64,000 bases of DNA from positions 2,108,001 through 2,172,000 of the forward strand of contig NZ_CP055153.1 of NCBI RefSeq assembly GCF_014075995.1. The letters run 5' to 3'. Numbering within the stretch: the first letter of the stretch is position 1; each line of letters starts with the position of its first letter. The notes beneath the pieces were generated by a model. The model was not told the origin of the DNA, did no database searches, and worked only from the letters and a program-made list of their open reading frames with translations. This document shows, one piece after another, positions 1-64,000 of the stretch. Position numbers and translations under genes: made by a program. This stretch comes from Adhaeribacter radiodurans. GTDB lineage: Bacteria > Bacteroidota > Bacteroidia > Cytophagales > Hymenobacteraceae.

Positions 1-257
1 GGAGTCATTTTAATTTTGTCTTCTAATTTGGCATATCCAGCTGCTCCCAACCATAAACCATTGGCATCTTTAATGGCAATTATAGCCCCAGGAATTCCCT
101 TAGAGGTATATCTTTTTAGCATTTTTTGCAGAGAATCGGCTTTGGGGTGCGGACCAGGAGTATAGGTAGTACCTTCATTGGTTACCATTTCCATGTCATC
201 TTTTTGGCAAGCGCATAAGCTTGCCACGGATACTAAAATAAGGAGTAAACGTTTCAT
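1..257 (-). CDS. Serine hydrolase (beta-lactamase class C-like), N-terminal part
   Basis: The gene runs off the left edge; only the first 85 residues are visible. They begin with a lipoprotein signal peptide (MKRLLLILVSVASLCAC, lipobox ending at Cys17), so the protein is probably anchored in a membrane. The following stretch PKADSLQKMLKRYTSKGIPGAI and IAIKDANGLWLGAAGYAKLED is the usual opening of the beta-lactamase/penicillin-binding-protein-like serine hydrolase family (Pfam Beta-lactamase). The catalytic SxxK lies beyond the edge, so activity cannot be judged. The start follows the preceding minus-strand gene (258-839) with no gap, so the two are probably co-transcribed. Confidence 0.7.
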   Translation of the reverse strand, partial: MKRLLLILVSVASLCACQKDDMEMVTNEGTTYTPGPHPKADSLQKMLKRYTSKGIPGAIIAIKDANGLWLGAAGYAKLEDKIKMT

Positions 258-839
258 TTATTTAAATTTTAATTGTGAACCAACCGAGATGAAAGATTGC
301 GGTAATACCAAGGTTTTAGGGGTATAATTAAAAAGGGCGTTGGCCTGATATGCAATAGTAGGGGACCAAACGAACTGGTTATTTTCAAATGCTTTTAACT
401 GGACTTGTAAACCTACCGGAATAAACAATAATCCCTTATTGTTGGCAGAAGGCGTCCACTCCCCGCTGGGTTGCTGCTGCCAGCCTCCTTGGTTGGAGCC
501 AGTGATCATATACCCAAATCCCGCATAAAAACCAGTTCTAATGTTTTTACTATGAATAGGATTAAAGTGAGTAACAGTGGAGGCATGCCAGGAACTACCA
601 TGATATTTATTAAAGAAATTCCCGATTTTGACCGTTTGCTGAAGAGAGCCGGGCTTGTTCCAGTTATAAGTCAACCCAAATGAAAGGCCTCTGTTCTGCC
701 CATAAGTTTTAGGTTTAGCCAAGGGTACGGAAAATCCCTGCCAGTCTAGATGGAGGCTGTAGGCTACTCTGGACGATGGCTGAGCTTGGGCTAGAGTGTT
801 AAATAATAGAATTGCTAAAAAGAGTAATAGCTTTTTCAT
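258..839 (-). CDS. Predicted outer-membrane beta-barrel protein, 193 aa
   Basis: It opens with a clear Sec signal peptide (MKKLLLFLAILLFNTLAQAQ, cleavage near residue 20). The rest is rich in alternating aromatic and polar residues typical of a small outer-membrane barrel (SLHLDWQGFSVPL, GFYAGFGYMITGS, VGLQVQLKAF) and ends in a hydrophobic strand with Phe next to last. I do not recognise a named family. The stop abuts the start of the serine hydrolase lipoprotein, so it is the first gene of a two-gene unit. The substrate or role is unknown. Confidence 0.6.
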   Translation of the reverse strand: MKKLLLFLAILLFNTLAQAQPSSRVAYSLHLDWQGFSVPLAKPKTYGQNRGLSFGLTYNWNKPGSLQQTVKIGNFFNKYHGSSWHASTVTHFNPIHSKNIRTGFYAGFGYMITGSNQGGWQQQPSGEWTPSANNKGLLFIPVGLQVQLKAFENNQFVWSPTIAYQANALFNYTPKTLVLPQSFISVGSQLKFK

Positions 840-1005
840 GTTTCATGCGCTGTTTTAAAGTTTAAAATGCTAGGAATGCACAAAACAAAGCAGGAAACAA
901 GATGTAGGAAACAGAAGCCAGTATCAAGCAGTAAATTTCAGGTGTAAAGCAGTAAAATTTAGACAGTGTTCGCCCATTTAGCCCGGGTATAAACAGCTTA
1001 ATTTT

Positions 1006-1140
1006 GTCTCGTGAAACGACGGAATTTTGGGATGAGGAAAGGCCTGGTAGTTATGGGTCTTTTTTACCAGATCTGGATCTCAAAAGTTCACCTCATCTAT
1101 CAAGTTAAATTTATAATTTTCGAGATGAGTTTGAGGTTAC
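1006..1140. repeat. Degenerate intergenic repeat, copy A
   Basis: A 20-bp block at 1006-1025 (GTCTCGTGAAACGACGGAAT) recurs with one mismatch at 10202-10221. The stretch ends near 1120-1130 in ATTTTCGAGATGAG, which inversely resembles its beginning (TCTCG..GAAA versus TTTTCGAGA). A weaker relative lies at 20493-20640. This is compatible with a small non-coding mobile repeat with short inverted ends, but boundaries and family are uncertain. Confidence 0.35.
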
Positions 1141-1191
1141 TGTTTTCTAGGCTACTATCAATATATTTGGTGCTAAAACAACTCTAGTCTT

Positions 1192-1430
1192 ATGGCCAAA
1201 GAAGCAAATATTACCGAAATCGTTCAGACACTCCAGGAAGCGCAACAAAACAAAGAGCTCTTCGAAGCTTTACAACCAGCTAGGAGCGTTATGTAGCGAG
1301 CCAAAAAGAGGGTTTAGCGGAACTAGAGAATTTGGTGACTTAAGGTCAGACGGGAGAATTAAAGCTTAAGAAAAGAGGCGGGTACCGCGGGCGCAAAAAG
1401 AAAGAAGAAAGCGAATCTGATAACGAGTAA
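1192..1430 (+). pseudogene. Small decayed gene with Lys/Arg-rich tail
   Basis: From ATG 1192 the frame reads MAKEANITEIVQTLQEAQQN and continues for 34 residues to TAG 1294. Continuing in the frame two bases on, from about 1287, gives RYVASQKEGLAELENLVT, a TAA at about 1341, then a basic segment with RGGYRGRKKKEE and an acidic end before TAA 1428. The joined reading would be a protein of about 75 residues with a helical start and a basic tail. One frameshift and one stop break it. I do not recognise the family; a small nucleic-acid-binding protein is only a guess. Confidence 0.4.
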
Positions 1431-1523
1431 GACCTAATTAATTACTAGAAAATACACCTTCTATCAGGATATTTTCTCATAACTATGCTTAGGCAAATGA
1501 GAGCCGACGGTTTCATTTTAGAA

Positions 1524-1700
1524 TTAACTTTGGCGGGCTTTCTTTCGCTCTTTTTCATACTCCTGTTTGGCTTTTTGTATTTGCTGCCACTTTTCCTCTT
1601 CCGTCAAGTTTTTGGCCTGTATGAGATAGACGGCTTTCTCGTGCTTTTTCCGCAACGCTTCTAAATAATCGTTCTGACTGGAAGAATGCAGTTTTAGATC
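1524..1700 (-). pseudogene. Fragment of a charged coiled-coil-like protein
   Basis: On the minus strand an open frame without a start codon encodes HSSSQNDYLEALRKKHEKAV followed by a Lys/Glu-rich helix ending in ERKKARQS before TAA (1524-1526). The composition is coding-like and amphipathic. No ATG or GTG precedes it before a stop, and it overlaps the end of the next upstream gene (1694-1933), so it is probably a 5'-truncated remnant. No function can be given. Confidence 0.3.
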
Positions 1701-1933
1701 TTTCGTGTTTTAAGCTTGTGATTAAATGGACTTATTCTTTGGGGCCATAATCGCTTGCTCAAGAAGTATATCAATCCGGCCATCCCCCAGGAGAGAATAT
1801 CTACTAAAAGCTTATAGGTGAGTAAACCATCTTGGAAAGGGTTGTAGTGGAATCCTGCCAAGTGATGAACTACTTTCACGATTATATAAGTGACAACAAG
1901 ATGAGCAAAGCCAAATTGACTATTATTTTTCAT
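1694..1933 (-). CDS. Small two-helix membrane protein, tandem paralogue 2
   Basis: A 79-residue protein with two predicted membrane helices: one around residues 9-27 (FAHLVVTYIIVKVVHHLAGF) and one around 42-60 (LLVDILSWGMAGLIYFLSKR). Between them is the motif FHYNPFQDGLLTYKLL. The gene at 2070-2285 encodes a close paralogue with the same layout (FHYDPFQEGLLTYKLL), so the pair arose by tandem duplication. Each has its own ATG; the intergenic gap is 136 bp. Function unknown; I know of no characterised family. Confidence 0.6.
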   Translation of the reverse strand: MKNNSQFGFAHLVVTYIIVKVVHHLAGFHYNPFQDGLLTYKLLVDILSWGMAGLIYFLSKRLWPQRISPFNHKLKTRKI

Positions 1934-2069
1934 ACTAATTGTTGTTAGAGAAAGTAGTTAAAGATGCTGATTTTAGGTGACTTATCTTTGCTGATTCAAT
2001 AAAATATTACGGCTTAGATATCGTTCTATAATCGAGATTATGTTAAGTAGAGCAACTTCCCTTCATTTC

Positions 2070-2285
2070 CTAGATGGAATTATTCTTTTCTGGAAAAAAC
2101 CACTTGCTTAAAAAATAAGTAAGCACAGCAATAATTCCCCAGGATAATATATCAATTAAAAGTTTATAGGTGAGTAAACCCTCCTGAAAAGGATCGTAGT
2201 GGAATCCCATAATTAGATGTACTACCTTCACTCCTGCGTAAGTTGCAATAGGATGGATAAAGCCAAGCCCTTTGTTAGTTTTCAT
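2070..2285 (-). CDS. Small two-helix membrane protein, tandem paralogue 1
   Basis: A 71-residue paralogue of the neighbour at 1694-1933. The matching blocks are KVVHLIMGFHYDPFQEGLL and TYKLLIDILSWGIIAVLTYF, with a short basic/aromatic tail. It has two hydrophobic helices and no signal peptidase site, so it is probably an inner-membrane protein. It is the upstream copy of the tandem pair. The conserved FHYxPFQxGLLTYKLL segment between the helices is the part retained by both copies and is the likely functional element. Function unknown. Confidence 0.6.
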   Translation of the reverse strand: MKTNKGLGFIHPIATYAGVKVVHLIMGFHYDPFQEGLLTYKLLIDILSWGIIAVLTYFLSKWFFPEKNNSI

Positions 2286-2393
2286 ACTATTTGATTTCAG
2301 GTAATTGCCGCATATTTTTGGATATAGCTTCTAGCTTTAAAATTAGGAACTTAGGATTGTGCCAAATCCTAAAGCAGGAAGCGGACCAGGTAT

Positions 2394-3170
2394 TTAATTT
2401 TTCAAGGCTGGGAAAAACAGGGAAAGAATGGTGAAGATAAGTCCCAGCAGGTTAATGGAAATAATCCAAAAGAGGGCTTTCCGGCTGAGCGGTGGTCCCT
2501 GACGGAGTATGGTTATACCCAAAGGCACGAGGGCTACACAAAGACCAAGGAGGCCAATGGCACGGATTTCTGTGCCTTTCAGGGTACCAAAAGGAACCAT
2601 GACCATCAAACCTAAAGCAAGAGCGCGGACTAAGGTAAGCGTACCGGAGCGATAAACCCCTATCGCCAATACCACCCAACCCACCATGATAGTTCCATTC
2701 AAATGGCGGAAGATGTGAAAGGCGCGATACGAATCGGATACTGCTTGCCAGGCCATCTCCTGACTTTGTACCAGAACCAACCGGAAAGCCATATGATCAA
2801 TGCCGGCGTGAAAGGTGCGGGTAAAAAGGCCTAGGATCGCCAGGGTTCCTCCCCAGATTTCCCACATTCGGTTCCACCTTCCAATCAAGTTTGCCAGCAA
2901 TATAATGCCCAAACAAAGCACCACGCTACCCATGGCATAACAACTGTAAGCGGCCGTGATAAGATCAGGATGGGCGGCGAATGCGGCTAATTGCTGCGGG
3001 GCAAAAAAGTGGAATTGAATGCGCAGCAAAGCACCAGTAAGAATAAGTAGCGGACCTAGTACTAAACTAACTCCTCCAATCCATCGTCCCGGAAAGGCGA
3101 GTAAGGAGAGTGAAGGCTCTAACTGCTGTTGGGGAGACTTAAGTTCAGTAGATAGTGTCTGAATAATCAT
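2394..3170 (-). CDS. Polytopic inner-membrane protein, 258 aa
   Basis: About seven hydrophobic helices are visible: GVSLVLGPLLILTGALL, AAYSCYAMGSVVLCLGIILL, IWGGTLAILGLFTR, TIMVGWVVLAIGVYR, a pair around residues 180-222 and a last one near the C-terminus (LFWIISINLLGLIFTILSLF). A His-containing loop (RTFHAGIDHMAF) lies in the middle. The start at 3170 gives a 30-residue polar N-terminus before the first helix. I do not recognise a catalytic motif or named family. It lies on the same strand as the small paralogous membrane proteins but 108 bp away. Confidence 0.6.
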   Translation of the reverse strand: MIIQTLSTELKSPQQQLEPSLSLLAFPGRWIGGVSLVLGPLLILTGALLRIQFHFFAPQQLAAFAAHPDLITAAYSCYAMGSVVLCLGIILLANLIGRWNRMWEIWGGTLAILGLFTRTFHAGIDHMAFRLVLVQSQEMAWQAVSDSYRAFHIFRHLNGTIMVGWVVLAIGVYRSGTLTLVRALALGLMVMVPFGTLKGTEIRAIGLLGLCVALVPLGITILRQGPPLSRKALFWIISINLLGLIFTILSLFFPALKN

Positions 3171-3271
3171 ATATACCTAGTTATCAGTGATCTGATAAAG
3201 ATATTTTATTTCGGGATATAAAAGCAATCCGGCACAAATATTCTTCCCTAAACAGCTGCATTTAGAAATAA

Positions 3272-4057
3272 GGTAGAGGATTAAAAAGTATAATGTTTCA
3301 TTTTGGTTTTATTTCGATAGTTGAACATGATATTTAAGCTAGTCATATGGTTTTCTTTTTTCTTGGAGAAACAGGTAGTTTTTCTAACAAAACGTCTGTT
3401 TCTGGCTCTCAAGCAGGTATTCACCCCTTCTATATTTTTGGTATAAGCTTTCCCATCCGGTGTTTTTCTGGCGGCAGAACTTTGGCAAATGCTTTCCAAT
3501 AATCGGTACAATATAGGTCAATAGCCACTCCTTGTAGCTTTCTGAATAATGCCCGTGCTGTAGTAGCGCTCCTGCTCCCGCACGTATAGGCCAATATTTA
3601 ATCGTATTCTGCACTGTAAGCATAAAACAACCCGTACTTGCCTCTCTTCCGCTTACCAACAAAACTCCAAACTTCATCGATCTGAACAGAATAATAGCGC
3701 TTTCGGGCGGGCTTAATCTGAATCGAATTGCCATACCTAAGCAAGGTGCTCAGCGTACACTTACGGCTTATTTGTAGTACCTGCTCAATGTCCCGGATGC
3801 CGGTATTCCGTTCCAATAGTCGTATAATCAACTGCTTGTTTGCGGGATCAGCCCCTTTGTATTGGTAAGCGGGCTGAAATTGTTTCCCACAACTACGACA
3901 CAACAGGTTCTGGGAACCATTCTTTTTCTTTCCGTTTCTTACTATCTTACAGCTCTGGCAGTGAGGACAATTTATTTTGATGAGAATCTCGCACATTCCA
4001 TCTCCTTAAACCCTTCACTGCCTTTTTTTATCCCATCATACTTTCCAAACTTCTACC
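3272..4057 (-). mobile_element. IS1-family insertion sequence, about 786 bp
   Basis: The ends are imperfect inverted repeats: GGTAGAGGATTAAAAAGTAT at 3272 reading inward and, from 4057 on the opposite strand, GGTAGAAGTTTGGAAAGTAT. The length of 786 bp fits the IS1 family. It carries one transposase gene on the minus strand, broken by frameshifts. I found no convincing 8- or 9-bp target duplication at the flanks, so the insertion is old or its ends have drifted. Confidence 0.8.
3281..3996 (-). pseudogene. IS1-family transposase (InsAB-type), frameshifted
   Basis: The N-terminal part (from 3996) carries the InsA zinc-ribbon with CPHCQSC and CRSCGKQF, then a helix-turn-helix region and the first DDE aspartate block YYSVQIDEVWSFVGKRK. 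The frame stops at 3598. The C-terminal part is found in another frame, where YTKNIEGVNTCLRARNRRFV and RKTTCFSKKKENH match the end of IS1 InsB. In between, the reading shifts twice. IS1 normally makes its transposase by one programmed -1 shift; here extra breaks make it non-functional unless recoded. Confidence 0.75.
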
Positions 4058-4603
4058 AAAATTATTAAAACGTCTTTAAGAAAGTTTGACTAAAGGCATG
4101 CAAACCTGGCTCGTGTTGTTAAAAAAGGAATCCGAAAAGTAACTCGTAAGCCTTACTGCTACAGGATAGCTCCAACATGTAGCAGACTACATTTTTGCCA
4201 TTTAGGTGCTTGGTAAAAAGCATCAATTTGGCTTCCATCAATATAGGTAAGCCGTTGATACTATAGTTTATGGAAAGTTTAGCATTTCTAATAACTCTAG
4301 AATTGTGTAAAATTTAAAAAATAAATGAGTTGAATTTATATATTGCCTTTCTACTCATATCTTAACATATGTATAATTCTTTTTGCTTTACCACCTTTAG
4401 CTTTGAATATGTTTCCTTATTATTTGAGCGATTATTAGATTTTAGGGTAGCAGCATTAAGACGAAATATGTTTATGCTGAAAAAGTGGGTAGAGTTTTCG
4501 GCAGCCAGCTTAAAAAAATTATATTTTATATTTTACTAGAAATAAGATATAGCTCTAAATAAACTATTTCTTGATATAATAAAGCATTTAATAATCATTC
4601 AGC
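4058..4603. other. AT-rich intergenic region
   Basis: No gene with a recognisable product. A minus-strand open stretch around 4125-4265 (reads INGLPILMEAKLMLFTKHLN) has no identifiable family and no clean start; it may be a transposon fragment. The last 100 bp before the regulator gene are very AT-rich and probably hold its promoter, but no clear box stands out. Confidence 0.3.
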
Positions 4604-5173
4604 GTGCATCGCATCCTTTATAACATCGACCGGATTATTCATCCTTCTCCCGAGGATAAAGCTGCGTTTGAAAATATAATACGGCAGCGAACGCTGCAAA
4701 AAAACGAGTATTTTCTGCGAGAGGGAGAAGTGTGCCAGAAAATAGCTTTTATCGAAAAAGGAAGCGTTCGGCTTTATTATGATGTGGAAGGAAAAGAAAT
4801 TTGTAAAGATTTCCTTTTTGAGAATGCCCTGATAGGCTCTTTTGCCAGCTTCTTGTCTCAAATGCCATCTGGAGTAAATATTGCAGCTATGGAAGAGACA
4901 CTGCTCCTGGAGTTAGAGTATCAGGATGTAATGCATCTTTTTGCAACCTATTCTTCGTGGCAAAAGCTCGGACATATTATTGTTCAGGACCAGTTCGTTC
5001 GGGCAGAGTGCAGAGAGGCTTCTTTGCTGAAAGACCCTCCAGAAGTACGATACAAGAACCTGATTGAAGAGCACCCGAAAGTTTTTAAACGGGTGCCACT
5101 CCAGTATATTGCTAGTTACCTTAGTATTACGCCGGAAACACTTAGCCGTTACCGTAGTAAGAGCAAACGCTAA
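4604..5173 (+). CDS. Crp/Fnr-family transcriptional regulator
   Basis: A 189-residue regulator with an N-terminal cyclic-nucleotide-binding-like barrel (about residues 20-115: RTLQKNEYFLREGEVCQKIA, FIEKGSVRLYYDVEGKEICK) and a short C-terminal helix-turn-helix with VPLQYIASYLSITPETLSRY. It starts with GTG 4604: a stop lies three codons upstream and the family usually begins at this point. It lacks the cysteine cluster of Fnr, so it is not an obvious oxygen sensor, and it ends directly after the recognition helix, as is common in Bacteroidota. Eight bases after its stop begins a TTGAT-N4-ATCAA palindrome in the promoter of the next gene, a cupin; autogenous linkage to that promoter is likely. 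Paralogues occur at 30386 and 44686. Confidence 0.85.
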   Translation: MHRILYNIDRIIHPSPEDKAAFENIIRQRTLQKNEYFLREGEVCQKIAFIEKGSVRLYYDVEGKEICKDFLFENALIGSFASFLSQMPSGVNIAAMEETLLLELEYQDVMHLFATYSSWQKLGHIIVQDQFVRAECREASLLKDPPEVRYKNLIEEHPKVFKRVPLQYIASYLSITPETLSRYRSKSKR

Positions 5174-5180
5174 ACCGTTC

Positions 5181-5194
5181 TTGATTTAAATCAA
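5181..5194 (+). promoter_or_regulatory. Crp/Fnr-type binding palindrome upstream of the cupin gene
   Basis: TTGATTTAAATCAA is a perfect palindrome of the TTGAT-N4-ATCAA type (the Fnr-like consensus); including flanks it is CTTGATTTAAATCAAG. Its centre at 5187.5 is 33.5 bp upstream of the TTTG of a promoter box TTTCTTTGC (5217-5225), so it would sit near -41.5, the class II activator position. It follows the Crp/Fnr gene immediately. Confidence 0.7.
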
Positions 5195-5216
5195 GTGCGC
5201 CAGTTGAATGCTGCTG

Positions 5217-5225
5217 TTTCTTTGC
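5217..5225 (+). promoter_or_regulatory. Bacteroidota -7 promoter box of the cupin gene
   Basis: TTTCTTTGC resembles the Bacteroidota -7 consensus TAnnTTTGC and lies 26 bp before the cupin ATG. The equivalent box before the amidohydrolase gene (TTCCTTTGT, 7857-7865) stands at exactly the same distance from its palindrome. Confidence 0.5.
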
Positions 5226-5250
5226 AGTGTACTAAAAACACACATCCATT

Positions 5251-5748
5251 ATGAAAGAGCAAATAACAAAACAGCAACCTTATCAAGAACTACTGGTCCT
5301 CACCAACCTGGTAAAGCTGATAGTACCACAAGAAAACACGGGTGGGCAATACGCAATTTTTGAAGATAATGTGCCCCCGCTTGGTGGTCCGCCGCCGCAT
5401 ACGCATCCTGACGAAGAAGTGTTTTATATCCTTTCGGGTGAATTTGAATTTGTTCTGAATGATCTGACCAATCCTATCCGGGCAGTAGCTGGTAGTGTTG
5501 TGCATATTCCGTCGTATGCCCTTCATACTTTTAAAAATATAGGTAAAACCACTGGTAAAATGATCACCATTGTAACCCCTGGCAATCTGGAAAACTATTT
5601 TAGAGAAGTTGGACAATCTCTCGGAAAGGGTTCCGTTCGCCCTGATTTGTCTGTACCGCCTGACTTTGCCAAGTTAGATCCTACTAAATTCTTTGAGTTG
5701 GCACCTAAGTACGATATTAGCTTCTACCTCCCGGAAGTAGTGGGATAG
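5251..5748 (+). CDS. Cupin-domain protein
   Basis: A 165-residue single-domain cupin. Motif 1 is GGPPPHTHPDEEVFYILSGE with metal-ligand candidates His50, His52 and Glu56; motif 2 is GSVVHIPSYALHTFKN with His92. It is probably a cytoplasmic metal-binding enzyme or small-molecule-binding protein such as a quercetin-dioxygenase-like cupin; the substrate cannot be read from sequence. It has its own Crp-type promoter, directly downstream of a Crp/Fnr gene. A paralogue with the same partner arrangement is found at 44133-44600. A strong hairpin follows the stop. Confidence 0.8.
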   Translation: MKEQITKQQPYQELLVLTNLVKLIVPQENTGGQYAIFEDNVPPLGGPPPHTHPDEEVFYILSGEFEFVLNDLTNPIRAVAGSVVHIPSYALHTFKNIGKTTGKMITIVTPGNLENYFREVGQSLGKGSVRPDLSVPPDFAKLDPTKFFELAPKYDISFYLPEVVG

Positions 5749-5758
5749 TTGATTGTGA

Positions 5759-5796
5759 GGAATCAGCTACAAACTATTTCTTTTGTAGCTGATTCC
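5759..5796 (+). terminator. Rho-independent terminator after the cupin gene
   Basis: A perfect 15-bp stem (GGAATCAGCTACAAA at 5759-5773 pairing with TTTGTAGCTGATTCC at 5782-5796) with an 8-nt loop is followed by a T-rich tract (TTAATTTTTG). It ends transcription of the cupin gene and shows that the apparent TTG start at 5805 of the next frame is only the terminator tail. Confidence 0.8.
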
Positions 5797-5882
5797 CTTA
5801 ATTTTTGCCTGTTCCCATAAAAGATTGCCTTTCGTTTTGCTCGTTTGAATCTGCTTTTAAAAATGTTTTAACATCTACTGCC

Positions 5883-6317
5883 GTGATTATAATAGACAGA
5901 ATAAAAAACACGATCGGAGAAGTATACGCGGTTCTCAGCTATGAACCGCTGAAGAACTACCTGATGATAAAATGGTTTGGCCACTGCACCGATGAGGAAG
6001 TAAAAGCAGCATCGCTGCGAATGCTGGATTGGCAGCGCAAAGAAGGAAAACGCAAGGACTGCAAGTTTCATGTGCATGATACGAAGGAGATCGAAGGCGC
6101 TTGGAGTGGGCTTGTTGACTGGATTAACAACGAGCTTTTCCCTATGGGTTTTGAAGCGGGTTTACGGTATAACATTAGTATTCTTTCTCCTGATCTTTTC
6201 TCCAAATTATCATCTCAAGCCCTCTACCATAAGAAGAACACCAAAGTACCCACTATATTATGCGAGACCATTTCGCAAGCAGAACGATGGCTGACCGAAA
6301 AATACAAAGAGCTATAG
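5883..6317 (+). CDS. STAS-like (SpoIIAA-type) hypothetical protein, start uncertain
   Basis: The open frame begins in the terminator tail at 5805, but no ATG is available; GTG 5883 gives a protein of about 144 residues that begins at the first conserved-looking strand (IIIDRIKNTIGEVYAVLSYE). The pattern of a strand, the block YLMIKWFGHCTDEEVKAASL, then helix and strand resembles the STAS/SpoIIAA-like fold seen in many short Bacteroidota proteins that carry a WxG or WFG motif in the second strand. The function is not known; such proteins may be signalling adaptors. It has no close partner: the next gene starts 104 bp later. Confidence 0.55.
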   Translation: MIIIDRIKNTIGEVYAVLSYEPLKNYLMIKWFGHCTDEEVKAASLRMLDWQRKEGKRKDCKFHVHDTKEIEGAWSGLVDWINNELFPMGFEAGLRYNISILSPDLFSKLSSQALYHKKNTKVPTILCETISQAERWLTEKYKEL

Positions 6318-6420
6318 AGGTGTAAAAGTAAATTATGCTGGTTAGAAAAGTAGGAGTAGATGCATCGGGATCAGTTAGTACTCAAAGAGCTAATTATATT
6401 TAGTAGAACTATTTAAAACT

Positions 6421-7752
6421 ATGAAAAACTACTTCATCCTCGTCTTGCTTCTTTGGTGGAGCAGGCCAGGGTTTAGCCAGCCCGCCTGGCGGGCTACCAC
6501 CCCCTTTTCCAAAGTCGATTATACTACTACTAATTCTTTGGCCGTCTCACCAACTTCCGGTCACCTGTATGTAAGCTTAGAGGAAGAAGGTTTGCAATGC
6601 AGCACCGACAACGGCAATATCTGGAAAACAATTTTAGATAAGCCGGTTTATACCGTTAGTATACGCTCCGATGGTACTATTTTCGCTGGGGGCAGCGGCC
6701 ATATTTTTACTTCCGCCGATGAAGGCCAAAGCTGGGCATCCTATTCTTTCCCCAGTACCACCCCTATATCATCACTGGTTTTTAATATCCAAGGCCATCT
6801 TTTTGCCGGCACCTCCAATATAGCCGAAAGCAGTAGTCCGGGTGCGTACGGCGAAGGCGTTTTCACCTCCACCAACAACGGCCAAACCTGGCAAAGCCTC
6901 AATAACGGGCTTATAAACCTGAATATTATTAACTTAGCCATTGACGCATCCGACAAATTGTATTTAGGCACCAATGAGGACCAAGATGGACAAGCAGGTG
7001 GAGTTTATTCCTGGGCGCCCGGCGCCACCACCTGGACCCGACTTCCACTGGATATAGAAGACCTGTATGATGTAAAAGCGAGTTATGTGCACATGATCGG
7101 ATTAAATCGGCAAGGGCACCTCTTTGTATCATTTGAGGGCACATCCGGGCGGGCAGTGGTACAGCGCACCATTACTTCAAAAGATGGAGGCGGGAACTGG
7201 CAAGTGGTTGCACTGCGGCAGTCGCCTTTTAATCCTTACTTTGACAATGTATACCTGCAAAGTTTTTATTTGAGTAGCAGCGGCCGGCTCTGGAGCAGCA
7301 TTCCCCGGAAATTGGGTATCTACTTTTCCGATGACCATGGTGCTACCTGGGTACAGCACATGAGCGGCATGAACAGCAGCTATAACATTGTAGACTTTGC
7401 CCAGGATGCCACCGGAAGTCTGTATGCCTTGTTGCGTTACGATAGTAATGTGATTTATAGCCTACAGAAACCCTTAGCCATTGTTGATCCGCTTGTGCCG
7501 GTGCAATTGCAAACCTATCCCAACCCCTTCCGCGATAAGCTGCACCTGGTATATACAGTGCCCACAACCGGCCCGGTATACATAAGCGTTACCGATGCGC
7601 TAGGTAAAATAATTTTTACGGAGAAACAGCAGTTGGTTGCGGGTACCCATCGTTTTATGTGGCAGGCTGCTAATACTACATCAGGTCTGTATGTGGTACA
7701 GGTGCAAACCGAGCGACAAATTCTGGTAAAAAAGGTAATCCGGAGCAGGTAA
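6421..7752 (+). CDS. Secreted beta-propeller protein with T9SS sorting domain
   Basis: A 443-residue protein with a signal peptide (MKNYFILVLLLWWSRPGFSQ). Residues about 30-350 hold sialidase/BNR-like repeats with the Asp-box-like pattern STDNGNIW, SADEGQSW, STNNGQTW, SKDGGGNW and SDDHGATW, which build a beta-propeller. The last 75 residues (YPNPFRDKLHLVYTVP to the basic end VKKVIRSR) form a type A type IX secretion sorting domain, so the protein is exported through the T9SS and attached or released at the cell surface. Related proteins are often called glycosyl hydrolases, but no catalytic residues are evident. Confidence 0.85.
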   Translation: MKNYFILVLLLWWSRPGFSQPAWRATTPFSKVDYTTTNSLAVSPTSGHLYVSLEEEGLQCSTDNGNIWKTILDKPVYTVSIRSDGTIFAGGSGHIFTSADEGQSWASYSFPSTTPISSLVFNIQGHLFAGTSNIAESSSPGAYGEGVFTSTNNGQTWQSLNNGLINLNIINLAIDASDKLYLGTNEDQDGQAGGVYSWAPGATTWTRLPLDIEDLYDVKASYVHMIGLNRQGHLFVSFEGTSGRAVVQRTITSKDGGGNWQVVALRQSPFNPYFDNVYLQSFYLSSSGRLWSSIPRKLGIYFSDDHGATWVQHMSGMNSSYNIVDFAQDATGSLYALLRYDSNVIYSLQKPLAIVDPLVPVQLQTYPNPFRDKLHLVYTVPTTGPVYISVTDALGKIIFTEKQQLVAGTHRFMWQAANTTSGLYVVQVQTERQILVKKVIRSR

Positions 7753-7817
7753 GGATGCTCTTTCTTGTGTAACAGGTAATCCCATCTAAGTTAAAATATT
7801 CTTTCCGCAAGAAGACG

Positions 7818-7837
7818 AACTTGATTTGCATCAAGTT
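7818..7837 (+). promoter_or_regulatory. Crp/Fnr-type binding palindrome upstream of the amidohydrolase
   Basis: AACTTGATTTGCATCAAGTT is a 20-bp palindrome with core TTGAT-TTGC-ATCAA. The centre (7827.5) is 33.5 bp from the TTTG of the promoter box TTCCTTTGT at 7857-7865. The spacing is identical to that of the cupin promoter, so both genes are probably activated by the same or a paralogous Crp/Fnr protein. Confidence 0.7.
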
Positions 7838-7856
7838 AAAACAAGAACTGCTTCGC

Positions 7857-7865
7857 TTCCTTTGT
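7857..7865 (+). promoter_or_regulatory. Bacteroidota -7 promoter box of the amidohydrolase gene
   Basis: TTCCTTTGT lies 43 bp before the ATG at 7908 and matches the TTnCTTTG pattern shared by the three Crp-type promoters of this window. Confidence 0.45.
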
Positions 7866-7907
7866 ATCAGATGTATCAGAAATTAGTTAGAACAAAAACC
7901 TACAATT

Positions 7908-9275
7908 ATGAAAAAGAACAAGGTGCTCCTGAAAGGGGGCAGGGTACTTACCATGGACAAGCACCTGGGAAATTTTAAAAAAGCAGACATCCTTATTACC
8001 GGTGATACCATTGCCTCGGTGGGGATTGCACTGGATGCGGAGGAAGCGGAAGTGATAGACGCCAGTCAGATGATTGTAATGCCGGGACTTATAGATACGC
8101 ACCGGCACCTTTGGGAGAGTTCTCTTAAAGGCATCGCGGCAGATTGGAGTTTGCTGCAGTACCTGCAGCATGTACTGGGCCCTTTAGCCGCTTCCTTTCG
8201 CCCGGAAGATGTTTATACAGCTAACTTGCTGGGTGCTCTGGAAGCGTTAAATGCGGGTATAACCACTGTTTTTGATTGGTCGCACATCATGAATACGCCT
8301 GATCACGCTGATGAGGCTATTCGGGGGCTTAGAGAAGCCGGCATTCGGGCGAAATTTGGTTACGGAACGCCTGGGCTCTCCGTGTGGGAATGGTTCTACG
8401 AGAGCCAATTGACGCATCCGGAGGATGCACGCCGCCTCAGATCAAGCTACTTTGCTTCCGATGATCAACTAGTTACCATGGCAATGGCTATTCGGGGCCC
8501 GGAATATGCTACCATGGACGTAAGCAGAAATGATATTGCTCTTGCCAGAGATCTAAGCTTGCAAATGTCTATGCACATTGGAAGCGGCAGTTTTGGGCCT
8601 AAGTACAATGCCATTGGAAAGCTGCATACAGCAGGCTTGTTAGGTGCTGATATGAATTTTGCCCATTGCAATACCCTGACCGATGCTGATTTTAAATTAC
8701 TGGCTGCTTATGGATGCTCCGTATCCATTACCCCCGAAATTGAAATGCAAATGGGGCTTGGCTTTCCAGCCACAGGCAGGGCACTGGCCAACGGTATACG
8801 TCCGAGCTTGGGGGTGGATGTGGTAACAGGTACAGGGGGAGACCTTTTTTCTCAAATGAAAATAGCCTTGCAGACGGAGCGGGCGCTGCAGAACGAGAAG
8901 ATTTTACAACAAGGGGAAATGCCACAAAGTATAAACTTAACAGTTTGGGATGCCTTACAATTTGCTACTCAAAATGGTGCTGAGGCTTTAAATTTAGGAC
9001 GAAAAATTGGAACCCTAACGCCAGGTAAGCAAGCAGATATAATCATGATAGATGCTAGTGCCATTAACCTGGCTCCCGTTCATGACCCTGCTGCTGCCGT
9101 GGTGTTATATGCCAACCCCTCTAATGTGGACACTGTTTTTGTAGCAGGCAGAGCCGTGAAAAGGAATGGTCACTTACTGCATCATGACCTGAATGCGCTG
9201 CAACAAAAAGCAATGAGTTCCAGAAATTATCTGTTGGAAAAGGTAGAAGCACTGGAGAAAGCGTCTTTAGCTTAA
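7908..9275 (+). CDS. Amidohydrolase-family metal-dependent hydrolase (cytosine deaminase/AtzA-like)
   Basis: A 455-residue TIM-barrel amidohydrolase. The metal motif is IDTHRHLWESS (His65, His67); further ligand candidates are the His in MSMHIGSG, the His in NFAHCNTL and the Asp in SLGVDVVTGTGGD. The C-terminal composite-sandwich part carries KIGTLTPGKQADIIMIDA, typical of the cytosine deaminase/chlorohydrolase (TrzA/AtzA, SsnA) branch. It is probably a cytoplasmic deaminase or hydrolase of a heterocycle; substrate unknown. No signal peptide is present. It has a Crp-type promoter and is followed after 49 bp by a PhlG-like hydrolase, possibly in one transcript. Confidence 0.85.
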   Translation: MKKNKVLLKGGRVLTMDKHLGNFKKADILITGDTIASVGIALDAEEAEVIDASQMIVMPGLIDTHRHLWESSLKGIAADWSLLQYLQHVLGPLAASFRPEDVYTANLLGALEALNAGITTVFDWSHIMNTPDHADEAIRGLREAGIRAKFGYGTPGLSVWEWFYESQLTHPEDARRLRSSYFASDDQLVTMAMAIRGPEYATMDVSRNDIALARDLSLQMSMHIGSGSFGPKYNAIGKLHTAGLLGADMNFAHCNTLTDADFKLLAAYGCSVSITPEIEMQMGLGFPATGRALANGIRPSLGVDVVTGTGGDLFSQMKIALQTERALQNEKILQQGEMPQSINLTVWDALQFATQNGAEALNLGRKIGTLTPGKQADIIMIDASAINLAPVHDPAAAVVLYANPSNVDTVFVAGRAVKRNGHLLHHDLNALQQKAMSSRNYLLEKVEALEKASLA

Positions 9276-9324
9276 TTAAATAGTATGGGTGTTAACCATC
9301 ATAGGAACTTAACTTTTTCTACTA

Positions 9325-9990
9325 ATGAAATGGCAACTACCTAATCCGCGGGAATTTGGTTGGAATATGAAAACACTGGATAGTGCTCACACCAAATTTA
9401 ATATTTTACCTTTTGGCAGCTTTGAACTTTGCATTCAGCACGATACTATCCGAAATGTTACCCCGGTTATGCTGGAATGGTGGTTTAAAAACATCAAAGG
9501 TATAATGGATTACCAAGGCAAAACATACTCTAAGTATTTGGTATGGCACCCCATTGATCATATTCAATGGGAGTTAGCTAGAACCAGCCCTGACGGCAGT
9601 GTAGGGGTAGGCGCACAATTTAGAATTGTAGAAGCATTTGGTGGCGACCTAAACCAGTTAGTAGATAGCGCGGAAGAAGTGGTGAAGTTAGATATCACTG
9701 GAATTAAACTTATTCGCAAAATTGGGGAAATAGAAGTTTTTAGCCTGGAACACCAATTTATTCCGGTTTCTAATGGTACTCGATATATTTCGCGGATGCA
9801 AGTAGGAGCGGATAGTTTTATAGGTAAATATTTCATTAACCCTTTATTGCACACCAAAATTTTCACGAAACAAATGGGTATTAGTTGGCTAAAACATAAT
9901 ATAGAGGAAGTTGGAAATTTTGAATTTTTCTTGCCGGAGTTATATGCCAGTCATCATTCCTTTTCTGAATTCGAGAAATTAATAGTCTAA
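9325..9990 (+). CDS. PhlG-like (DAPG hydrolase) C-C bond hydrolase
   Basis: A 221-residue protein with the pattern of 2,4-diacetylphloroglucinol hydrolase domains: MLEWWFKNI near residue 53, VWHPIDHIQWEL near 76, EVFSLEHQFIP near 140 and SWLKHNIEEVGNFE near 195. These supply the His/Glu set (HxxxH/E types) that bind zinc in PhlG. The family cleaves acyl groups from aromatic rings by C-C hydrolysis; known members act on phloroglucinol compounds. It is about 70 residues shorter than PhlG. It lies just after an amidohydrolase, so both may process one imported ring compound. The family assignment rests on motif memory, hence moderate confidence. Confidence 0.55.
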   Translation: MKWQLPNPREFGWNMKTLDSAHTKFNILPFGSFELCIQHDTIRNVTPVMLEWWFKNIKGIMDYQGKTYSKYLVWHPIDHIQWELARTSPDGSVGVGAQFRIVEAFGGDLNQLVDSAEEVVKLDITGIKLIRKIGEIEVFSLEHQFIPVSNGTRYISRMQVGADSFIGKYFINPLLHTKIFTKQMGISWLKHNIEEVGNFEFFLPELYASHHSFSEFEKLIV

Positions 9991-10201
9991 TTCTGTATCC
10001 AATAAGTGAGGATATAGCCTTATTAGACGAACTTTAGCATTTATTTAACTTCAGATAAAGTAAGTTCTTTTCAGTGCTATTTGAGTATAGTTCAAGTGGT
10101 GCAATATCCGGTTCTAGATTATATTAAAGAGCCACTTATCCCAATAAGCTCAGCAAGTATCAAATATAGGTTTAAGTCCTAAAAAAGGTTGAACTGAAAC
10201 T

Positions 10202-10240
10202 GTCTCGAGAAACGACGGAATAAAGAGATGAACTCGGTTT
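10202..10240. repeat. Intergenic repeat, copy B, interrupted by IS3
   Basis: GTCTCGAGAAACGACGGAAT (10202-10221) repeats the block at 1006-1025 with one mismatch, and a following GATGA block is also shared. The IS3 element begins 20 bp further on, so the IS may have inserted into this repeat. Confidence 0.4.
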
Positions 10241-10273
10241 TGACTCGTCCTGAAAAACATTGACCGTTTGTTG

Positions 10274-11228
10274 TTAATCCTTACTTAAGTTGACCATTAT
10301 TGGTTCCTCTTGTTTGACGTTGCTGGTTAGTGTCGCTAAATACTTTTTGTTGTAGTAATTTCTCCATCTTCTTTTCAGTTGCATCGGTTGGTGATGAGCC
10401 TGATCGGGAGCCAACATGTCACAACTGGAGATGGGGTCGCTTGTAGTTGTAGAGAAATACCGCTTGCTCCAGCACCCGCTGCGCTTGAATGAAAGAATAG
10501 ACTTTTGGTGGCCAAGGTATTCCTGCTTGAGAATCCCATTGATCCTTTCGGCTATCGGGTTCTCCAGCGGATCCCCGTTCTGAGTCATGCTAATTTGAAT
10601 GTCGTAAGACTCCAGTACCTGGATGTACTCTCTGCTGCAATACTGAAGTCCTCGGTCGGAATGATGAATCAGCTGCATTCCCTCTCTTCTGTTCAGGTGC
10701 GGCAAGGCCATCACTAAAGCCTGCTTACAATGAACGGCTTCTAGGGTTTCGGCTACTCCCGTAGCCCATGATCCTTCTGGAATAACTATCTGTTACCAGA
10801 CTGATGTAAAGACAACCATAGCCAGTAAACCAGTAAGTGATATCACTAACCCACACCTGGTTGGCTCGAGTAATCTCTATCTCCTTTACCAAGTTCGGGT
10901 ACTTTCTAAATTGATGCCGGGAAAAAGTAGTCACTACATGGCGCCTTTTTCTTCGAACCAGCAACCTGTGCTCGGAGAGCAAGTCGAAAAAAGCATCTCT
11001 CCCGATCTTTATTCCCCTTTTGTTTATATCGGATTGAAGCAACTGATACAGTTTTCGGCCACCCATCCGAGGATGCTCCTTACGAATCTCTTTTACCATT
11101 TCTATTAGCTGCTCTTCTGGATTAACTCCGAGCGTCTGTCGGTGCCAATATTGATAGTAGCTTTGTCGAGTGAAGCCAAGCAATCGTTCCAGTTGCCGGA
11201 TATGGACAGGAGGATAGTTCAGCTGCAT
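10274..11228 (-). pseudogene. IS3 transposase OrfB (rve integrase), frameshifted
   Basis: The first part (11228-10725) holds the HTH_21 region (RKEHPRMGGRKLYQLLQ) and the first catalytic Asp in NQVWVSDITYW followed by YISLVTDSYSRRIMGY. The frame is then lost after SSRNPRSRSL. The second part (10714-10274) restarts in another frame with the second Asp in IHHSDRGLQYCS and the Glu region NPIAERINGILKQEY. A further shift near 10470-10500 replaces the expected FLYNYKRPH end. The full DDE triad exists but in separate frames, so the gene is dead as read. Confidence 0.8.
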
Positions 11229-11638
11229 GAATCGGACCGCTTGGTAACGGACTTTTTTTCGATAGCAATACCCAACTCCTGTTCGGCTACTTTAACCAGC
11301 GTGGAATAGTAAAGGGCTTTAAAGTTGGCGGCATCTAACTCCCTTTCTAAGGAATGCACTATGGTTTGCAGTTCCAGCAGCTGAGCGCTGGCCTGTTCCA
11401 AGGAGACAGGAGGTGTCTTCTTCTTGCGGGATGGTCGCTTAAGAGGGAATTCCGAGGATTCTTTTTGGGCTAAGGCTTCTTGCTCTACCTTATCCAACCA
11501 ATGCTTCACGGTTTTACGGTTCACCTCAAACTTGATGGCCGCCTGCTCGATATTAAACAGGCCGCGGTGGATTTCCTCTACCATTTGACGCATGGTTAAT
11601 TTCTGATTTTGCATACGTAGCTGAGAAAGTTGTTCCAT
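11219..11638 (-). CDS. IS3 transposase OrfA (helix-turn-helix protein)
   Basis: A 139-residue protein with an N-terminal helix-turn-helix (residues about 10-50: RQMVEEIHRGLFNIEQAAIK, FEVNRKTVKHWLDKV), a basic linker (RPSRKKKTPP) and a leucine-zipper-like helix (EQASAQLLELQTIVHSLERE). This is the layout of IS3-family OrfA, which binds the ends of the element and is fused to OrfB by a programmed frameshift. Its 3' end overlaps the start of orfB by 10 bp, consistent with that mechanism. It appears intact. Confidence 0.8.
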   Translation of the reverse strand: MEQLSQLRMQNQKLTMRQMVEEIHRGLFNIEQAAIKFEVNRKTVKHWLDKVEQEALAQKESSEFPLKRPSRKKKTPPVSLEQASAQLLELQTIVHSLERELDAANFKALYYSTLVKVAEQELGIAIEKKSVTKRSDSCS

Positions 11639-11679
11639 AAGTTACTATTTTTATGGTCAACTTTTTTCAGGACAAGACA

Positions 11680-12086
11680 TTTATTTTACATATTCTTACT
11701 TATTGGACTAGTTTCAGGATACTATAACTACCTCAAAATAAATTATACAATAGATGTTCAGAGGCTTCAAGAATATTATCTGATTTATAAATTTTACTCA
11801 AGGTAATTTTAACTTTCGTTAGTTGTTATAAATAAGGCTAAAAAGTGCATGCGAAAGTTTAGGGGCTCGACCAGGAAATAATAATAGCTGGAAATAAACT
11901 TAACTATTGTAAGCTATTACTCTATAAGTATTTATATATTAGTTAAATATCGTCTGAAAAATTTTATTTGGATGACAAGTAATCACCTTCTCGTCCAATA
12001 ACACGATTACTAATACAAATCAGGGATAGGAGATTATCTTGAAATGAGCAGATATTTAACTTAATATTACTATAGCCAACCTCCTT
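11680..12086. other. AT-rich intergenic region before the hybrid regulator
   Basis: 407 bp without a recognisable gene, repeat or hairpin. It presumably carries the promoter of the large regulator gene; no convincing -33/-7 pair could be fixed by eye. Confidence 0.3.
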
Positions 12087-15000
12087 ATGGGCTGCACTTT
12101 TCACTACCTCCCCTCTTTCCAGCCCCCTTCTATTCATGTCCGTATTAAATTTGAGACAAAGGGCTGCCAGTTTTCCCGATTTCTATTAGCATTCATGTGT
12201 TATCTCGCTACTATGCTTCCCCTATGGGCACAAGATATTACATTCGAGAACGTCACCTTGCCGCCAGGTTCGGATCCGCACGATATGTTCGATATTCGCC
12301 AAGATCCGCAGGGATATTTGTGGGTGGCTACCACTATGGGCTTGATGCGCTACAATGGGTATAACTGGTCCACTTACCAGCACGATCCGAAAAATACCCA
12401 TTCGCTAATCAACGACAACGTTAAAACAGTCTGTCCCACCCGTGACGGGCTAGTCTGGGTGGGTACCTGGGGGATGGGGCTGGATTGCCTAGATCCGGAA
12501 ACAGGAAAGGTCACTCACCACCAGCTGGTCAACCGTAAAGACTATAATTATGGGGAGAACCATATCGCTTGCATACTCGAAGATCGGAAGGGTAATCTTT
12601 GGGTAGGCGCTAAAAGTGGACTCTATCGCCGCGATGCAAAGACAGGACGCTTTGTTCACTATGCCTCCAGAGCCCAGGATTCCACCAGCCTGAGTCACCC
12701 TCAGGTAAATGTCATCTATGAAGACCAAGAGGGTACGCTTTGGATTGGGACCGGTGATCCAGAGGCTAACCAACCCCTGGGAGGTGGATTGAATAAATTA
12801 GACCCGCAAACGGGCCGCTTCACTCGTTATCTCCACCAGCCAACCAATGTCCACAGTCTAGTTGATAACCGGATATTGGCCCTTTTTGAAGATAGCCGGG
12901 GTACGTTTTGGGTGGGTACGGCTGGGAATGGCTTGCACACGATGGACCGGAAGAAAGGTCAATTTACGCGTTTCCCCTACCAAGAAAATCATCCTGAGAA
13001 ACTGAGTCGTCCCTACTCCAAATTGAAAGAGATAAGGGAAACAAGTTTTAATGGCTTTGGCATTCGTTTTATTGTGGAGGATCCTACTGGAGCCATCTGG
13101 ATCGGCACCTATGATGGTGGAGCCAATCGCTTCGAACCGACCTCGGGTCGGGTAACGCATTTTGAAACCCCCGCCGACGGATTACCTGATTACAATCTTC
13201 TATCGGCCTACCGTACCCGGGAGGGCGTTCTCTGGATGGGCACCCTCCTTGGACATCTGATTAAGGTGGTAACGCGGCCCAAACTCATCACCCGGGTAAA
13301 TACATCTTCGGGCGTACATATTTTCCGGGAGGATTCGGCGGGCACACTTTGGATGGGGACCATTAGTGGCTTGATTGCCCGCGAACCTGTGTCAACCTCT
13401 AGCCGGGCTTGGCTTAGACAGATCTCGGAGCAAACCAGTCTACTGACCGACCATGTCACACGACTTGATCCAGATCAGCAGGGAAATTGGTGGATCAGCA
13501 CCTGGAGAAACGGGCTGTACTGCTACCAGCCAGCTGACCAGCGGTTTATTCACTATCAGCACGATTCGCTCCAAACCGCCAGTCTCAGTCCGGGTGAGGT
13601 GATAGGCGTCTACCAGGATCGTAGTGGAACCCGCTGGGTACCGACTAAAGGTGGGCTGGACCGGATCGATGACCTATCGGGCCAGTTTACCCACTACCGC
13701 CACGATCCCAATGATTCCACCTCCATTAGTGCCAGTTCCTGTCTGCAAGTCCTGGAGGACCATACCGGGGCCTTCTGGGTGGCTACCAATGGTGGGGGGC
13801 TCAACTTACTAGATCGAGCCACCGGAAAGTTTACCCTTACCAATATCCCTCGTTGGGAAGTGATTACGCAATTGCTAGAGGATGCCTCCGGTACGCTCTG
13901 GGTGTCGGCCTCCAGCGGGTTATACCGGTATGACCAACTGGGCAAGCGATTCCTGCCTTTTCTGGACCCTGGCTCAGGCAAAACCTTCCCTTTTGTAAGA
14001 GCTCTATTGGAAGACAATGGCGGCAACTTGTGGGCCGCTACCCCAAATGGTATTGTAGCCATTGATACTCCACGTGACTCTCTCCGTTGGTTTGGTGCCA
14101 ATTATGGCATTCCGCCCGGGGAAGATATTTTCTTCGGTTCCCGTTACAAAAGCCGGGACGGCACCCTGTTTTTTGGAAGTATGGACAAATATTTCCACTT
14201 TCGGCCAGAAGCCCTCCTAAAGAGCCGGCCGATACCGCCAATGCTGGTGCTCTCTGCTCTGCGGGTACGCAATCATCTGGTAACTTCCCAGCCCAACGGC
14301 CCTTTGCGCGAGAGCTTAGCCAAGGCCGCCACGATTCATCTTGCCCACGACCAAAGCATTTTTTCCCTTGATTTTGTGGCCATCGACTACCGCCATCCTG
14401 ACCAGCACCTGTATACCTATCGGCTGGAAAACTACGATTTGGGCTGGCGACCAGTAAGCAGTGAACGCACCGCCAACTATTATAACGTGCCACCCGGAGA
14501 ACATCGGTTTCGGATCAGAGCAGCTAATAGTGATGGCATATGGGTTGAAAAAGAAGTAATGATACTTATAGCTCCTCCTTGGTGGCGAACCACCTGGGCC
14601 TATGCCCTGTACGTGCTAGCTTTTGCTGGCATATTCTATGGCGGTTGGCAAACCTTGCTGGGCAGGGAACGCGCCAAAAATAAACGTAAGTTGACCCAAC
14701 TCAAAGCCGAGCAGTTGTTGGAGATCGAGCGGCTCAAGTCGCGTTTCTTCGCTAACATCTCCCACGAACTCCGCACGCCATTAACCTTGATCCTTAGTCC
14801 CCTGGAAAAGAAGCTGCGGACGCTAGAGGCTAATCATCCAGATCAGGCCGATTTCCGGTTGATGCAACGGAATGGCCAGCGGCTGCTGCACCTGGTCAAC
14901 CAGCTGTTGGACCTCTCTAAGCTGGAAGCGGGCAAAATGAAGCTGGAAACTCAGCAAGGTGATCTCGTGCCTTTCTTCCACCGAATTACGGATGCGTTCG

Positions 15001-16349
15001 CATCCCTGGCCGAGGATCGAAAGATACATTTCACAGTACTGGCTCCCGCTGAAAGCCGCTGGGTAAGCTTCGACGCCGATAAATTGGAAAAAATCCTCAA
15101 TAACCTGCTCTCTAATGCCTTCAAGTTTACGCTTGCCCATGGCGAGGTTACTGCTATCTTAACTTTAAAATTCAGCCTGACTCCCTTAATCCTACCGTCA
15201 GAAAAAGTTTTCCTCCAAGCCGAGTTTACGGTTCAGGACACGGGCATTGGGATTTCACCCCAGCAGCTGGAGTTGATATTTGACCGCTTTCACCAAGTAG
15301 ACAATTCCCTCACCCGTGAGCAGGAAGGCACGGGTATTGGCCTTTCTCTGACGCGCGAGCTAGTAGAATTGCATGAGGGTACTATTGTTGTAAACAGTGA
15401 GCCCGGAAAAGGAAGTCAGTTTGTCGTTACTCTTCCTCTGGAACTGGTGCCTCTATGGAAGCAGGATGGAACCGAACCAGCTCAGGAGGAGAGTTATCCG
15501 GCCTTTAACGCGATACCTATCCAGCGAGCTGAACGGGTGATAACCAAGGAAGTAGCTCCTTTAGAATCTAATCACCAGGTTCCATTGGTGTTAGTGGTGG
15601 AGGACAATGCCGATTTGCGTCAGTTCATTAGCCAATCACTGACAGAGTTTTCTTTTTTTGAGGTCATCGAAGCAATCAACGGGGTAGAGGGGCTTCACCA
15701 AGCCTTGGAACACATTCCCGATTTGATTATTAGCGACATTATGATGCCCCAAATGGACGGTATTGCGCTTTGCCATAAGCTAAAAACGGATGAGAAGACC
15801 AGTCATATCCCTATTGTTCTGCTAACGGCTAAAGCTTCAGGAGACAGCAAAGTAGAAGGATTAGAAACTGGCGCAGATGATTACCTGACTAAACCTTTTC
15901 AGTTACGCGAACTGATGGTTCGCCTCCATAACCTGATTGAAGGTAGGCGCAAGCTCCGGGAACGCTATAGCCGGCAAGTGCGGGTACAACCCAAGGATAT
16001 TGCTATTACCTCGGCCGACGAACGATTCCTGACCCGAGCAATGGTTCTCCTGGAACAGCACATCGGGGAAGTTGATTTCAGCGTGGAGAGGCTGGGCAAG
16101 GAAATTGGCATGAGCCGGATGCAGTTGTATCGCAAGCTGCAAGCACTAACCGGTCAATCGCCCAGCGATTTTATAAAAACTATGCGCCTGCAATATGCCG
16201 CGCAGTTGCTGGTAAAAAATAGTGGGACCGTTTCAGAAATTTCGTACCAGGTTGGTTTTTCCTCCCATTCCTACTTTTCCAAGTGCTTTGCCGAGCAGTA
16301 CGGCAGAACCCCTTCCGAATATGTGGCCGACCAAGCTCCAACATCCTGA
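12087..16349 (+). CDS. Hybrid two-component system regulator (one-protein HTCS)
   Basis: A 1420-residue Bacteroidota HTCS. After an N-terminal signal segment (CYLATMLPLWAQ) comes a periplasmic double propeller of Reg_prop repeats (many copies of the LWVGT, LWIGT, FWVGT and LWMGT type, residues about 50-690), a Y_Y_Y domain (about 700-790) and one membrane helix (TWAYALYVLAFAGIFYG). The cytoplasmic part has HisKA with ISHELRTPLTL (His893), HATPase_c (NLLSNAFKF, DTGIGI, GTGIGLSLTRELV), a receiver with ISDIMMPQMDG (phospho-acceptor Asp1217) and a C-terminal AraC helix-turn-helix (MSRMQLYRKLQALTGQSPSD). It senses a periplasmic ligand, usually an oligosaccharide, and controls transcription directly. 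No polysaccharide locus lies beside it. The chosen ATG adds about 35 residues before the hydrophobic segment, so an internal start is possible. Confidence 0.92.
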   Translation: MGCTFHYLPSFQPPSIHVRIKFETKGCQFSRFLLAFMCYLATMLPLWAQDITFENVTLPPGSDPHDMFDIRQDPQGYLWVATTMGLMRYNGYNWSTYQHDPKNTHSLINDNVKTVCPTRDGLVWVGTWGMGLDCLDPETGKVTHHQLVNRKDYNYGENHIACILEDRKGNLWVGAKSGLYRRDAKTGRFVHYASRAQDSTSLSHPQVNVIYEDQEGTLWIGTGDPEANQPLGGGLNKLDPQTGRFTRYLHQPTNVHSLVDNRILALFEDSRGTFWVGTAGNGLHTMDRKKGQFTRFPYQENHPEKLSRPYSKLKEIRETSFNGFGIRFIVEDPTGAIWIGTYDGGANRFEPTSGRVTHFETPADGLPDYNLLSAYRTREGVLWMGTLLGHLIKVVTRPKLITRVNTSSGVHIFREDSAGTLWMGTISGLIAREPVSTSSRAWLRQISEQTSLLTDHVTRLDPDQQGNWWISTWRNGLYCYQPADQRFIHYQHDSLQTASLSPGEVIGVYQDRSGTRWVPTKGGLDRIDDLSGQFTHYRHDPNDSTSISASSCLQVLEDHTGAFWVATNGGGLNLLDRATGKFTLTNIPRWEVITQLLEDASGTLWVSASSGLYRYDQLGKRFLPFLDPGSGKTFPFVRALLEDNGGNLWAATPNGIVAIDTPRDSLRWFGANYGIPPGEDIFFGSRYKSRDGTLFFGSMDKYFHFRPEALLKSRPIPPMLVLSALRVRNHLVTSQPNGPLRESLAKAATIHLAHDQSIFSLDFVAIDYRHPDQHLYTYRLENYDLGWRPVSSERTANYYNVPPGEHRFRIRAANSDGIWVEKEVMILIAPPWWRTTWAYALYVLAFAGIFYGGWQTLLGRERAKNKRKLTQLKAEQLLEIERLKSRFFANISHELRTPLTLILSPLEKKLRTLEANHPDQADFRLMQRNGQRLLHLVNQLLDLSKLEAGKMKLETQQGDLVPFFHRITDAFASLAEDRKIHFTVLAPAESRWVSFDADKLEKILNNLLSNAFKFTLAHGEVTAILTLKFSLTPLILPSEKVFLQAEFTVQDTGIGISPQQLELIFDRFHQVDNSLTREQEGTGIGLSLTRELVELHEGTIVVNSEPGKGSQFVVTLPLELVPLWKQDGTEPAQEESYPAFNAIPIQRAERVITKEVAPLESNHQVPLVLVVEDNADLRQFISQSLTEFSFFEVIEAINGVEGLHQALEHIPDLIISDIMMPQMDGIALCHKLKTDEKTSHIPIVLLTAKASGDSKVEGLETGADDYLTKPFQLRELMVRLHNLIEGRRKLRERYSRQVRVQPKDIAITSADERFLTRAMVLLEQHIGEVDFSVERLGKEIGMSRMQLYRKLQALTGQSPSDFIKTMRLQYAAQLLVKNSGTVSEISYQVGFSSHSYFSKCFAEQYGRTPSEYVADQAPTS

Positions 16350-16614
16350 CTTCCCTAGAATATGGGAATACCTGACTTGACTAGTGCTGGTTGATTTTTA
16401 CTAAACCTTTCTGTTGCCTGGTCTGTAGGTCACCAGATAAATTATGTTACCCCATTTACAGCTTTTGTGACGTAGTTGCTAGGGGTAGTTTTTCTGAGGA
16501 TGTACTTGATTTTTTATGTTACCAGATTGATAGCATCAGGGCGCTAACTGTTAGGTAGGCCTTTCCAGGTATACCTATATTTACAGCAATAGTCCACTTC
16601 CAAAAACTATTGCT

Positions 16615-17070
16615 ATGAAATCCCGCTTCCACTCCTTTCCCATCCCTAGTTTCCATTCTTCTGAAGCTGCCTTCTGTCGAGCTAAATGGGCAAATTCTGC
16701 TGTTCAGCAACGGATCGTTAGCACTACTATCCAGCCGGTAAAGGCCTTATTCCTTACTACAAACCTCTCTTCTATTGTGCCTGCGGAAGTGGAAAGTTTT
16801 GCGGATTTAAAAGGGAACGTCTTCCAATGGATAGGCTGGTTATTAAGTTATGGGGTTGCTTATACGCTAGGTTTATACCTATTCTTTCTACTTACATTTT
16901 TTTGTGTAACCAGGCTCCGCCGCAAACAGGGAAAAAGAAAAAATAATGGCGGGTCGGTTCAAGAGGTAACAACTGAAATACACTTTAAAGAAGAAGCCCA
17001 ACCGAGGCCAATAAAGATTTCTTTTAAACAGTTAAACCTACGAATAGTATTTACATCCTTATTTCTATAA
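16615..17070 (+). CDS. Hypothetical membrane protein, 151 aa
   Basis: An uncharacterised protein with a Ser-rich N-terminal half and one long hydrophobic segment (WIGWLLSYGVAYTLGLYLFF then LLTFFCVTRLRRKQGKRK), followed by a basic stretch and a short C-terminal tail ending in hydrophobic residues. The positive charges after the helix suggest a cytoplasmic C-terminus. No family recognised. It starts 265 bp after the HTCS regulator on the same strand. Coding status is plausible but not certain. Confidence 0.4.
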   Translation: MKSRFHSFPIPSFHSSEAAFCRAKWANSAVQQRIVSTTIQPVKALFLTTNLSSIVPAEVESFADLKGNVFQWIGWLLSYGVAYTLGLYLFFLLTFFCVTRLRRKQGKRKNNGGSVQEVTTEIHFKEEAQPRPIKISFKQLNLRIVFTSLFL

Positions 17071-17215
17071 AAACCCTTACCATTTGAGTGATTGGTTATC
17101 AATAGAAATCCTTTTCTTCCACTGACTAGTCAAGGCATAGTTCCACCTTATTTACTATTCTTTTCAAAGAACAAAATAGTTAAATCATATTCCCTAACCA
17201 TTTATAATAACTTTC

Positions 17216-17887
17216 ATGGCATTACAAACTTCTACCTTAACAGTACCTACGTATCGCTTGGCCGGGTGGGCAGCCATTGGAAGTGGACTAATTGGTATTG
17301 CGGCCTTTGGATTTTTGCTATCGGCCGTATTAAAAGGTACTGCAACTCTGCCCCATGACGTAAGTATTATTATCCAATCTCTTTTTATGCTCCCAGTTGT
17401 CTATGCTCTTCACGCACTTGCCCGACGAGAATCTATTGACAAGAGCCGGCTGGCTCTATACCTGGGCCTGGGAGCGCTTTCGTTTATTGTTTTCATCATG
17501 TTAGCCGGATTTATTAAAAGTTTGGGCGACTTACTCTACATGGTTCCACAAGGAATCTTTGGGCTGTGGCTTATATTAATTTGTCGGCTAATGGCGGGCA
17601 AGCTCTCCCGGGCTCTTAGGTGGCTAGGAACGGCCTCTGGATTCGGCCTCATCCTTATCGCTCTATTCCTTCTTGGATATGCCCTTTTTGTTGATCCTAT
17701 TATTCTCCAAGGCGGTCCACCCCCGGAGGGGTATGTTATAAAAATAAACACTGCTAACTTAATTCTCCATCAAATCCTTTGGATTGGTTCTATAATGGGC
17801 CTTCCAACCTATCCACTTTGGAGCATTTTAGTAGGTAACCTATTGTTGCGGGAGAGAAACACATTGGATGAGATATGTTTGAGATAG
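17216..17887 (+). CDS. Polytopic membrane protein, 223 aa
   Basis: A hydrophobic protein with about six or seven predicted helices, starting with LAGWAAIGSGLIGIAAFGFL and including SIIIQSLFMLPVVYALHALA, LYLGLGALSFIVFIMLAGFI, a central GIFGLWLILICRLM and LGTASGFGLILIALFLLGYA. The loop PIILQGGPPPEGYV lies before the last helix. Layout and length recall DUF4386-type membrane proteins of unknown role. It is 54 bp upstream of another membrane-protein gene on the same strand, so the two may share a transcript. Confidence 0.55.
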   Translation: MALQTSTLTVPTYRLAGWAAIGSGLIGIAAFGFLLSAVLKGTATLPHDVSIIIQSLFMLPVVYALHALARRESIDKSRLALYLGLGALSFIVFIMLAGFIKSLGDLLYMVPQGIFGLWLILICRLMAGKLSRALRWLGTASGFGLILIALFLLGYALFVDPIILQGGPPPEGYVIKINTANLILHQILWIGSIMGLPTYPLWSILVGNLLLRERNTLDEICLR

Positions 17888-17941
17888 GCGTTCGACCCAA
17901 ACCTAAAAAAAATATAAAATAAACAGCTACATGTAAATATT

Positions 17942-18994
17942 ATGATAAATAAGATAGTACTTCCTGCCGTTGCTGACCCTTTTCATACTAGCCATGAGGT
18001 GAAAACAAACATTCCAAAATCAGGCTATGTCCGCTATTTCTTCGTGGGGATGGCTTGCCTGTTTCCCCTCCTCGTGATAACCGGTTTCCTGCCCGACTAC
18101 CAGGATTTACTAAGTGGGAAAGTGAAGGTACATTGGTTTGGCCACGTGCACGGAGCCATTATGACCACCTGGTTAGCCGTATTTCTGACACAGGCCATCC
18201 TGGCAGCCAGAGGAAATCTAAAATTTCATCGGAAACTTGGTTTGCTATCTCTTGGACTAGGCATAATAGTTTGGCTTACAATGGGGGTTGTTACCTTTCG
18301 AGCCCTGATCAGCAATAATCCGCCGCTGGCTGACTCCCAATTTGATATTTTGTTTATCCAATTATACGGCCTGATCTTGTTTGGCCTTTTCTTCTCCTGG
18401 GGTATGTGGATGAGGAAAAATGCCACTTCCCACAAGCGCCTGTTGTTGCTGGCAACCCTCATTACCATGCAGGCCGCCATTGACCGCATTCGTTTCTTGC
18501 CGGGGATACACATGGCTCTATTTCCACGTTTCCTTTATTTGGATGCGCTCTTGATCCCCTTGTTCTTCTATGACTGGCTTACCCTCAGGCGTATTCACAA
18601 AACTACCTGGTTGGGTACCTTGTTTATTGTCCTCCTTCAAGTGGGCATTGTCATGGGTTGGGAGTCACCAGCGTGGCATCGGTTCTGGTTTAATAGCATT
18701 TCTCCTTTTGTGGAGCAAGTAGTGGAAGTAAAACTCAACGATGTGCAAGCGGATTTGCTGGTGGGCGACTACGGGGATAAGAATTGGCACATGACCATTA
18801 ACCGCGAAGATAATAAGCTTTACCTAAAATTACCTGAACAGCCAAAATGGGAATTGGGAGCTACTTCGGATACCAAATTGTTTGTGCGAACTATCAACTG
18901 GAAGTTACTTTTTGTCAAAGGGGCAGATGGTCAGGTCACGAAGGTCGTTAATGATCAAATAGCTTTCGTATGGGAAGTAAAACGATTAAAATAA
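17942..18994 (+). CDS. Membrane protein with C-terminal soluble domain, 350 aa
   Basis: Residues about 25-235 hold seven hydrophobic helices, with a conserved-looking HWFGHVHGAIMTTWLAVFLT in the second and RGNLKFHRKLGLLSLGLGII next, a pattern seen in DUF2306-like membrane proteins that carry several His residues. The C-terminal 90 residues form a soluble beta-rich domain (LVGDYGDKNWHMTINREDNK, LGATSDTKLFVRTINWKL, GADGQVTKVV) resembling the DUF3471-type domain found at the end of serine hydrolases, where it binds small ligands. The combination is unusual. The function is unknown; the His-rich helices could bind heme or metal. Confidence 0.55.
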   Translation: MINKIVLPAVADPFHTSHEVKTNIPKSGYVRYFFVGMACLFPLLVITGFLPDYQDLLSGKVKVHWFGHVHGAIMTTWLAVFLTQAILAARGNLKFHRKLGLLSLGLGIIVWLTMGVVTFRALISNNPPLADSQFDILFIQLYGLILFGLFFSWGMWMRKNATSHKRLLLLATLITMQAAIDRIRFLPGIHMALFPRFLYLDALLIPLFFYDWLTLRRIHKTTWLGTLFIVLLQVGIVMGWESPAWHRFWFNSISPFVEQVVEVKLNDVQADLLVGDYGDKNWHMTINREDNKLYLKLPEQPKWELGATSDTKLFVRTINWKLLFVKGADGQVTKVVNDQIAFVWEVKRLK

Positions 18995-19572
18995 TCTTAA
19001 AGAACTAGGCAATATGTCTTAAGCAACTATTGTTTTATCTGTTGTTTCCGGAAAAAGAGTATGCCACGACACGAGCATTTTACTAAGATCCGATTTTAGT
19101 CATTTTACACCATTGAACTTATAGGGCAAATAACTTTTCAGTAGCTAGAAATCATTAATAGAAGCCAGTTTTTACACCAATTAAGCTTCCCTTTTTCCGG
19201 ATTATTGCTGACTAGCTGATTCTTTTACCAGTCGTTACTCTATAGTAAATCAAAGCTCCAAGACTGAATTTTCAAAATTTATTAAACTCGCTCCTTACAT
19301 TCATGTAAAGTTGTTGCCAAGTAACATCGGAAGGCTCAACTTATTAAATGAGTTAAAGAAAGCGATATTTACTTTTTATCCATTCCGTATTTATAGCAAT
19401 GCTACGCAGTTTTTTAAAAATTTATTTTAAAAAGTAGTCTGGTAATTATAAATTGTAGGATTACCTTATTCTATTCATTCAGTTGTTCTAGTTAGGAGAC
19501 AGAGCTTCAACAGATCCATAAGTGTTGATTTACTTTTTGGTCCCCTTGCAGAAGCATCATGATAGGTGTTTG
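18995..19572. other. Intergenic region, no feature seen
   Basis: 578 bp between two convergent genes. AT-rich with stops in all frames; no transposase fragment, RNA gene or strong hairpin was recognised. Confidence 0.3.
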
Positions 19573-20268
19573 TTACCACTTTAAGATGAGAGGAGCTAAA
19601 GGAAAAAAGTCTTTCTTTTGTTTATTTTTACCAAAGTCAAATTCTAAAGTAATCCCATAATCTTTCCCTTTTGAAATCTTCACCATACTATCAGCCAGCA
19701 CTATATTCATTGCCGATGATAAGTTACTGCTAGTAGTAGGAAGTGTTAATAAAACTCCGGTGATTTCTTGGAATCCCCTTATATGTGTTAAGGATTGTTT
19801 TTTTTCTATTGGATATTCTACTGGTGCGAGTGAAAAGAAAGGCATCTCAAATAACATTGGCTCATCAGGAAAGTTTTCATTAGAAGCTATGTTCGCAAAT
19901 TGTTGCTTTGGAAGAAAGTTGGAGTAGTAACGCCAGCTATCCTCGAAAAGTAAAGAGGGGGCAAGGCTTTGGTGTTCATTGGTTCGAAAACACAGACCAA
20001 GGGGAGAATATGGGGTACGAGGATATTGGGATCTTTCAAACAATTTAGATTTAGCAAGAGCACTGCTTTTAATCTCTACTTCGTTAACTACCCATGCTAA
20101 TTCCAAGTAAGCATTCTGAAAGAAGAAACGCCGACAAGCTGTTCCTTGTCCAGGATGCTCGTTAGGAGTACCTTCAATCAGACCAAAATCTTTAAGTGAT
20201 TCTGCTAAAAGAACATGATTCTGGGTAAATAAAAATATATGGTCTAACTCCATAGGAAGCATTTTCAT
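19573..20268 (-). CDS. Glyoxalase-like (VOC-fold) domain protein
   Basis: A 231-residue protein beginning MELDHIFLFTQNHVLLAESL, which is the first strand and helix of a glyoxalase-like (Pfam Glyoxalase_3-type) domain: the His of LDHIF is the usual first metal ligand. Later features include the block GQGTACRRFFFQNAYLELAW (with a Glu at the second ligand position) and LGLCFRT. The start may be ATG 20268 or the in-frame ATG five codons on. Members of this group are poorly characterised and may bind small molecules or act as isomerases. It stands alone on its strand. Confidence 0.65.
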   Translation of the reverse strand: MKMLPMELDHIFLFTQNHVLLAESLKDFGLIEGTPNEHPGQGTACRRFFFQNAYLELAWVVNEVEIKSSALAKSKLFERSQYPRTPYSPLGLCFRTNEHQSLAPSLLFEDSWRYYSNFLPKQQFANIASNENFPDEPMLFEMPFFSLAPVEYPIEKKQSLTHIRGFQEITGVLLTLPTTSSNLSSAMNIVLADSMVKISKGKDYGITLEFDFGKNKQKKDFFPLAPLILKW

Positions 20269-20728
20269 TGAGCCTTATTGTCAATCTAAAGTCACTATAA
20301 TTTTTTAACTTACCTTTCCTTATAGTATAATCATAATTGAGTTAAAGAAAATACAGATTAAAAATAATATAAATTAGAACGCAGGAGAAAAATTTGCTTT
20401 TTACGGCATTATAAAAGCATCTGGAAAGTTTATAAAATTGCAGTATTAAATGGGCAAAATCTGCTATCTCATTATCAAAAATTTAAATTAGTTTATCTCA
20501 CGAAATGACCTAAAAAAGAGAGTGGATAAAGCTTGGAAATGCTAGGTCTTTTTTGCGGCAAATCCCTCTCAAACGAGCATCTCCTAAATCAAAGAATGAT
20601 TTATATTTTGAGATAAGTGAAGGGAGATAAAATTACTAAGGATGGAAAGAAAAAGGTTTTAAAAGACATTCTAAATTAAACAAGTTGGTAGGCTTATTTG
20701 AATCTCCTTAGAAAGCCAAACTAAGGCT
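20269..20728. other. AT-rich intergenic region containing repeat copy C
   Basis: No gene is seen. The second half (about 20493-20640) contains ATCTCACGAAATGACC near its start and ATATTTTGAGATAAG near its end, with AGGTCTTTTTTGC in the middle; it resembles the stretch at 1006-1140 in order of motifs but with low identity. Confidence 0.3.
20493..20640. repeat. Degenerate intergenic repeat, copy C (weak)
   Basis: It shares with copy A the order of TCTC(N)2GAAA(N)GAC, GGTCTTTTTT and a terminal TTTTGAGAT-type inverted match. Identity is low, so this is a tentative relative of the 1006 and 10202 repeats. Confidence 0.25.
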
Positions 20729-21592
20729 TCAAAAAATACTTTTGTAAATGGTATAACCTGATACCAGCATTATAACTATACCCACCAGGCGCATCATTGT
20801 TTTTGGTCTTGCCTTTTTGGCCAGCACGGCTCCTACAGGGGCTGCCAGTATGCCGCCTAGTATCAAAGCCAGCACTATTTTCCAGCTATCAAGGCCGACT
20901 AACAACAAGAAAACGATGGTACTGAAAAAAGCGACAAAAAATTCAGCGGTATTCACGGTGCCAATGGTTTCCTGCGGCGTTTTCCCCTGAAATATTAGGT
21001 TAGAAGTGACGATAGGACCCCAACCCCCACCTCCCACGGCATCCAGCAAGCCGCCCGACAAACCCAGCAGCGAAACCCGTCGGACCCGCTCTTCACCAGA
21101 CCGACTCCGAAAACTCTTTACCAGGATCAGACTACCCATAAGCAGCAGATAACCAGAAATGTAAGGTTTAATGGTATTGCCATCCAGCACTTCTGAAATT
21201 AAATAAGCCCCAATAACCGCACCCAAAACCCCCGGAATCACTAGCTTGAAGAAAAGCGTTCTGTTTACATTCTGCAAAAAAAGGTGCGATAAACCTGAAA
21301 CTCCAGTTGTAAAGACTTCGGCCGTATGCACACTCGCCGAGGCCACCGCGGGGGAGAGGCCAAAGGTTAATAGCAACGTAGAACAGCTCACCCCATAGGC
21401 CATTCCCAGGGTACCATCTATGAGTTGAGCCAGAAAGCCGGCACCCATAATAATGAAAAACTCCTGGTTTAATGAAAAATCAGGTGGACTGGTGGAGTAA
21501 TAAATTATTTTCAGAATCAGCAAAAATAAAAGGCCAATCTTCAGGACTATAATTACGGCGCTGATTTGTTTCAGGGAAAGTCTATGTAACAT
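20729..21592 (-). CDS. Sulfite exporter TauE/SafE-family permease
   Basis: A 287-residue integral membrane protein with about eight helices. The family hallmark GAGFLAQLIDGTLGMAYGVS is present in the first repeat and is mirrored by LSGGLLDAVGGGGWGPIVTS in the second, as expected for the two inverted halves of TauE/SafE permeases. These transport sulfite, sulfoacetate or related anions out of the cell. A polar N-terminus precedes the first helix; the start at 21592 is supported by an in-frame ATG. The next gene upstream, on the same strand but about 230 bp away, is a sulfotransferase, which supports a sulfur-anion role. Confidence 0.85.
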   Translation of the reverse strand: MLHRLSLKQISAVIIVLKIGLLFLLILKIIYYSTSPPDFSLNQEFFIIMGAGFLAQLIDGTLGMAYGVSCSTLLLTFGLSPAVASASVHTAEVFTTGVSGLSHLFLQNVNRTLFFKLVIPGVLGAVIGAYLISEVLDGNTIKPYISGYLLLMGSLILVKSFRSRSGEERVRRVSLLGLSGGLLDAVGGGGWGPIVTSNLIFQGKTPQETIGTVNTAEFFVAFFSTIVFLLLVGLDSWKIVLALILGGILAAPVGAVLAKKARPKTMMRLVGIVIMLVSGYTIYKSIF

Positions 21593-21825
21593 AGTGCTAA
21601 ATCAGCTAAAAGTACATGGTTATTAGCCACGACAGTAGCCGAAGCCTGAGTTCCTTCCCCGAAAAGTCTCCGGGTATTATAGATTCGAGTAAGGATTGGG
21701 AAGTTATCTAGGAAACAGGCTAGATCGCCAACAAATTAAAAGATATTGCTTCAGAATCTCCTGGTGGGCGAAGAACACCTACAAAGGTTTTAAGGAATGC
21801 CTATATACGCAACCTTGCCAAGTTC

Positions 21826-22506
21826 TTAAACCATATGCCCTTCCATGAGTTCCACTAACATTGCCTTAAAATTCTCTTTTTTGTTTAAATGAGGAAATGA
21901 TTCATTGGGCTCGGGTACCCCCAAAAATTTACAAAGCGGTGCCCAACCTTCACTAACATCATACACCAGTAATTTGTCGGCCGGAACATAGGCTTTAACA
22001 TCGGCAATGTGCTTATCAAATATTTTTTCGGCAAAGACTTTGTCCTCAAACTGACCTTGGAGATGAACGCCGAAAATAGTGCCCTTGGCAAATTTAACAC
22101 ACTTAATTACCGACCGAAGGTGAGGATTAAAAAGTAATTTGGACATCATCGCTATTTTCTGGGATATGTTTTGAGGTCCGGCTTGCCAAATGGTGCTATA
22201 GATACTGGTGTACCATTTCTCAAAGGGTCTAATGGTTAAAATTACCTTAGCGTCAGGATACTGTTTCATGTGCTCCTTATACCAGGGATAGCCCGGGAAG
22301 TCTACGGTTGCCTCATAACCATTGTATAATTCCTCCCATTTTGTCATTCCCGTTTCTTTAAGCGTTAACCAATGATGAAGATTTTCGGGATGTACCAGTA
22401 GCTCTTTCATGTGGTAAGTCTTATTATAACCTAATCTCTCCAGAGACTCTTTAAGGGTATTTGTGCCTGTTCGTGGCAATCCGGCTCCAATGATCTTGAT
22501 TGACAT
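21826..22506 (-). CDS. Sulfotransferase-family protein
   Basis: A 226-residue protein with the PAPS 5'-phosphosulfate loop IGAGLPRTGTNTLKESL (residues 6-22) and the downstream motif VILTIRPFEKWYTSIYSTIW, which corresponds to the 3'-phosphate-binding RxxxxWxxS region. These place it in the sulfotransferase family related to eukaryotic-like Sulfotransfer_4 proteins, which move sulfate from PAPS to a hydroxyl or amine. The acceptor is unknown. No signal peptide. It is divergent from an arylsulfotransferase-like lipoprotein gene (22737), with an AT-rich 230-bp region between them. Confidence 0.8.
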   Translation of the reverse strand: MSIKIIGAGLPRTGTNTLKESLERLGYNKTYHMKELLVHPENLHHWLTLKETGMTKWEELYNGYEATVDFPGYPWYKEHMKQYPDAKVILTIRPFEKWYTSIYSTIWQAGPQNISQKIAMMSKLLFNPHLRSVIKCVKFAKGTIFGVHLQGQFEDKVFAEKIFDKHIADVKAYVPADKLLVYDVSEGWAPLCKFLGVPEPNESFPHLNKKENFKAMLVELMEGHMV

Positions 22507-22736
22507 TGCTATAGTTATTTAGTTTAAGGTTGAGAATCATACTTTAAATTTTTATTTTTTTTATAATTAATGAATTTATTCAATTGGTATTAAATAAATT
22601 ATAATACATAAATTATAACATAATAAATATAACGATTTATTATTACTTACGCTTATTAATGAGTATATTTATTATGCTCCCCTCGGATTTCTGTTCCAAA
22701 GTCTTACATCGAGATTTTAAGTCCTATCCTGTTATT

Positions 22737-24311
22737 ATGAAAAAGATCCACTTACTACTCCTGCTTTTAATCTGTTTACTAGTGTCTTCCTGCGGGGCCG
22801 AAAAGAAAGATGCAACCAAAGAAGTAACCAATAAAAAAACAATTGCTGCAAAAGATAGAAATATGTTCGGCCTTGGCATCCCGCGCGGGTTAACGTTAAA
22901 CTCGGAAGGCTTAACCGAAGGTTATGTGATGTTTGCCGTTCCTAATTCTGCCTCCGTTTACCTTATTAACCGAAAGGGCCAGGTAGTACACGAATGGAAA
23001 GGAAATTATAATGTGTTGGGGGCTTACTTAGGTAAAGACGGATCGCTGGTACAAAATGCTGCGGATCCAGATTTCCCGGTGTTTGCTGGTGGTGGAGAAA
23101 ACGGAAGAATACAAAAAATTTCTTGGGACAATAAATTAACCTGGGACTTTGAATACGCGAATGAAGAATCTCACGCCCACCATGATTTCGCAGTAATGCC
23201 TAATGGAAACATATTAGCTATTGCCTGGGAAGCAAAAACCCTTCAGGAAGTTCTGGCTGCGGGCAGAAAACCAAAACTAACTCCCAAAGCTGGCCTTTGG
23301 CCCGATAAAATAGTAGAGATTGAACCACAAGGCAAACATGGTGGTAAAATCGTTTGGGAGTGGCATATCTGGGATCATTTAATTCAGGATTATGATTCTA
23401 AGAAAGCTAACTATGGCAACCCGGCAGACCACCCGGAATTATTAAATTTTAATACAGGAGATTCCATACCTCCCCTCATTTCCCAGGATAGCCTGGATGT
23501 TTTGATAGCCATGGGAAAGGAAAGGAGAAATAATACCCCTGAGAATATGCAATCTGATGTGTATCATGTTAATGCGGTTAAGTATAACCCGGAGTTGAAC
23601 CAGATTGCTTTTAGTTCCCCTAATTTATGTGAAATCTTTATTATAGACCATAGTACTACCACGAAAGAAGCCGCTGGCCACACCGGTGGTCGCTGGGGCA
23701 AAGGAGGCGATTTCCTTTATCGTTGGGGCAATCCACTAAATTATCACCGGGGAGATTCTACGGATCAGAAATTATTTCACCAGCATGATGTTCGCTGGAT
23801 TGAGAAAGGAAAGCCGGGGACAGGTAACCTAACCGTATTTAATAATGATATCCACAACCGCGACAGCCTGAACTATTCTGCAATTTATGAAATAGCTCCG
23901 CCTGTTGATAAAAATGGCAATTACCTTTTAGAAAAAGGAAAGCCTTATGGCCCCGAAAAACCAGTATGGACATACATAGCTCCAGATAGTGTTTCCTTTT
24001 GGGGTAGTTTTATTTCGGGTGCGCACCGAATGAACAACGGAAATACCTTTATCGACGAAGGTCCAAAAGGGCGTTATTTTGAGGTGACTAAAGAAGGTAA
24101 AATCGTTTGGCAATATTTAAATCCATACCGTGGTGAAATCCGGAAGCCAAACGGTGATCCTAATCCTTTAATGCCAATGGTTTTTAGTGGTTTCCGGGGC
24201 ACATTTATTCCGGCAGATCACCCCGCCTTAGTCAATCGTAAATTGGAACCAGTAAATCCCCAACCAACTGCATTTGTTATGCCTTCCCCACCACAAAGTG
24301 TTAAAAAATAA
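22737..24311 (+). CDS. Arylsulfotransferase (ASST)-like lipoprotein
   Basis: The frame opens at 22659, but the ATG at 22737 begins a proper lipoprotein signal (MKKIHLLLLLLICLLVSSCG, lipid Cys19), so this start is preferred (524 residues). The body is a propeller-like domain of the arylsulfotransferase family: EGYVMFAVPNSASVYLINRK, GQVVHEWKG, ESHAHHDFAVMPNGNILAIA, then YHVNAVKYNP, FHQHDVRWIEKG and the end RYFEVTKEGKIVWQY. Several conserved His residues (HAHH, HQHD) fit the ASST active site, which moves sulfate between phenols without PAPS. It would sit in the periplasm or at the outer membrane. A PAPS-type sulfotransferase gene lies divergently beside it. Confidence 0.75.
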   Translation: MKKIHLLLLLLICLLVSSCGAEKKDATKEVTNKKTIAAKDRNMFGLGIPRGLTLNSEGLTEGYVMFAVPNSASVYLINRKGQVVHEWKGNYNVLGAYLGKDGSLVQNAADPDFPVFAGGGENGRIQKISWDNKLTWDFEYANEESHAHHDFAVMPNGNILAIAWEAKTLQEVLAAGRKPKLTPKAGLWPDKIVEIEPQGKHGGKIVWEWHIWDHLIQDYDSKKANYGNPADHPELLNFNTGDSIPPLISQDSLDVLIAMGKERRNNTPENMQSDVYHVNAVKYNPELNQIAFSSPNLCEIFIIDHSTTTKEAAGHTGGRWGKGGDFLYRWGNPLNYHRGDSTDQKLFHQHDVRWIEKGKPGTGNLTVFNNDIHNRDSLNYSAIYEIAPPVDKNGNYLLEKGKPYGPEKPVWTYIAPDSVSFWGSFISGAHRMNNGNTFIDEGPKGRYFEVTKEGKIVWQYLNPYRGEIRKPNGDPNPLMPMVFSGFRGTFIPADHPALVNRKLEPVNPQPTAFVMPSPPQSVKK

Positions 24312-24427
24312 AAGTAACCACGGTCATCAAATTAGTTAATAACATCTTTTGCTTCTTTAAGAGAGAACAAATAATTAGAATAAGGTTAGTTTTTATCATT
24401 GCTAAATAATCTTAAGGGCACCCTATA

Positions 24428-25636
24428 ATGTTCACCAACACGCAAGCTACAACTGTGATAAATAAGCAATTGAAGTTGAAGTTCACTTTACTTTTGGTGA
24501 GTAGTCTGACCATTATGTCGGTTATTACCATTTCGCCGGCCTTACCCCAAATGACCCTCGCATTCTCAGCTGTAAAAAATGCAGCGTTCCTGGTTAAATT
24601 AGTATTAACGCTGCCGGCCTTAATGATTGCCATCTTCTCCCCAATTACCGGCTATCTGATTGACCGCTACGGCAGATTGCGTATTTTGTGGTTTTCACTG
24701 GCGCTATATGCTATTTCCGGTGCAGGCGGCTTTTTCCTGAATAATCTTTATCACCTCCTCTTATCCAGAGCAGCACTTGGTATAGCAGTAGGTATGTCTA
24801 TGCCCATTGTAATTACCCTGATTGCGGACTACTTTGAAGGCCTGGAGCGCCAGAAATTTGTTGGCTTACAAATAGCGTTTATGTCTTTAGGCGGAATTTT
24901 GTTTATTGGGCTAGGCGGAATTTTAACAGACTTCGGCTGGAAATATCCGTTTCTTATTTATTTGTTTGCCCTTCTGGTACTTCCATTGAGTATGATGTAT
25001 TTGCCCGAGCCGGCAGTTGTTGGGAAAAATAATCAGTTTAACCAGCACCTAAAAGCACCCCGCCAAATCTGGCTATTGTGCTTGAATACTATGATTATGT
25101 GGGTACTTTTCTTTTTAATACCGGTGCAAATACCCTTTCACCTGAAAGCCATTGGGATTGAAAAGAATTCGTTGATAGGTGCAGCTATTGCCATCAGCAC
25201 AGCCTTTTCGGCAGCTTCATCTTTTTCCTATTCTAAAATCAAGGAGCACTTTAGTTCCCTTACTATATTTTCTTTGGGATACTTACTTATGGCTGCCGGA
25301 TTTATCTGTATTTCTGTTTCTAACTCCTATCTATTGGTAATTTTAGCCATGATGTTATCAGGTCTGGGCATGGGAATGATGATTCCCAATACTAATATGT
25401 GGGTAATGAAAATTGCTCCGCCGGAAATTAGAGGGAAAGAAATCGGCAAGCTAACCACCTTTTGGTTCTTGGGCCAGTTCTTATCGCCCATTATTATTTA
25501 CCCGGTTTTAACCATGCTTTCCATTTCCTCTACCTTTATGCTGGCCTCAGGATTTCTTTTCCTGCTTTCTATCAGCTTCCTAATTTTTCAATTTAGTATA
25601 ACCGGAAAATCAGTTTCTCCAAAGCCAGTTGGATAA
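24428..25636 (+). CDS. Major facilitator superfamily transporter
   Basis: A 402-residue polytopic protein with about 12 helices. The loop-2/3 signature of MFS carriers is visible as GYLIDRYGRLRILWFSL, and a typical helix-5 stretch IAFMSLGGILFIGLGGIL follows. It resembles drug/proton antiporters of the DHA1 group. Substrate not predictable. It follows the arylsulfotransferase gene by 116 bp on the same strand. Confidence 0.85.
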   Translation: MFTNTQATTVINKQLKLKFTLLLVSSLTIMSVITISPALPQMTLAFSAVKNAAFLVKLVLTLPALMIAIFSPITGYLIDRYGRLRILWFSLALYAISGAGGFFLNNLYHLLLSRAALGIAVGMSMPIVITLIADYFEGLERQKFVGLQIAFMSLGGILFIGLGGILTDFGWKYPFLIYLFALLVLPLSMMYLPEPAVVGKNNQFNQHLKAPRQIWLLCLNTMIMWVLFFLIPVQIPFHLKAIGIEKNSLIGAAIAISTAFSAASSFSYSKIKEHFSSLTIFSLGYLLMAAGFICISVSNSYLLVILAMMLSGLGMGMMIPNTNMWVMKIAPPEIRGKEIGKLTTFWFLGQFLSPIIIYPVLTMLSISSTFMLASGFLFLLSISFLIFQFSITGKSVSPKPVG

Positions 25637-25668
25637 TTCCTTCACATTTTATTTCATTCCTCCATCCT

Positions 25669-26130
25669 ATGAACGTAACATCTGAACTTCACCAAAACAC
25701 CTAGCACCTAAATAGCGCCCGCAATCCTATTTGGATGGATGGCTTACGCATTTTACTGGGGATCTTTCTTTTTGTTAAAGGTATTACCTTTTTAGAATAC
25801 TCCAGCGATGTGTTGTATATATTCAGCTCCGACCAAGAAGTATTATCCTTGAAAAATACCTCCCTGATCACCAGCACTGTTCATATAGTAGGCGGGCTGA
25901 TGATTGCCCTAGGTTGTTTAACGCGCTTTTGGCTTCTCTGTTAGTTACCAATCCTAGTGGCTGCTGTACTGGTCGTGAACCTCCAGGGTGGGATACATGT
26001 AGAAAATACCGAACTTTGGATCTCCCTCCTGATTACGGGACTATTGATTCTTTTGGTGATAGTTGGTCCGGGTCGCTATTCAGTGGACAATAAGTTATTA
26101 CGCCCGAAAATTCTAGAATCGACACCCTAA
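25669..26130 (+). pseudogene. DoxX-like membrane protein gene with two in-frame stops
   Basis: One reading frame from ATG 25669 to TAA 26128 encodes a four-helix DoxX-family protein (DGLRILLGIFLFVKGITFLE, HIVGGLMIALGCLTRFWLLC, LPILVAAVLVVNLQGGI, GPGRYSVDNKLLRP). It is interrupted by TAG at 25702 and TAG at 25942, without any frameshift. The second stop falls where relatives commonly have Gln, suggesting a CAG-to-TAG change. DoxX proteins work in quinone or thiosulfate redox; an intact homologue is present at 33512-33958. Confidence 0.75.
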
Positions 26131-26527
26131 AAAGTCCTTATATTCATTGCTAAAACCAGCAACCCTTTTCCATGCAGAAAATAAAAGCATTGCTAAAACC
26201 ATAATAATTCGTAATAATTTGCCTTTATGCTTCCACAATAAGATGATTTTACCAAATCACCTAAACATTGTTCCATTAACAACCTAGTTCAAGCGTCTGC
26301 TTAACCTTTTTAATTTGAAGAATTTCACCTAGTTAATAATATATAGTATTATTATCCTCTTAGGATATTTAAAATGAAACTCCCTGCCGCAAAGCGGGTA
26401 TCTTATTTAATTTGTGTCGCCACAAGTGGTGGGGAATACCGTTAAATGACTAGCCTTATAACTACTTTTATGTTCAATAGGGCAATTTAACAATGGTGTG
26501 CGTAATAGTGGTTGTGCTTAGGATATT
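26131..26527. other. Intergenic region, no gene seen
   Basis: 397 bp between convergent pseudogenes. The phrase CATTGCTAAAACCA occurs twice (about 26147 and 26190). No other structure was recognised. Confidence 0.3.
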
Positions 26528-27214
26528 TTACTTTTTACTGGAATAATTTTCTATTAAAGTCTTTGCTTCCTCTGGTGTTAATGGCGAAACGCAAGCGTGC
26601 CGCGCCTCGGAGGGGTAACTTACATCTTCTTCCACTTTCCAGTGGATTAAATTAGGCGAGTAAGAAGCTCCAAATCGGTTGGTCATACAATAATTATAAA
26701 GCAATAACCACCCGAGCTTAACAAGATCTTTCATGACGGTAGGTCCCTCGATGATGACCGGCACAATTTGACCTTTGTTTAACGATCCTTCTATGATGCG
26801 GTAAGGTACATTCAAGTTCTGAGAAGTAGCCACGCGAATAGAACGCCTTTCTCCGGTTTTAACTCCAAATTCCTCTTCTTTATGGTAGAGGTACTACGTT
26901 TCTTTATCTTTAAATACTGTTCCATCTATGACAGAATAGGGCGGCGCAAAAAATACTTTAGCCGGAGTAAATGTTTTCCAATCCTTGGTTCTACAGGACC
27001 ATAACCGACTTTCTTTCCAGCTCGCGTCTTGAAAAGAAGAAGACCAGATTAAGACGTGTTCTTGAGTAGTAACATCAAAAAACCACTCAGGAGCCCAGAT
27101 ATTTTGAGCTAAGGCTCCGGCTTCATTCCGTACCTCTTTCATCAAAGGCAAAGGAGATAGATTGGGTTGATTGGTACATTCTTTATTTTTCGTAATAATA
27201 TTTAATCCAATTGA
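26528..27214 (-). pseudogene. Glycoside hydrolase family 43-like gene, truncated and with a stop
   Basis: The frame reads PLMKEVRNEAGALAQNIWAP then EWFFDVTTQEHVLIWSSS, TKDWKTFTPAKVFFAP, VIDGTVFKDKET, and after an in-frame TAG (about 26895) YLYHKEEEFGVKTGERRS, VIIEGPTVMKDL, NRFGASYSPNLIHWKVEED and SEARHACVSPLTPEEA. This is the C-terminal two thirds of a GH43-type arabinan/xylan hydrolase. The N-terminal blades are missing: the frame runs straight back into the stop codon of the alcohol dehydrogenase gene, whose frame it shares. A deletion probably removed the 5' part. Confidence 0.75.
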
Positions 27215-28306
27215 CTACTTGCCTATTCTCAAAACAGGCTTAAGTGTTGCACCGCTTTTGGATTCTTCGAATGCCGTATTGATATCTTCAAAGTCGTAGA
27301 ATTTTATCAATTTATCAAAAGGAAATTTCCCTTCTTTATAATATTGAATTAATTTGGGAATGAATAATTGAGGAATGGAATCTCCCTCAACAGCACCCAC
27401 AATCTTCTTTCCTTCCATCAATATGTCATTTGTAAAGTTTAACATGACATCCCCACCCATACCGACAATGGCCACCTTACCTGCTACACGCAAAGCATGG
27501 ATGGATTGTAAAATCACAGGAGAGGCACCAGTGGTTTCAATAGCATAATGAACACCACCATTCGTGATTGTTTTAATTTCTTCTACTACATCTACTTCTT
27601 TGCCATTCAATACATGGGTGGCACCGAGTTCCATGGCAAGGTCCAAACGATTTTTATGAAGATCTACTACTATAATATCTTTTAACCCCATGATTTTAGC
27701 CGCCATCACGGCACTCAAGCCAACGGCACCTCCTCCATATATGGCAAGTGATGTACCTGGTTCAGGATGTAAAATATTCATGACAGTACCGCTGCCGGTT
27801 TGGATACCGCAGCCTAGAGGCCCTAACAGCGCTAGATCAACGTCCTTGTCTACTTTCACTACGTTATTTTTATTAGCAATAGAATAGGTTGCAAACGAAG
27901 ACTGCCCAAAGAAAGTAGAAAGCGGATGATTGTGCTGGTGAATACGGTTTTTGCCATCCTTTGACTTACCGCCAAAGTTTAGTTCTACCGACCCTTCACA
28001 TAGATTTTGATGGCCGCTCAAGCACTGTGAACACTCGCCACAGTATGAAAACGAAAGCACAACATGATCTCCCGGCTGCAGATTAGTCACCCCGGCACCC
28101 ACTTTTTCAATAATTCCCGCTCCTTCATGACCAAGTACCGCTGGGAAAGGCACGCCTCTTCCATTCATGGATTCTGCATCCGTATGGCACACTCCTGTAG
28201 CAACAATTTTTATCAATACTTCGTCTGCAGCGAGTGCAGTTAGTTCTACTTCTTCAATTTGTAAAGGCTCGCCCTTACTGTGTGAAATTGCTGCTTGAAT
28301 TTTCAT
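27215..28306 (-). CDS. Zinc-dependent alcohol dehydrogenase (NAD(P))
   Basis: A 363-residue medium-chain dehydrogenase. Catalytic zinc ligands are Cys40 (GVCHTDAESMNG), His60-Glu61 (LGHEGAG) and Cys166 (LGCGIQTG). The structural zinc lobe has CGECSQCLSGHQNLC (Cys89, 92, 95, 103). The nucleotide fold has GGGAVGLSAV (191-200) followed by an Asp (VVDLHKNR), favouring NAD. It most resembles aryl-alcohol or glutathione-independent alcohol dehydrogenases and would oxidise alcohols or reduce aldehydes in the cytoplasm. Upstream lies a pair of inverted repeats that could be an operator. A GH43 pseudogene follows. Confidence 0.88.
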   Translation of the reverse strand: MKIQAAISHSKGEPLQIEEVELTALAADEVLIKIVATGVCHTDAESMNGRGVPFPAVLGHEGAGIIEKVGAGVTNLQPGDHVVLSFSYCGECSQCLSGHQNLCEGSVELNFGGKSKDGKNRIHQHNHPLSTFFGQSSFATYSIANKNNVVKVDKDVDLALLGPLGCGIQTGSGTVMNILHPEPGTSLAIYGGGAVGLSAVMAAKIMGLKDIIVVDLHKNRLDLAMELGATHVLNGKEVDVVEEIKTITNGGVHYAIETTGASPVILQSIHALRVAGKVAIVGMGGDVMLNFTNDILMEGKKIVGAVEGDSIPQLFIPKLIQYYKEGKFPFDKLIKFYDFEDINTAFEESKSGATLKPVLRIGK

Positions 28307-28325
28307 AAATATTTGAAGTTTAATT

Positions 28326-28387
28326 GTTTATATAAACTTACGAATTAAACGGTGTTGTTGACTAAAAGTGTTTATTTTTTTAGTCAA
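28326..28387 (-). promoter_or_regulatory. Probable operator of the alcohol dehydrogenase gene
   Basis: Two symmetric elements lie within 82 bp of the ATG: the palindrome GTTTATATAAAC (28326-28337) and a perfect 10-bp inverted repeat TTGACTAAAA (28358-28367) / TTTTAGTCAA (28378-28387) with a 10-bp spacer. The centre-to-centre distance of the arms is 20 bp, about two helical turns, as expected for a dimeric repressor or activator. No regulator gene is adjacent. Confidence 0.5.
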
Positions 28388-28439
28388 TCTAATTGAGGAC
28401 GAGTCAAAGCAACTAAGATATTTTAACGTGAGTAATGGA

Positions 28440-28626
28440 TTAAGCGCAAGTTATTTGGATTGAGTTAGGAAAGAAGACAGCGGGTTTGTGGTCGTAAAAG
28501 CAATAAGCCGTTAAAGCCGCTAGAAGATAGTCATACGCATTCTTCACGCTGCCATGGCAGGTACGTTTTAAATCAAACAGAGTGATGAGAATATCGTTGA
28601 CTGATTCCATTAAAGCGCTTTTATCT
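28440..28626 (-). pseudogene. IS982-type transposase, C-terminal fragment
   Basis: The minus strand reads ALMESVNDILITLFDLKRTC, then HGSVKNAYDYLLAALTAYCF and YDHKPAVFFPN before a stop. This matches the C-terminal helix region of IS982-family transposases (IETxNDxLKN...HxRS...NxxxxxxAxLxAYxF). No N-terminal part or inverted repeats were found nearby, so it is a relic. Confidence 0.5.
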
Positions 28627-29165
28627 CCGGCTTTCCCAAGACCCTGTCATTGAATTAATGAAAATGCGTCGGCAGCGCATGAATAAAATGTACCTGTAAT
28701 TTAGATCATAACTTACAACTATGGTGTAAAATAGACCGTATGAAGTTATGAAAAATAAGGCTGGAATGAAGCAAAGTTTTTGTTTTTTGAATTATTAGAA
28801 ATTATAGGGAAAAAATAATTTTCTTTAGTCATAAACCATCAGGCTTACCAGGTAGTATAACCTAAAATCCACTTTAAGTTAATTTTAGCTAGGATTTAAA
28901 ATGGCTACCTATTTGCTCATTCAAAGCGCTTTTAATTCTTTTCCTAATAATTCCCTATTCCTTGCTTCATCCAACTATTAACTGATTACAGCTTAATTCC
29001 TTGTTTTGCTAAACAGGCTTTTAGGCTTACTACAATACGGATATTTAAGCATTTAGAACCTATATAATATTGTTTTTATAAAGTTATTAAAAGCGTGGCT
29101 TTTGTTTCAATTCAGCACAACCAATCACTACTAAATATTCATTCTCAACCTAAATCATTACTATT
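28627..29165. other. AT-rich intergenic region
   Basis: 539 bp with no recognisable gene. It separates the IS982 relic from the oxidoreductase cluster that starts at 29166. Confidence 0.3.
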
Positions 29166-29735
29166 ATGAATGCATACAAAATAGCTGTAATCGTAGGCAG
29201 CCTTCGGAAAGAATCCTATAATCTTAAAACCGCAAAAGCATTGATAGGGATGGCCCCCGAAACTTTATCCTTTGAGCTGTTGCCTATCGGAGATCTGCCC
29301 CTTTACAATGAAGAATATGATGGGGCATCGCCGGAGCAATACAACCGGTTCCGGGAGCAACTCAGAAGTTTTGACGGTCTTCTTTTTTTAACGCCGGAGT
29401 ATAACCGTTCCGTACCAGGGGTATTAAAAAACGCCATCGATGTAGGCTCCCGTCCTTATGGACAAAATTGCTGGGATGGAAAGCCGGGTGGTGTTGTTAG
29501 TGTTTCCATAAGTTCATTAGGAGGGTTTGGCGCCAATCATCATTTACGCCAATCGCTGGTCTTTGTAAATGTGCCGACTATGCCGCAGCCAGAAGCCTAT
29601 ATCGGAAATGCCCAAAATTTATTCGACGAAAGTGGCAACCTTACCAATGAATCTACCCGCGAGTTTCTGCAAACTTTCATGACTGCTTTCGAGAATTGGG
29701 TAAAAGTTCATGTAAAAAAACCGATTACGGCATAA
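29166..29735 (+). CDS. NAD(P)H-dependent FMN reductase
   Basis: A 189-residue flavodoxin-fold enzyme. The FMN phosphate loop is GSLRKESYN (residues 11-19) and the second flavin motif is TPEYNRSVPGVLKNAIDVGS (76-95), followed by GGVVSVSISSLGGFGANHHL. The family reduces FMN, quinones, azo dyes or chromate with NAD(P)H in the cytoplasm. It opens a cluster of redox genes (a decayed ring-cleaving dioxygenase, a Crp/Fnr regulator, an F420-type oxidoreductase, YceI, SDR, DoxX and DsbA-like genes) that resembles electrophile or quinone stress loci of Bacteroidota. Confidence 0.88.
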   Translation: MNAYKIAVIVGSLRKESYNLKTAKALIGMAPETLSFELLPIGDLPLYNEEYDGASPEQYNRFREQLRSFDGLLFLTPEYNRSVPGVLKNAIDVGSRPYGQNCWDGKPGGVVSVSISSLGGFGANHHLRQSLVFVNVPTMPQPEAYIGNAQNLFDESGNLTNESTREFLQTFMTAFENWVKVHVKKPITA

Positions 29736-29812
29736 GGAAGATGGTAAATTTTTACGACCCCGATACGCTATCCTTTTTATTTATTTTAAATACCAAAGCG
29801 GAAGAAATATAA

Positions 29813-29992
29813 ATGAGCCAGTTAAAAGGAATACACCAAGTTATCGCCATTACCAGTAATACGGAAAATAACTACCTATTTTTTACCTATGTGCTAGAAA
29901 TGCGTTTAGTTAAAAAGGGCTTATCAGGATGATATAAAGACACATCATTTATTTTTTGCCGATGATAAAGGGAGCGCCGGCAACGACATGAC
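29813..29992 (+). pseudogene. Ring-cleaving dioxygenase (MhqO-like), remnant
   Basis: From ATG 29813 the frame reads MSQLKGIHQVIAITSNTENN and YLFFTYVLEMRLVKKG. After a frame change near 29920 the match continues as QDDIKTHHLFFADDKGSAGN ending DMT. This is the first 60 residues of the VOC-fold ring-cleaving dioxygenases that detoxify quinones (MhqO/MhqA group). Everything after residue 60 is missing. In related genomes such a gene often lies with an FMN reductase, as here. Confidence 0.7.
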
Positions 29993-30079
29993 ATTAATGC
30001 ACCAACCTTAAAAAGAGATTATAATAAATTTCGTATATTAACCCCAAACAGGTCATAAAGCAGTCTTAAAATCAAAACG

Positions 30080-30385
30080 ATGGAACCATACGTCACCCTT
30101 TCCGAAACCATGAATGACCTGCGCAAGCAGGGCTATACCGAAGATTTTAATCTGCGTCAAAACTGCTTGGAGTGCCGCAACGGCCAGTTTAAAGTATTTG
30201 CAGATGACTTTAAGGTAGATAGCTTTTATCGGTTTGAAGGAGAAAGCAATCCTTCGGATGCGGCGATACTTTACGCCATTTCTTCTGACCGCCACGGATT
30301 AAAAGGGGTGCTGGTGAATGCTTATGGCATTTACAGCGAACCGGTTACGGATGAAATGATGGAAAAAATGCAAATACGAAACTGA
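30080..30385 (+). CDS. Small conserved protein, 101 aa
   Basis: A short soluble protein with the segments TLSETMNDLRKQGYTEDFNL, LECRNGQFKVFADDFKVDS, FYRFEGESNPSDAAILYAIS and GLKGVLVNAYGIYSEPVTDE. Homologues in Bacteroidota databases are frequently labelled phosphoribosylpyrophosphate synthetase, but the length and motifs do not support that enzyme; the label is best ignored. It ends with TGA directly before the ATG of the Crp/Fnr gene (no gap), so the two are translationally coupled and probably functionally linked. Confidence 0.7.
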   Translation: MEPYVTLSETMNDLRKQGYTEDFNLRQNCLECRNGQFKVFADDFKVDSFYRFEGESNPSDAAILYAISSDRHGLKGVLVNAYGIYSEPVTDEMMEKMQIRN

Positions 30386-30970
30386 ATGGTCTTGTATGAG
30401 CTTTTCTTCCAGAAATTTAACGAAATCGTTCCGCTTACCCCGGAAGAGCAGGAGCTTATAAAAAACTACCTGACCCCTAAAAAGCTGCGCAAAAAGCAAT
30501 ACCTCTTACAGGGAGGTGATGTTTGCAAATTTATAGCCTTTGTAGAGAAAGGAGCCTTACGGTCTTTTTCGATTAACGATAAAGATGAAGAACACATTAT
30601 TCAGTTTGCGCTGGAGGGTTGGCTCATTGCGGACCTGTACAGCTTTTTAACCGGCGAACCCGCTACCTATAACATTGAAGCGCTGGAAAATGCCGAACTG
30701 GTATTAATCAGCAAACCGGCCCACGAAGAACTGTTGAAATTATTACCCAAATACGAAACCTACACCCGCCTCCAACTCACCGGCGCCTATATTGCCATGC
30801 AACGAAGGTTGACCTCCATAATCAGCTTGCCTTTAGAAGAACGGTATGCTGGCTTTACCGCCCTTTACCCGGACATTGTGCAGCGGGTGCCGCAGCACAT
30901 GATTGCTTCTTATATGGGACTTACCCCCGAAACCCTAAGCCGGGTCAGAAGAAGAATGGCCGGCAATTAA
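30386..30970 (+). CDS. Crp/Fnr-family transcriptional regulator
   Basis: A 194-residue regulator: cyclic-nucleotide-binding-like barrel (about residues 25-120; KKQYLLQGGDVCKFIAFVEK, GALRSFSINDKDEEHIIQFA) and a short helix-turn-helix at the end (VPQHMIASYMGLTPETLSRV). It lacks Fnr-type iron-sulfur cysteines. It directly follows the small protein gene at 30080. The palindrome TTGACTTTTGTCAA lies 25 bp after its stop, in the promoter of the next gene, repeating the arrangement seen with the regulator at 4604. It is likely to activate the downstream redox genes. Confidence 0.85.
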   Translation: MVLYELFFQKFNEIVPLTPEEQELIKNYLTPKKLRKKQYLLQGGDVCKFIAFVEKGALRSFSINDKDEEHIIQFALEGWLIADLYSFLTGEPATYNIEALENAELVLISKPAHEELLKLLPKYETYTRLQLTGAYIAMQRRLTSIISLPLEERYAGFTALYPDIVQRVPQHMIASYMGLTPETLSRVRRRMAGN

Positions 30971-30994
30971 ATTTCCCTCATTTATTTTAAAGCG

Positions 30995-31008
30995 TTGACT
31001 TTTGTCAA
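30995..31008 (+). promoter_or_regulatory. Variant Crp/Fnr-type palindrome
   Basis: TTGACTTTTGTCAA (TTGAC-N4-GTCAA) lies between the Crp/Fnr gene and the next gene. The promoter box TAACTTTGC (31055-31063) follows with a centre-to-TTTG distance of 57.5 bp, 24 bp more than the three other Crp-type promoters; this would put the site near -65, closer to a class I position. Confidence 0.55.
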
Positions 31009-31054
31009 TGCTTTTTCTTGCCTGAACGCAATGGAGCGAGGCCCTTCCTGGTGG

Positions 31055-31063
31055 TAACTTTGC
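31055..31063 (+). promoter_or_regulatory. Bacteroidota -7 promoter box before the gene at 31085
   Basis: TAACTTTGC is an exact match to the TAnnTTTGC consensus and lies 21 bp before the ATG. Confidence 0.6.
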
Positions 31064-31084
31064 ATTTTCAAATTTATATACGAT

Positions 31085-31747
31085 ATGCAAACGAAACAAA
31101 CCATAGCTATTATCGGCGCCACTGGCAGTATGGGTTTGGCTATTTCTAAAAGCCTGGCCAAAGGTAATTATAGGTTACTCCTGTGCGCGAATCAGCAAGA
31201 AAAAGTGCAGGCACTGGTACAGGAAATTACTCATCGTAATCCTAACGCCGAGGTAGAAGCGCTTGACTGCTCGGTGAACGCCAGTTGGGAGGCCGATATT
31301 ATTATTGCGGCCGTTCCTTACGCGGCCGAAAAAGAGGTGGCTCAAAAAATTAAAGAAGTAGCCAACCAGAAAATTGTCATCAGCATTGCCAACCCCCTGA
31401 ACGAGACCTACGATGGCCTGGTAACGGCACCCGATACCAGCGCGGCAGAGGAATTGCAAAAGCTGTTGCCGCATTCAAAAGTGGTGAAAGCTTTTAACAC
31501 CACGTTCGCGGCCGATTTTTACACCCCGGTAATTGATGGCAAACAAGTGGATGCATTTATCGCGGGCAATGAGGACGAGGCCCTGCAAACAGTGTCGGAA
31601 TTGGTGAAAACCGCCGGTTTTAATCCTGTTGTGGCCGGCAAGTTACTGGTAAGCGGTACACTCGAAAGAATGCAACTGCTGCTAATTCAATTAAACCTGA
31701 AAAACAATTACAATTGGTTAGCCGGTTGGAAAATCCTGCACCATTAA
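31085..31747 (+). CDS. NADPH-dependent F420 reductase-type oxidoreductase
   Basis: A 220-residue Rossmann-fold protein with IIGATGSMGLAISKSLAKGN at residues 8-27 and the continuation ADIIIAAVPYAAEKEVAQKI and VVKAFNTTFAADFY. This is the layout of the COG2085 family (NADP oxidoreductase, coenzyme F420-dependent), whose members in non-F420 organisms probably reduce other substrates with NADPH. It is the first gene after the palindrome at 30995. The following YceI gene starts 23 bp after the stop, suggesting one transcript. Confidence 0.8.
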   Translation: MQTKQTIAIIGATGSMGLAISKSLAKGNYRLLLCANQQEKVQALVQEITHRNPNAEVEALDCSVNASWEADIIIAAVPYAAEKEVAQKIKEVANQKIVISIANPLNETYDGLVTAPDTSAAEELQKLLPHSKVVKAFNTTFAADFYTPVIDGKQVDAFIAGNEDEALQTVSELVKTAGFNPVVAGKLLVSGTLERMQLLLIQLNLKNNYNWLAGWKILHH

Positions 31748-31770
31748 TTAATCCTATAAAATATACTATC

Positions 31771-32346
31771 ATGAAAAAGTTATCATTTATATTATCTTTC
31801 CTGGTACTATCGCTGGGAGTATCTGCCCAAAGTGCCTGGAAAGCCGACCCTAACCACTCCAGGTTAGGATTTACTGTAACGCACCTGGGTATTGCCGATG
31901 TGCCGGGGCATTTTGATGCGTACGATGTTACCATAACGGCTTCTAATCAAGACTTTAGCGATGCCGTGGTGGAAATGACAGCCCAGACGGCTTCCATAAA
32001 TACCCGCGTAGAACCCCGCGACAAACACCTGAAAAGTGCTGACTTCTTTGATGTGGAAAAATTCCCCGCCATGACCTTTAAAAGTACTTCTATCAGGAAA
32101 GCAGGAGAGAATAAGTACAAACTCACCGGAAATCTGACTTTACGCGGCATCACCAAACCGGTAACCGTTGATATGCGCTACCGGGGCACCACGGCCAACC
32201 CTAACGCCAAAGGCGCTCCCGTAGCCGGTATCCAAATTACCGGCACCATAAAACGCTCTGATTTTGGCCTCGGCAAGGATTTTCCGGCACCCATGATTAG
32301 TGATGAGGTAGAAATAAAAGCTGATGGTGAGTTCGGCCAAAAATAG
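31771..32346 (+). CDS. YceI-family periplasmic protein
   Basis: A 191-residue protein with a signal peptide (MKKLSFILSFLVLSLGVSAQ) and the lipocalin-like YceI fold: SAWKADPNHSRLGFTVTHLG at the start, VEMTAQTASINTRVEPRDKH, KFPAMTFKSTSIRKAGENKY, LTGNLTLRGITKPVTVDM and KRSDFGLGKDFPAPMISDEV. YceI proteins bind polyisoprenoids or quinone-like lipids in the periplasm and are often induced by stress. The frame opens at 31714, but ATG 31771 with its signal peptide is the sensible start. A terminator-like hairpin follows. Confidence 0.9.
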   Translation: MKKLSFILSFLVLSLGVSAQSAWKADPNHSRLGFTVTHLGIADVPGHFDAYDVTITASNQDFSDAVVEMTAQTASINTRVEPRDKHLKSADFFDVEKFPAMTFKSTSIRKAGENKYKLTGNLTLRGITKPVTVDMRYRGTTANPNAKGAPVAGIQITGTIKRSDFGLGKDFPAPMISDEVEIKADGEFGQK

Positions 32347-32474
32347 AAGCAGTTTATTTACCTAAACAATTTATTAAACAATAAACGAGTATTTAAGTAG
32401 ATAATGGAACGTTACCGCATTAAGTAAAATATTGATATTCAATAAAATAATATACGATGTGGTAATAGATTTAC

Positions 32475-32509
32475 AAACCCGGCAGGTCTTTAAGACCCCG
32501 CTGGGTTTT
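32475..32509 (+). terminator. Hairpin terminator of the GGCAGGTCTT type after YceI
   Basis: AAACCCGGCAGGTCTT (32475-32490) pairs imperfectly with AAGACCCCGCTGGGTTT (32492-32508). Hairpins of this type (ACCCGxCAGGTCTT...AAGACCTGxCGGGTTT) recur between genes in many Bacteroidota genomes and probably act as terminators or small mobile palindromes. Confidence 0.6.
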
Positions 32510-32578
32510 GCTCCTCGAATACTTCGTTTGTAAGGTCTTTTATTAAAAATATTCATTCAACTCATAAAATTTACAGCT

Positions 32579-33370
32579 ATGAAAAAATTAGAAAACAAGG
32601 TTATTGTAATTACCGGCGCCGGTATGGGGCTGGGACTGGCCGCCGCGAAGGAAGCAGCAAAGAACGGCGCCCTGCTTTCCTTGGTAGACTACAATGAAAA
32701 AGCATTGAACGAGGCAAAACAAGGCCTTTCAGAAGAATACCCGGAAGCAAAAGTTATAACCATAGCGGCCGATGTATCTAAAGAAGCGGAAGTGAAAAAG
32801 TATGTAGACGAGACGGTAAAGGCGTTCGGCCGCATAGATGGATTCTACAACAACGCCGGCATTGAAGGTAAGCAGGCCCTGATGGCGGATTACGATTTAG
32901 AAGTATTCCGGAAGGTAATTGACATTAACCTGATGGGGGTGTTTTATGGTATGCGGTACATCATTCCCATCATGCAACAACAGCAATACGGACGTATTGT
33001 GAACGTGGCCTCCGTCGGCGGCATCCGGGGCGTAATGAATCAAACGCCTTATGTAGCCAGTAAACACGCTGTTTCGGGCATGACCAAAAATGCTGCCCTG
33101 GAATACGGCAAACACGGAATTATTACCAATGCCATTGCCCCCGGCGCTATATTAACCCCGATGGTGGCAGAAGCTTTCCGGCAGGTAAACCCGGATGACC
33201 CCAAAAAAGCGGAATCGGAATACGCCCAATTTAACCCCACCAAGCGGCTGGGACTTCCGGAAGAAGTGGCCAGGGTCGTCATCTTTTTGTTAAGTGAAGA
33301 TAGTTCCTACGTTAACGGGCAAACCATTGCCGTAGATGGCGGGCAGTCCAATGCGTATGGCTTTGTTTAA
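32579..33370 (+). CDS. Short-chain dehydrogenase/reductase
   Basis: A 263-residue classical SDR. The cofactor loop is TGAGMGLG (12-19), the NNAG motif is at 91-94, the catalytic Ser is near 145 in VNVASVGG and the YVASK active site has Tyr158 and Lys162. The end NGQTIAVDGGQSNAY is typical of glucose 1-dehydrogenase/3-oxoacyl-ACP-reductase-like SDRs. Asp at VDYNEKA suggests NAD preference. Substrate unknown. It lies in the redox cluster controlled by the Crp/Fnr gene at 30386. Confidence 0.88.
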   Translation: MKKLENKVIVITGAGMGLGLAAAKEAAKNGALLSLVDYNEKALNEAKQGLSEEYPEAKVITIAADVSKEAEVKKYVDETVKAFGRIDGFYNNAGIEGKQALMADYDLEVFRKVIDINLMGVFYGMRYIIPIMQQQQYGRIVNVASVGGIRGVMNQTPYVASKHAVSGMTKNAALEYGKHGIITNAIAPGAILTPMVAEAFRQVNPDDPKKAESEYAQFNPTKRLGLPEEVARVVIFLLSEDSSYVNGQTIAVDGGQSNAYGFV

Positions 33371-33511
33371 TAGATACTCGCAGCATCGATTTAGTTCTGA
33401 AATGAAATCCAGAACATTAACGATTCCCAATGCTGATTTCATCACCTTTAAAAAGTTTCAATCATGAAACTTACCTCATTCTAGGAGTAAAACAAATAAA
33501 GAAAATTTGAA

Positions 33512-33958
33512 ATGAAAGATAAATTATTAACGGTCTATCCGGCTGCCCATGCCACAGATGTGGCCTTATTAATAGCCAGAATAGCCGTAGCGGCCTTAAT
33601 GCTCACGCATGGCTTGCCCAAATTGGCTATGCTTTTTTCAGGAGAGCCGGTTCAATTTGCCGGTGTGTATGGTTTAAGCCCGCAATTATCCCTGGGTCTG
33701 GCTATTTTTGCCGAAGTAGTTTGTTCCCTGTTGGTGCTCGTGGGCTTGGGCACCCGGCTAGCCGTAATTCCGCTAATAATTACAATGCTGGTAGCAGCCT
33801 TTTATATACACGCAGCCGATCCGTTTATGAAAAAAGAACCGGCCCTGCAATACCTGTTGGTTTATGTGGTGTTGTTTTTTGCAGGTAGTGGCAGATATTC
33901 CGTTGATAATTCCTGGCAGCGCCAGTCCTTAAAGCCGGCTTTAAGTATGAGTACATAA
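33512..33958 (+). CDS. DoxX-family membrane protein
   Basis: A 148-residue four-helix protein (ALLIARIAVAALMLTHGLPK, LGLAIFAEVVCSLLVLVGLG, LAVIPLIITMLVAAFYIHAA, LLVYVVLFFAGSGRYSVDN). The GSGRYSVD end and the HGLPK motif after helix 1 are family marks. DoxX proteins are inner-membrane partners in redox reactions such as thiosulfate:quinone oxidation and oxidative-stress complexes with SseA or SodA. It lies between an SDR gene and a DsbA-like gene. A second, broken DoxX gene is at 25669. Confidence 0.85.
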   Translation: MKDKLLTVYPAAHATDVALLIARIAVAALMLTHGLPKLAMLFSGEPVQFAGVYGLSPQLSLGLAIFAEVVCSLLVLVGLGTRLAVIPLIITMLVAAFYIHAADPFMKKEPALQYLLVYVVLFFAGSGRYSVDNSWQRQSLKPALSMST

Positions 33959-34046
33959 TGCTAAAGATAAACGTCCTTAGCCAACCACAATTAATATTCT
34001 TTCTACTTTTAGAAAAAGAATATTGCATAAAATAAATATTAAAAAG

Positions 34047-34961
34047 ATGAAAATAATAGAAAAAACCAATCCGTTATTGTGCGATCCGGAAACCGGCATT
34101 TGTGAAGTACCAGCAACCGCTTTAGCCGGGGAAAATATTCCGGCCGACAAAAAGCCAGTACAAATTCTTTATTTTACCGATCCCATCTGTTCCTCTTGCT
34201 GGGGTATAGAACCGCAACTACGCAAACTAAAACTGGAATACGGAAACTATTTCGATATAGACTATAAAATGGGTGGCTTGCTGAAAGGATGGGACGTGTA
34301 TGGTGGCAGCGATGTAAGCAACCCAACAGATGTGGCATCGCATTGGGACGAAGCCAGCGCTTATTATGGCATGCCGATTGATGGTGATTTGTGGCTCGAA
34401 GATCCGCTGCCTTCCTCTTATCCGCCGTCCATTGCCTTTAAAGCGGCTCAATTGCAGGGGCACGAAAAAGGACTAAACTTTTTAAGAAGAATAAAGGAGA
34501 TGATCTTTTTAGAAAAGAAGAACATTACCCGGTGGGAACACCTGCAGCAAGCAGCCCTGGAAACCGGCTTGGATGTTCAAACATTCAAAGCAGACTTTGA
34601 AGGCCAGGCGGTGCAATTATTTGAAAAAGACCTGGAACTAGCCAGAGAATTAGGTGTCCGGGGATTCCCAACTTTGTTTTTCACCGATGCGGACGATAAC
34701 CGGTTTAAGGTATATGGCTCCAAACCGTACGAAAATTACGAACAGGCCTTGCTGAAACTGTACCCGGAAGCGGTTAAACAGCCGGTCGATACCGCTTACG
34801 AAAAGATTTTTTCGCATTACCCTACGCTAACTTTAAAAGAGTTTGCGGTGTTAACCGGCAGCCAGGAAGAAGCAGCAGAGCGCCTTTTGAGTGAGCTCAC
34901 TTATCAGGGAAAATTAGACAAATATAATTCCAAAAACGGCGCCTTGTGGAGATTGAAGTAA
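34047..34961 (+). CDS. DsbA-family (FrnE/YjbH-like) thioredoxin-fold protein
   Basis: With ATG 34047 the protein has 304 residues. The redox motif DPICSSCW has Cys48 and Cys51 in a CSSC arrangement, preceded by VQILYFTDP. The helical insert contains GGLLKGWDVYGG and the cis-Pro loop is VRGFPTLFFTD. The pattern is that of the cytoplasmic DsbA/FrnE group that includes YjbH/SpxH, a ClpXP adaptor, rather than of secreted DsbA: there is no signal peptide. The C-terminal 90 residues form an extra helical domain. It is likely to act in thiol stress and fits the neighbouring redox genes. Confidence 0.82.
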   Translation: MKIIEKTNPLLCDPETGICEVPATALAGENIPADKKPVQILYFTDPICSSCWGIEPQLRKLKLEYGNYFDIDYKMGGLLKGWDVYGGSDVSNPTDVASHWDEASAYYGMPIDGDLWLEDPLPSSYPPSIAFKAAQLQGHEKGLNFLRRIKEMIFLEKKNITRWEHLQQAALETGLDVQTFKADFEGQAVQLFEKDLELARELGVRGFPTLFFTDADDNRFKVYGSKPYENYEQALLKLYPEAVKQPVDTAYEKIFSHYPTLTLKEFAVLTGSQEEAAERLLSELTYQGKLDKYNSKNGALWRLK

Positions 34962-34997
34962 TATTCAGGATTATATAAACCCTTAATATATAATATT

Positions 34998-35212
34998 ATG
35001 TAAAAAGAAGTTGTAATTATTCGTGGTGGCTTTGCCGGAATAAATCTGGCAAAGCACCGGGCTAACTTAAGTGATTTTCACGTAACGTTGGTGGATTAGA
35101 ATAATTACAGCTTCTTTACAGGTAACTACTGGTTTTCTGGAAGTTTCCAACATCAACTATCCAGGGCGAAAGAAATGCTTGCCGCCGAGATGTAAAAATA
35201 GTGCCTATGGCT
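34998..35212 (+). pseudogene. NADH dehydrogenase (Ndh-type) gene, N-terminal remnant
   Basis: ATG is followed at once by TAA, then KEVVIIRGGFAGINLAKHRA, NLSDFHVTLVD, an in-frame TAG and NNYSFFTG; after a frame change FLEVSNINYP and RDVKIV match the next part of type II NADH dehydrogenases. The usual GGGFAG dinucleotide loop is altered to RGGFAG. Three stops, frame changes and the loss of more than 80 percent of the gene make it a clear relic. Confidence 0.75.
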
Positions 35213-35256
35213 CCCTTTGTTATAGTTGTGCCGTTATTAGTGCTGTATAATATAAG

Positions 35257-35302
35257 AACCTCCCGTTAAAATTGATATCGCTATTCACTTTAACGGGAGG
35301 TT
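35257..35302 (+). terminator. Strong bidirectional-type hairpin
   Basis: A perfect 14-bp stem (AACCTCCCGTTAAA at 35257-35270 with TTTAACGGGAGGTT at 35289-35302) with an 18-nt loop, followed by TTAGCTTTT. It follows the Ndh remnant and probably once ended that transcript. Confidence 0.7.
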
Positions 35303-35527
35303 TTAGCTTTTATCCCCGATTTAAAGTTTGGGATGATTCATGTTTCTTTATCAGCGATTGCTAAAAAAGAGAACTCTTATAATATCTGGCAATAATTTTT
35401 AGCTGGGGAAGCTTATAATGGAAAAAGGAGCGTATGATGAAGCAGGAATGTTATAACATCATTCCAAAGTTATGTAATAAATGCCAGAGATAATTAGCCT
35501 TAATTTGTATAACTAAAGCTTTCAGAA

Positions 35528-38088
35528 ATGACTCATACCTATAAAATAAACGGCATGACCTGCGATGGTTGTCGGACGAAAGTTGAAAATGCACTCAATA
35601 CCATAGAAGGCGTTCAGGCTACGGTTACCTTAAATCCCATGGAGGCAACCATCACCATGGAAAAACATGTGCCCACCGAAGAATTGCAGGACGCCTTATC
35701 CGCTGCGGGAAATTATACCATCCAAATGACCCTTCCTCCATCACATGATGGGCATCATCACCAACCTCATTAAGTACATAGCCATACGCCACCCGCCCAT
35801 GAGCACCATGCAGACAAACCTGCTAGCCACCAGCATGCAACAACGGCTGTCAAATCGCCTGCCCCAAACAGTGCTGGCAAATATTACTGCCCCATGCACT
35901 GCGAGTATGATAACCAGGCAGCTGTCCGGTATGCGGCATGAACCTGGAAAAAATTCCGGAACTGCCGCAGGTTACCTCGCAATACACCTGCCCCATGCAT
36001 CCGGAAATAGTGCAGGATGGACCCGGTTCCTGCCCTATTTGCGGGATGGATTTAGTACCCATAACCCCAACCGAGGAAGAAAATGGCACCTATAAAGAAT
36101 TATTGCAGAAATTTAAAGTTGCGGTTCTGTTTACCCTTCCCATTTTTATTATCTCCATGGGAGAAATGATACCGGGCAATCCGCTTTCTCATGTATTACC
36201 TCCGGCGGTTTCTAACTGGCTGCAGTTTTTGTTTTCCCTGCCGGTCATCTTTTATGCCACTTGGATGTTCTTCCAGCGGGCCTGGGTTTCCATTCGCACC
36301 TGGAATTTGAATATGTTTACCCTGATTGGCATTGGCGCTGGCGCCGCCTTTCTATTTAGTATCATAGCCTTATTATTTCCTTCCATTTTTCCCGCCCAGT
36401 TCAAGGGTCATGACGGAAGCGTGCACCTTTATTTTGAAGCGGCAACCGTTATTCTTACCCTGGTTTTACTGGGGCAATTATTAGAGGCCAGGGCCCATAG
36501 CCAAACCAGCGGGGCGGTAAAAGCGCTTTTAAAACTTTCGCCAACCGATGCGATTTTGGTCGTGAACGGAGAAGACAGAAGTATCTCGATAAATGATATA
36601 AAAAAAGGCGATTTGCTGCGGGTAAAGCCGGGAGAGAAAATTCCGGTAGATGGAAGAATAACAGCAGGTTCCAGCAGCGTTGATGAAGCGATGATAACCG
36701 GCGAACCCATTCCGGTAAATAAAAAAGAAGGCGATAAAGTTAGCTCCGGCACCATTAACGGCACCCGCTCTTTTATCATGGAAGCCGAGAAAGTAGGCGC
36801 GGACACCTTGCTTGCGCAGATAATACAGATGGTAAATACTGCCAGCCGCTCCCGGGCGCCCATTCAAAAACTGGCCGATAGAATAGCCAAATTTTTTGTA
36901 CCGATTGTTATTGGCGTTGCAGTAATCACTTTTATGGTATGGGCTATCTGGGGTCCTGACCCTGCTTATGTTTTTGCCTTCGTAAATGCCCTGGCGGTTT
37001 TAATTATTGCCTGCCCTTGTGCTTTAGGGCTGGCCACCCCCATGTCGGTAATGGTAGGCGTAGGTAAAGGCGCCCAAAGCGGCGTACTGATTAAAAATGC
37101 CGAAGCACTGTAAAATATGGATAAAATTGATGTGCTGATAACCGATAAAACCGGCACTATCACCGAAGGTAAACCATCGGTAGAAAAAGTAATTGCCTTT
37201 AATAATAACGATAATACCGAAATATGAAGATTCAGCGCCTCGGTTAATCAGCACAGCGAACATCCGCTGGCGGAAGCGGTTGTAAAAGCCGCTCAGGAAA
37301 AAAATATAGGACTTGCTGCTTTAAATGATTTTTCTTCCGTAACCGGCAAAGGCGTAATGGGTTTGGTAGACGGGAAAAAGACGGCCCTGGGTAATAAAAA
37401 ATTAATGGAGCTGGTGCAGGCAACGGTTTCCCCGCAGATGGAAGCAGAAGTTATTAAAGAACAATCAGCCGGTAAAACCATTTCTTATTTAGCCGTGGAT
37501 GGAGAAGTGAAAGGTTATATTGCCATTACCGATGCGATTAAAGCCACGAGTAAACAAGCCATTAAATATTTGATGGAAAATGGCGTAGAAGTAATTATGC
37601 TCACCGGCGATAATGCTAATACGGCAAAAGCCGTAGCAGAAGAACTGCACTTAAGCAGCTTTAAAGCCGAAGTCTTACCGGCCGATAAATTAAACGAAAT
37701 AAAGCAACTGCAGGCACAAGGAAAAGTAGTGGCCATGGATGGTAATGGCATCAACGATGCGCCCGCCCTGGCGCAGGCTGATATAGGCATAGCCATGGGT
37801 ACGGGCACCGATGTAGCCATTGAAAGTGCCGCTATTACTTTGCTGAAAGGCGATTTGCAGTGCATTGTAAAAGCAAAAGAACTTAGCCACGCGGTCATGC
37901 GCAACATCAAACAAAACTTATTCTTTGCCTTTATTTATAATGTACTGGGTATCCCCATCGCCGCGGGCGTGCTATATCCGGCATTTGGCCTGTTGCTTTC
38001 ACCCATAATTGCGGCCGCAGCTATGAGCGTTAGTTCGGTTTCGGTAATTGTAAACTCCTTGCGTTTGCGAAACTTAACCTTAAAATAA
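35528..38088 (+). pseudogene. copA: Copper-type P1B ATPase gene, broken in four places
   Basis: The N-terminus is an HMA domain (GMTCDGC, Cys12/Cys15) with a His-rich tail, ended by TAA 35771. Open frame continues through a CPMHC motif, shifts near 35918, and goes on with [15 protein letters not shown]-type, [20 protein letters not shown] metal motifs, transmembrane helices, TGEPIPV, the CPC channel motif ([14 protein letters not shown]), TAA 37111, then DKTGTITEGKP, TGA 37225, SEHPLAEAVV and MLTGDNANTAKAVAEE. The hinge motif reads MDGNGINDAPAL where the family has AGDGxNDAP, an extra sign of decay. All parts from 35938 to 38088 are in one frame. Intact, it would export Cu(I) or Ag(I). Confidence 0.85.
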
Positions 38089-38141
38089 TAAAGAAATAAA
38101 TAGCCTTACTAACCAGCTTACAGCCAGGGGTTAAGGCCAGT

Positions 38142-38495
38142 TTGTACTTACGACGCTTCGATGTTATTACTTTTTCTTCAGGTTGTATTTGCCACGCTCA
38201 TCTTATTAAAAAAGATCCTAAACTGTTGCCTGGTATGTTCGTAACTGCCTCTATCCAAACTGGCCAGCGAAAAGTTTCAGTTTTACTGGAAACAGCCCTG
38301 GTACAACTGGAAGGGAAAGACTACATTTTTATGGAAGAGCAAACAAATCAGTTCAAAAAGATTCCGGTAGAGATAGGAATAAAAAATCATAATAAAGTGG
38401 AAATTAAATTACCCGAAGAAATAAAAGCTTCGGAGAAAATAGTCTTGCAGGGTGCCCATAATTTGCTGACAATTCAAGCTAACGCGGGCGAATAA
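38142..38495 (+). pseudogene. RND efflux periplasmic adaptor, C-terminal fragment
   Basis: The readable part KDPKLLPGMFVTASIQTGQR, then VLLETALVQLEGKDYIFMEE and VEIGIKNHNKVEIKLPEEIK matches the beta-barrel and membrane-proximal domains of CusB/HlyD-type membrane-fusion proteins. The start, signal peptide, hairpin and lipoyl domains are missing. It follows the broken copper ATPase, so a metal-efflux locus has decayed here. Confidence 0.7.
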
Positions 38496-38536
38496 ATGCT
38501 AGTGTCTTTAAAATAATATTAAACTAATTGTTCAAA

Positions 38537-39424
38537 ATGGATCGGGAAGATCACAAGATTGCTAAGGGGAAAAAGGCCCAGCGCACGACATTAATTGGAA
38601 TAGGGACAAGTTTTCTGCTGGTCATCGTGAAGGGTATAGCGGGAATTATTGGTAATTCTTATGCCTTGATTGCGGATGCGATTGAGTCTTTAACCGATAT
38701 ATTTACTTCTTCCCTGTTGTTAGTGGGTTTCCGAGTAGCTTCTAAACCGGCCGATCAAGATCATCCGTATGGTCATGGGAAAGCCGAGCCGATCACTTCC
38801 CTCATTGTGGTATTAGGTTTGATTGTAGCCGCCACCATCATTGTGGCAAAAAGCTTTCAGAATTTACGCACGCCGCACGCCATACCCGAACCCTTTACCC
38901 TAATCGTGCTAATTGCCGTTGTAATCGCGAAGGAATGGATTGCCCGGTATATTAAAAAACAAGGGGAAGCGGTGGAGAGCAAGGCCATGGAAGCAGATGC
39001 CTTTCATCACCGCAGTGATGCGATTACTTCTGCCGCAGCTTTTATTGGTATTACAATAGCTTTAATTGGGGGTAAAGGATATGAGAATGCAGATGATTAT
39101 GCGGCTCTCCTCGCTTCCTTAATTATTTATTATAATGGGTTTATCATTGGCAAAGCTGCTATCCGGGAATTAATGGATGAGGCGCCTTTTGAACAATTTA
39201 AAGCACAAATAAGAGAAGTGGCCCTTAAAACAGAAAAGGTTTTAGGATTAGATAAAACCAATGTTCGCAAGATGGGCTTGGACCATTACGTGGATATGCA
39301 TGTGATTGTGAATGGAAAATTAACGGTGGAAGAAGGTCATCAGATAGCTCATGCGTTGAAAAATCGGCTATTAATCTATTTTCCAACCATTCAGGACGTT
39401 ATTATAAATATTGAACCCAATTGA
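38537..39424 (+). CDS. Cation diffusion facilitator transporter
   Basis: A 295-residue CDF protein from ATG 38537. It has six helices; the metal site of the family is visible in helix 2 (LIADAIESLTDIFTSS) and helix 5 (AFHHRSDAITSAAAFIGI), with the linker motif DQDHPYGHGKAEPI. The C-terminal domain (residues about 205-295) has DKTNVRKMGLDHYVDMHVIV as in ferredoxin-like CDF tails. It exports Zn, Fe, Co or Mn in exchange for protons. It is the only intact gene left of the local metal-efflux group. Confidence 0.88.
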   Translation: MDREDHKIAKGKKAQRTTLIGIGTSFLLVIVKGIAGIIGNSYALIADAIESLTDIFTSSLLLVGFRVASKPADQDHPYGHGKAEPITSLIVVLGLIVAATIIVAKSFQNLRTPHAIPEPFTLIVLIAVVIAKEWIARYIKKQGEAVESKAMEADAFHHRSDAITSAAAFIGITIALIGGKGYENADDYAALLASLIIYYNGFIIGKAAIRELMDEAPFEQFKAQIREVALKTEKVLGLDKTNVRKMGLDHYVDMHVIVNGKLTVEEGHQIAHALKNRLLIYFPTIQDVIINIEPN

Positions 39425-39486
39425 AAGGTGTTTTTTGTTCAAAATAGATTTCTATTCCTAAAATAAGTTGACCAAAATTATCTTGT

Positions 39487-41183
39487 AAAACGGTCGTGGC
39501 TGTTGCACAACCACCAGATAGGAGTTAATCGTTGAAAGAAGGGTAATACTAATTCTTTATGCTTATGCAGGGCAGGAAGGTTTTGGAAGAGGAAAAGATA
39601 GTGCTCTTTTCGTTCCCGGCACCCGTACCAGAACAAAACTTTTATCGCCGCTTGAAACAGCAGTTGAATCTGGATTTTCTCTACGAGCTTACCCAACCCT
39701 ATTATGGTCGGTGCGGTCAGCAGTCGATTGACCCGGTTGTTTTCTTTAAGCTTAGCCTGATAGGCTATCTGGAGAACATCATAAGTGACAGGAAGTTGAT
39801 CCAACACTGTTCTTTAAGGTTAGACCTACTCTATTTTCTGGGCTACCAGATAGACGAGCCACTGCCTTGGCATTCTACTCTTAGCCGTACTCGGCAACTT
39901 TACCCCGAGTTCTTGTTCGAATCGCTGTTTAATCAAGTTTTCCGCTTGTGTGTCGAGAAAGGGATGGTGGCGGGAGACCGGCAGGCCATTGACTCGGCAC
40001 CCATTAAAGCAAACGCTTCGATGGACAGCTTACTTTTAAAGCAAACAGCCGAATCACTGAAAATACCCCTTATTAAAATGGAGGTAGAAAATGGGTTAGC
40101 TATCAATGTAACAAGCCCAAATACTAGCGGGAGGTCAGAGCAATTTCTCTCGGCTCCCGCGCATCAATTGAGAAAACTAGAAAAGCACCAAAATTATTTG
40201 AAGGAAGGCTCCGGTGCTTTAGGCGCCAAACATGAGAAAGCCCGGCTGGTCAGTAATACGACGCACTACAGTCCTACCGATCCGGATGCCCGGATATCGG
40301 TTAAACCAGGTAAAGCAAGACAACTTAATTATCATTGCAGCCTGGCGGTGGATACGGCCAAAGGCGTTATCAGCCATGTGCAGGCGGACTATGCGGTTGG
40401 CCGGGACAGCCAATATCTGCCCACTATAACTTTGAAATTGCAGCGGCGGTTGCTCGATCATGAATTACGTCTGGAGGAGCTGCTAGCAGATGGAGGTTAT
40501 TCTAATGGCAGCAACTACGCCTTCCTAGAGCAAAGAAAGCTAACGGGCTGGATACCCGTATTTGGTCAGTACAAACCAGAAATAAAAGGTTTTCCCTATG
40601 ACCAGGAAGCGGACCATTTTACCTGTCCAACCGGAAAGATACTCGCCTTTAAGACCTATGACACCAATGCCGAGGGAGGATTACTAAAAATCTACCGGGC
40701 TACCTACCAAGACTGTAAACAATGTCCTTTAAAACCTACGTGTGTTCCCAAAAGCCAATGCCGGCAAATTACCCGTACTGCTTACGATCCGGAGTATCGA
40801 CGAGCATTGGAGAGGCAACAAAGCCCAAAAGGTAAGCTAAATGAAGCGCATCCGCAAAAGCACGGTGGAACCCGTATTTGGTAGTTTGATTCAGCACTAT
40901 GGGCTCCGGAAAATAGGGGTTCGCGGGAAAGCTGGGGCTCACAAAGTGCTGCTGCTGGCTGCTTGTGCTTTTAACTTAAAAAAATATCTGAAGTTTCAGC
41001 CAGTGCAAGTGGTAAGCCAAGCCATTGCGCTGCAAAAAGAGCAAGAATCTGTTTTTAACCACTATTCTTTTGCTTTTACTAAGCTGTTTTTATACTAAGA
41101 GAACACCATACGAACGGCAATAAGTATGAACAAGGAAATCGGCGCAGCTCAAAATAGCGTTGTGCAACAGCCACAACCGTTTT
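39487..41183 (+). mobile_element. IS1182-type insertion sequence, about 1.7 kb
   Basis: Inverted ends share AAAACGGTYGTGGCTGTTGC and continue with ACAAC: left from 39487, right (other strand) from 41183. Size and transposase type fit the IS1182 family. No convincing target duplication was found, and the true tips may lie a few bases further out. Confidence 0.75.
39559..41098 (+). pseudogene. IS1182-family transposase, frameshifted near the C-terminus
   Basis: The main frame (39559-40884) has the N-terminal DUF772 domain (FDIV-like LTQPYYGRCGQQSIDPVVFF), DRQAIDSAPIKANASMDSLL with the first Asp, the YHCSLAVDTAKGVISHVQAD region and LLADGGYSNGSNYAFL with the second Asp, and a Cys-rich stretch (CKQCPLKPTCVPKSQC). 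An extra A near 40840 (CTAAATGAAG) moves the C-terminus into the next frame, where MKRIRKSTVEPVFGSLIQHY supplies the Glu region. The two parts overlap by 44 bp. This could be decay or, less likely, a shift used in expression. Confidence 0.85.
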
Positions 41184-41223
41184 GGGAGACCGATTTAGAA
41201 TGTGATTCTTTCAGATATATCGA

Positions 41224-41259
41224 CAAAAAAAGCCTCCTATTCTGGAGAGCAAGAGGCTT
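41224..41259 (-). terminator. Rho-independent terminator of the metalloprotease gene
   Basis: On the minus strand AAGCCTC (41259-41253) pairs with GAGGCTT (41236-41230), and a run of seven T follows. It lies 25-60 bp after the stop of the gene at 41284. Confidence 0.75.
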
Positions 41260-41283
41260 ATTCTTAACCAAAAGAAATTGGTT

Positions 41284-43518
41284 TTATTCCCGTATCAATC
41301 GCAGAGTTTGTACGCCTTTTCTACTCCTTAATTGTACCAGGTAAACCCCGGTTGGAATCTTTTTGTCAGCCCACTCTACTTGCACCAAGGTGTTAGCTTT
41401 TGCCTGACCTATTGGTAAAGCTCTCACGATCGAACCCGTCGCATTGTAAATTCGAACTTCATACTCCTGCTCCTGATCGAAATCGAATTCAATAGTTGAT
41501 TTATTGGTGAAAGGATTAGGATAGCTGCGGAAGATAGTTCCTTGCTTCTTATATTCCTCCACCTGAGGCTGGTTGTTAGTGATACGAGCCGCCAGAGTAG
41601 CTGGTGCCGCGATGGTAATGGTATAATCCTCTGCTTCCCCATAAATCATGGAACTACAGGAGTGGTTACCAGTGAGGGGCGCGTCATAATTACTGCGCAC
41701 CCGCATGCGGGTTTTTCCCAAGGCTGCCGTAGCCGGAATAGTGATAGTAGGAGAAAACAGGGTCATGGAACGAGTAGGTGAGACATAAACAAATTCACCC
41801 GCATCTGCAAAATCACCGTCATTATTGTAATCGATCCAAACACCAAAATATTGGAGATTACCGGCGGCTTGCAAGTTCATCCGATAGCTTTGGCCCCGGT
41901 TAACCGAAGTAGTAAAGGTACCGGTTGGTAAATAATTCGTGTATCCTTTGACAGTACCAGTGCTACACCCGGAATTGTTGTTTACCAAAGTATTAAAACT
42001 AAAATTATTGACTAGAACCGGGGTAGGAGAGCAGCCAACCGTGTAGGTTGGTATACAATAAGTTGCTTTTATAGTGCCTGAAACATAATATTCCCCTAGC
42101 GAAGCATAATCGGAGTTGGCGCCCATTGCTCCGGTAGCACCATCTATATGAAGATAATAGGTGCCAGCTCCTAATTCGGTGGTAATGGAAGCCGACATAT
42201 CAGCCGGATCAGAGGATGCCAGAATAGTTGAAGCAGAATTTTTCAGCGTGAGTTTAATGTCTAAATTAGGATGATAGTTATTGGGTTTTACGTTTAGGGT
42301 TACGGTACTAGCGGCAATAGTAAAGGAGAAAATATCTTCATCTGCTCGGGTAGATATTACGCCATAGTTGGAGCTCGCAATAATGTTGCCGGAGGCATCT
42401 CTAGCCAGGTTTCTGGTAGCTTCATCAATCCGGAAACCAAACCCGTTAGTTGCCATAATAGCGAGGTCGTCTTCGGTATTGTTAGCAGATGGATACTCGC
42501 CTTTGCTCCACTGTGTCTGGCGCTTGGTATAACTAATGCCCATTATGGGAGCCCAGTTTGCTTGGCCCTCATAGTACTCTTGGCCTGAATAGTACCCTAC
42601 ATTCATTTTGCCATCATGCATTAACTTTAAGGTATGTCCCACTTCGTGCGAACCACACTCGCCAGCGAATTTTCCATTATCATTGATGAACACCCAGCAA
42701 GGTGTATCGTCGTTCCAGTTTAATGATCCAAGATATGCAACGCCACCAACACCAGGGTAAGCTGCATCAGTAGGTGTAAATATAACCCGCATACGCAGGT
42801 TTTTAGGCGTACTATTAAATACCGCTTCGTTCGTGGTGATATTGAGCGCGTACGGACGAAAATCTTCGCTCATGACATTCCACACTTCTACCATCTGGGC
42901 AGTAGTTAAGTTAGAAGGCGCCGCATTAATGGGTCCTCTGCCGTTCCAGGAAGTTCCGCTTACGTATTGCCCATCAAAATCCAGCAAAATAACCGCATTA
43001 GCTCCCGGGTAACTCTCCAGAAGAGGTACAGCCGCTGCGGTGGTAGTAGCGACCTGGTTAGAAGTCTGGCTTTTTATACCACTGCTTTTCTTATATTCTA
43101 CGCAGATTACCTTATTTATATCCACCTCTTGCAAATAAGCTTGGCCCTTGGCATCAGAAGAATATTGATAAGCTTTTTTCTGGTCCTTTAATATAATAAA
43201 GCCAGACAGGTTATTGCCATCAAACTGCATGAAGAAAGAACCATTCTCATGACCATCTACGCTGCCGATGAACTCCTCGGTGGTTCCTTCTTTTTTGCTC
43301 AGATTTATTCTTAAAACCAATGCTACCCGACCGGGTACTGTTTGCCGGATCTTTTTACCGGTGGTGGCCGCATTTGTTGCTTTAGAGCTGGCATTGGCTT
43401 TATAAACAGCAACCAAGTTGGTTGCTTTCCCTAAGTTAATCTGGGTTTGCGCCTGTACCACGGTGGTCCAGCTTAGCCAGCAAAAAGAAAAGATTAATAG
43501 TTTGGTAAAAATTTTCAT
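41284..43518 (-). CDS. Secreted zinc metalloprotease with GEVED and T9SS sorting domains
   Basis: With ATG 43518 the protein has 744 residues and a signal peptide (MKIFTKLLIFSFCWLSWTTVV to QAQ). The protease domain has the zinc motif GSHEVGHTLKLMHD (His291, Glu292, His295 and a third His three residues after Leu-Met), a reprolysin-like HExxHxxxxxH. Around residues 340-500 comes a pre-peptidase C-terminal-like beta domain (ISTRADEDIFSFTIAASTVT), then a GEVED domain (YFGVWIDYNNDGDFADAGEF) and a C-terminal type A T9SS sorting domain (YPNPFTNKSTIEFDFDQEQE). It is exported and acts on proteins outside the cell. Its promoter appears to be Crp-type, 360 bp upstream. Confidence 0.88.
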   Translation of the reverse strand: MKIFTKLLIFSFCWLSWTTVVQAQTQINLGKATNLVAVYKANASSKATNAATTGKKIRQTVPGRVALVLRINLSKKEGTTEEFIGSVDGHENGSFFMQFDGNNLSGFIILKDQKKAYQYSSDAKGQAYLQEVDINKVICVEYKKSSGIKSQTSNQVATTTAAAVPLLESYPGANAVILLDFDGQYVSGTSWNGRGPINAAPSNLTTAQMVEVWNVMSEDFRPYALNITTNEAVFNSTPKNLRMRVIFTPTDAAYPGVGGVAYLGSLNWNDDTPCWVFINDNGKFAGECGSHEVGHTLKLMHDGKMNVGYYSGQEYYEGQANWAPIMGISYTKRQTQWSKGEYPSANNTEDDLAIMATNGFGFRIDEATRNLARDASGNIIASSNYGVISTRADEDIFSFTIAASTVTLNVKPNNYHPNLDIKLTLKNSASTILASSDPADMSASITTELGAGTYYLHIDGATGAMGANSDYASLGEYYVSGTIKATYCIPTYTVGCSPTPVLVNNFSFNTLVNNNSGCSTGTVKGYTNYLPTGTFTTSVNRGQSYRMNLQAAGNLQYFGVWIDYNNDGDFADAGEFVYVSPTRSMTLFSPTITIPATAALGKTRMRVRSNYDAPLTGNHSCSSMIYGEAEDYTITIAAPATLAARITNNQPQVEEYKKQGTIFRSYPNPFTNKSTIEFDFDQEQEYEVRIYNATGSIVRALPIGQAKANTLVQVEWADKKIPTGVYLVQLRSRKGVQTLRLIRE

Positions 43519-43876
43519 GTGAGTAGAGTTAGGAGTGAAACATTTAATAAGACTTACTTGCAATAGAATATTAAGGAAACCAGAGTAGATACTTAATAAA
43601 AGCTTGTTCCTGCATGATGCGCTAATGCTGCACCCTACTTGTGATAAACCTGCCGGAGTATAAAGACGTTCGGTAAGGCTTCCAATATACCTTCAACAAT
43701 ATTTGTTTTTCCCTTCCAATGACCACCGGTTTACTGGGCTATCTTTCAAGTCTATCCCTGCATGGGTTAGGTAAAATGCATGTCATAGCTAGGCGCTTGC
43801 TGCAGAACGCTTTGGGTTCGTTTTCTAGTTAGTTATTCTAGATTAATTCGGTATTTTCCCGGAGCACTGCTGATTA

Positions 43877-43885
43877 ACAAAGCAA
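43877..43885 (-). promoter_or_regulatory. -7 promoter box of the metalloprotease leader
   Basis: On the minus strand the sequence is TTGCTTTGT. It matches the TTnCTTTG boxes of the cupin and amidohydrolase promoters and stands at the same distance (33.5 bp) from a Crp-type palindrome. Confidence 0.5.
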
Positions 43886-43907
43886 GCAAAACTTACTCTA
43901 TAAAAAG

Positions 43908-43921
43908 TTGATTGAAATCAA
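43908..43921 (-). promoter_or_regulatory. Crp/Fnr-type binding palindrome upstream of the metalloprotease gene
   Basis: TTGATTGAAATCAA (TTGAT-N4-ATCAA), centre 43914.5. In the minus-strand direction its spacing to the TTTG of the -7 box equals that of the two plus-strand promoters exactly; in the plus direction the nearest TTTG is three bases off, so minus orientation is preferred. Confidence 0.6.
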
Positions 43922-44132
43922 GAAATAAGCCTAATCAGGATTCTTTTGATGGTGATTAGGAGTTATTGTTAAAAAATCTACCGGAACACGTCTGATAGCA
44001 CCACAGGAGAGATTAAAATGACCTAGTATTGGTACAAGACAGATGTTTGTAATAATCCGAAGCGACGCCCGTCTTCCTTGGTTGTAAGGCCAGCCCGTTG
44101 GAGCAATGGTTTGGGTAAATTAAGGTTAGGTG

Positions 44133-44600
44133 CTAAGCGGTTTCCGGCAGCAGCACTTGCATACCGTACTCGGCAAAGATAGCAATAATCTGGGGCAGGT
44201 CCGGTGTGCCGGGTGGCAGGGCCGCTAGTTTCGTAAAAAAAGCTTCAAAATTAGCCCCAGGTACAACCGTGAAAATAGCTTTCGCCGCTTTGCTGCTGGC
44301 ATTTTGAAAAGCATGGGCTACCCCTTTGGGAAAGAAAATACTTGCACCCGCCTGAGCGAGAAAAGTCTTTTCACCCAGTAAGATCTCTAACTTGCCTTCT
44401 ACCAGGTAAATAAATTCATCTTCCCGCTCGTGCATGTGCGGGGGAAGTCCCAGGCCGGGCGGGGTAACTACCTCAAACACATAATAAGCACCTTGGGTGG
44501 TTTGTTGCGAGAAAATAGTAGTGATGGAATGGCCAAGCAGATAAAAGTTTTTTCCTTGACTCTGATGGACGATGCCGCCAGATAATGGCTGGGTTTGCAT
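44133..44600 (-). CDS. Cupin-domain protein, paralogue of the 5251 gene
   Basis: A 155-residue cupin. Motif 1 is GLPPHMHEREDEFIYLVEGK with His55, His57 and Glu62; motif 2 is GASIFFPKGVAHAFQN with His96. The C-terminal part (VVPGANFEAFFTKLAALPPG, FAEYGMQVLLPET) parallels that of the cupin at 5251. Probably a cytoplasmic metal-dependent dioxygenase or isomerase of a small molecule. It follows a Crp/Fnr gene by 85 bp on the same strand, so the pair is the same combination as at 4604-5748. Confidence 0.8.
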   Translation of the reverse strand: MQTQPLSGGIVHQSQGKNFYLLGHSITTIFSQQTTQGAYYVFEVVTPPGLGLPPHMHEREDEFIYLVEGKLEILLGEKTFLAQAGASIFFPKGVAHAFQNASSKAAKAIFTVVPGANFEAFFTKLAALPPGTPDLPQIIAIFAEYGMQVLLPETA

Positions 44601-44685
44601 GTTTTCAAATTAGTGCCTAGTGCCGGCAGTGAATTAGTTCATTAACAAACCAAAAGTATCAGGCTGGATCTTTAAAATTCTGCAC

Positions 44686-45300
44686 CTATGTTAAGAAATC
44701 AGCATCCACCGAAATTAATTTACGCACGCGGCTGAGCGATTGGGGTTTAATGCCGAAATAAGAGGCAATATATTGCTGGGGTATCCGGGCCACGATGGCA
44801 GGTTCATTTTTAAGCAGGTTCAGGTATTTTTCTTCGGCCGATTCGGTTTGCCGGGCAATGAACTTGCGCTGCGTCTCCTCTAATGTTTCGCGGGAGCGCC
44901 GGCGGTACCATTTTTCAAATGCCGGGGTGCGATCCATAGCCGTTTCCCAGTCGTGCTTGTCCACGTACACGATTTCCGTTTTTTCCAGAGCCTGGATGCC
45001 GGAGATAGACGGATGGCCCGAGTAAAAACTGGTTTTATCACCAGCCCATTGGCCGGCAAAAGCGAAGAATAGCGTCAGTTCATCGCCTTTGTCGTTGGTA
45101 TGAAACCCTCGCAGACAACCTGAGTTTACCAACGCGACATAGCGGCAGTATTGATTCTGGTGATTAAAAAATTCCTTTTTCTTCAAAACCCGCACCTTAA
45201 AATAGGAAGTTAGTTGGTGGAACTCTTCCGCACTAAAAGTGATGTCGCCCGCTGCTTCGAGAACTTGGCGCAGGGGTAAAAATGTATTCGGATGAACCAT
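44686..45300 (-). CDS. Crp/Fnr-family transcriptional regulator
   Basis: A 204-residue regulator with the barrel domain (KKKEFFNHQNQYCRYVALVN, GCLRGFHTNDKGDELTLFFA) and a short terminal helix-turn-helix (IPQQYIASYFGIKPQSLSRV). No Fnr cysteine cluster is present. It is transcribed with, or just before, the cupin gene downstream. The recognition helix differs from those at 4604 and 30386 (KPQSLSRV versus TPETLSRY/TPETLSRV), so its target site may differ too. A stem-loop lies about 180 bp upstream. Confidence 0.85.
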   Translation of the reverse strand: MVHPNTFLPLRQVLEAAGDITFSAEEFHQLTSYFKVRVLKKKEFFNHQNQYCRYVALVNSGCLRGFHTNDKGDELTLFFAFAGQWAGDKTSFYSGHPSISGIQALEKTEIVYVDKHDWETAMDRTPAFEKWYRRRSRETLEETQRKFIARQTESAEEKYLNLLKNEPAIVARIPQQYIASYFGIKPQSLSRVRKLISVDADFLT

Positions 45301-45687
45301 GCCCAGTAGAATTTATTCTAAATAAAATAAATTCTATTGAAAAAGCCTTAGTGGGAAATTAAATTTTTTCGAGAAATAGAAGCTTATAAATAGGGTCTTA
45401 CATGCTACATAAAGTTTTGATTATATAATTTTTTACGGCAGAACAGAAACCAACGGGGTATACCTTCAGTTTTTGGAAGGTACTTAAATCAAACGAGTTT
45501 AAGTACCTTAATCTATATCTATTAAATCCCCTTCCATTCACCTTAACAAGAAATGTATTTCAGTCTTATAAGTCGTTTTATGTTAAATAAGTTAATATAT
45601 CTTATTAGAACGTGTTTAACTGAAAAATTAGAACAAAATTCTAAAGTAAATTTCGCTTGGTATTTATATAAGGACGCTTTCTTACCT
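45301..45687. other. AT-rich intergenic region with one strong hairpin
   Basis: Holds the promoter region of the Crp/Fnr gene and the 3' flank of the desaturase gene. The only structure seen is the 12-bp-stem hairpin at 45477-45509. Confidence 0.35.
45477..45509. terminator. Perfect 12-bp hairpin between the desaturase and Crp/Fnr genes
   Basis: AAGGTACTTAAA (45477-45488) and TTTAAGTACCTT (45498-45509) pair perfectly around a 9-nt loop. It lies 180 bp after the end of the lipid operon. A following T-run is lacking on either side, so it may be a weak terminator or a symmetric regulatory site. Confidence 0.4.
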
Positions 45688-46590
45688 TCAATTTTTAGGT
45701 TCTGGCTCTTTCGTTAACCGGGGCCCTTTCCACAAACGAATATAATTCTTTAAAAAGGTAATTCTTTGGCTTCCAGCTTTGACTAATAGAGGGAGATGAA
45801 TCCAGGAAACCTGGGGGTTCTGATGATGCGCCAAATGTAAATTAAAGTTCAGGTAGAGCCAATTTGCCCAAAATGGCACATGAAGATTATGTGCTCCGTT
45901 GATGATATCTCTTGGGCTGAAGGCATGGTTTACATAATTCTGCGAGGACCACAAAAAACCATGCATCCCAAAGAGCACCAGCCAGCAAGACCATTTAAGT
46001 TGAAGTAAGTAAAAACAAGCCGTGCAAAATAACAAAATAAGCCAGCTCTCTACCATTGATCGCTTAACCTTTTGTTCTTGCTCACTCCCCTTTATGAAGC
46101 CTGCGATTTCTTTGTGAGAACGAAAAAATTTGGTAAATAATAAGCGTGGTGCAAAGGCGAATAGTATTACTGCCAACCAAAGAGCAAAATAGCCCAACCC
46201 AATCATCATGGCATATAAGTTACCATATCGGCGCCATTTTTCCTGGTGCTCATAATACAGGTCCCACATTTCTTCATCGGTTCGGTTCTTTTTATGATGC
46301 TTTAAATGACAATGTTTAAAAAAGCTATAAGGCACTATAAACAGGGTACACAACCATCGTCCCATAAAAGCATTCATTTTTTCATTAGGATGAAGAATAT
46401 TGTGTTCGGCTTCGTGTATAAGAGAATAAACAGGTACCATGATAAAAGCAAACATAATCCCATACATAATTACCCATCCTAAGTGAGTAGCATGAGAAGC
46501 TTTCCACAATAAAGAGAAATAGGAAACTGTACAAACAGCAGTAAGAATGATGTTTGTTTTAACCGGTATTTTATATAAATTCAACAACAC
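45688..46590 (-). CDS. Fatty-acid desaturase/hydroxylase-type membrane di-iron enzyme
   Basis: About 300 residues from GTG 46590, which lies 6 bp after the stop of the BtaA-like gene. Three histidine boxes mark the family: HEAEHN (near residue 64), HCHLKHHKKN (near 92) and HLAHHQNP (near 255). Four hydrophobic helices surround them (NIILTAVCTVSYFSLLW, IMYGIMFAFIMVPVYSLI, YAMMIGLGYFALWLAVILFA, LILLFCTACFYLLQLKWSCW). Such enzymes use a di-iron centre and O2 to desaturate or hydroxylate acyl chains or alkanes in the inner membrane. Last gene of the AAR-ADO operon, so it probably modifies the chain of the operon's product. Confidence 0.82.
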   Translation of the reverse strand: MLLNLYKIPVKTNIILTAVCTVSYFSLLWKASHATHLGWVIMYGIMFAFIMVPVYSLIHEAEHNILHPNEKMNAFMGRWLCTLFIVPYSFFKHCHLKHHKKNRTDEEMWDLYYEHQEKWRRYGNLYAMMIGLGYFALWLAVILFAFAPRLLFTKFFRSHKEIAGFIKGSEQEQKVKRSMVESWLILLFCTACFYLLQLKWSCWLVLFGMHGFLWSSQNYVNHAFSPRDIINGAHNLHVPFWANWLYLNFNLHLAHHQNPQVSWIHLPLLVKAGSQRITFLKNYIRLWKGPRLTKEPEPKN

Positions 46591-46596
46591 TGGTTT

Positions 46597-47706
46597 TTAT
46601 TTAACAATGGTGTAAGCCGCTACTTTGCCATATACAAAAGACCGATCTTGGAATTGAATCTCCTTACTCAGATCACTGTCTTGAATAATGTTGCTCTGCA
46701 GATTTTCCGGCACCTCTCTCGGAATCATTAAATTGCGGAAAATAAGTCGGGCCCCGGGCTTGCTGGTGCGTAGTACTTCTGAAAATAACTTGTGAGTATC
46801 GGCCTTATCCATCAATTCACAGATGTTGGATAAGGCCATTGCGTCAAATAAATTATCCTGCTGTACTTCCAACCAATATTTACTATCGGCTGTTACCGGA
46901 TGGATCCGATCTATGTTTTTTTTAATAACATTAAAATTCTCCTGTTGTAAATAAGCAGGAATGCTTTTTTCATTCTGATAGTGCCCCAGTAAATAAAGTG
47001 CAAGAAAATAATTGGTTTGTACGGGCAAATCACAGATGGCATGGCCAGCTCTTTTGTGAAAACTTTCCGAAAAGGATGCGGAGCCATCATCAAAATGGAA
47101 ATAATCACCATCTAACCCTCCTTTTGCTAAACGTTTTTTATTGAACAAAGTCTTGAATATCCATTGCCATCGACCATTGTTCCATTCCGTATCATAAAGC
47201 TTTTTTTGTTCCTCTAAGGTTTTTAATCCAAACAACCTCTTTGTTTTTCCATATCCTTGTAAAGTGCGCAGTAGCCAGCTCGCGATTTTTACAAATCGTT
47301 CATACCGGCCATTCATGATGATCCCTTTTTCTATGAGACTATTATTGTTCAACCAAAAGGACCTGGCTTCGGGAGAAAGGTCAGATATCAGTTTTCGAAA
47401 AATAAGTGAACGTTTAGGGTGATGGCGGAGTCCGAGAAATGCCAATAATTCTTCGTAGTCAAGATACCGAAAAGCAGCTTGTTTTAACTCCATCAGATAA
47501 GTTTGAGCGGCATTTATATCTACGCAATAAATTTGTCTCGGATTAAAACGCAGAAAGCCCAGTGTATTACATCCTCCGGAGGTAATAGTAAAAACAGTAT
47601 CATCTGCTTTTATTTGCAAAGCTCTTTCATCCATAGCTGGATCTTCCCAGTTATGAGTGAAAATCAATTTGCTTAGCTGAACTTGTCCTTTGGTTTCAGG
47701 CTTCAT
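46597..47706 (-). CDS. BtaA-like 3-amino-3-carboxypropyl transferase (DUF3419)
   Basis: A 369-residue protein matching the family of BtaA, the S-adenosylmethionine:diacylglycerol 3-amino-3-carboxypropyl transferase that makes the homoserine head group of betaine lipids. Visible motifs are KLIFTHNWEDPAMDERALQI, DDTVFTITSGGCNTLGFLRF (SAM loop), YCVDINAAQTYLMELKQAAF and the later LSNICELMDKADTHKLFSEV. It is shorter than Rhodobacter BtaA. Its start overlaps the end of the AAR-like gene by 11 bp, so translation is coupled. No BtaB methyltransferase is nearby, so the acceptor or final product may differ from betaine lipid. Confidence 0.8.
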   Translation of the reverse strand: MKPETKGQVQLSKLIFTHNWEDPAMDERALQIKADDTVFTITSGGCNTLGFLRFNPRQIYCVDINAAQTYLMELKQAAFRYLDYEELLAFLGLRHHPKRSLIFRKLISDLSPEARSFWLNNNSLIEKGIIMNGRYERFVKIASWLLRTLQGYGKTKRLFGLKTLEEQKKLYDTEWNNGRWQWIFKTLFNKKRLAKGGLDGDYFHFDDGSASFSESFHKRAGHAICDLPVQTNYFLALYLLGHYQNEKSIPAYLQQENFNVIKKNIDRIHPVTADSKYWLEVQQDNLFDAMALSNICELMDKADTHKLFSEVLRTSKPGARLIFRNLMIPREVPENLQSNIIQDSDLSKEIQFQDRSFVYGKVAAYTIVK

Positions 47707-48799
47707 TTTTCAAAATCATTTCGCTTTCCAGACAACCCTGTTCATCAAACAAAGGAGCCGTTACAATACCATGTTTCGCCGCCATAGCCCGTATTTCTGC
47801 CATGGCCTGGGTGGTAATATTACCTCTACCCATTGAATACGAAACGGGGTTATTTTCCATTGCCAGAACTACTGACTCCAAAATGCAGCCATGCGATACA
47901 TCTTGGATGGCAAACTGATAAATGTGTTGCTTATAATCCTGACTACTTGTAAAGCCCCCTTTTACCATTCCCATACCGCCAAAAAATAAGCGACGTTCTT
48001 GAAGTTCTGGAGAAGAATGTAAGTTTTTAGGATAACCCGCATCACAAATAATTGCGTGCTTTGGTAATAACCCCATATCACAATTGTGTAATAAAGAACT
48101 AGCTACACAAATAACCATATCGGCTTGCGGCAGCAGGTCATTGATATGAACCGAACTTATGGCTTTAATATTTTCTTTGCCCAACAAGGCTTGTTGTTTT
48201 TGCAAAGGACCGGATTGTCTGGCATTTAATAGTAATTGCTTTACCTTGCCGGCAAAATAAGTAACACAAGCTCTACCAATATCGCCGGTAGCACCAATAA
48301 TTAGTAACTTGGATTCACTTAGCGGTTGCTCCCATAATTTGCTTGCTTTTTCTATTCCTTCAGCAATAAATGCTGCTGTTAAGGTATTACCAGTTGTAAA
48401 ACTTGTCTGCTTCAGTTGGGTAATACTATTATTTCCGCATTCTAATAGTATAGAAGTAAATCCCCCTAATGAAACTACATTAGCTCCCAAAGAGGCGGCA
48501 CAAGCACAGGCATCTTTAACTTTATTCAGATTCTTGTGAAGGTATTTACTGTCTAATTCATCCGGAGAAATAAAGGTTTCTATATATGAACCATGCACAA
48601 CTCCTCGCACCGCGGATACCATTTTGATATCGAATAATTTACGGGGAGGAATAAAAGAATAAACTTCTTTTATTTTTTCTACTGATAAGGGTGCATTATT
48701 CTCTTTCTGCCGTAGGGCATTTACAAAGCGCTCCACTTTTGTCCACTTATCCTGGTGGCCTATTATGGCGAAATTTAAGCGGGAAGGTTGATGACCCAT
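47696..48799 (-). CDS. Acyl-ACP reductase (AAR)-like, fatty aldehyde-forming
   Basis: A 367-residue homologue of cyanobacterial long-chain acyl-ACP reductase, which reduces acyl-ACP to fatty aldehyde with NADPH. Shared motifs: SLGGFTSILLE (residues 110-120; GGFSSI in cyanobacteria), FTTGNTLTAAF (134-144; FTTGNTHTA), the Rossmann loop IIGATGDIGRACV (168-179), ICDAGYPKNL (251-260; VDGGYPKN) and the catalytic Cys305 in HGCILESVVLAME, which corresponds to Cys294 of Synechococcus AAR (FACFAEAILLEFE). The N-terminal acyl-binding region begins LNFAIIGHQ. The gene overlaps the ADO-like gene by 25 bp and the BtaA-like gene by 11 bp. Confidence 0.88.
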   Translation of the reverse strand: MGHQPSRLNFAIIGHQDKWTKVERFVNALRQKENNAPLSVEKIKEVYSFIPPRKLFDIKMVSAVRGVVHGSYIETFISPDELDSKYLHKNLNKVKDACACAASLGANVVSLGGFTSILLECGNNSITQLKQTSFTTGNTLTAAFIAEGIEKASKLWEQPLSESKLLIIGATGDIGRACVTYFAGKVKQLLLNARQSGPLQKQQALLGKENIKAISSVHINDLLPQADMVICVASSLLHNCDMGLLPKHAIICDAGYPKNLHSSPELQERRLFFGGMGMVKGGFTSSQDYKQHIYQFAIQDVSHGCILESVVLAMENNPVSYSMGRGNITTQAMAEIRAMAAKHGIVTAPLFDEQGCLESEMILKNEA

Positions 48800-49515
48800 T
48801 GCAGCGTTTTTTCGCCTGGCAAGCCTATTCGATCCAAGGTTTTCATATATAAGTTCAAGGCGTTACCTCGCATGGTAGTTACATCCAGCGATACATTGGG
48901 CAATGATTCCTTCATACACGTTCCTTTACAAACTCCACAATGTCCTTTTAAATCAGTTTGAGCCGTCCACTCGGCTAATATCCCCATACAATCCCAATGA
49001 ATCGCTTCTACTTTTTGGTAAAAAGCAAAAGAGTCTTTATTCATTTCAGCCTGCAACAGATTAATAGAATGTTCAATATGTTCTTCTTCTTCTGCCGAGA
49101 TGGCCCTGAACAAGGCACCAATTTCATTATCTAAGACTTGGCCAACATCATGGTACATACTTACCGCAAAGCACTCCAGCATTACTTCCTGGATAATGAT
49201 GCAGCCAATGCAATCTTTCTGCTTAGCATATTTTAAGAAACAATCCCGCACATTTTTCCAATAATATCCTTCCATATTAATGATAGGCTGCAGCCCAAAT
49301 TGCTTGGCCACCGCGATGAAACCCTCAGCATGGTTTCGTTCGCAGTTAGCATGTTCTACCGCTTCCATTTTTTCGTGTACATCATCAATGGCACCAGCCA
49401 AAGAGGCAAAATTGGACATCCCAATGAGCTCTCCGGTAATAGCTTGGGATAATATATCCGTTATAACGGCTTGTTGTTCGGCAGCAATCGGTTCGGATAA
49501 TAGCGGCTTTTCCAT
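48775..49515 (-). CDS. Aldehyde-deformylating oxygenase (ADO)-like di-iron protein
   Basis: With ATG 49515 the protein has 246 residues. Ligands of the ferritin-like di-iron centre of cyanobacterial ADO are all present at nearly identical positions: Glu29 (GEL), Glu59 and His62 (CERNHAEGF), Glu114 (LECFAVSMYHD), Glu143 and His146 (ExxH in EEEEHIEHS). The spacing 3-52-29-3 equals that recalled for Synechococcus ADO (60/63/115/144/147). The segment CIIIQEVMLECFAV mirrors CLLIQALIIECFAI of ADO. ADO converts fatty aldehyde plus O2 to alkane and formate. The C-terminal 55 residues are unusual, with GHCGVCKGTC (Cys193, 196, 200). The frame also opens at TTG 49533, but the ATG is 10 bp after the GNAT stop and preferred. 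Confidence 0.87.
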   Translation of the reverse strand: MEKPLLSEPIAAEQQAVITDILSQAITGELIGMSNFASLAGAIDDVHEKMEAVEHANCERNHAEGFIAVAKQFGLQPIINMEGYYWKNVRDCFLKYAKQKDCIGCIIIQEVMLECFAVSMYHDVGQVLDNEIGALFRAISAEEEEHIEHSINLLQAEMNKDSFAFYQKVEAIHWDCMGILAEWTAQTDLKGHCGVCKGTCMKESLPNVSLDVTTMRGNALNLYMKTLDRIGLPGEKTLQWVINLPA

Positions 49516-49525
49516 GGATATTATT

Positions 49526-50572
49526 TTATACAAGTGAAAAATCTTCGTAAATCACACTATGACTGATCTCATCTACCATTTCGGAATGCCCGGCTAAGCT
49601 AGTCAACAATCCGTGGGATATAAATATAAATTGCTTCCAGCGATCCATTAACTTTATGAGTCGTTCATCATTTTCATTTATTGCAATATTCAAAAAATGG
49701 TAATTATTGTCGAAGGCCCAGTGCCGAGCTTGTTGGATGACACTGACCAGGTCTGCTTCCTTATTATTTTCTACCCCTAAGTATCGTACGTAGGCAATGC
49801 GCAACGCTTCATTCTTCTGGGGCAAGGTTGGTATTGAAATAAAAGCACTTACCCCTTTTAATAAATTTAACAGAAGAGCTAAACTAAATGGATAATCAAG
49901 TACCACATTTTGTTTATAACTGCTTGTATCAGTAATAGAAATGGCTGCACTTATAAAACCCGAATTTTCTTTTATGAAATGAATACAGCCATCTAAATGA
50001 TTAATAACCGGGTGAAAACGGTATCGTTGATAAAAGGATGTATAAAAACAATTCAATTTATTGTTTACATCGATACCTTCCAAAACGTGGTAACCAGGCG
50101 ACGTTCTTCGCGGTAAAACCTGATATATAAAGAATCGACCCATTCTTTTAAACTGCGGGATACCTAATCTTCCATCAAAAAAAGGCATGACCGCCTGATT
50201 ACCATCTGCGGCAGTACACAATAACAAGTCAGCATTGTGTTTCTTAAGTTCATCATACATGTGCCCCACTAAACGATAAGCAAGAGAACTTCCTTTTAAA
50301 AAAGGATGCACTTTTAAATCACCCAAATAGAATACTGGGGTTTGATTTTGCCTATACATAAAATTTTGCCTGGCTGCGGTAAAACATCCTACTATTTCTT
50401 TATTTTCATTTTCGGCTACCAGAGCTATGAATTCTCCTCTTTGTCGCAGCAGTTCAAAAAAATCTGGATGGCGATCTACTCGCAAACTAATAACCCCTTT
50501 CATGGGAGTAAGCCCCGTAAGGGTTATCAGTTTTTCTGAATCAAACGGCACTGCGTTCCGAATCTTAAACAT
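49526..50572 (-). CDS. GNAT-family N-acyltransferase, first gene of the AAR-ADO operon
   Basis: A 348-residue protein with an N-terminal GNAT domain (residues about 1-150): FKIRNAVPFDSEKLI as strand/helix 1, EFIALVAENENKEIVGCF as strands 2-3 and FYLGDLKVHPFLKGSSLAYR as the acetyl- or acyl-CoA-binding strand 4 and loop. The second half (about 190-345) looks like another GNAT-like fold lacking clear motifs. Such tandem-GNAT proteins can transfer acyl groups from acyl-CoA or acyl-ACP to amines. Its position ahead of ADO, AAR, BtaA-like and desaturase genes with minimal spacing (10 bp to ADO) argues for a role in the same pathway, possibly N-acylating an amino-lipid. The substrate is inferred only. 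Confidence 0.72.
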   Translation of the reverse strand: MFKIRNAVPFDSEKLITLTGLTPMKGVISLRVDRHPDFFELLRQRGEFIALVAENENKEIVGCFTAARQNFMYRQNQTPVFYLGDLKVHPFLKGSSLAYRLVGHMYDELKKHNADLLLCTAADGNQAVMPFFDGRLGIPQFKRMGRFFIYQVLPRRTSPGYHVLEGIDVNNKLNCFYTSFYQRYRFHPVINHLDGCIHFIKENSGFISAAISITDTSSYKQNVVLDYPFSLALLLNLLKGVSAFISIPTLPQKNEALRIAYVRYLGVENNKEADLVSVIQQARHWAFDNNYHFLNIAINENDERLIKLMDRWKQFIFISHGLLTSLAGHSEMVDEISHSVIYEDFSLV

Positions 50573-51059
50573 CTAAGAAATAATTAATAACTTTATACTA
50601 TATATGTACTTATCTTTTAATTAATTATTAATCAATTGTTTTTAAAAGGATAGGATGTTAGATAATTATATAGGCTATTTTAAAATGATATAAATAAATA
50701 TATGTAAAATTTTTAGATTTAATTAAACTTTTTGTTAATAATTTATTTAAAAATACTATTAATTAAGTTTACACTTAGTAAAGTATAATCTTCTTATAAT
50801 TAGACTTCTGCTAAGTTTAAGACTATAACCAATGTTATCCTATGATTGTCTGGATACTTATATTCGGATAAAAAGAGAAGAAAGGAAGGAGTAAGATTCT
50901 TACTGTTATAAGGTGTAAAAAACCCGTTTTACATGATAATCCCCTTCTTTTATCTATGGTTTACTTTGAACAGTTCCATTAAGCCTACATGAGCTTGCAT
51001 CAGGATAGAGAAAGCTACATACCCTTCTTTATAATCTACCTGTTTAAACGGTTAAAGTT
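50573..51059. other. AT-rich upstream region of the lipid operon
   Basis: 487 bp, strongly AT-rich near the operon start. It must contain the promoter of the five-gene operon (minus strand), but no Crp-type palindrome and no clear -7 box were found. An IS110 remnant begins at its far end. Confidence 0.35.
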
Positions 51060-52072
51060 ATGATCCCACCCGCAAAACAAAAAGTAGTTGGAATTGATGT
51101 AAGTAAAGATTTTTTGGCCATTAGCTACCTGGTAGAGGAAAAGGTGCAACACTTGGAAGAAGAAAATACCAAAGCTGGTTTTCGGCAGCTAATTAAGGAA
51201 TGTGGCACGGAGAGCCTCTATGTAATGGAAGCAAAACCCCAGATACACGGCATCAGGTCGGTAGGTTTGGCATCTACTATTTGCAACTGGCTTACTACTT
51301 ATTTGAGCAAGGCGCGCAAGGTAGGAGTAGTAAATCCGGTAATTATCAAGCGCTACATCCAGATGCATCTGGGCAAAGGTAAAAGTGGTAAGAAGGATGC
51401 TCAATGGATTCGGCGCTATGGAGAGCAGAATCAAATGACCTCCTGGCAGCCCGAGTAGCCGGTGATCGTCCAATGCCGGCAACTAGAACAAGTTACCGAG
51501 CAACTCAATAAGCAAAGAACCATGGTCATTAACTCTCTGGAGGCGCTGGAGCAACAACCGGTGGTGAGCAAATTAGCCGTGAAAGGCCTCCAGCAAACCT
51601 TAAAAATGCTGAATAAGCAAGTCAAGCAAATCCAGGAAAAGCTACTAGCCACTCTGGAGAATACTTTTAAAAGAGAGATCCAATTACTTTCTTCTATCCC
51701 AGGGATTGGTAAAAAGACCGCCGGAATGTTGCTTTTATTTGCCGGCAGGTTCCATAAAATGGATAATTATTGCCAACTGATTGCCAAAGCGGGTTTATCG
51801 CCTCGGGAATATACTTCCGGCTCGAGTGTTAGAGGAAAGACGCACATCACCAAAATGGGCGGCAGCTTAATCCGCAGCAAATTGTATGTATGCAGCTTTT
51901 CGGCTAAGAAATCCAATGCCGCTTGTAAGGCCCTTTCGAGCGGTTGGTGGCTAAAGGCAAAAATGGCAAACTAGCCTTAATTGCAGTTTGCAATAAGCTC
52001 TTGAAACAGGCATTTGCCATTGTTAAATCGGGTATTCCCTACCAGCTTGATTACACTAAAATTATAACCTAA
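51060..52072 (+). pseudogene. IS110-family transposase with in-frame stop and late frameshift
   Basis: The N-terminal DEDD RuvC-like domain is visible (VVGIDVSKDFLAISYLVEE, LYVMEAKPQIHG, KDAQWIRRYG), then TAG 51456 in the same frame, a coiled coil (KQVKQIQEKLLATLENTFKR) and the C-terminal transposase-20 helix-hairpin-helix with the catalytic Ser region (LLSSIPGIGKKTAGMLLLFA, YCQLIAKAGLSPREYTSGSS). A frameshift near 51940 moves the end to another frame (LFERLVAKGKNGKLALIAVC ... DYTKIIT) stopping at 52070. The metal site appears altered: the family usually has TGxY where this has MEAK. A dead copy. Confidence 0.82.
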
Positions 52073-52242
52073 AAACCTTGGCTTTTATCACAGTTCATGT
52101 AAAATAGAATTAAATTCTTGAAAGTGGAGGCATCACGTTGTGCCAAATCTGGTATAAAATCAAATAGGTCATATTATTGGTAATCCTGCTAATACCTGTA
52201 CCTGTAGAAAGTAGGAATTATAAAATAGAGGCAAAAAACACA

Positions 52243-54604
52243 TTAGTTTTTTAATAATGTTAACCGTGGTAACACAATCCGGTACTCTCGATTGTCTTCC
52301 TGGCACCACCAAACTACTACTTGCGCTACTTTGCCACTGGCAAATACATACTCTTGGTTTTGATAACAATGTAAGCGCTCCTTAAACCGAGAGGAGAAGA
52401 GGATTAAACATTTTCCATCTATCTGATAAAGTCCTCCCTCCAGGTTTCTTCCAGCTTCGAGCTTTTCCCCGGATCGAAGTTTCTTTACTTCTTTTACAAT
52501 CTCCGGTTGGCGAAAGTATCCGAGTACCACGTCCCCTATGCCTGGTTCCAACTGAATGGTTTTGGGCTCCGGGTAGAAAGGAGCATCATTCTCAATGGTA
52601 AGCTGGGGCCCCGCAGCTGGTTAAAGAAGAACTGATCGGTATGAATGCGCATAGATAGCCGGGCCCGGGTAATAGCCACGTACACCACCCTCTTCCGGTC
52701 CTCAGATGTGAGCTTGTATTCTTTCAGGAGCAAAAACACGTGGTCAAACTCTTTACCTATGGCCTTGTGCATGGTAGACACTAACACTTTGCTCGTCTCG
52801 GGAAAGAAGAAGTCTTCCGCTTTCACTTCCTGCAGGTAAGCCTGCCACTCTGACCAGTATCGCCGCGGACTGCTGCCTTTTTCGTACACCTCGATGACCT
52901 GAAGGACCAAGTTCAAATTAATGGAGCTGGCAATCTCGCATTTCACGCGCTCCTTACAAGCTTGCCAGTCCACTTCGGAAATAAAGCCCACTTCTTTTTT
53001 GATGCTGGTATGCAGGTAATGGCTAAAGCATTTAAGTTTCAGTAATTGCCGGAGCGAAAAACCCACCTCTTTTAAGATCAGGCGCGCCGGTACATGCTGT
53101 TGCCATAGAGCCTGTTGGACCAGTAAGGATTCTTCGTTGGTGTGGGTTAATACCGCTATGGTGCCCGTTAATTTTTGTTTAACCAAGTCATTTACTAATG
53201 GTACCACCAGGTAGAATCCGCCGAATGGTTCGTAATCTGGATAGTCCCGTTTTGCTGCTTATGGGCCCGTAAAGGCAAATGGGCTTTCAATCTTTCAGAA
53301 GTAATCAAATTCAAAAATTGATTTGAGAAGCTCACCAGGTTAGCGCCAGCCCGGTAGTTTTTACTCTAAAAATAAGCTTTCGCTTGCCATTCCCGCTGGA
53401 AGTTGCGCATAAAAGCCACCGAGGAACCGCGGAACTCGTAAATGTTCTGGTCATCATCCCCCACGACAATTACCCGCACCTCGCCAGCTAACGCGGTAAT
53501 TGTTTGCAAGAACTCATAGTAGAGCAGGTTGGTGCCGCCTTTGCGGACTTTCTCGATCGCATCGCCTCTTTCTAGGGGTGACAATAAACCGTTGATGTAA
53601 ACGGCATTCGTAATATCAAACCGGTAGGCCAACACATCGACCTGATCTTTCATTAAAGCTTGCAGGGGGGAGATGATCACGGTTAATCCCCGGTAAGCTT
53701 CCCCGCGCATCAAGGGGGGTAGTTGAAAGGTCAAGGATTTACCTCCTCCCGTTGGGAAGATAGCTAGCAAGGATTCGCCCCGTAAAGCCGGTTCTACTAC
53801 TAATTGCTGTAAGGGCGTTTCTTACTTTGGGATCAAACTTCCGGAATTCAGGATAACCAAAGTACCGCTGTAAGCTGGCAACTGGGAAATTATACGTGGT
53901 GCAGTAAGTACAATCCGGTTTATTACAGACATTGGCCCGCAGCTGGTGCAGGACTTCGGGTAAATCACGATATTTAAAAAGCAACCAGGGCGGAATGATC
54001 AAATTGGGATCAGGGGCTTGCAGCAAGGATAAGCCATAAGCTAATTGTACAGGTCTTTCTCTAATCAGCCCTATTAAGTCCGCGTTGGCACAAATCTTCC
54101 CTTGGTAGTACCTTACCATTAAACCAATCAAATAAGCCGGCTCGGACCGCAGTAAAGAATGTTCGGAAAAAGTTTAAAGAAGGCCTCGAAGTATTGTTCG
54201 GTACCTAGCAATCCCGAGTAGATATCCAATAAGTCCAGGGGCAAAAGCTGCCAGGCTTCGACGCTTTCCTCGAGTACTTCTTTGGCCAGCTGGGAATCTG
54301 TTACCGGATTGTTAAGATGGTCCCCTAATAATTGGTAATCCTTCACTAACCGGTGATTAGGCCGGTTGGGGAAGAAGAGTGGGGATAGGTAGAGCGTGTC
54401 AATAAACTCTTTATTCAGGAAGGTTGTGCCAATACCCGCTTTTTCTAAGTAAGGAAGATCCTGGGCAAAGATATTGTGCCCGCACAGGTAAGCTGCCTCG
54501 TGCGTGAACAATTCAAAATCACGAATAGACGTACCGTGGCAGGTTTGCCCCTGATAAAGCGCACCGATGCTGCTGATCCTTATTTTAGGCACAGCAATTT
54601 CCAA
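52243..54604 (-). pseudogene. Exonuclease-RecQ-UvrD helicase fusion, collapsed
   Basis: Five minus-strand fragments in different frames add up to one long DNA-processing protein. From 54604: a DnaQ-like exonuclease domain (LEIAVPKIRISSIGAL, CGHNIFAQDLPYL; the first acidic residue is Asn instead of Asp). Then a linker with a CNKPDCTYC cysteine cluster, then RecQ motifs I-III part (LAIFPTGGGKSLTFQLPPLM, TVIISPLQALMKDQVD). The text then jumps inside a helicase sentence to a UvrD-type block (RVIVVGDDDQNIYEFRGSS) and SF1 C-terminal motifs (VLTHTNEESLLVQQALW, VSTMHKAIGKEFDHVFLLL, YVAITRARLSMRIHT). An internal deletion plus at least four frame breaks make it a pseudogene. The architecture is rare: SF2 and SF1 helicases fused to an exonuclease. 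Confidence 0.7.
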
Positions 54605-54654
54605 ATTGAATAAAGCAATGCCTGTTCAAATTGCCAAGTTCTTAGTTCTATTAA

Positions 54655-55527
54655 GAGTATGTTTAAAAATTATAGGAGGATAAAATAGAAGAACAAAAAA
54701 AAAGCAGTAGCCGAGTAACTATGAGTGTCTAAATCCTAGTTACGATATCAAAGAAGAAACGGAAGTTTAAACGCTAGCGCAATGGCAATATATAAAAGAG
54801 ATAGTAGATAATGGCCGCAAAAGGAAGCATAATTTAGATTTGGTAGTCAATGCTATTTTGCGTCTTACCAGTACTGGTATGCAATGGCGTAATCTGGAGT
54901 CCACTTATCCACCGTTGGAGTTGGTTTATTACTACTTCCGTAAATGGCAAGCCGATGGCACCTGGTCGAAAGTATTACCCGGGTTAGTAGTAAAAGAACG
55001 CAAAAGGCAGGGACGGCAAAAGTAAGTCAGAGTGGCAGCCGTAGATAGTCAAAGCGTGAAGAAAGGCAGTCTTATTTCCCTGGTTACCGGTGTGGATGGG
55101 GCTAAGTTAGTGAATGGGCGCAAGCGGCATGTAGCTGTTGATACGTTAGGTTTACCGCTGGCGCTACTTGTTTCTTCGGCTCAGGTGCAGGATGGGCAAG
55201 CGGGTATAGAACTGCTCTGGCAATTAGAGCAGGCTTCCGACCAGGTCCAGTTAATTAGAGCTGATCATGCCTACAGCGGCTACTTTAAAGATTGTGCTGA
55301 TTTATCCAACTGGCAGGTAGCTATAAGTCAAAGGCCGGAAACTCAGAAAGGGTTTGTGCCTCAGAAAGGTAGATGGCAGGTAGAAAGAAGCTTTGCCTGG
55401 TTCCACTTCTTTCGTCGCTTGAGCAAAGATTATGAGAAAACAACACGTTCTTCCCTGTGCTTTATGCAAGTAGCTTTTATTCATATTATTCTTGCAAGAT
55501 TACCATCTTGAATTTTTAAACATACTC
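54655..55527 (+). mobile_element. IS5-family (IS427 group) insertion sequence, 873 bp
   Basis: Terminal inverted repeats GAGTATGTTTAAAAATT (left 54655, right on the other strand from 55527) are flanked by the direct repeat TAA (54652-54654 and 55528-55530), the TNA duplication typical of the IS427 group. It carries one transposase gene with an internal stop. Confidence 0.85.
54793..55511 (+). pseudogene. IS5-family transposase with internal stop
   Basis: Part 1 reads IKEIVDNGRKRKHNLDLVVN and AILRLTSTGMQWRNLESTYP (54840-55025 plus upstream codons) and ends RQGRQK at TAA 55023. Part 2 continues in the same frame with VAAVDSQSVKKGSLIS (first Asp), GRKRHVAVDTLGLPLALLVS, RADHAYSGYF (second Asp) and the Glu region QVERSFAWFHFFRRLSKDYE. 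The DDE triad is otherwise intact, and only the one stop (plus a poorly readable N-terminus with stops near 54730-54780) separates it from a working enzyme. Confidence 0.8.
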
Positions 55528-55692
55528 TAAGCTCTATTTACAAAGCTCTTTTTATGCGGATTATTTTCAAATTTTCAAAGGTCTAACTTTTCAAAGTATA
55601 GTATTTACTTTCATACAAGTTGTATCATGTTTAAAATAAAGGTTTGGGCCAGTTTATTTAATATGAAATTTGTTACAAGAAAAGCTAATTAT

Positions 55693-56235
55693 TTAGGATT
55701 GAGGAAAATCCGGATGCGCTTTAATGTTTTCTATTTGCTTTTGATGTCGTTCCAAATGAAAGCGTAAGAATTCCAGGCGTTGGTAGACGTTCAAGGGACC
55801 TGAAATAATATGCGGATAAATTACTATTTCTGGGTTCAAGCCCTCCAAGGCACTAGATAACAATTGTAATAAGTTTTGGTTATTTAAAAGGGAAGCCCTC
55901 CAGTAATCAATGGGTCCACCCCAACTAGGTTTAGCATTTTCCGGAACGATTTCTTTTTCCCGCCAAGTCTTTTGGATAATCTGCTCGATAGATAGGCCTT
56001 GATGGATTGCTTCCCCCATCCAAACGGGCTGTTTGTTTTTAATCCCCGCAATCGCCTTCCAAATCCCATTAATACCACCCAGCTCTGCCCAAACCATATG
56101 CTCTACAATCTCCGTAATACACCAATTCTCTGAGGAAGGTTTAAAAATTACCTGTTCATCGGTGAGAGGAGAAGTGGTAGCTAAGAAATGAAGGCGAGCA
56201 TCTTGAACGTTTTGAATTAAATCTTTTAGCTTCAC
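55693..56235 (-). CDS. DinB-family protein
   Basis: A 180-residue four-helix-bundle protein. It starts with GTG 56235 (MKLKDLIQNVQDARLHFLAT). Family marks are the metal-site His in CITEIVEHMVWAELGG and the C-terminal LEFLRFHLERHQKQIENI, which gives a second and third His. DinB/YfiT-like proteins bind Ni or Zn and often act as thiol transferases (for example bacillithiol S-transferase); the substrate cannot be read. Free-standing. Confidence 0.8.
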   Translation of the reverse strand: MKLKDLIQNVQDARLHFLATTSPLTDEQVIFKPSSENWCITEIVEHMVWAELGGINGIWKAIAGIKNKQPVWMGEAIHQGLSIEQIIQKTWREKEIVPENAKPSWGGPIDYWRASLLNNQNLLQLLSSALEGLNPEIVIYPHIISGPLNVYQRLEFLRFHLERHQKQIENIKAHPDFPQS

Positions 56236-56392
56236 AAGTAAAAAGAGAGGACTAGTGCCCTGATTTTAGTTTACCAGAATAAATTAAAGCTTATTTTTTA
56301 TAAGTGCAATTATATCAAATTAGGTTATCACTACTCGGGAAAATGTTTGTTCCTTGCAATAGATACCCTAAGTTGTTTCCTGACCAGAAATA

Positions 56393-58810
56393 TCAATTCG
56401 CTCGCTTCGTTTCTTCCTCCGAGCCCATTAGGCGCTGGCGACTGCCCTTAAGTTGCTGATTACCGAAGGTATAGGTCAAGTTGAGCATGGCAATGCGGGT
56501 ATCCATAGAATAACCCGTGATGGTAGAAAAGTCAGGAACCTGAATTCTATTTTCAAACCGGTTAGTGTGAAACACATCTTGCAGACTAAACTTTGCTTTC
56601 CAACTAGAACCGAGTGATTTTTGCAAACCAACATCCAAACTTCCTAGCCATGGCCTACGAGCCATAGCAATGGTAGTAGGGGTATTCAGCCAGCCAGTTA
56701 TCTCCGCCGTAAATCCATTGCCCAACATGATGGCGTTTGAAGCATTTAGCCGGGCGGAAATCTGTTGAACCGTAAGGGGAGTGCTCAGGTAAACGTATTG
56801 AAATTGACTGAAAACACCCAGCAGGGTAGCTTGTATTGTCCAGCCCTTCATTACCGTTAGCGGAAAACTCATCGTCAGATTGTAAGCCTGTGATTTGCCA
56901 ATATTTTCCCGATATGCTTCGTATCGGATACTATCTACTGGCTGGATGGTACTGAACATAAAGTCATTTATATAACTAACCCCTAAGGAGGTAAATATAT
57001 TTTTGTAAGTATGTTTTACCTCCAGGGATTGGGTATACTGAGGCCTCAGAAAAGGATTACCCCGACCGAACGCATATGGATCTACATAGCCCCGGCCCGG
57101 ATTGAGACTTTGATAGTTGGGCCGGTCTATGCGGCGACTGTACGATAGCGTTAATGAGTGATTAGTAGACAATGGACGGGTGATAAACAGGCTGGGAAAG
57201 AAGTTTAGGTAATTTCGGGTAACCTTTTGATTAAGGTTAAGCGAATGGCCCATTGAGTGCGTTTGTTCAGACCTCAGGCCTAACTGAATCTCCGTTTTGT
57301 TTTTTAATTTTCCCGAAAAGTTTACGTATGCCGCTTGTATTTGCTCCGTGTATTGAAAGTTATTTGAAAGTGCAGCGTCCAACTGCAGGTGACCGACGAC
57401 ACCACTACTTAGGGTAAGGTCATTTTTACTTTGAATAAAGCTGCTCTTAACACCTGTCTCCATTTTCCAATCACCAGATAAGGTTCGGCTATAATCCGCC
57501 TTAGCGGTACGAATAGAAATAGTAGTAGGCATTTGACTTAGCAAACCATTCAGGGGTTGGTCGGTCACGGGAACTATTGTTTCGGTGGATAGGGTATTGT
57601 TAAAAGTCCGGTCAAAATGCCCTAAGTCAAAGTCTATTGTTACCTGGCCGCCCTGTTTACCAAATGTATGCTGAAGGTTTACGTTTCCAATATGGTTAAA
57701 GGCTTTTGTTTGCTCAAACTTATCCGTTTGGGTTTGCCAATATACTGCCCCCCCTTCCTGGCGCCGGAAAACAGCAGAAGCCGGTCCTCTCTGCCTATTG
57801 TTAAGCCAAAAGCCGGTCCAGACCAAGCCAATGGTAGTATGTTTACTCAGAAAGTAGTCAACCCCGGCTTTTGTATTTTGTCCCCAATCCCTGAATCGAA
57901 AGTAAGCTTCCTGATTTATAACATTGTGTTGCTGCCCATCCGCCTGATGGCGACTGGAGATAAAATGCCAATAATTGCCGCCTTGGTTGGCACTGTAATT
58001 CCCAAATAGATTTAACTTCTGGCTCCGGTGATTTAGTTGTAAACTACCTTGCTCCCGATCATAGCGGCCGGAGCCGCCTGCCAGCGACAACGAGCCGTTT
58101 GTACCCACATTATTGTTTTTCTTGAGTCGAATGTTGATAACCCCCGAATTACCGGCCGCATCGTATTTAGCCGAGGGGTTCGTAATGAGTTCAATCTGGT
58201 CAATGTTGTCGCTGGACATACTTCGAAGCAGGGCTACTACGTCCGCCATATCCAGGTATGTTTGTCTGCCGTCAATCTGCACCATTACGCCAGGCCTTCC
58301 CCGTAACAGAAGCTGATTATTCTGGCGGTCTACCATTACACCGGGCGCTTTTTCCAGCACATCAAGAGCAGTGCTGCCACTGGCAATAATGCTGTTAGCT
58401 ACATTCACCACCATTCGATCAATTTGTTGTTCAATAAATGGCCGTTTGGCTGATACTGTTACCTCTTTCAGTTGCCTGGTGTCGGGCACGAGCACCAATA
58501 CCGACGCTTTCATTTGTACCTGGTTACCAGTGAGAATAATTGGCTGGCCTTGGGCAAGTTTATAACCGATAAATAAAGCAGAAAGGATATAATTCCCGCT
58601 ACGAACCTGGTCGATTATATAGGCACCATACGCATCAGAAATAGCTCCCTTAACTAACGAGGAATCTCTGCTATTTAACAAGAGCACACTCACATAGGGT
58701 AAGGGTTTCCCATCCGGATCTTGTACTTGTCCCTGGATAGACTGGCTCAGTACAGGAGTGGAGAGGAAATACAGAAAAATTAAAGCCAAAGGCAGGAGTA
58801 ATGTCTTCAT
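56393..58810 (-). CDS. TonB-dependent receptor-like outer-membrane beta-barrel protein
   Basis: An 805-residue protein with a signal peptide (MKTLLLPLALIFLYFLSTPV to LSQ). Residues about 24-105 form a carboxypeptidase-like regulatory domain (SIQGQVQDPDGKPLPYVSVL), 120-225 a plug domain (VNVANSIIASGSTALDVLEK, KAPGVMVDRQNNQLLLRGRP, SAKYDAAGNSGVINIRLKKN) and the rest a 14-strand-type barrel of the outer-membrane beta-barrel family 3 (SYSRRIDRPNYQSLNPGRGY, YAFGRGNPFLRPQYTQSLEV). It lacks an obvious TonB box at the N-terminus. It probably imports or binds a large ligand. Two 33-bp direct repeats lie 75-180 bp upstream, and the next upstream gene is a hybrid sensor that probably controls it. Confidence 0.85.
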   Translation of the reverse strand: MKTLLLPLALIFLYFLSTPVLSQSIQGQVQDPDGKPLPYVSVLLLNSRDSSLVKGAISDAYGAYIIDQVRSGNYILSALFIGYKLAQGQPIILTGNQVQMKASVLVLVPDTRQLKEVTVSAKRPFIEQQIDRMVVNVANSIIASGSTALDVLEKAPGVMVDRQNNQLLLRGRPGVMVQIDGRQTYLDMADVVALLRSMSSDNIDQIELITNPSAKYDAAGNSGVINIRLKKNNNVGTNGSLSLAGGSGRYDREQGSLQLNHRSQKLNLFGNYSANQGGNYWHFISSRHQADGQQHNVINQEAYFRFRDWGQNTKAGVDYFLSKHTTIGLVWTGFWLNNRQRGPASAVFRRQEGGAVYWQTQTDKFEQTKAFNHIGNVNLQHTFGKQGGQVTIDFDLGHFDRTFNNTLSTETIVPVTDQPLNGLLSQMPTTISIRTAKADYSRTLSGDWKMETGVKSSFIQSKNDLTLSSGVVGHLQLDAALSNNFQYTEQIQAAYVNFSGKLKNKTEIQLGLRSEQTHSMGHSLNLNQKVTRNYLNFFPSLFITRPLSTNHSLTLSYSRRIDRPNYQSLNPGRGYVDPYAFGRGNPFLRPQYTQSLEVKHTYKNIFTSLGVSYINDFMFSTIQPVDSIRYEAYRENIGKSQAYNLTMSFPLTVMKGWTIQATLLGVFSQFQYVYLSTPLTVQQISARLNASNAIMLGNGFTAEITGWLNTPTTIAMARRPWLGSLDVGLQKSLGSSWKAKFSLQDVFHTNRFENRIQVPDFSTITGYSMDTRIAMLNLTYTFGNQQLKGSRQRLMGSEEETKRAN

Positions 58811-58884
58811 ATCTAATAGGTGATTTTAAAATTAAATGGAAGGAGTAGTCTTAAAATTACCACCTTCCATCCAAAGGGGGTTAG

Positions 58885-58917
58885 CACCTATGTTTCAAAA
58901 AAAATAACGGATGTTAC
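58885..58917. promoter_or_regulatory. 33-bp direct repeat, copy 1 (putative HTCS operator)
   Basis: It begins CACCTATGTTTCAAAAA and ends AACGGATGTTAC. It matches copy 2 at 30 of 33 positions and lies 75 bp upstream of the barrel gene start. Confidence 0.65.
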
Positions 58918-58957
58918 CTATGGGAAAAATTTTAATGAAGGGTAAATAGCAAGTTAT

Positions 58958-58990
58958 CACCTATGTTTCAAAAAGTATCACGGATGTTAC
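58958..58990. promoter_or_regulatory. 33-bp direct repeat, copy 2 (putative HTCS operator)
   Basis: It begins CACCTATGTTTCAAAAA and ends CACGGATGTTAC. The copies are offset by 73 bp, close to seven helical turns, so they lie on the same DNA face. Confidence 0.65.
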
Positions 58991-59263
58991 TTCAGAAAGG
59001 TAATTCATTAATAAGATCAAGGAAATCAAATTATTAGGCTTAAAATCTAGCTTTATAATCATACTTATTGACACCAGGTAATAGAGCAGTAGAAATGTGT
59101 CCGAAAGGATTAAGAACGGATAAAATGGATGTGCCAGGATAACAGCAACTTATTTCTTTAAGGAATACCAATCCGGGGAATAGTGGATTTTAGTTCCATC
59201 CTGTGCCCTGAAAGCGGGAAAGTGAAAGGAAGCTTTGCAATGTCAAAAGTTAGGATGTGGCAT

Positions 59264-62200
59264 TTAATCCGGTTTGGTTGATTTATTTTCGTTTAAGGCG
59301 GCGATGAATTCAGAAGGCTTTTGGCCAAAGTGCTCTTTAAAACACTTTGTAAAATAGGCTATACTGTTAAAACCAACGGAATCGGCCACCTCGCTAATAT
59401 TTCCTGCTTGCTGTTCCAATAAACTGGCTGCTCTTTTAAGCCTGAAAGTACGAACAAACTCACTTGCCGACTGATCTGTCAGGGCTTTTAGTTTACGGTG
59501 TAATTGAACCCGGCTCATGCCAATTTCGCGGCTGAACATCTCCACATCAAAGTCGCTGTTGGATAAATTTGCTTCCAGAATACTTATTACCTTTTGCAGA
59601 AATTTCTCGTCTAAGGAGGTAACCACCACTTCAGAAGGTTGCAGGGTAAGTGAACGGCGGTACCGCTCCCGCAATTTCCGGCGCATTTCAATCAAGTTTC
59701 TGATGCGCATCTGAAGCTCTTCTACCTGAAAGGGTTTGGTCAAATAATCATCAGCACCAGTTTCCAATCCTGCCAATTTACTTCCCATATCGGCACGAGC
59801 AGTAAGCAAGATCACGGGAATATGACTGGTGCGCTCGTTTGTTTTTAACTTTTCGCACAAACTTAGCCCATCCATACCGGGCATCATGATATCGCTAATA
59901 ATCAGGTCGGGGATTTTTTCAAGGGCAAGTTCATAACCTGTTTGCCCATTAGCGGCTTCCTGCACCCGGTATTGGCCTATCAAACTCCCGAGAATGAAGT
60001 ACCTGAGATCAGCATTGTCCTCCACCACCAATATTCCAGGCAAAGAATTTCCTTCGTCCTGCATAAAAGTTTCCGAGGCTGCTGCCGTAGTAGGTTTAAT
60101 TTCGTTTTCTAACTGCTTTGGTTCAACTTCTTGCTCCCGCGGATTAGCTATTTCTTCCGGAGTAACCAGCTGTAGCGGCAGCAAAACTTTAAACGTGGTG
60201 CCCACTCCAATTGTACTAGAGACGCTGATGGTGCCCTCTTGTAGTTCCACCAATTCCTTTACCAGGGCCAGGCCAATGCCAGTGCCTTCATAGGAGCGCA
60301 TGGCACTGGCATCAGCTTGGTAGAACCTTTTAAAGATATGCGGTATTTGCTCTTTAGAAATACCAATTCCCGTATCTTGTACGATTAATTCCAATTGACT
60401 TCGATCTGCAGCTTCCACTATTGCCGAAATCCTCAGGTTTACCTTTCCGCCCGGAGCAGTAAATTTAAAGGCATTAAATAGCAGATTAGTAAGTACTTTC
60501 TCTACTTTATCCGCATCGAATAAGGCCTGTATTGGTTCAGCAGGAAGCGCGTATTGGTAAATAATTTCTTTACTTTCAAAAAGGGATTCGAAGGAACCGG
60601 CCAGATGATCCAGGAAAGTAATAATTTCTCCCGCTTTCTTATCCACCTGCAAATGGCCAGCCTCCAGTTTTGATAAATCTAAAAATTGGTTGACCAATTG
60701 CAGCAGCCGATCCGCATTCCTTTGAATAAGGCCATATTCTTCCTGAAGATCGGTCGATCTTTCTTCCTCCTTCCGCAGTTTTCTTAATATGCCGTTAATT
60801 AAAGTAAGGGGAGTGCGGAACTCATGGGAAATATTGGAGAATAAATCCGATTTTGTTTTTTCTAATTCCCGCATCTTTTCTGCTTCTAAACGCTCTACCT
60901 CCACCTCTAAGAGGCTAGCCTGTAACCACTTTTTGGTTTTAGCATATTCCATTGCCAGCACCAACGAAAAGGTTACCGCTCCACAAAAAACAGCCAGGTC
61001 CAGGGTGATAGCCATGGCGTACTGGAAATTAGGTAAAACTTGATAGTAGAATAAACAAAACAAGGCCCAGAAAACAAAGAAACCCAGCCAACCCCAAAAT
61101 ACCACCCGGGCACCATCTATTTTATTGCGTATGGCCAGGAGGCTTACTCGGATGGCATCCAGAGGACTCATTAAAATGAAGAAAGGAAAGAAATAATATC
61201 CTGCTTCATAAGGCCATTTCCAACTAATGATGTAGAGCAGATCGCAAAATAATAGAAACAAGAAGATGGTACCTGGTTTCTGCCGGGCGTGGGAGTAAAC
61301 GGCCAGTAATCCCCAAATCATAAATTGGGCAAAAAAAAGGGAACAGATAAGTCCAATAATAAAGTAAGAAGATCCTTCCCGGGGCATGAAACGAAAGACG
61401 TGCTCCAGAAAATAACCAAAAGCTAAACTAAACGTGAATAGACTATAATATAAGTTTACCCGCTTAACCGGGTAGGTTATATAAAAGAAAAGGTGAAGCA
61501 AAGCCAATACAAACAAAAACATAGCCTTACCCACCAAACGGGAGGTAACAACCGATTTTGAATATACTAAATCCTGTATTGCCACATCCGCCTGCATAAC
61601 TTTTATTACCAAAATTGGATTCCCACCCCAGATACCCAAAAAATTCCAATAGGGATTACCTTTCGTAAAAGAATACCTTACTGCCAGCACCTGATGGCTG
61701 CTTCCTGTAAACTGCAAACTATACGGAGCATTATTAGGATTGAACAATACCTCTTTTTCCCTATCCAAGCTAACTACCCCAAGCCGGTGAATCAATTTGC
61801 CGTTAAGGTAAATTTCTGAAGCCCCTAATTGAGACAGTGTCATTGCCAGTGGAATATTCAACAATGAGGAATCTACTTGTAGCTGAAGGCGGAACCAGCC
61901 AATCTCTGCTGCGCGAAGCTGTTTTAGGTAGTGAACATCCTGGGTAGGGTCAAGTACTTGCCATTTACTATCATCAAAAGCAGGATCAGCCCAAAGATCA
62001 TTATCTCCTGGGTGAAACCTCCAATTTCGGTTCAGTTCCACTACTTTTTTATTACGGAGAGAATTTAAATTAAATTTGATAGAATCAGAAGAATAGCCAA
62101 AGCAAATGTTAGTTGAAAGAATTATAGAAAATAAAGAATTAAAAACTCTCTTTCTATATTGCGATAGAGGAATAACAAAGCTTCTAGGCCAACTGTAAAT

Positions 62201-62281
62201 AGGAGAATTTATTAAGAAAGAATGTATAAAATATGCAAAGGAAAGGATTGAATAGCAATACGTTAAAAGTAGCTTTTTCAT
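59264..62281 (-). CDS. Hybrid sensor kinase-regulator with 7TM sensor and AraC output
   Basis: A 1005-residue hybrid two-component regulator. After an N-terminal hydrophobic segment, residues about 70-235 form a jelly-roll sensor (NRNWRFHPGDNDLWADPAFD, GASEIYLNGKLIHRLG) as in 7TMR-DISM extracellular domains, then seven helices (about 245-450). HisKA has FSNISHEFRTPLTLI (His486), HATPase_c has LTNLLFNAFKF, VQDTGIGIS and GTGIGLALVKELVEL, the receiver has LIISDIMMPGMDG (Asp797), and the C-terminal AraC helix-turn-helix has MSRVQLHRKLKALTDQSASE. It differs from the 12087 HTCS by its input domain. It lies upstream of the barrel gene on the same strand and probably binds the 33-bp repeats between them. 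Confidence 0.92.
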   Translation of the reverse strand: MKKLLLTYCYSILSFAYFIHSFLINSPIYSWPRSFVIPLSQYRKRVFNSLFSIILSTNICFGYSSDSIKFNLNSLRNKKVVELNRNWRFHPGDNDLWADPAFDDSKWQVLDPTQDVHYLKQLRAAEIGWFRLQLQVDSSLLNIPLAMTLSQLGASEIYLNGKLIHRLGVVSLDREKEVLFNPNNAPYSLQFTGSSHQVLAVRYSFTKGNPYWNFLGIWGGNPILVIKVMQADVAIQDLVYSKSVVTSRLVGKAMFLFVLALLHLFFYITYPVKRVNLYYSLFTFSLAFGYFLEHVFRFMPREGSSYFIIGLICSLFFAQFMIWGLLAVYSHARQKPGTIFLFLLFCDLLYIISWKWPYEAGYYFFPFFILMSPLDAIRVSLLAIRNKIDGARVVFWGWLGFFVFWALFCLFYYQVLPNFQYAMAITLDLAVFCGAVTFSLVLAMEYAKTKKWLQASLLEVEVERLEAEKMRELEKTKSDLFSNISHEFRTPLTLINGILRKLRKEEERSTDLQEEYGLIQRNADRLLQLVNQFLDLSKLEAGHLQVDKKAGEIITFLDHLAGSFESLFESKEIIYQYALPAEPIQALFDADKVEKVLTNLLFNAFKFTAPGGKVNLRISAIVEAADRSQLELIVQDTGIGISKEQIPHIFKRFYQADASAMRSYEGTGIGLALVKELVELQEGTISVSSTIGVGTTFKVLLPLQLVTPEEIANPREQEVEPKQLENEIKPTTAAASETFMQDEGNSLPGILVVEDNADLRYFILGSLIGQYRVQEAANGQTGYELALEKIPDLIISDIMMPGMDGLSLCEKLKTNERTSHIPVILLTARADMGSKLAGLETGADDYLTKPFQVEELQMRIRNLIEMRRKLRERYRRSLTLQPSEVVVTSLDEKFLQKVISILEANLSNSDFDVEMFSREIGMSRVQLHRKLKALTDQSASEFVRTFRLKRAASLLEQQAGNISEVADSVGFNSIAYFTKCFKEHFGQKPSEFIAALNENKSTKPD

Positions 62282-62689
62282 ACCTTTATTGCCTTTTTAT
62301 GTTTTGGTAAAAATTTAAGAATTATTTTACTTTTATCATATTATTTCTTTAAGGTTTATGAAATTTGCTAATAGCCCAATATTTACCCAGTATGCTATTT
62401 TTGGATTGAATTAAAAAAAGAAGTGAAGTAACAGAATTATATGAATAATATCTGGCTATTTCTCTAGTAACGATGGTTATGGTAAATAACGTGAGTTCGA
62501 AATAAGTGAGGGGATAAATAGTTGGTGGACTTGGTTAAAGAATTTAAGTTGGGGCTTTGGGGCAGGAAAGAATAAGCTACTAACCCAGAGGGTAAGTTCA
62601 CCAGCCAGTTGGGTTTACTTCAGTGACGGGTATGCTAGATCTAACAGGTATTCTTCAAAAAATAAATTACTAATTCAATTAGGGCTCTT
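62282..62689. other. Intergenic region upstream of the hybrid sensor
   Basis: 408 bp, AT-rich next to the sensor start. No gene or repeat recognised. Confidence 0.3.
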
Positions 62690-62845
62690 TTACGCAGCAT
62701 GTAAAGCCAGGTGCAGCCGCAAACGAGTGGTATCCTCCTTTGCTTTTTGCAAGGCTGTTTTCAGTGCCAGCACTGCTGTATCTTGACCGAGCGAAGTCAG
62801 TTGGGAAAAGACAAAGACTAACAACAGCAAAAACACCTTTTTCAT
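62690..62845 (-). pseudogene. Truncated start of a TPR-type sensor kinase gene
   Basis: 51 residues with a signal peptide (MKKVFLLLLVFVFSQLTSLG) followed by QDTAVLALKTALQKAKEDTT and RLRLHLALHAA before a stop. This is the usual opening of Bacteroidota tetratricopeptide sensor histidine kinases. No continuation was seen downstream, so it is a short relic; a genuine small secreted peptide is less likely. Confidence 0.45.
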
Positions 62846-63273
62846 AAACCGTTGGTTTTTGAAAGCTTGTACTCTTGGAGGAAGGTACAAAAATATATCC
62901 TATAATCTTTAAAAAACCGGATGAAGCTTGACCCGAGCAGGTGCTTTGTGCAGCTATGGCCTATACCTAATGGGTGCCCAGCAGGACACGGTTAAATTTC
63001 TTCCAAAATGTACCCGAATAGCTAGTGATTGAGAATTCCTTAGTAGCGAGTTGGTACTGCCAATACATTAGGCCAGCTGCAAGCTGGTCCATCGGAAGAA
63101 GAAGGCAAAAAAGCTATAAAATGTTTTTTAGCTAATTAGTACTTTATTTATCTTTCCAAAATTAGTCCGTCGATGTAAGCCGAATGAGTTCGATTTTAGG
63201 TCAGCCTCACTTTTTACTAAGTGGTAAAAAAGCATTGACCTAAGCAGGCCTTTTAAAATCTTTAAAATAGTAA
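62846..63273. other. Intergenic region before the glycosidase gene
   Basis: 428 bp without recognisable feature; it separates divergent genes and should contain the promoter of the glycosidase. Confidence 0.3.
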
Positions 63274-64000
63274 ATGGTAGCAAGTAAGAAGCCGCATTTC
63301 AAATCCTTTCTGATGGGCGGATTTGAGGCCGCCTGTCATGTGAATGGGCAAGGTCGAAGGTTAGATATGATTCGGCAGACCCAGCACGATATTCAAGTGG
63401 AGCAAGATTATGCGCTGGTAAAAAGCCAGGGCTTTCAAACGGTAAGGGATGGTGTACGCTGGCCCCTAATTGAAAAAGAACCGGGCGTGTACGACTTTTC
63501 CTCCCTGGAACCTATGGCCGTAGCAGCCCAGAGACTAGGAATGCAAGTTATCTGGACCTTGTGCCATTACGGCTGGCCCGACGACCTGGATGTTTTTAGT
63601 CCCGAATTCATTACCCGCTTTGCTGCTTTCAGCCAAGCAGTTGCTACTTTTCTAAGCCAATATAGTGACGATACACCTTTCTTCACGCCGGTTAATGAAA
63701 TTTCGTACTTCTGCTGGGTGGGCGGGGAGGTAGGTACCGTTTACCCCTATGGTAAGGGTAGGGGGTACGAAATGAAGCTGCAACTAGTGCGGGCGGCTCT
63801 GGCCAGCATGGATGCCATTTGGGAAGTTTGCCCACAGGCGCGTTTCGTGCATGTGGAGCCCCTCATTCACGTGGCGGTACCGCCAGATCAACCGGAGCTG
63901 CGGGAGGCGGCTCATGCCGATCACGCCACCCAATTTGAAGCTTATGATATAATGGCGGGAATGCGGCATCCGGAATTAGGCGGCAATGCCAAATATCTGG
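63274..64000 (+). CDS. TIM-barrel glycosidase (GH1/beta-glucosidase-like), N-terminal part
   Basis: The gene runs off the right edge after 242 codons from ATG 63274. It shows FLMGGFEAACHVNGQGRRLD, HDIQVEQDYALVKSQGFQTV, RDGVRWPLIEKEPGVYDFSS, VIWTLCHYGWPDDLDVFSPE and TPFFTPVNEISYFCWVGGEV; the Glu of PVNEIS is at the acid/base position of clan GH-A enzymes. No signal peptide is present, so it is probably cytoplasmic. Proteins of this type in Bacteroidota are often adjacent to glycosyltransferase or UDP-galactopyranose mutase genes; the neighbour is outside the window. Confidence 0.78.
   Translation, partial: MVASKKPHFKSFLMGGFEAACHVNGQGRRLDMIRQTQHDIQVEQDYALVKSQGFQTVRDGVRWPLIEKEPGVYDFSSLEPMAVAAQRLGMQVIWTLCHYGWPDDLDVFSPEFITRFAAFSQAVATFLSQYSDDTPFFTPVNEISYFCWVGGEVGTVYPYGKGRGYEMKLQLVRAALASMDAIWEVCPQARFVHVEPLIHVAVPPDQPELREAAHADHATQFEAYDIMAGMRHPELGGNAKYL

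Follow-up and report, generated by a model that had tools for sequence, protein, structure and literature searches.

We propose that a five-gene operon of Adhaeribacter radiodurans, found in the 64,000-nucleotide stretch of DNA analysed here (the window), encodes a branch of the AAR-ADO pathway in Bacteroidota, in which an additional segment of the oxygenase is functionally tied to a BtaA-like transferase (BTA), a reading that we favour, with some reserve, as a whole. The AAR-ADO pair constitutes the alkane route of cyanobacteria. Judged by sequence, the AAR-like and ADO-like proteins of the operon are genuine but distant homologues of the cyanobacterial acyl-ACP reductase and aldehyde-deformylating oxygenase, respectively. 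Since both fall below the NCBI equivalog cut-offs and the cyanobacterial docking residues are mostly not retained, we regard the pair as a sub-branch with putative activity.

The operon of five minus-strand genes described in an earlier sequence-only reading was borne out, with open reading frames for all five present at the coordinates given in Table 1. The ADO-like reading frame spans 48775-49533, and the ATG at 49515 is the start kept in most relatives. Using this start, the GNAT and ADO-like genes are separated by a 10-base gap, the ADO-like and AAR-like genes overlap by 25 bases, the AAR-like gene and BTA overlap by 11 bases, and BTA and the desaturase gene (DES) lie 6 bases apart.

Table 1. 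Operon genes and sites of interest, in window positions.
Feature	Coordinates	Strand	Basis
DES, membrane fatty-acid-desaturase-type protein, 300 aa	45688..46590	-	Pfam FA_desaturase 84.5 bits
BTA, DUF3419/BtaA-like protein, 369 aa	46597..47706	-	Pfam DUF3419 256.3 bits, cut-off 28.2
AAR-like acyl-thioester reductase, 367 aa	47696..48799	-	PDB 6jzq AAR E 1.2e-32; TIGR04058 154.7 bits
AAR-like Cys305 codon	47885..47887	-	alignment to C294 of cyanobacterial AAR; codon checked
ADO-like ferritin-fold di-iron protein, 246 aa from ATG 49515	48775..49515	-	PF11266, PDB profile, fold search
ADO-like residues 189-200 (LKGHCGVCKGTC), H-C-x2-C-x3-C motif	48916..48951	-	alignment, length difference, covariation with BTA
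GNAT-family acyltransferase, 348 aa	49526..50572	-	Pfam Acetyltransf_1 35.2 bits, GNAT match at residues 38-137

The operon is rare yet conserved. Because the ADO and AAR genes occur together in all 28 other loci read, and their 25-base overlap (judged by the first start codon) was found again in 21 of these, the arrangement is not a matter of chance; the linkage on which the sequence-only reading depended thus holds in relatives. GNAT is present in 27/28 of these loci, BTA follows AAR in 23/28 and DES occurs in at least 11/28, some contigs ending early. A P450 gene occurs in some relatives, and a redoxin gene is present in two loci. Scanning one genome per species by pattern gave 27 loci under Bacteroidota titles, and 27/27 hold both ADO and AAR. 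In three sampled groups the unit occurs in about 1-1.5% of genomes. As the scan relied on two short peptide patterns, more distant relatives, also in other phyla, could have escaped it. One paper had already noted, on a Flavobacteriaceae-related contig, a gene for a fatty aldehyde decarbonylase. L010, L011 and L013 were judged to be duplicates of L015, L017 and L039 and dropped from the counts, and L041-L059 were left out; L001-L009 fall within loci counted elsewhere or duplicate them, apart from L004, a marginal match to the AAR query (E 8.4e-4) that stands outside the counts. Spread by plasmids or viruses was rejected, no ADO-like match being found in the plasmid collection (E 0.01) or in viral contigs (pattern-limited scan). 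Full-length cyanobacterial comparators were sought in the same plasmids and viral contigs and none was found; the cyanobacterial comparison uses PDB sequence pieces, and the trees were built without cyanobacterial rows.

AAR was the top-ranked family for the AAR-like protein in PDB sequence and NCBIfam searches, the match to 6jzq covering most of its length. Model TIGR04058 matched 29/29 AAR-like members, the window protein scoring below the equivalog cut-off of 449.7 (Table 1), and Pfam gave no match for this protein. A PigE-type assignment was rejected (NF053554, 85.8 bits against 154.7 for TIGR04058; no aminotransferase domain). The motifs picked out in the sequence-only reading, GGFTSI, FTTGNT, GATGDIG and AGYPKN, are all present, the three glycines of the GATGDIG loop being kept in 29/29 rows, and the cysteine claimed for the catalytic position proved to be C305, which aligns by residue count with the catalytic C294 of cyanobacterial AAR and is invariant in 29/29 rows.

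Likewise, ADO was the top-ranked family for the ADO-like protein in PDB sequence, NCBIfam, Pfam and fold searches. The PDB profile search gave E 5.9e-16 to ADO, and PF11266 scored 51.5 bits, above its gathering cut-off of 28; TIGR04059 scored 52 bits, short of its equivalog cut-off of 222.65, and each of these two models was matched by 29/29 members. Profile comparison with the cyanobacterial families, proposed as a check of the earlier reading, bore it out as to ranking, AAR and ADO coming first, but left both proteins far below the NCBIfam equivalog cut-offs. Cyanobacterial ADOs filled ranks 1-26 by E-value when the AlphaFold2 model (pLDDT 93.3) was searched against the PDB with Foldseek, with E-values of 4e-8 to 4e-6 and a best TM of 0.79 (query) and 0.89 (target). 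Other di-iron proteins fit less well by E-value, yet R2-like oxidases among them attain a query TM of 0.72, so that the fold by itself does not establish the reaction. All six positions aligned with what we take to be the di-iron ligands of cyanobacterial ADO (E29, E59, H62, E114, E143 and H146) are invariant in 29/29 rows, in line with the ligand set noted in the sequence-only reading.

The docking surface appears to have diverged. Section 7 of PMC7089970 describes R73-E196, R79-E196 and K80-E200 as docking pairs between cyanobacterial AAR and ADO. The places of R73, R79 and K80 are occupied by Y86, N92 and K93 in the window protein; the K80 equivalent is kept in 29/29 AAR-like rows, the R73 place is H or K in 9/29 and the R79 place is K or R in 5/29, and position 88 in the same region is basic (R or K) in 23/29. 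On the oxygenase side, T213, G217 and N218 stand at the places of helix 7 residues E196, E200 and D201 and are acidic in 3/29, 0/29 and 0/29 rows, although this part of the alignment lacks significance by itself (1.1 bits). Immediately ahead of the helix to which AAR docks in cyanobacteria, the ADO-like protein contains additional sequence bearing an H-C-x2-C-x3-C motif, the stretch before helix 7 being 18 residues longer than in cyanobacterial ADO. Among 20 matched ADO chains the same stretch has no net insertion, and no Cys was found in it among the five alignments listed.

Neither this Cys/His insert nor its link to BTA figured in the sequence-only reading. In four BTA-less loci that retain the ADO-AAR core, the motif His is replaced by Ser and a fourth Cys is gained, and the absence of BTA and the change of motif coincide in these 4 rows, out of 28 whose BTA state is known; G-H-C occurs in 24/24 BTA-bearing rows. 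Trees reject a single origin of the four BTA-less rows, which fall into at least two lineages with two events firmly supported, the same Cys and the same Ser appearing in clades that the trees keep apart. Only four columns of the ADO-like alignment separate these rows from the others, all adjacent and all in the motif, a number reached by 0/2000 random four-row sets in shuffles that ignore kinship, and the same test found no separating column in the AAR and GNAT alignments. L023 was excluded from the association counts, its BTA state being unknown since the contig ends 34 bases after AAR; it carries G-H-C, no BTA was found in that genome, and it would be an exception if counted as BTA-less. 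The L036 contig ends 150 bases after AAR, its next gene beginning like the P450 gene of L033. A broader search for further BTA-less loci added none, the matches being genomes already in the set or judged to be so.

DUF3419/BtaA proteins presumably form a family of SAM-dependent 3-amino-3-carboxypropyl transferases. BTA is the sole DUF3419 match in the genome. A sequence search found no PDB relative at E 0.1, and a fold search with the BTA model returned only methyltransferase-type and similar matches (TM <=0.34 among the 50 listed), which did not refine its function. Neither the five operon genes nor the two that lie downstream include a BtaB-like N-methyltransferase. Acetyltransf_1 was matched by 27/28 GNAT members.

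Taken together, these proteins probably support aldehyde formation followed by C1 removal, as in an AAR/ADO-type pathway. A fatty acyl-ACP or acyl-CoA would be loaded onto Cys305 of the AAR-like protein and reduced with NAD(P)H, releasing a fatty aldehyde, which the ADO-like di-iron enzyme, with O2 and electrons, would convert by loss of C1 to a chain one carbon shorter (an alkane, alkene or close product). The desaturase, or the P450 in some relatives, may modify the chain, and the targets of the GNAT and BtaA-like proteins may be a linked lipid or the enzyme complex. Just ahead of helix 7, the insert would fold into a putative metal knuckle (3Cys+His or 4Cys) that remodels the surface where AAR docks in cyanobacteria and is functionally tied to BTA, a transferase that we read as acting on or with the oxygenase. 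Quite improbably, BTA could modify the oxygenase itself, placing a 3-amino-3-carboxypropyl group from SAM on its His192 as a bacterial counterpart of the first diphthamide step, and so build a modified metal or docking site; once BTA is lost, the useless His would become Ser and a fourth Cys would complete the site. Plain alkane synthesis offers no evident role for GNAT or BTA, which weighs against the pathway reading, as do the missed equivalog cut-offs, the docking residues mostly not retained and the TM of the R2-like oxidases.

The product may instead be an aminolipid rather than a hydrocarbon, a possible but rather doubtful alternative: the AAR-like protein would make an aldehyde, the ADO-like enzyme would oxidise a nitrogen- or aldehyde-containing lipid without C1 loss, BTA would add a homoserine-like 3-amino-3-carboxypropyl group and GNAT would acylate its amine. 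BTA (23/28) and GNAT (27/28) are regular members of the loci, and the amine could remain free for acylation because a methyltransferase like the rhizobial DUF3419 neighbour is absent from the five operon genes and the two downstream. However, the best-ranked sequence and fold relatives of the oxygenase are deformylating enzymes, and four loci lack BTA yet retain the ADO-AAR core. The ADO-like protein is very improbably a ferritin- or rubrerythrin-like protective protein that merely resembles ADO, even though Pfam Rubrerythrin matches 29/29 members, two encapsulin-linked ferritin models match 18 and 9 (all three with best E-values weaker than those of the ADO models) and two loci hold the redoxin gene; cyanobacterial ADO comes first in both profile and fold rankings and an AAR homologue is linked in 28/28 loci. 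The ferritin/rubrerythrin assignment, which ranks below ADO by E-value in sequence and fold, was accordingly rejected.

The link between BTA and the motif could also be accidental, rare variants having arisen or spread by gene conversion or transfer while BTA was lost by chance in the same lineages; we consider this unlikely but not negligible. The independent events are few (two firmly supported), a sign test comparing independent pairs yields p 0.5 and is unable to reach significance, and the motif was noticed in the alignment rather than predicted. Without L036 and L023, 7 columns separate the rows and 4/2925 three-row sets reach that, the actual set included, and L023 combines G-H-C with no BTA found, though its contig ends. 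Against an accident stand the confinement of the four-row signal to adjacent motif columns, unmatched by random sets if kinship is ignored, its absence from AAR and GNAT, and the recurrence of the same Cys and Ser in separate clades. The match of BTA with four oxygenase residues points to interaction or modification.

The presence in Bacteroidota of a conserved operon for diverged AAR and ADO would extend the range of makers of hydrocarbons or aldehyde-derived lipids. Electron supply may be a cause of low ADO activity. The operon would be a source of ADO variants that carry their own Cys/His site, which may alter docking or electron supply; low activity is noted in an abstract as a limit of ADO.

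With cyanobacterial ADO (TIGR04059, PF11266; PDB 4rc7, 5k53, 2oc5), the ADO-like protein shares the predicted fold, the six ligand positions and the linkage to an AAR homologue, but it is 16-19% identical in structure alignments, has 18 extra residues with the Cys/His motif, appears to lack the acidic helix 7 docking residues, in a stretch without significant alignment, and misses the equivalog cut-off by a wide margin. Cyanobacterial AAR (TIGR04058; PDB 6jzq) and the AAR-like protein have in common the catalytic Cys, the GATGDIG loop, an R189 equivalent and a match over most of the length, whereas the latter falls below the equivalog cut-off, lacks R73/R79 in most members and has other operon partners. 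PigE-type reductase-aminotransferases (NF053554; PDB 4ppm) contain a reductase domain of the same family, but the AAR-like protein scores lower against them and carries no fused aminotransferase. Finally, BTA shares with BtaA, the ACP transferase of betaine lipids (DUF3419), its family and the ITSGGCN and DINPAQ-type motifs, which we take to function in SAM binding. It differs in being 27% identical to a rhizobial member, whose gene adjoins that of a class I methyltransferase (Rhizobium), in belonging to an operon free of a BtaB-like methyltransferase and in being tied to the ADO-AAR pair.

The closely packed five-gene cluster on the minus strand proposed by the sequence-only reading was borne out (see table). 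When relatives are aligned, the ATG at 49515 emerges as the favoured start of the ADO-like gene, which leaves a gap of 10 bases after the GNAT gene and a 25-base overlap with the AAR-like gene. The AAR-like and DUF3419/BtaA-like (BTA) genes overlap by 11 bases, and 6 bases separate the latter from the desaturase gene. Upstream of the GNAT gene lies an AT-rich stretch, with transposase-like pieces, judged by eye, beyond it. At 39.1%, the GC content of the operon lies below that of equally long stretches of the window, which average 42.6% (sd 2.5).

Coordinates of the operon, of neighbouring features and of features at homologous loci in other genomes
Feature	Location	Remarks
Operon	window 45688-50572	minus strand; desaturase, DUF3419/BtaA-like, AAR-like, ADO-like, GNAT
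IS110-type transposase-like pieces	window 51060-51974	plus strand, upstream of operon; two ORFs, by eye
Decayed stretch beside operon	window 52243-54604, 55032-55511	short ORFs resembling RecQ/UvrD-type helicase gene fragments, plus a transposase-like fragment, by eye
Redoxin (AhpC/TSA) gene	L033:8755-9474, L036:8706-9401	between ADO-like and AAR-like genes; the BTA-less Flavobacteriaceae pair
Related cytochrome P450 genes beside operon	L016:10916-12283	
	L019:12319-13698	opposite strand
	L029:12520-12942	cut
	L033:10479-11915	
DUF3419 gene cluster of another kind	L061:523-8507	Roseinatronobacter plasmid; amid genes annotated UbiA, PEP/pyruvate-binding, two hypothetical, AMP-binding

The ADO-like protein passed the gathering score of PF11266 (51.5 bits, cut-off 28), and all 29 members, the window protein included, matched both PF11266 and TIGR04059 at E 0.001. 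A profile of these 29 rows retrieved cyanobacterial ADOs from the PDB (E 5.9e-16); the six di-iron ligand positions of cyanobacterial ADO were aligned in this search and are invariant in 29/29, in agreement with the sequence-only reading. Cyanobacterial ADOs also occupied Foldseek ranks 1-26 for the AlphaFold2 model (mean pLDDT 93.3), with E values of 4e-8 to 4e-6 and TM scores of up to 0.79 by query and 0.89 by target; rank 27 had E 4e-4 and TM 0.59, and among the lower ranks R2-like oxidases had query TM scores as high as 0.72, with E near 1e-3. The AAR-like protein, without a Pfam match at E 0.001, aligned with AAR structure 6jzq at E 1.2e-32 and scored 154.7 bits with TIGR04058 versus 85.8 with the model of PigE, a reductase-aminotransferase fusion. 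According to PMC7089970, C294 of AAR is strictly conserved and key for catalysis; by residue count on the 6jzq alignment its partner is C305, which is invariant in all 29 rows, as are the three glycines of the GATGDIG loop and R194, the partner of R189. The proposed kinship with AAR and ADO is supported as distant homology. Neither protein is an equivalog of its cyanobacterial counterpart: both scores fall well under the NCBIfam equivalog cut-offs. On Methylocystis and Rhodovulum plasmids, matches to the AAR-like protein also occur within genes annotated as class III aminotransferases, which looks like the PigE architecture.

Scanning one genome per species with an alignment of five ADO-like proteins and two short peptide patterns yielded 27 loci, all recorded as Bacteroidota, among them Algoriphagus, Aquiflexum, Robiginitalea, Aestuariibaculum, Tamlana, Muricauda, Maribacter, Ferruginibacter, Chitinophagaceae and Rhodocytophaga. 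With one further locus, L012, these make 28 besides the window. The gene linkage proved conserved, ADO and AAR standing together in 28/28; GNAT was present in at least 27, BTA in at least 23 and the desaturase in at least 11, lower bounds since some contigs end early. With the first start codon used throughout, 21 of the 28 show the same 25-base overlap of ADO and AAR. Gene order is GNAT-ADO-DES-AAR-BTA in L012 and in a Rhodocytophaga aerolata locus, and in L014, whose contig starts near ADO, GNAT lies downstream of the desaturase. ADO is the best conserved of the proteins, with a mean pairwise identity of 0.62, and GNAT the least (0.38).

The unit is rare. Counting the genomes on which each sample was centred, it was found in 5/390 genomes of the window's order (and is absent from two same-genus genomes in that sample), in 4/397 of the family of the Muricauda locus (L033) and in 6/394 of the family of a Chitinophagaceae locus (L035); within the genera of these two loci only the centre genome carries it (1/71 and 1/101). 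Across the phylum, an AAR query gave 3/395 genomes including its own, one of them marginal at E 8.4e-4. Two Algoriphagus loci fall in separate parts of the ADO tree, which together with the low GC content of the operon suggests spread by horizontal transfer. Among the titles and abstract openings listed from the open-licence literature, we found no AAR-ADO operon in Bacteroidota.

No BTA gene follows AAR in four loci, L033, L036 (Flavobacteriaceae), L035 and L038 (both Chitinophagaceae), and a search of ten genomes found no BTA match anywhere in these four and one match in each of five genomes with BTA-bearing loci. Three of these genomes were assembled from metagenomes and could be incomplete; the record of L033 bears no such label. 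In L033 and L036 a P450 gene occupies the place of BTA; in L036 the contig breaks off after the first 40 residues of the P450. The redoxins of this pair have N-termini that look hydrophobic by eye.

Presence of BTA covaries with a Cys motif in an extra segment of the ADO-like protein. G191-H192-C193 is found in each of the 24 BTA-bearing rows, that of the window among them, and position 189 is L, I, S or G there; exactly the four BTA-less rows have C189-x2-S192-C193. Full separation of the two groups occurs in four adjacent ADO columns of 260 (203-206) and in 0/375 AAR and 0/407 GNAT columns, the GNAT test having three BTA-less rows as L038 lacks a nearby GNAT. The tenth genome searched, that of L023, keeps G-H-C, and no BTA was found there; with the contig stopping 34 bases past AAR, this locus is uninformative or, at worst, an exception.

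Chance is one possible reading of this coupling. Independent pairs on starred branches number two, too few for a sign test. None of 2000 random four-row sets reached four separating ADO columns (maximum 2), in shuffles that ignore kinship. When L036 and L023 are set aside, seven ADO columns separate three rows from 24, a value reached by 4 of 2925 three-row sets, the observed one counted; the corresponding two AAR and six GNAT columns, reached by 689/2925 and 142/325 sets, are not unusual. On an ADO tree built without the motif columns, BTA and the motif each require three changes and split the rows identically. Since the AU test rejects a single clade of the four (p 9e-102 for ADO, 7.5e-6 for AAR) and does not reject a clade of L033 and L036 (p 0.144), there is support for the switch having happened independently at least twice, and it may have happened a third time. 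The boldest reading is that BTA may modify His192, by analogy with the first step in making diphthamide, the modified His of eEF2. We think it likeliest that BTA docks on a rebuilt helix-7 surface, and the best-supported reading of the operon's core is an AAR-ADO pathway.

Cyanobacterial AAR docks on ADO helix 7 through R73-E196, R79-E196 and K80-E200, according to PMC7089970. The window ADO-like protein instead has T213, G217 and N218, columns acidic in 3/29, 0/29 and 0/29, a weak comparison because this stretch aligns at only 1.1 bits. On the AAR side the counterparts are Y86, N92 and K93: K93 is present in 29/29, a basic residue occurs at the other two columns in 9/29 and 5/29, and nearby position 88 is R or K in 23/29, so some basic residues are left. 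Among 20 PDB ADO chains no net length change was seen just before helix 7, and five PDB ADO alignments, all with identical letters over the stretch, contain no Cys there. Compared with cyanobacterial ADO, the Bacteroidota proteins carry 18 extra residues at this point (41 versus 23 between the PDB-aligned blocks), and within this longer segment C193-x2-C196-x3-C200 is invariant in 29/29.
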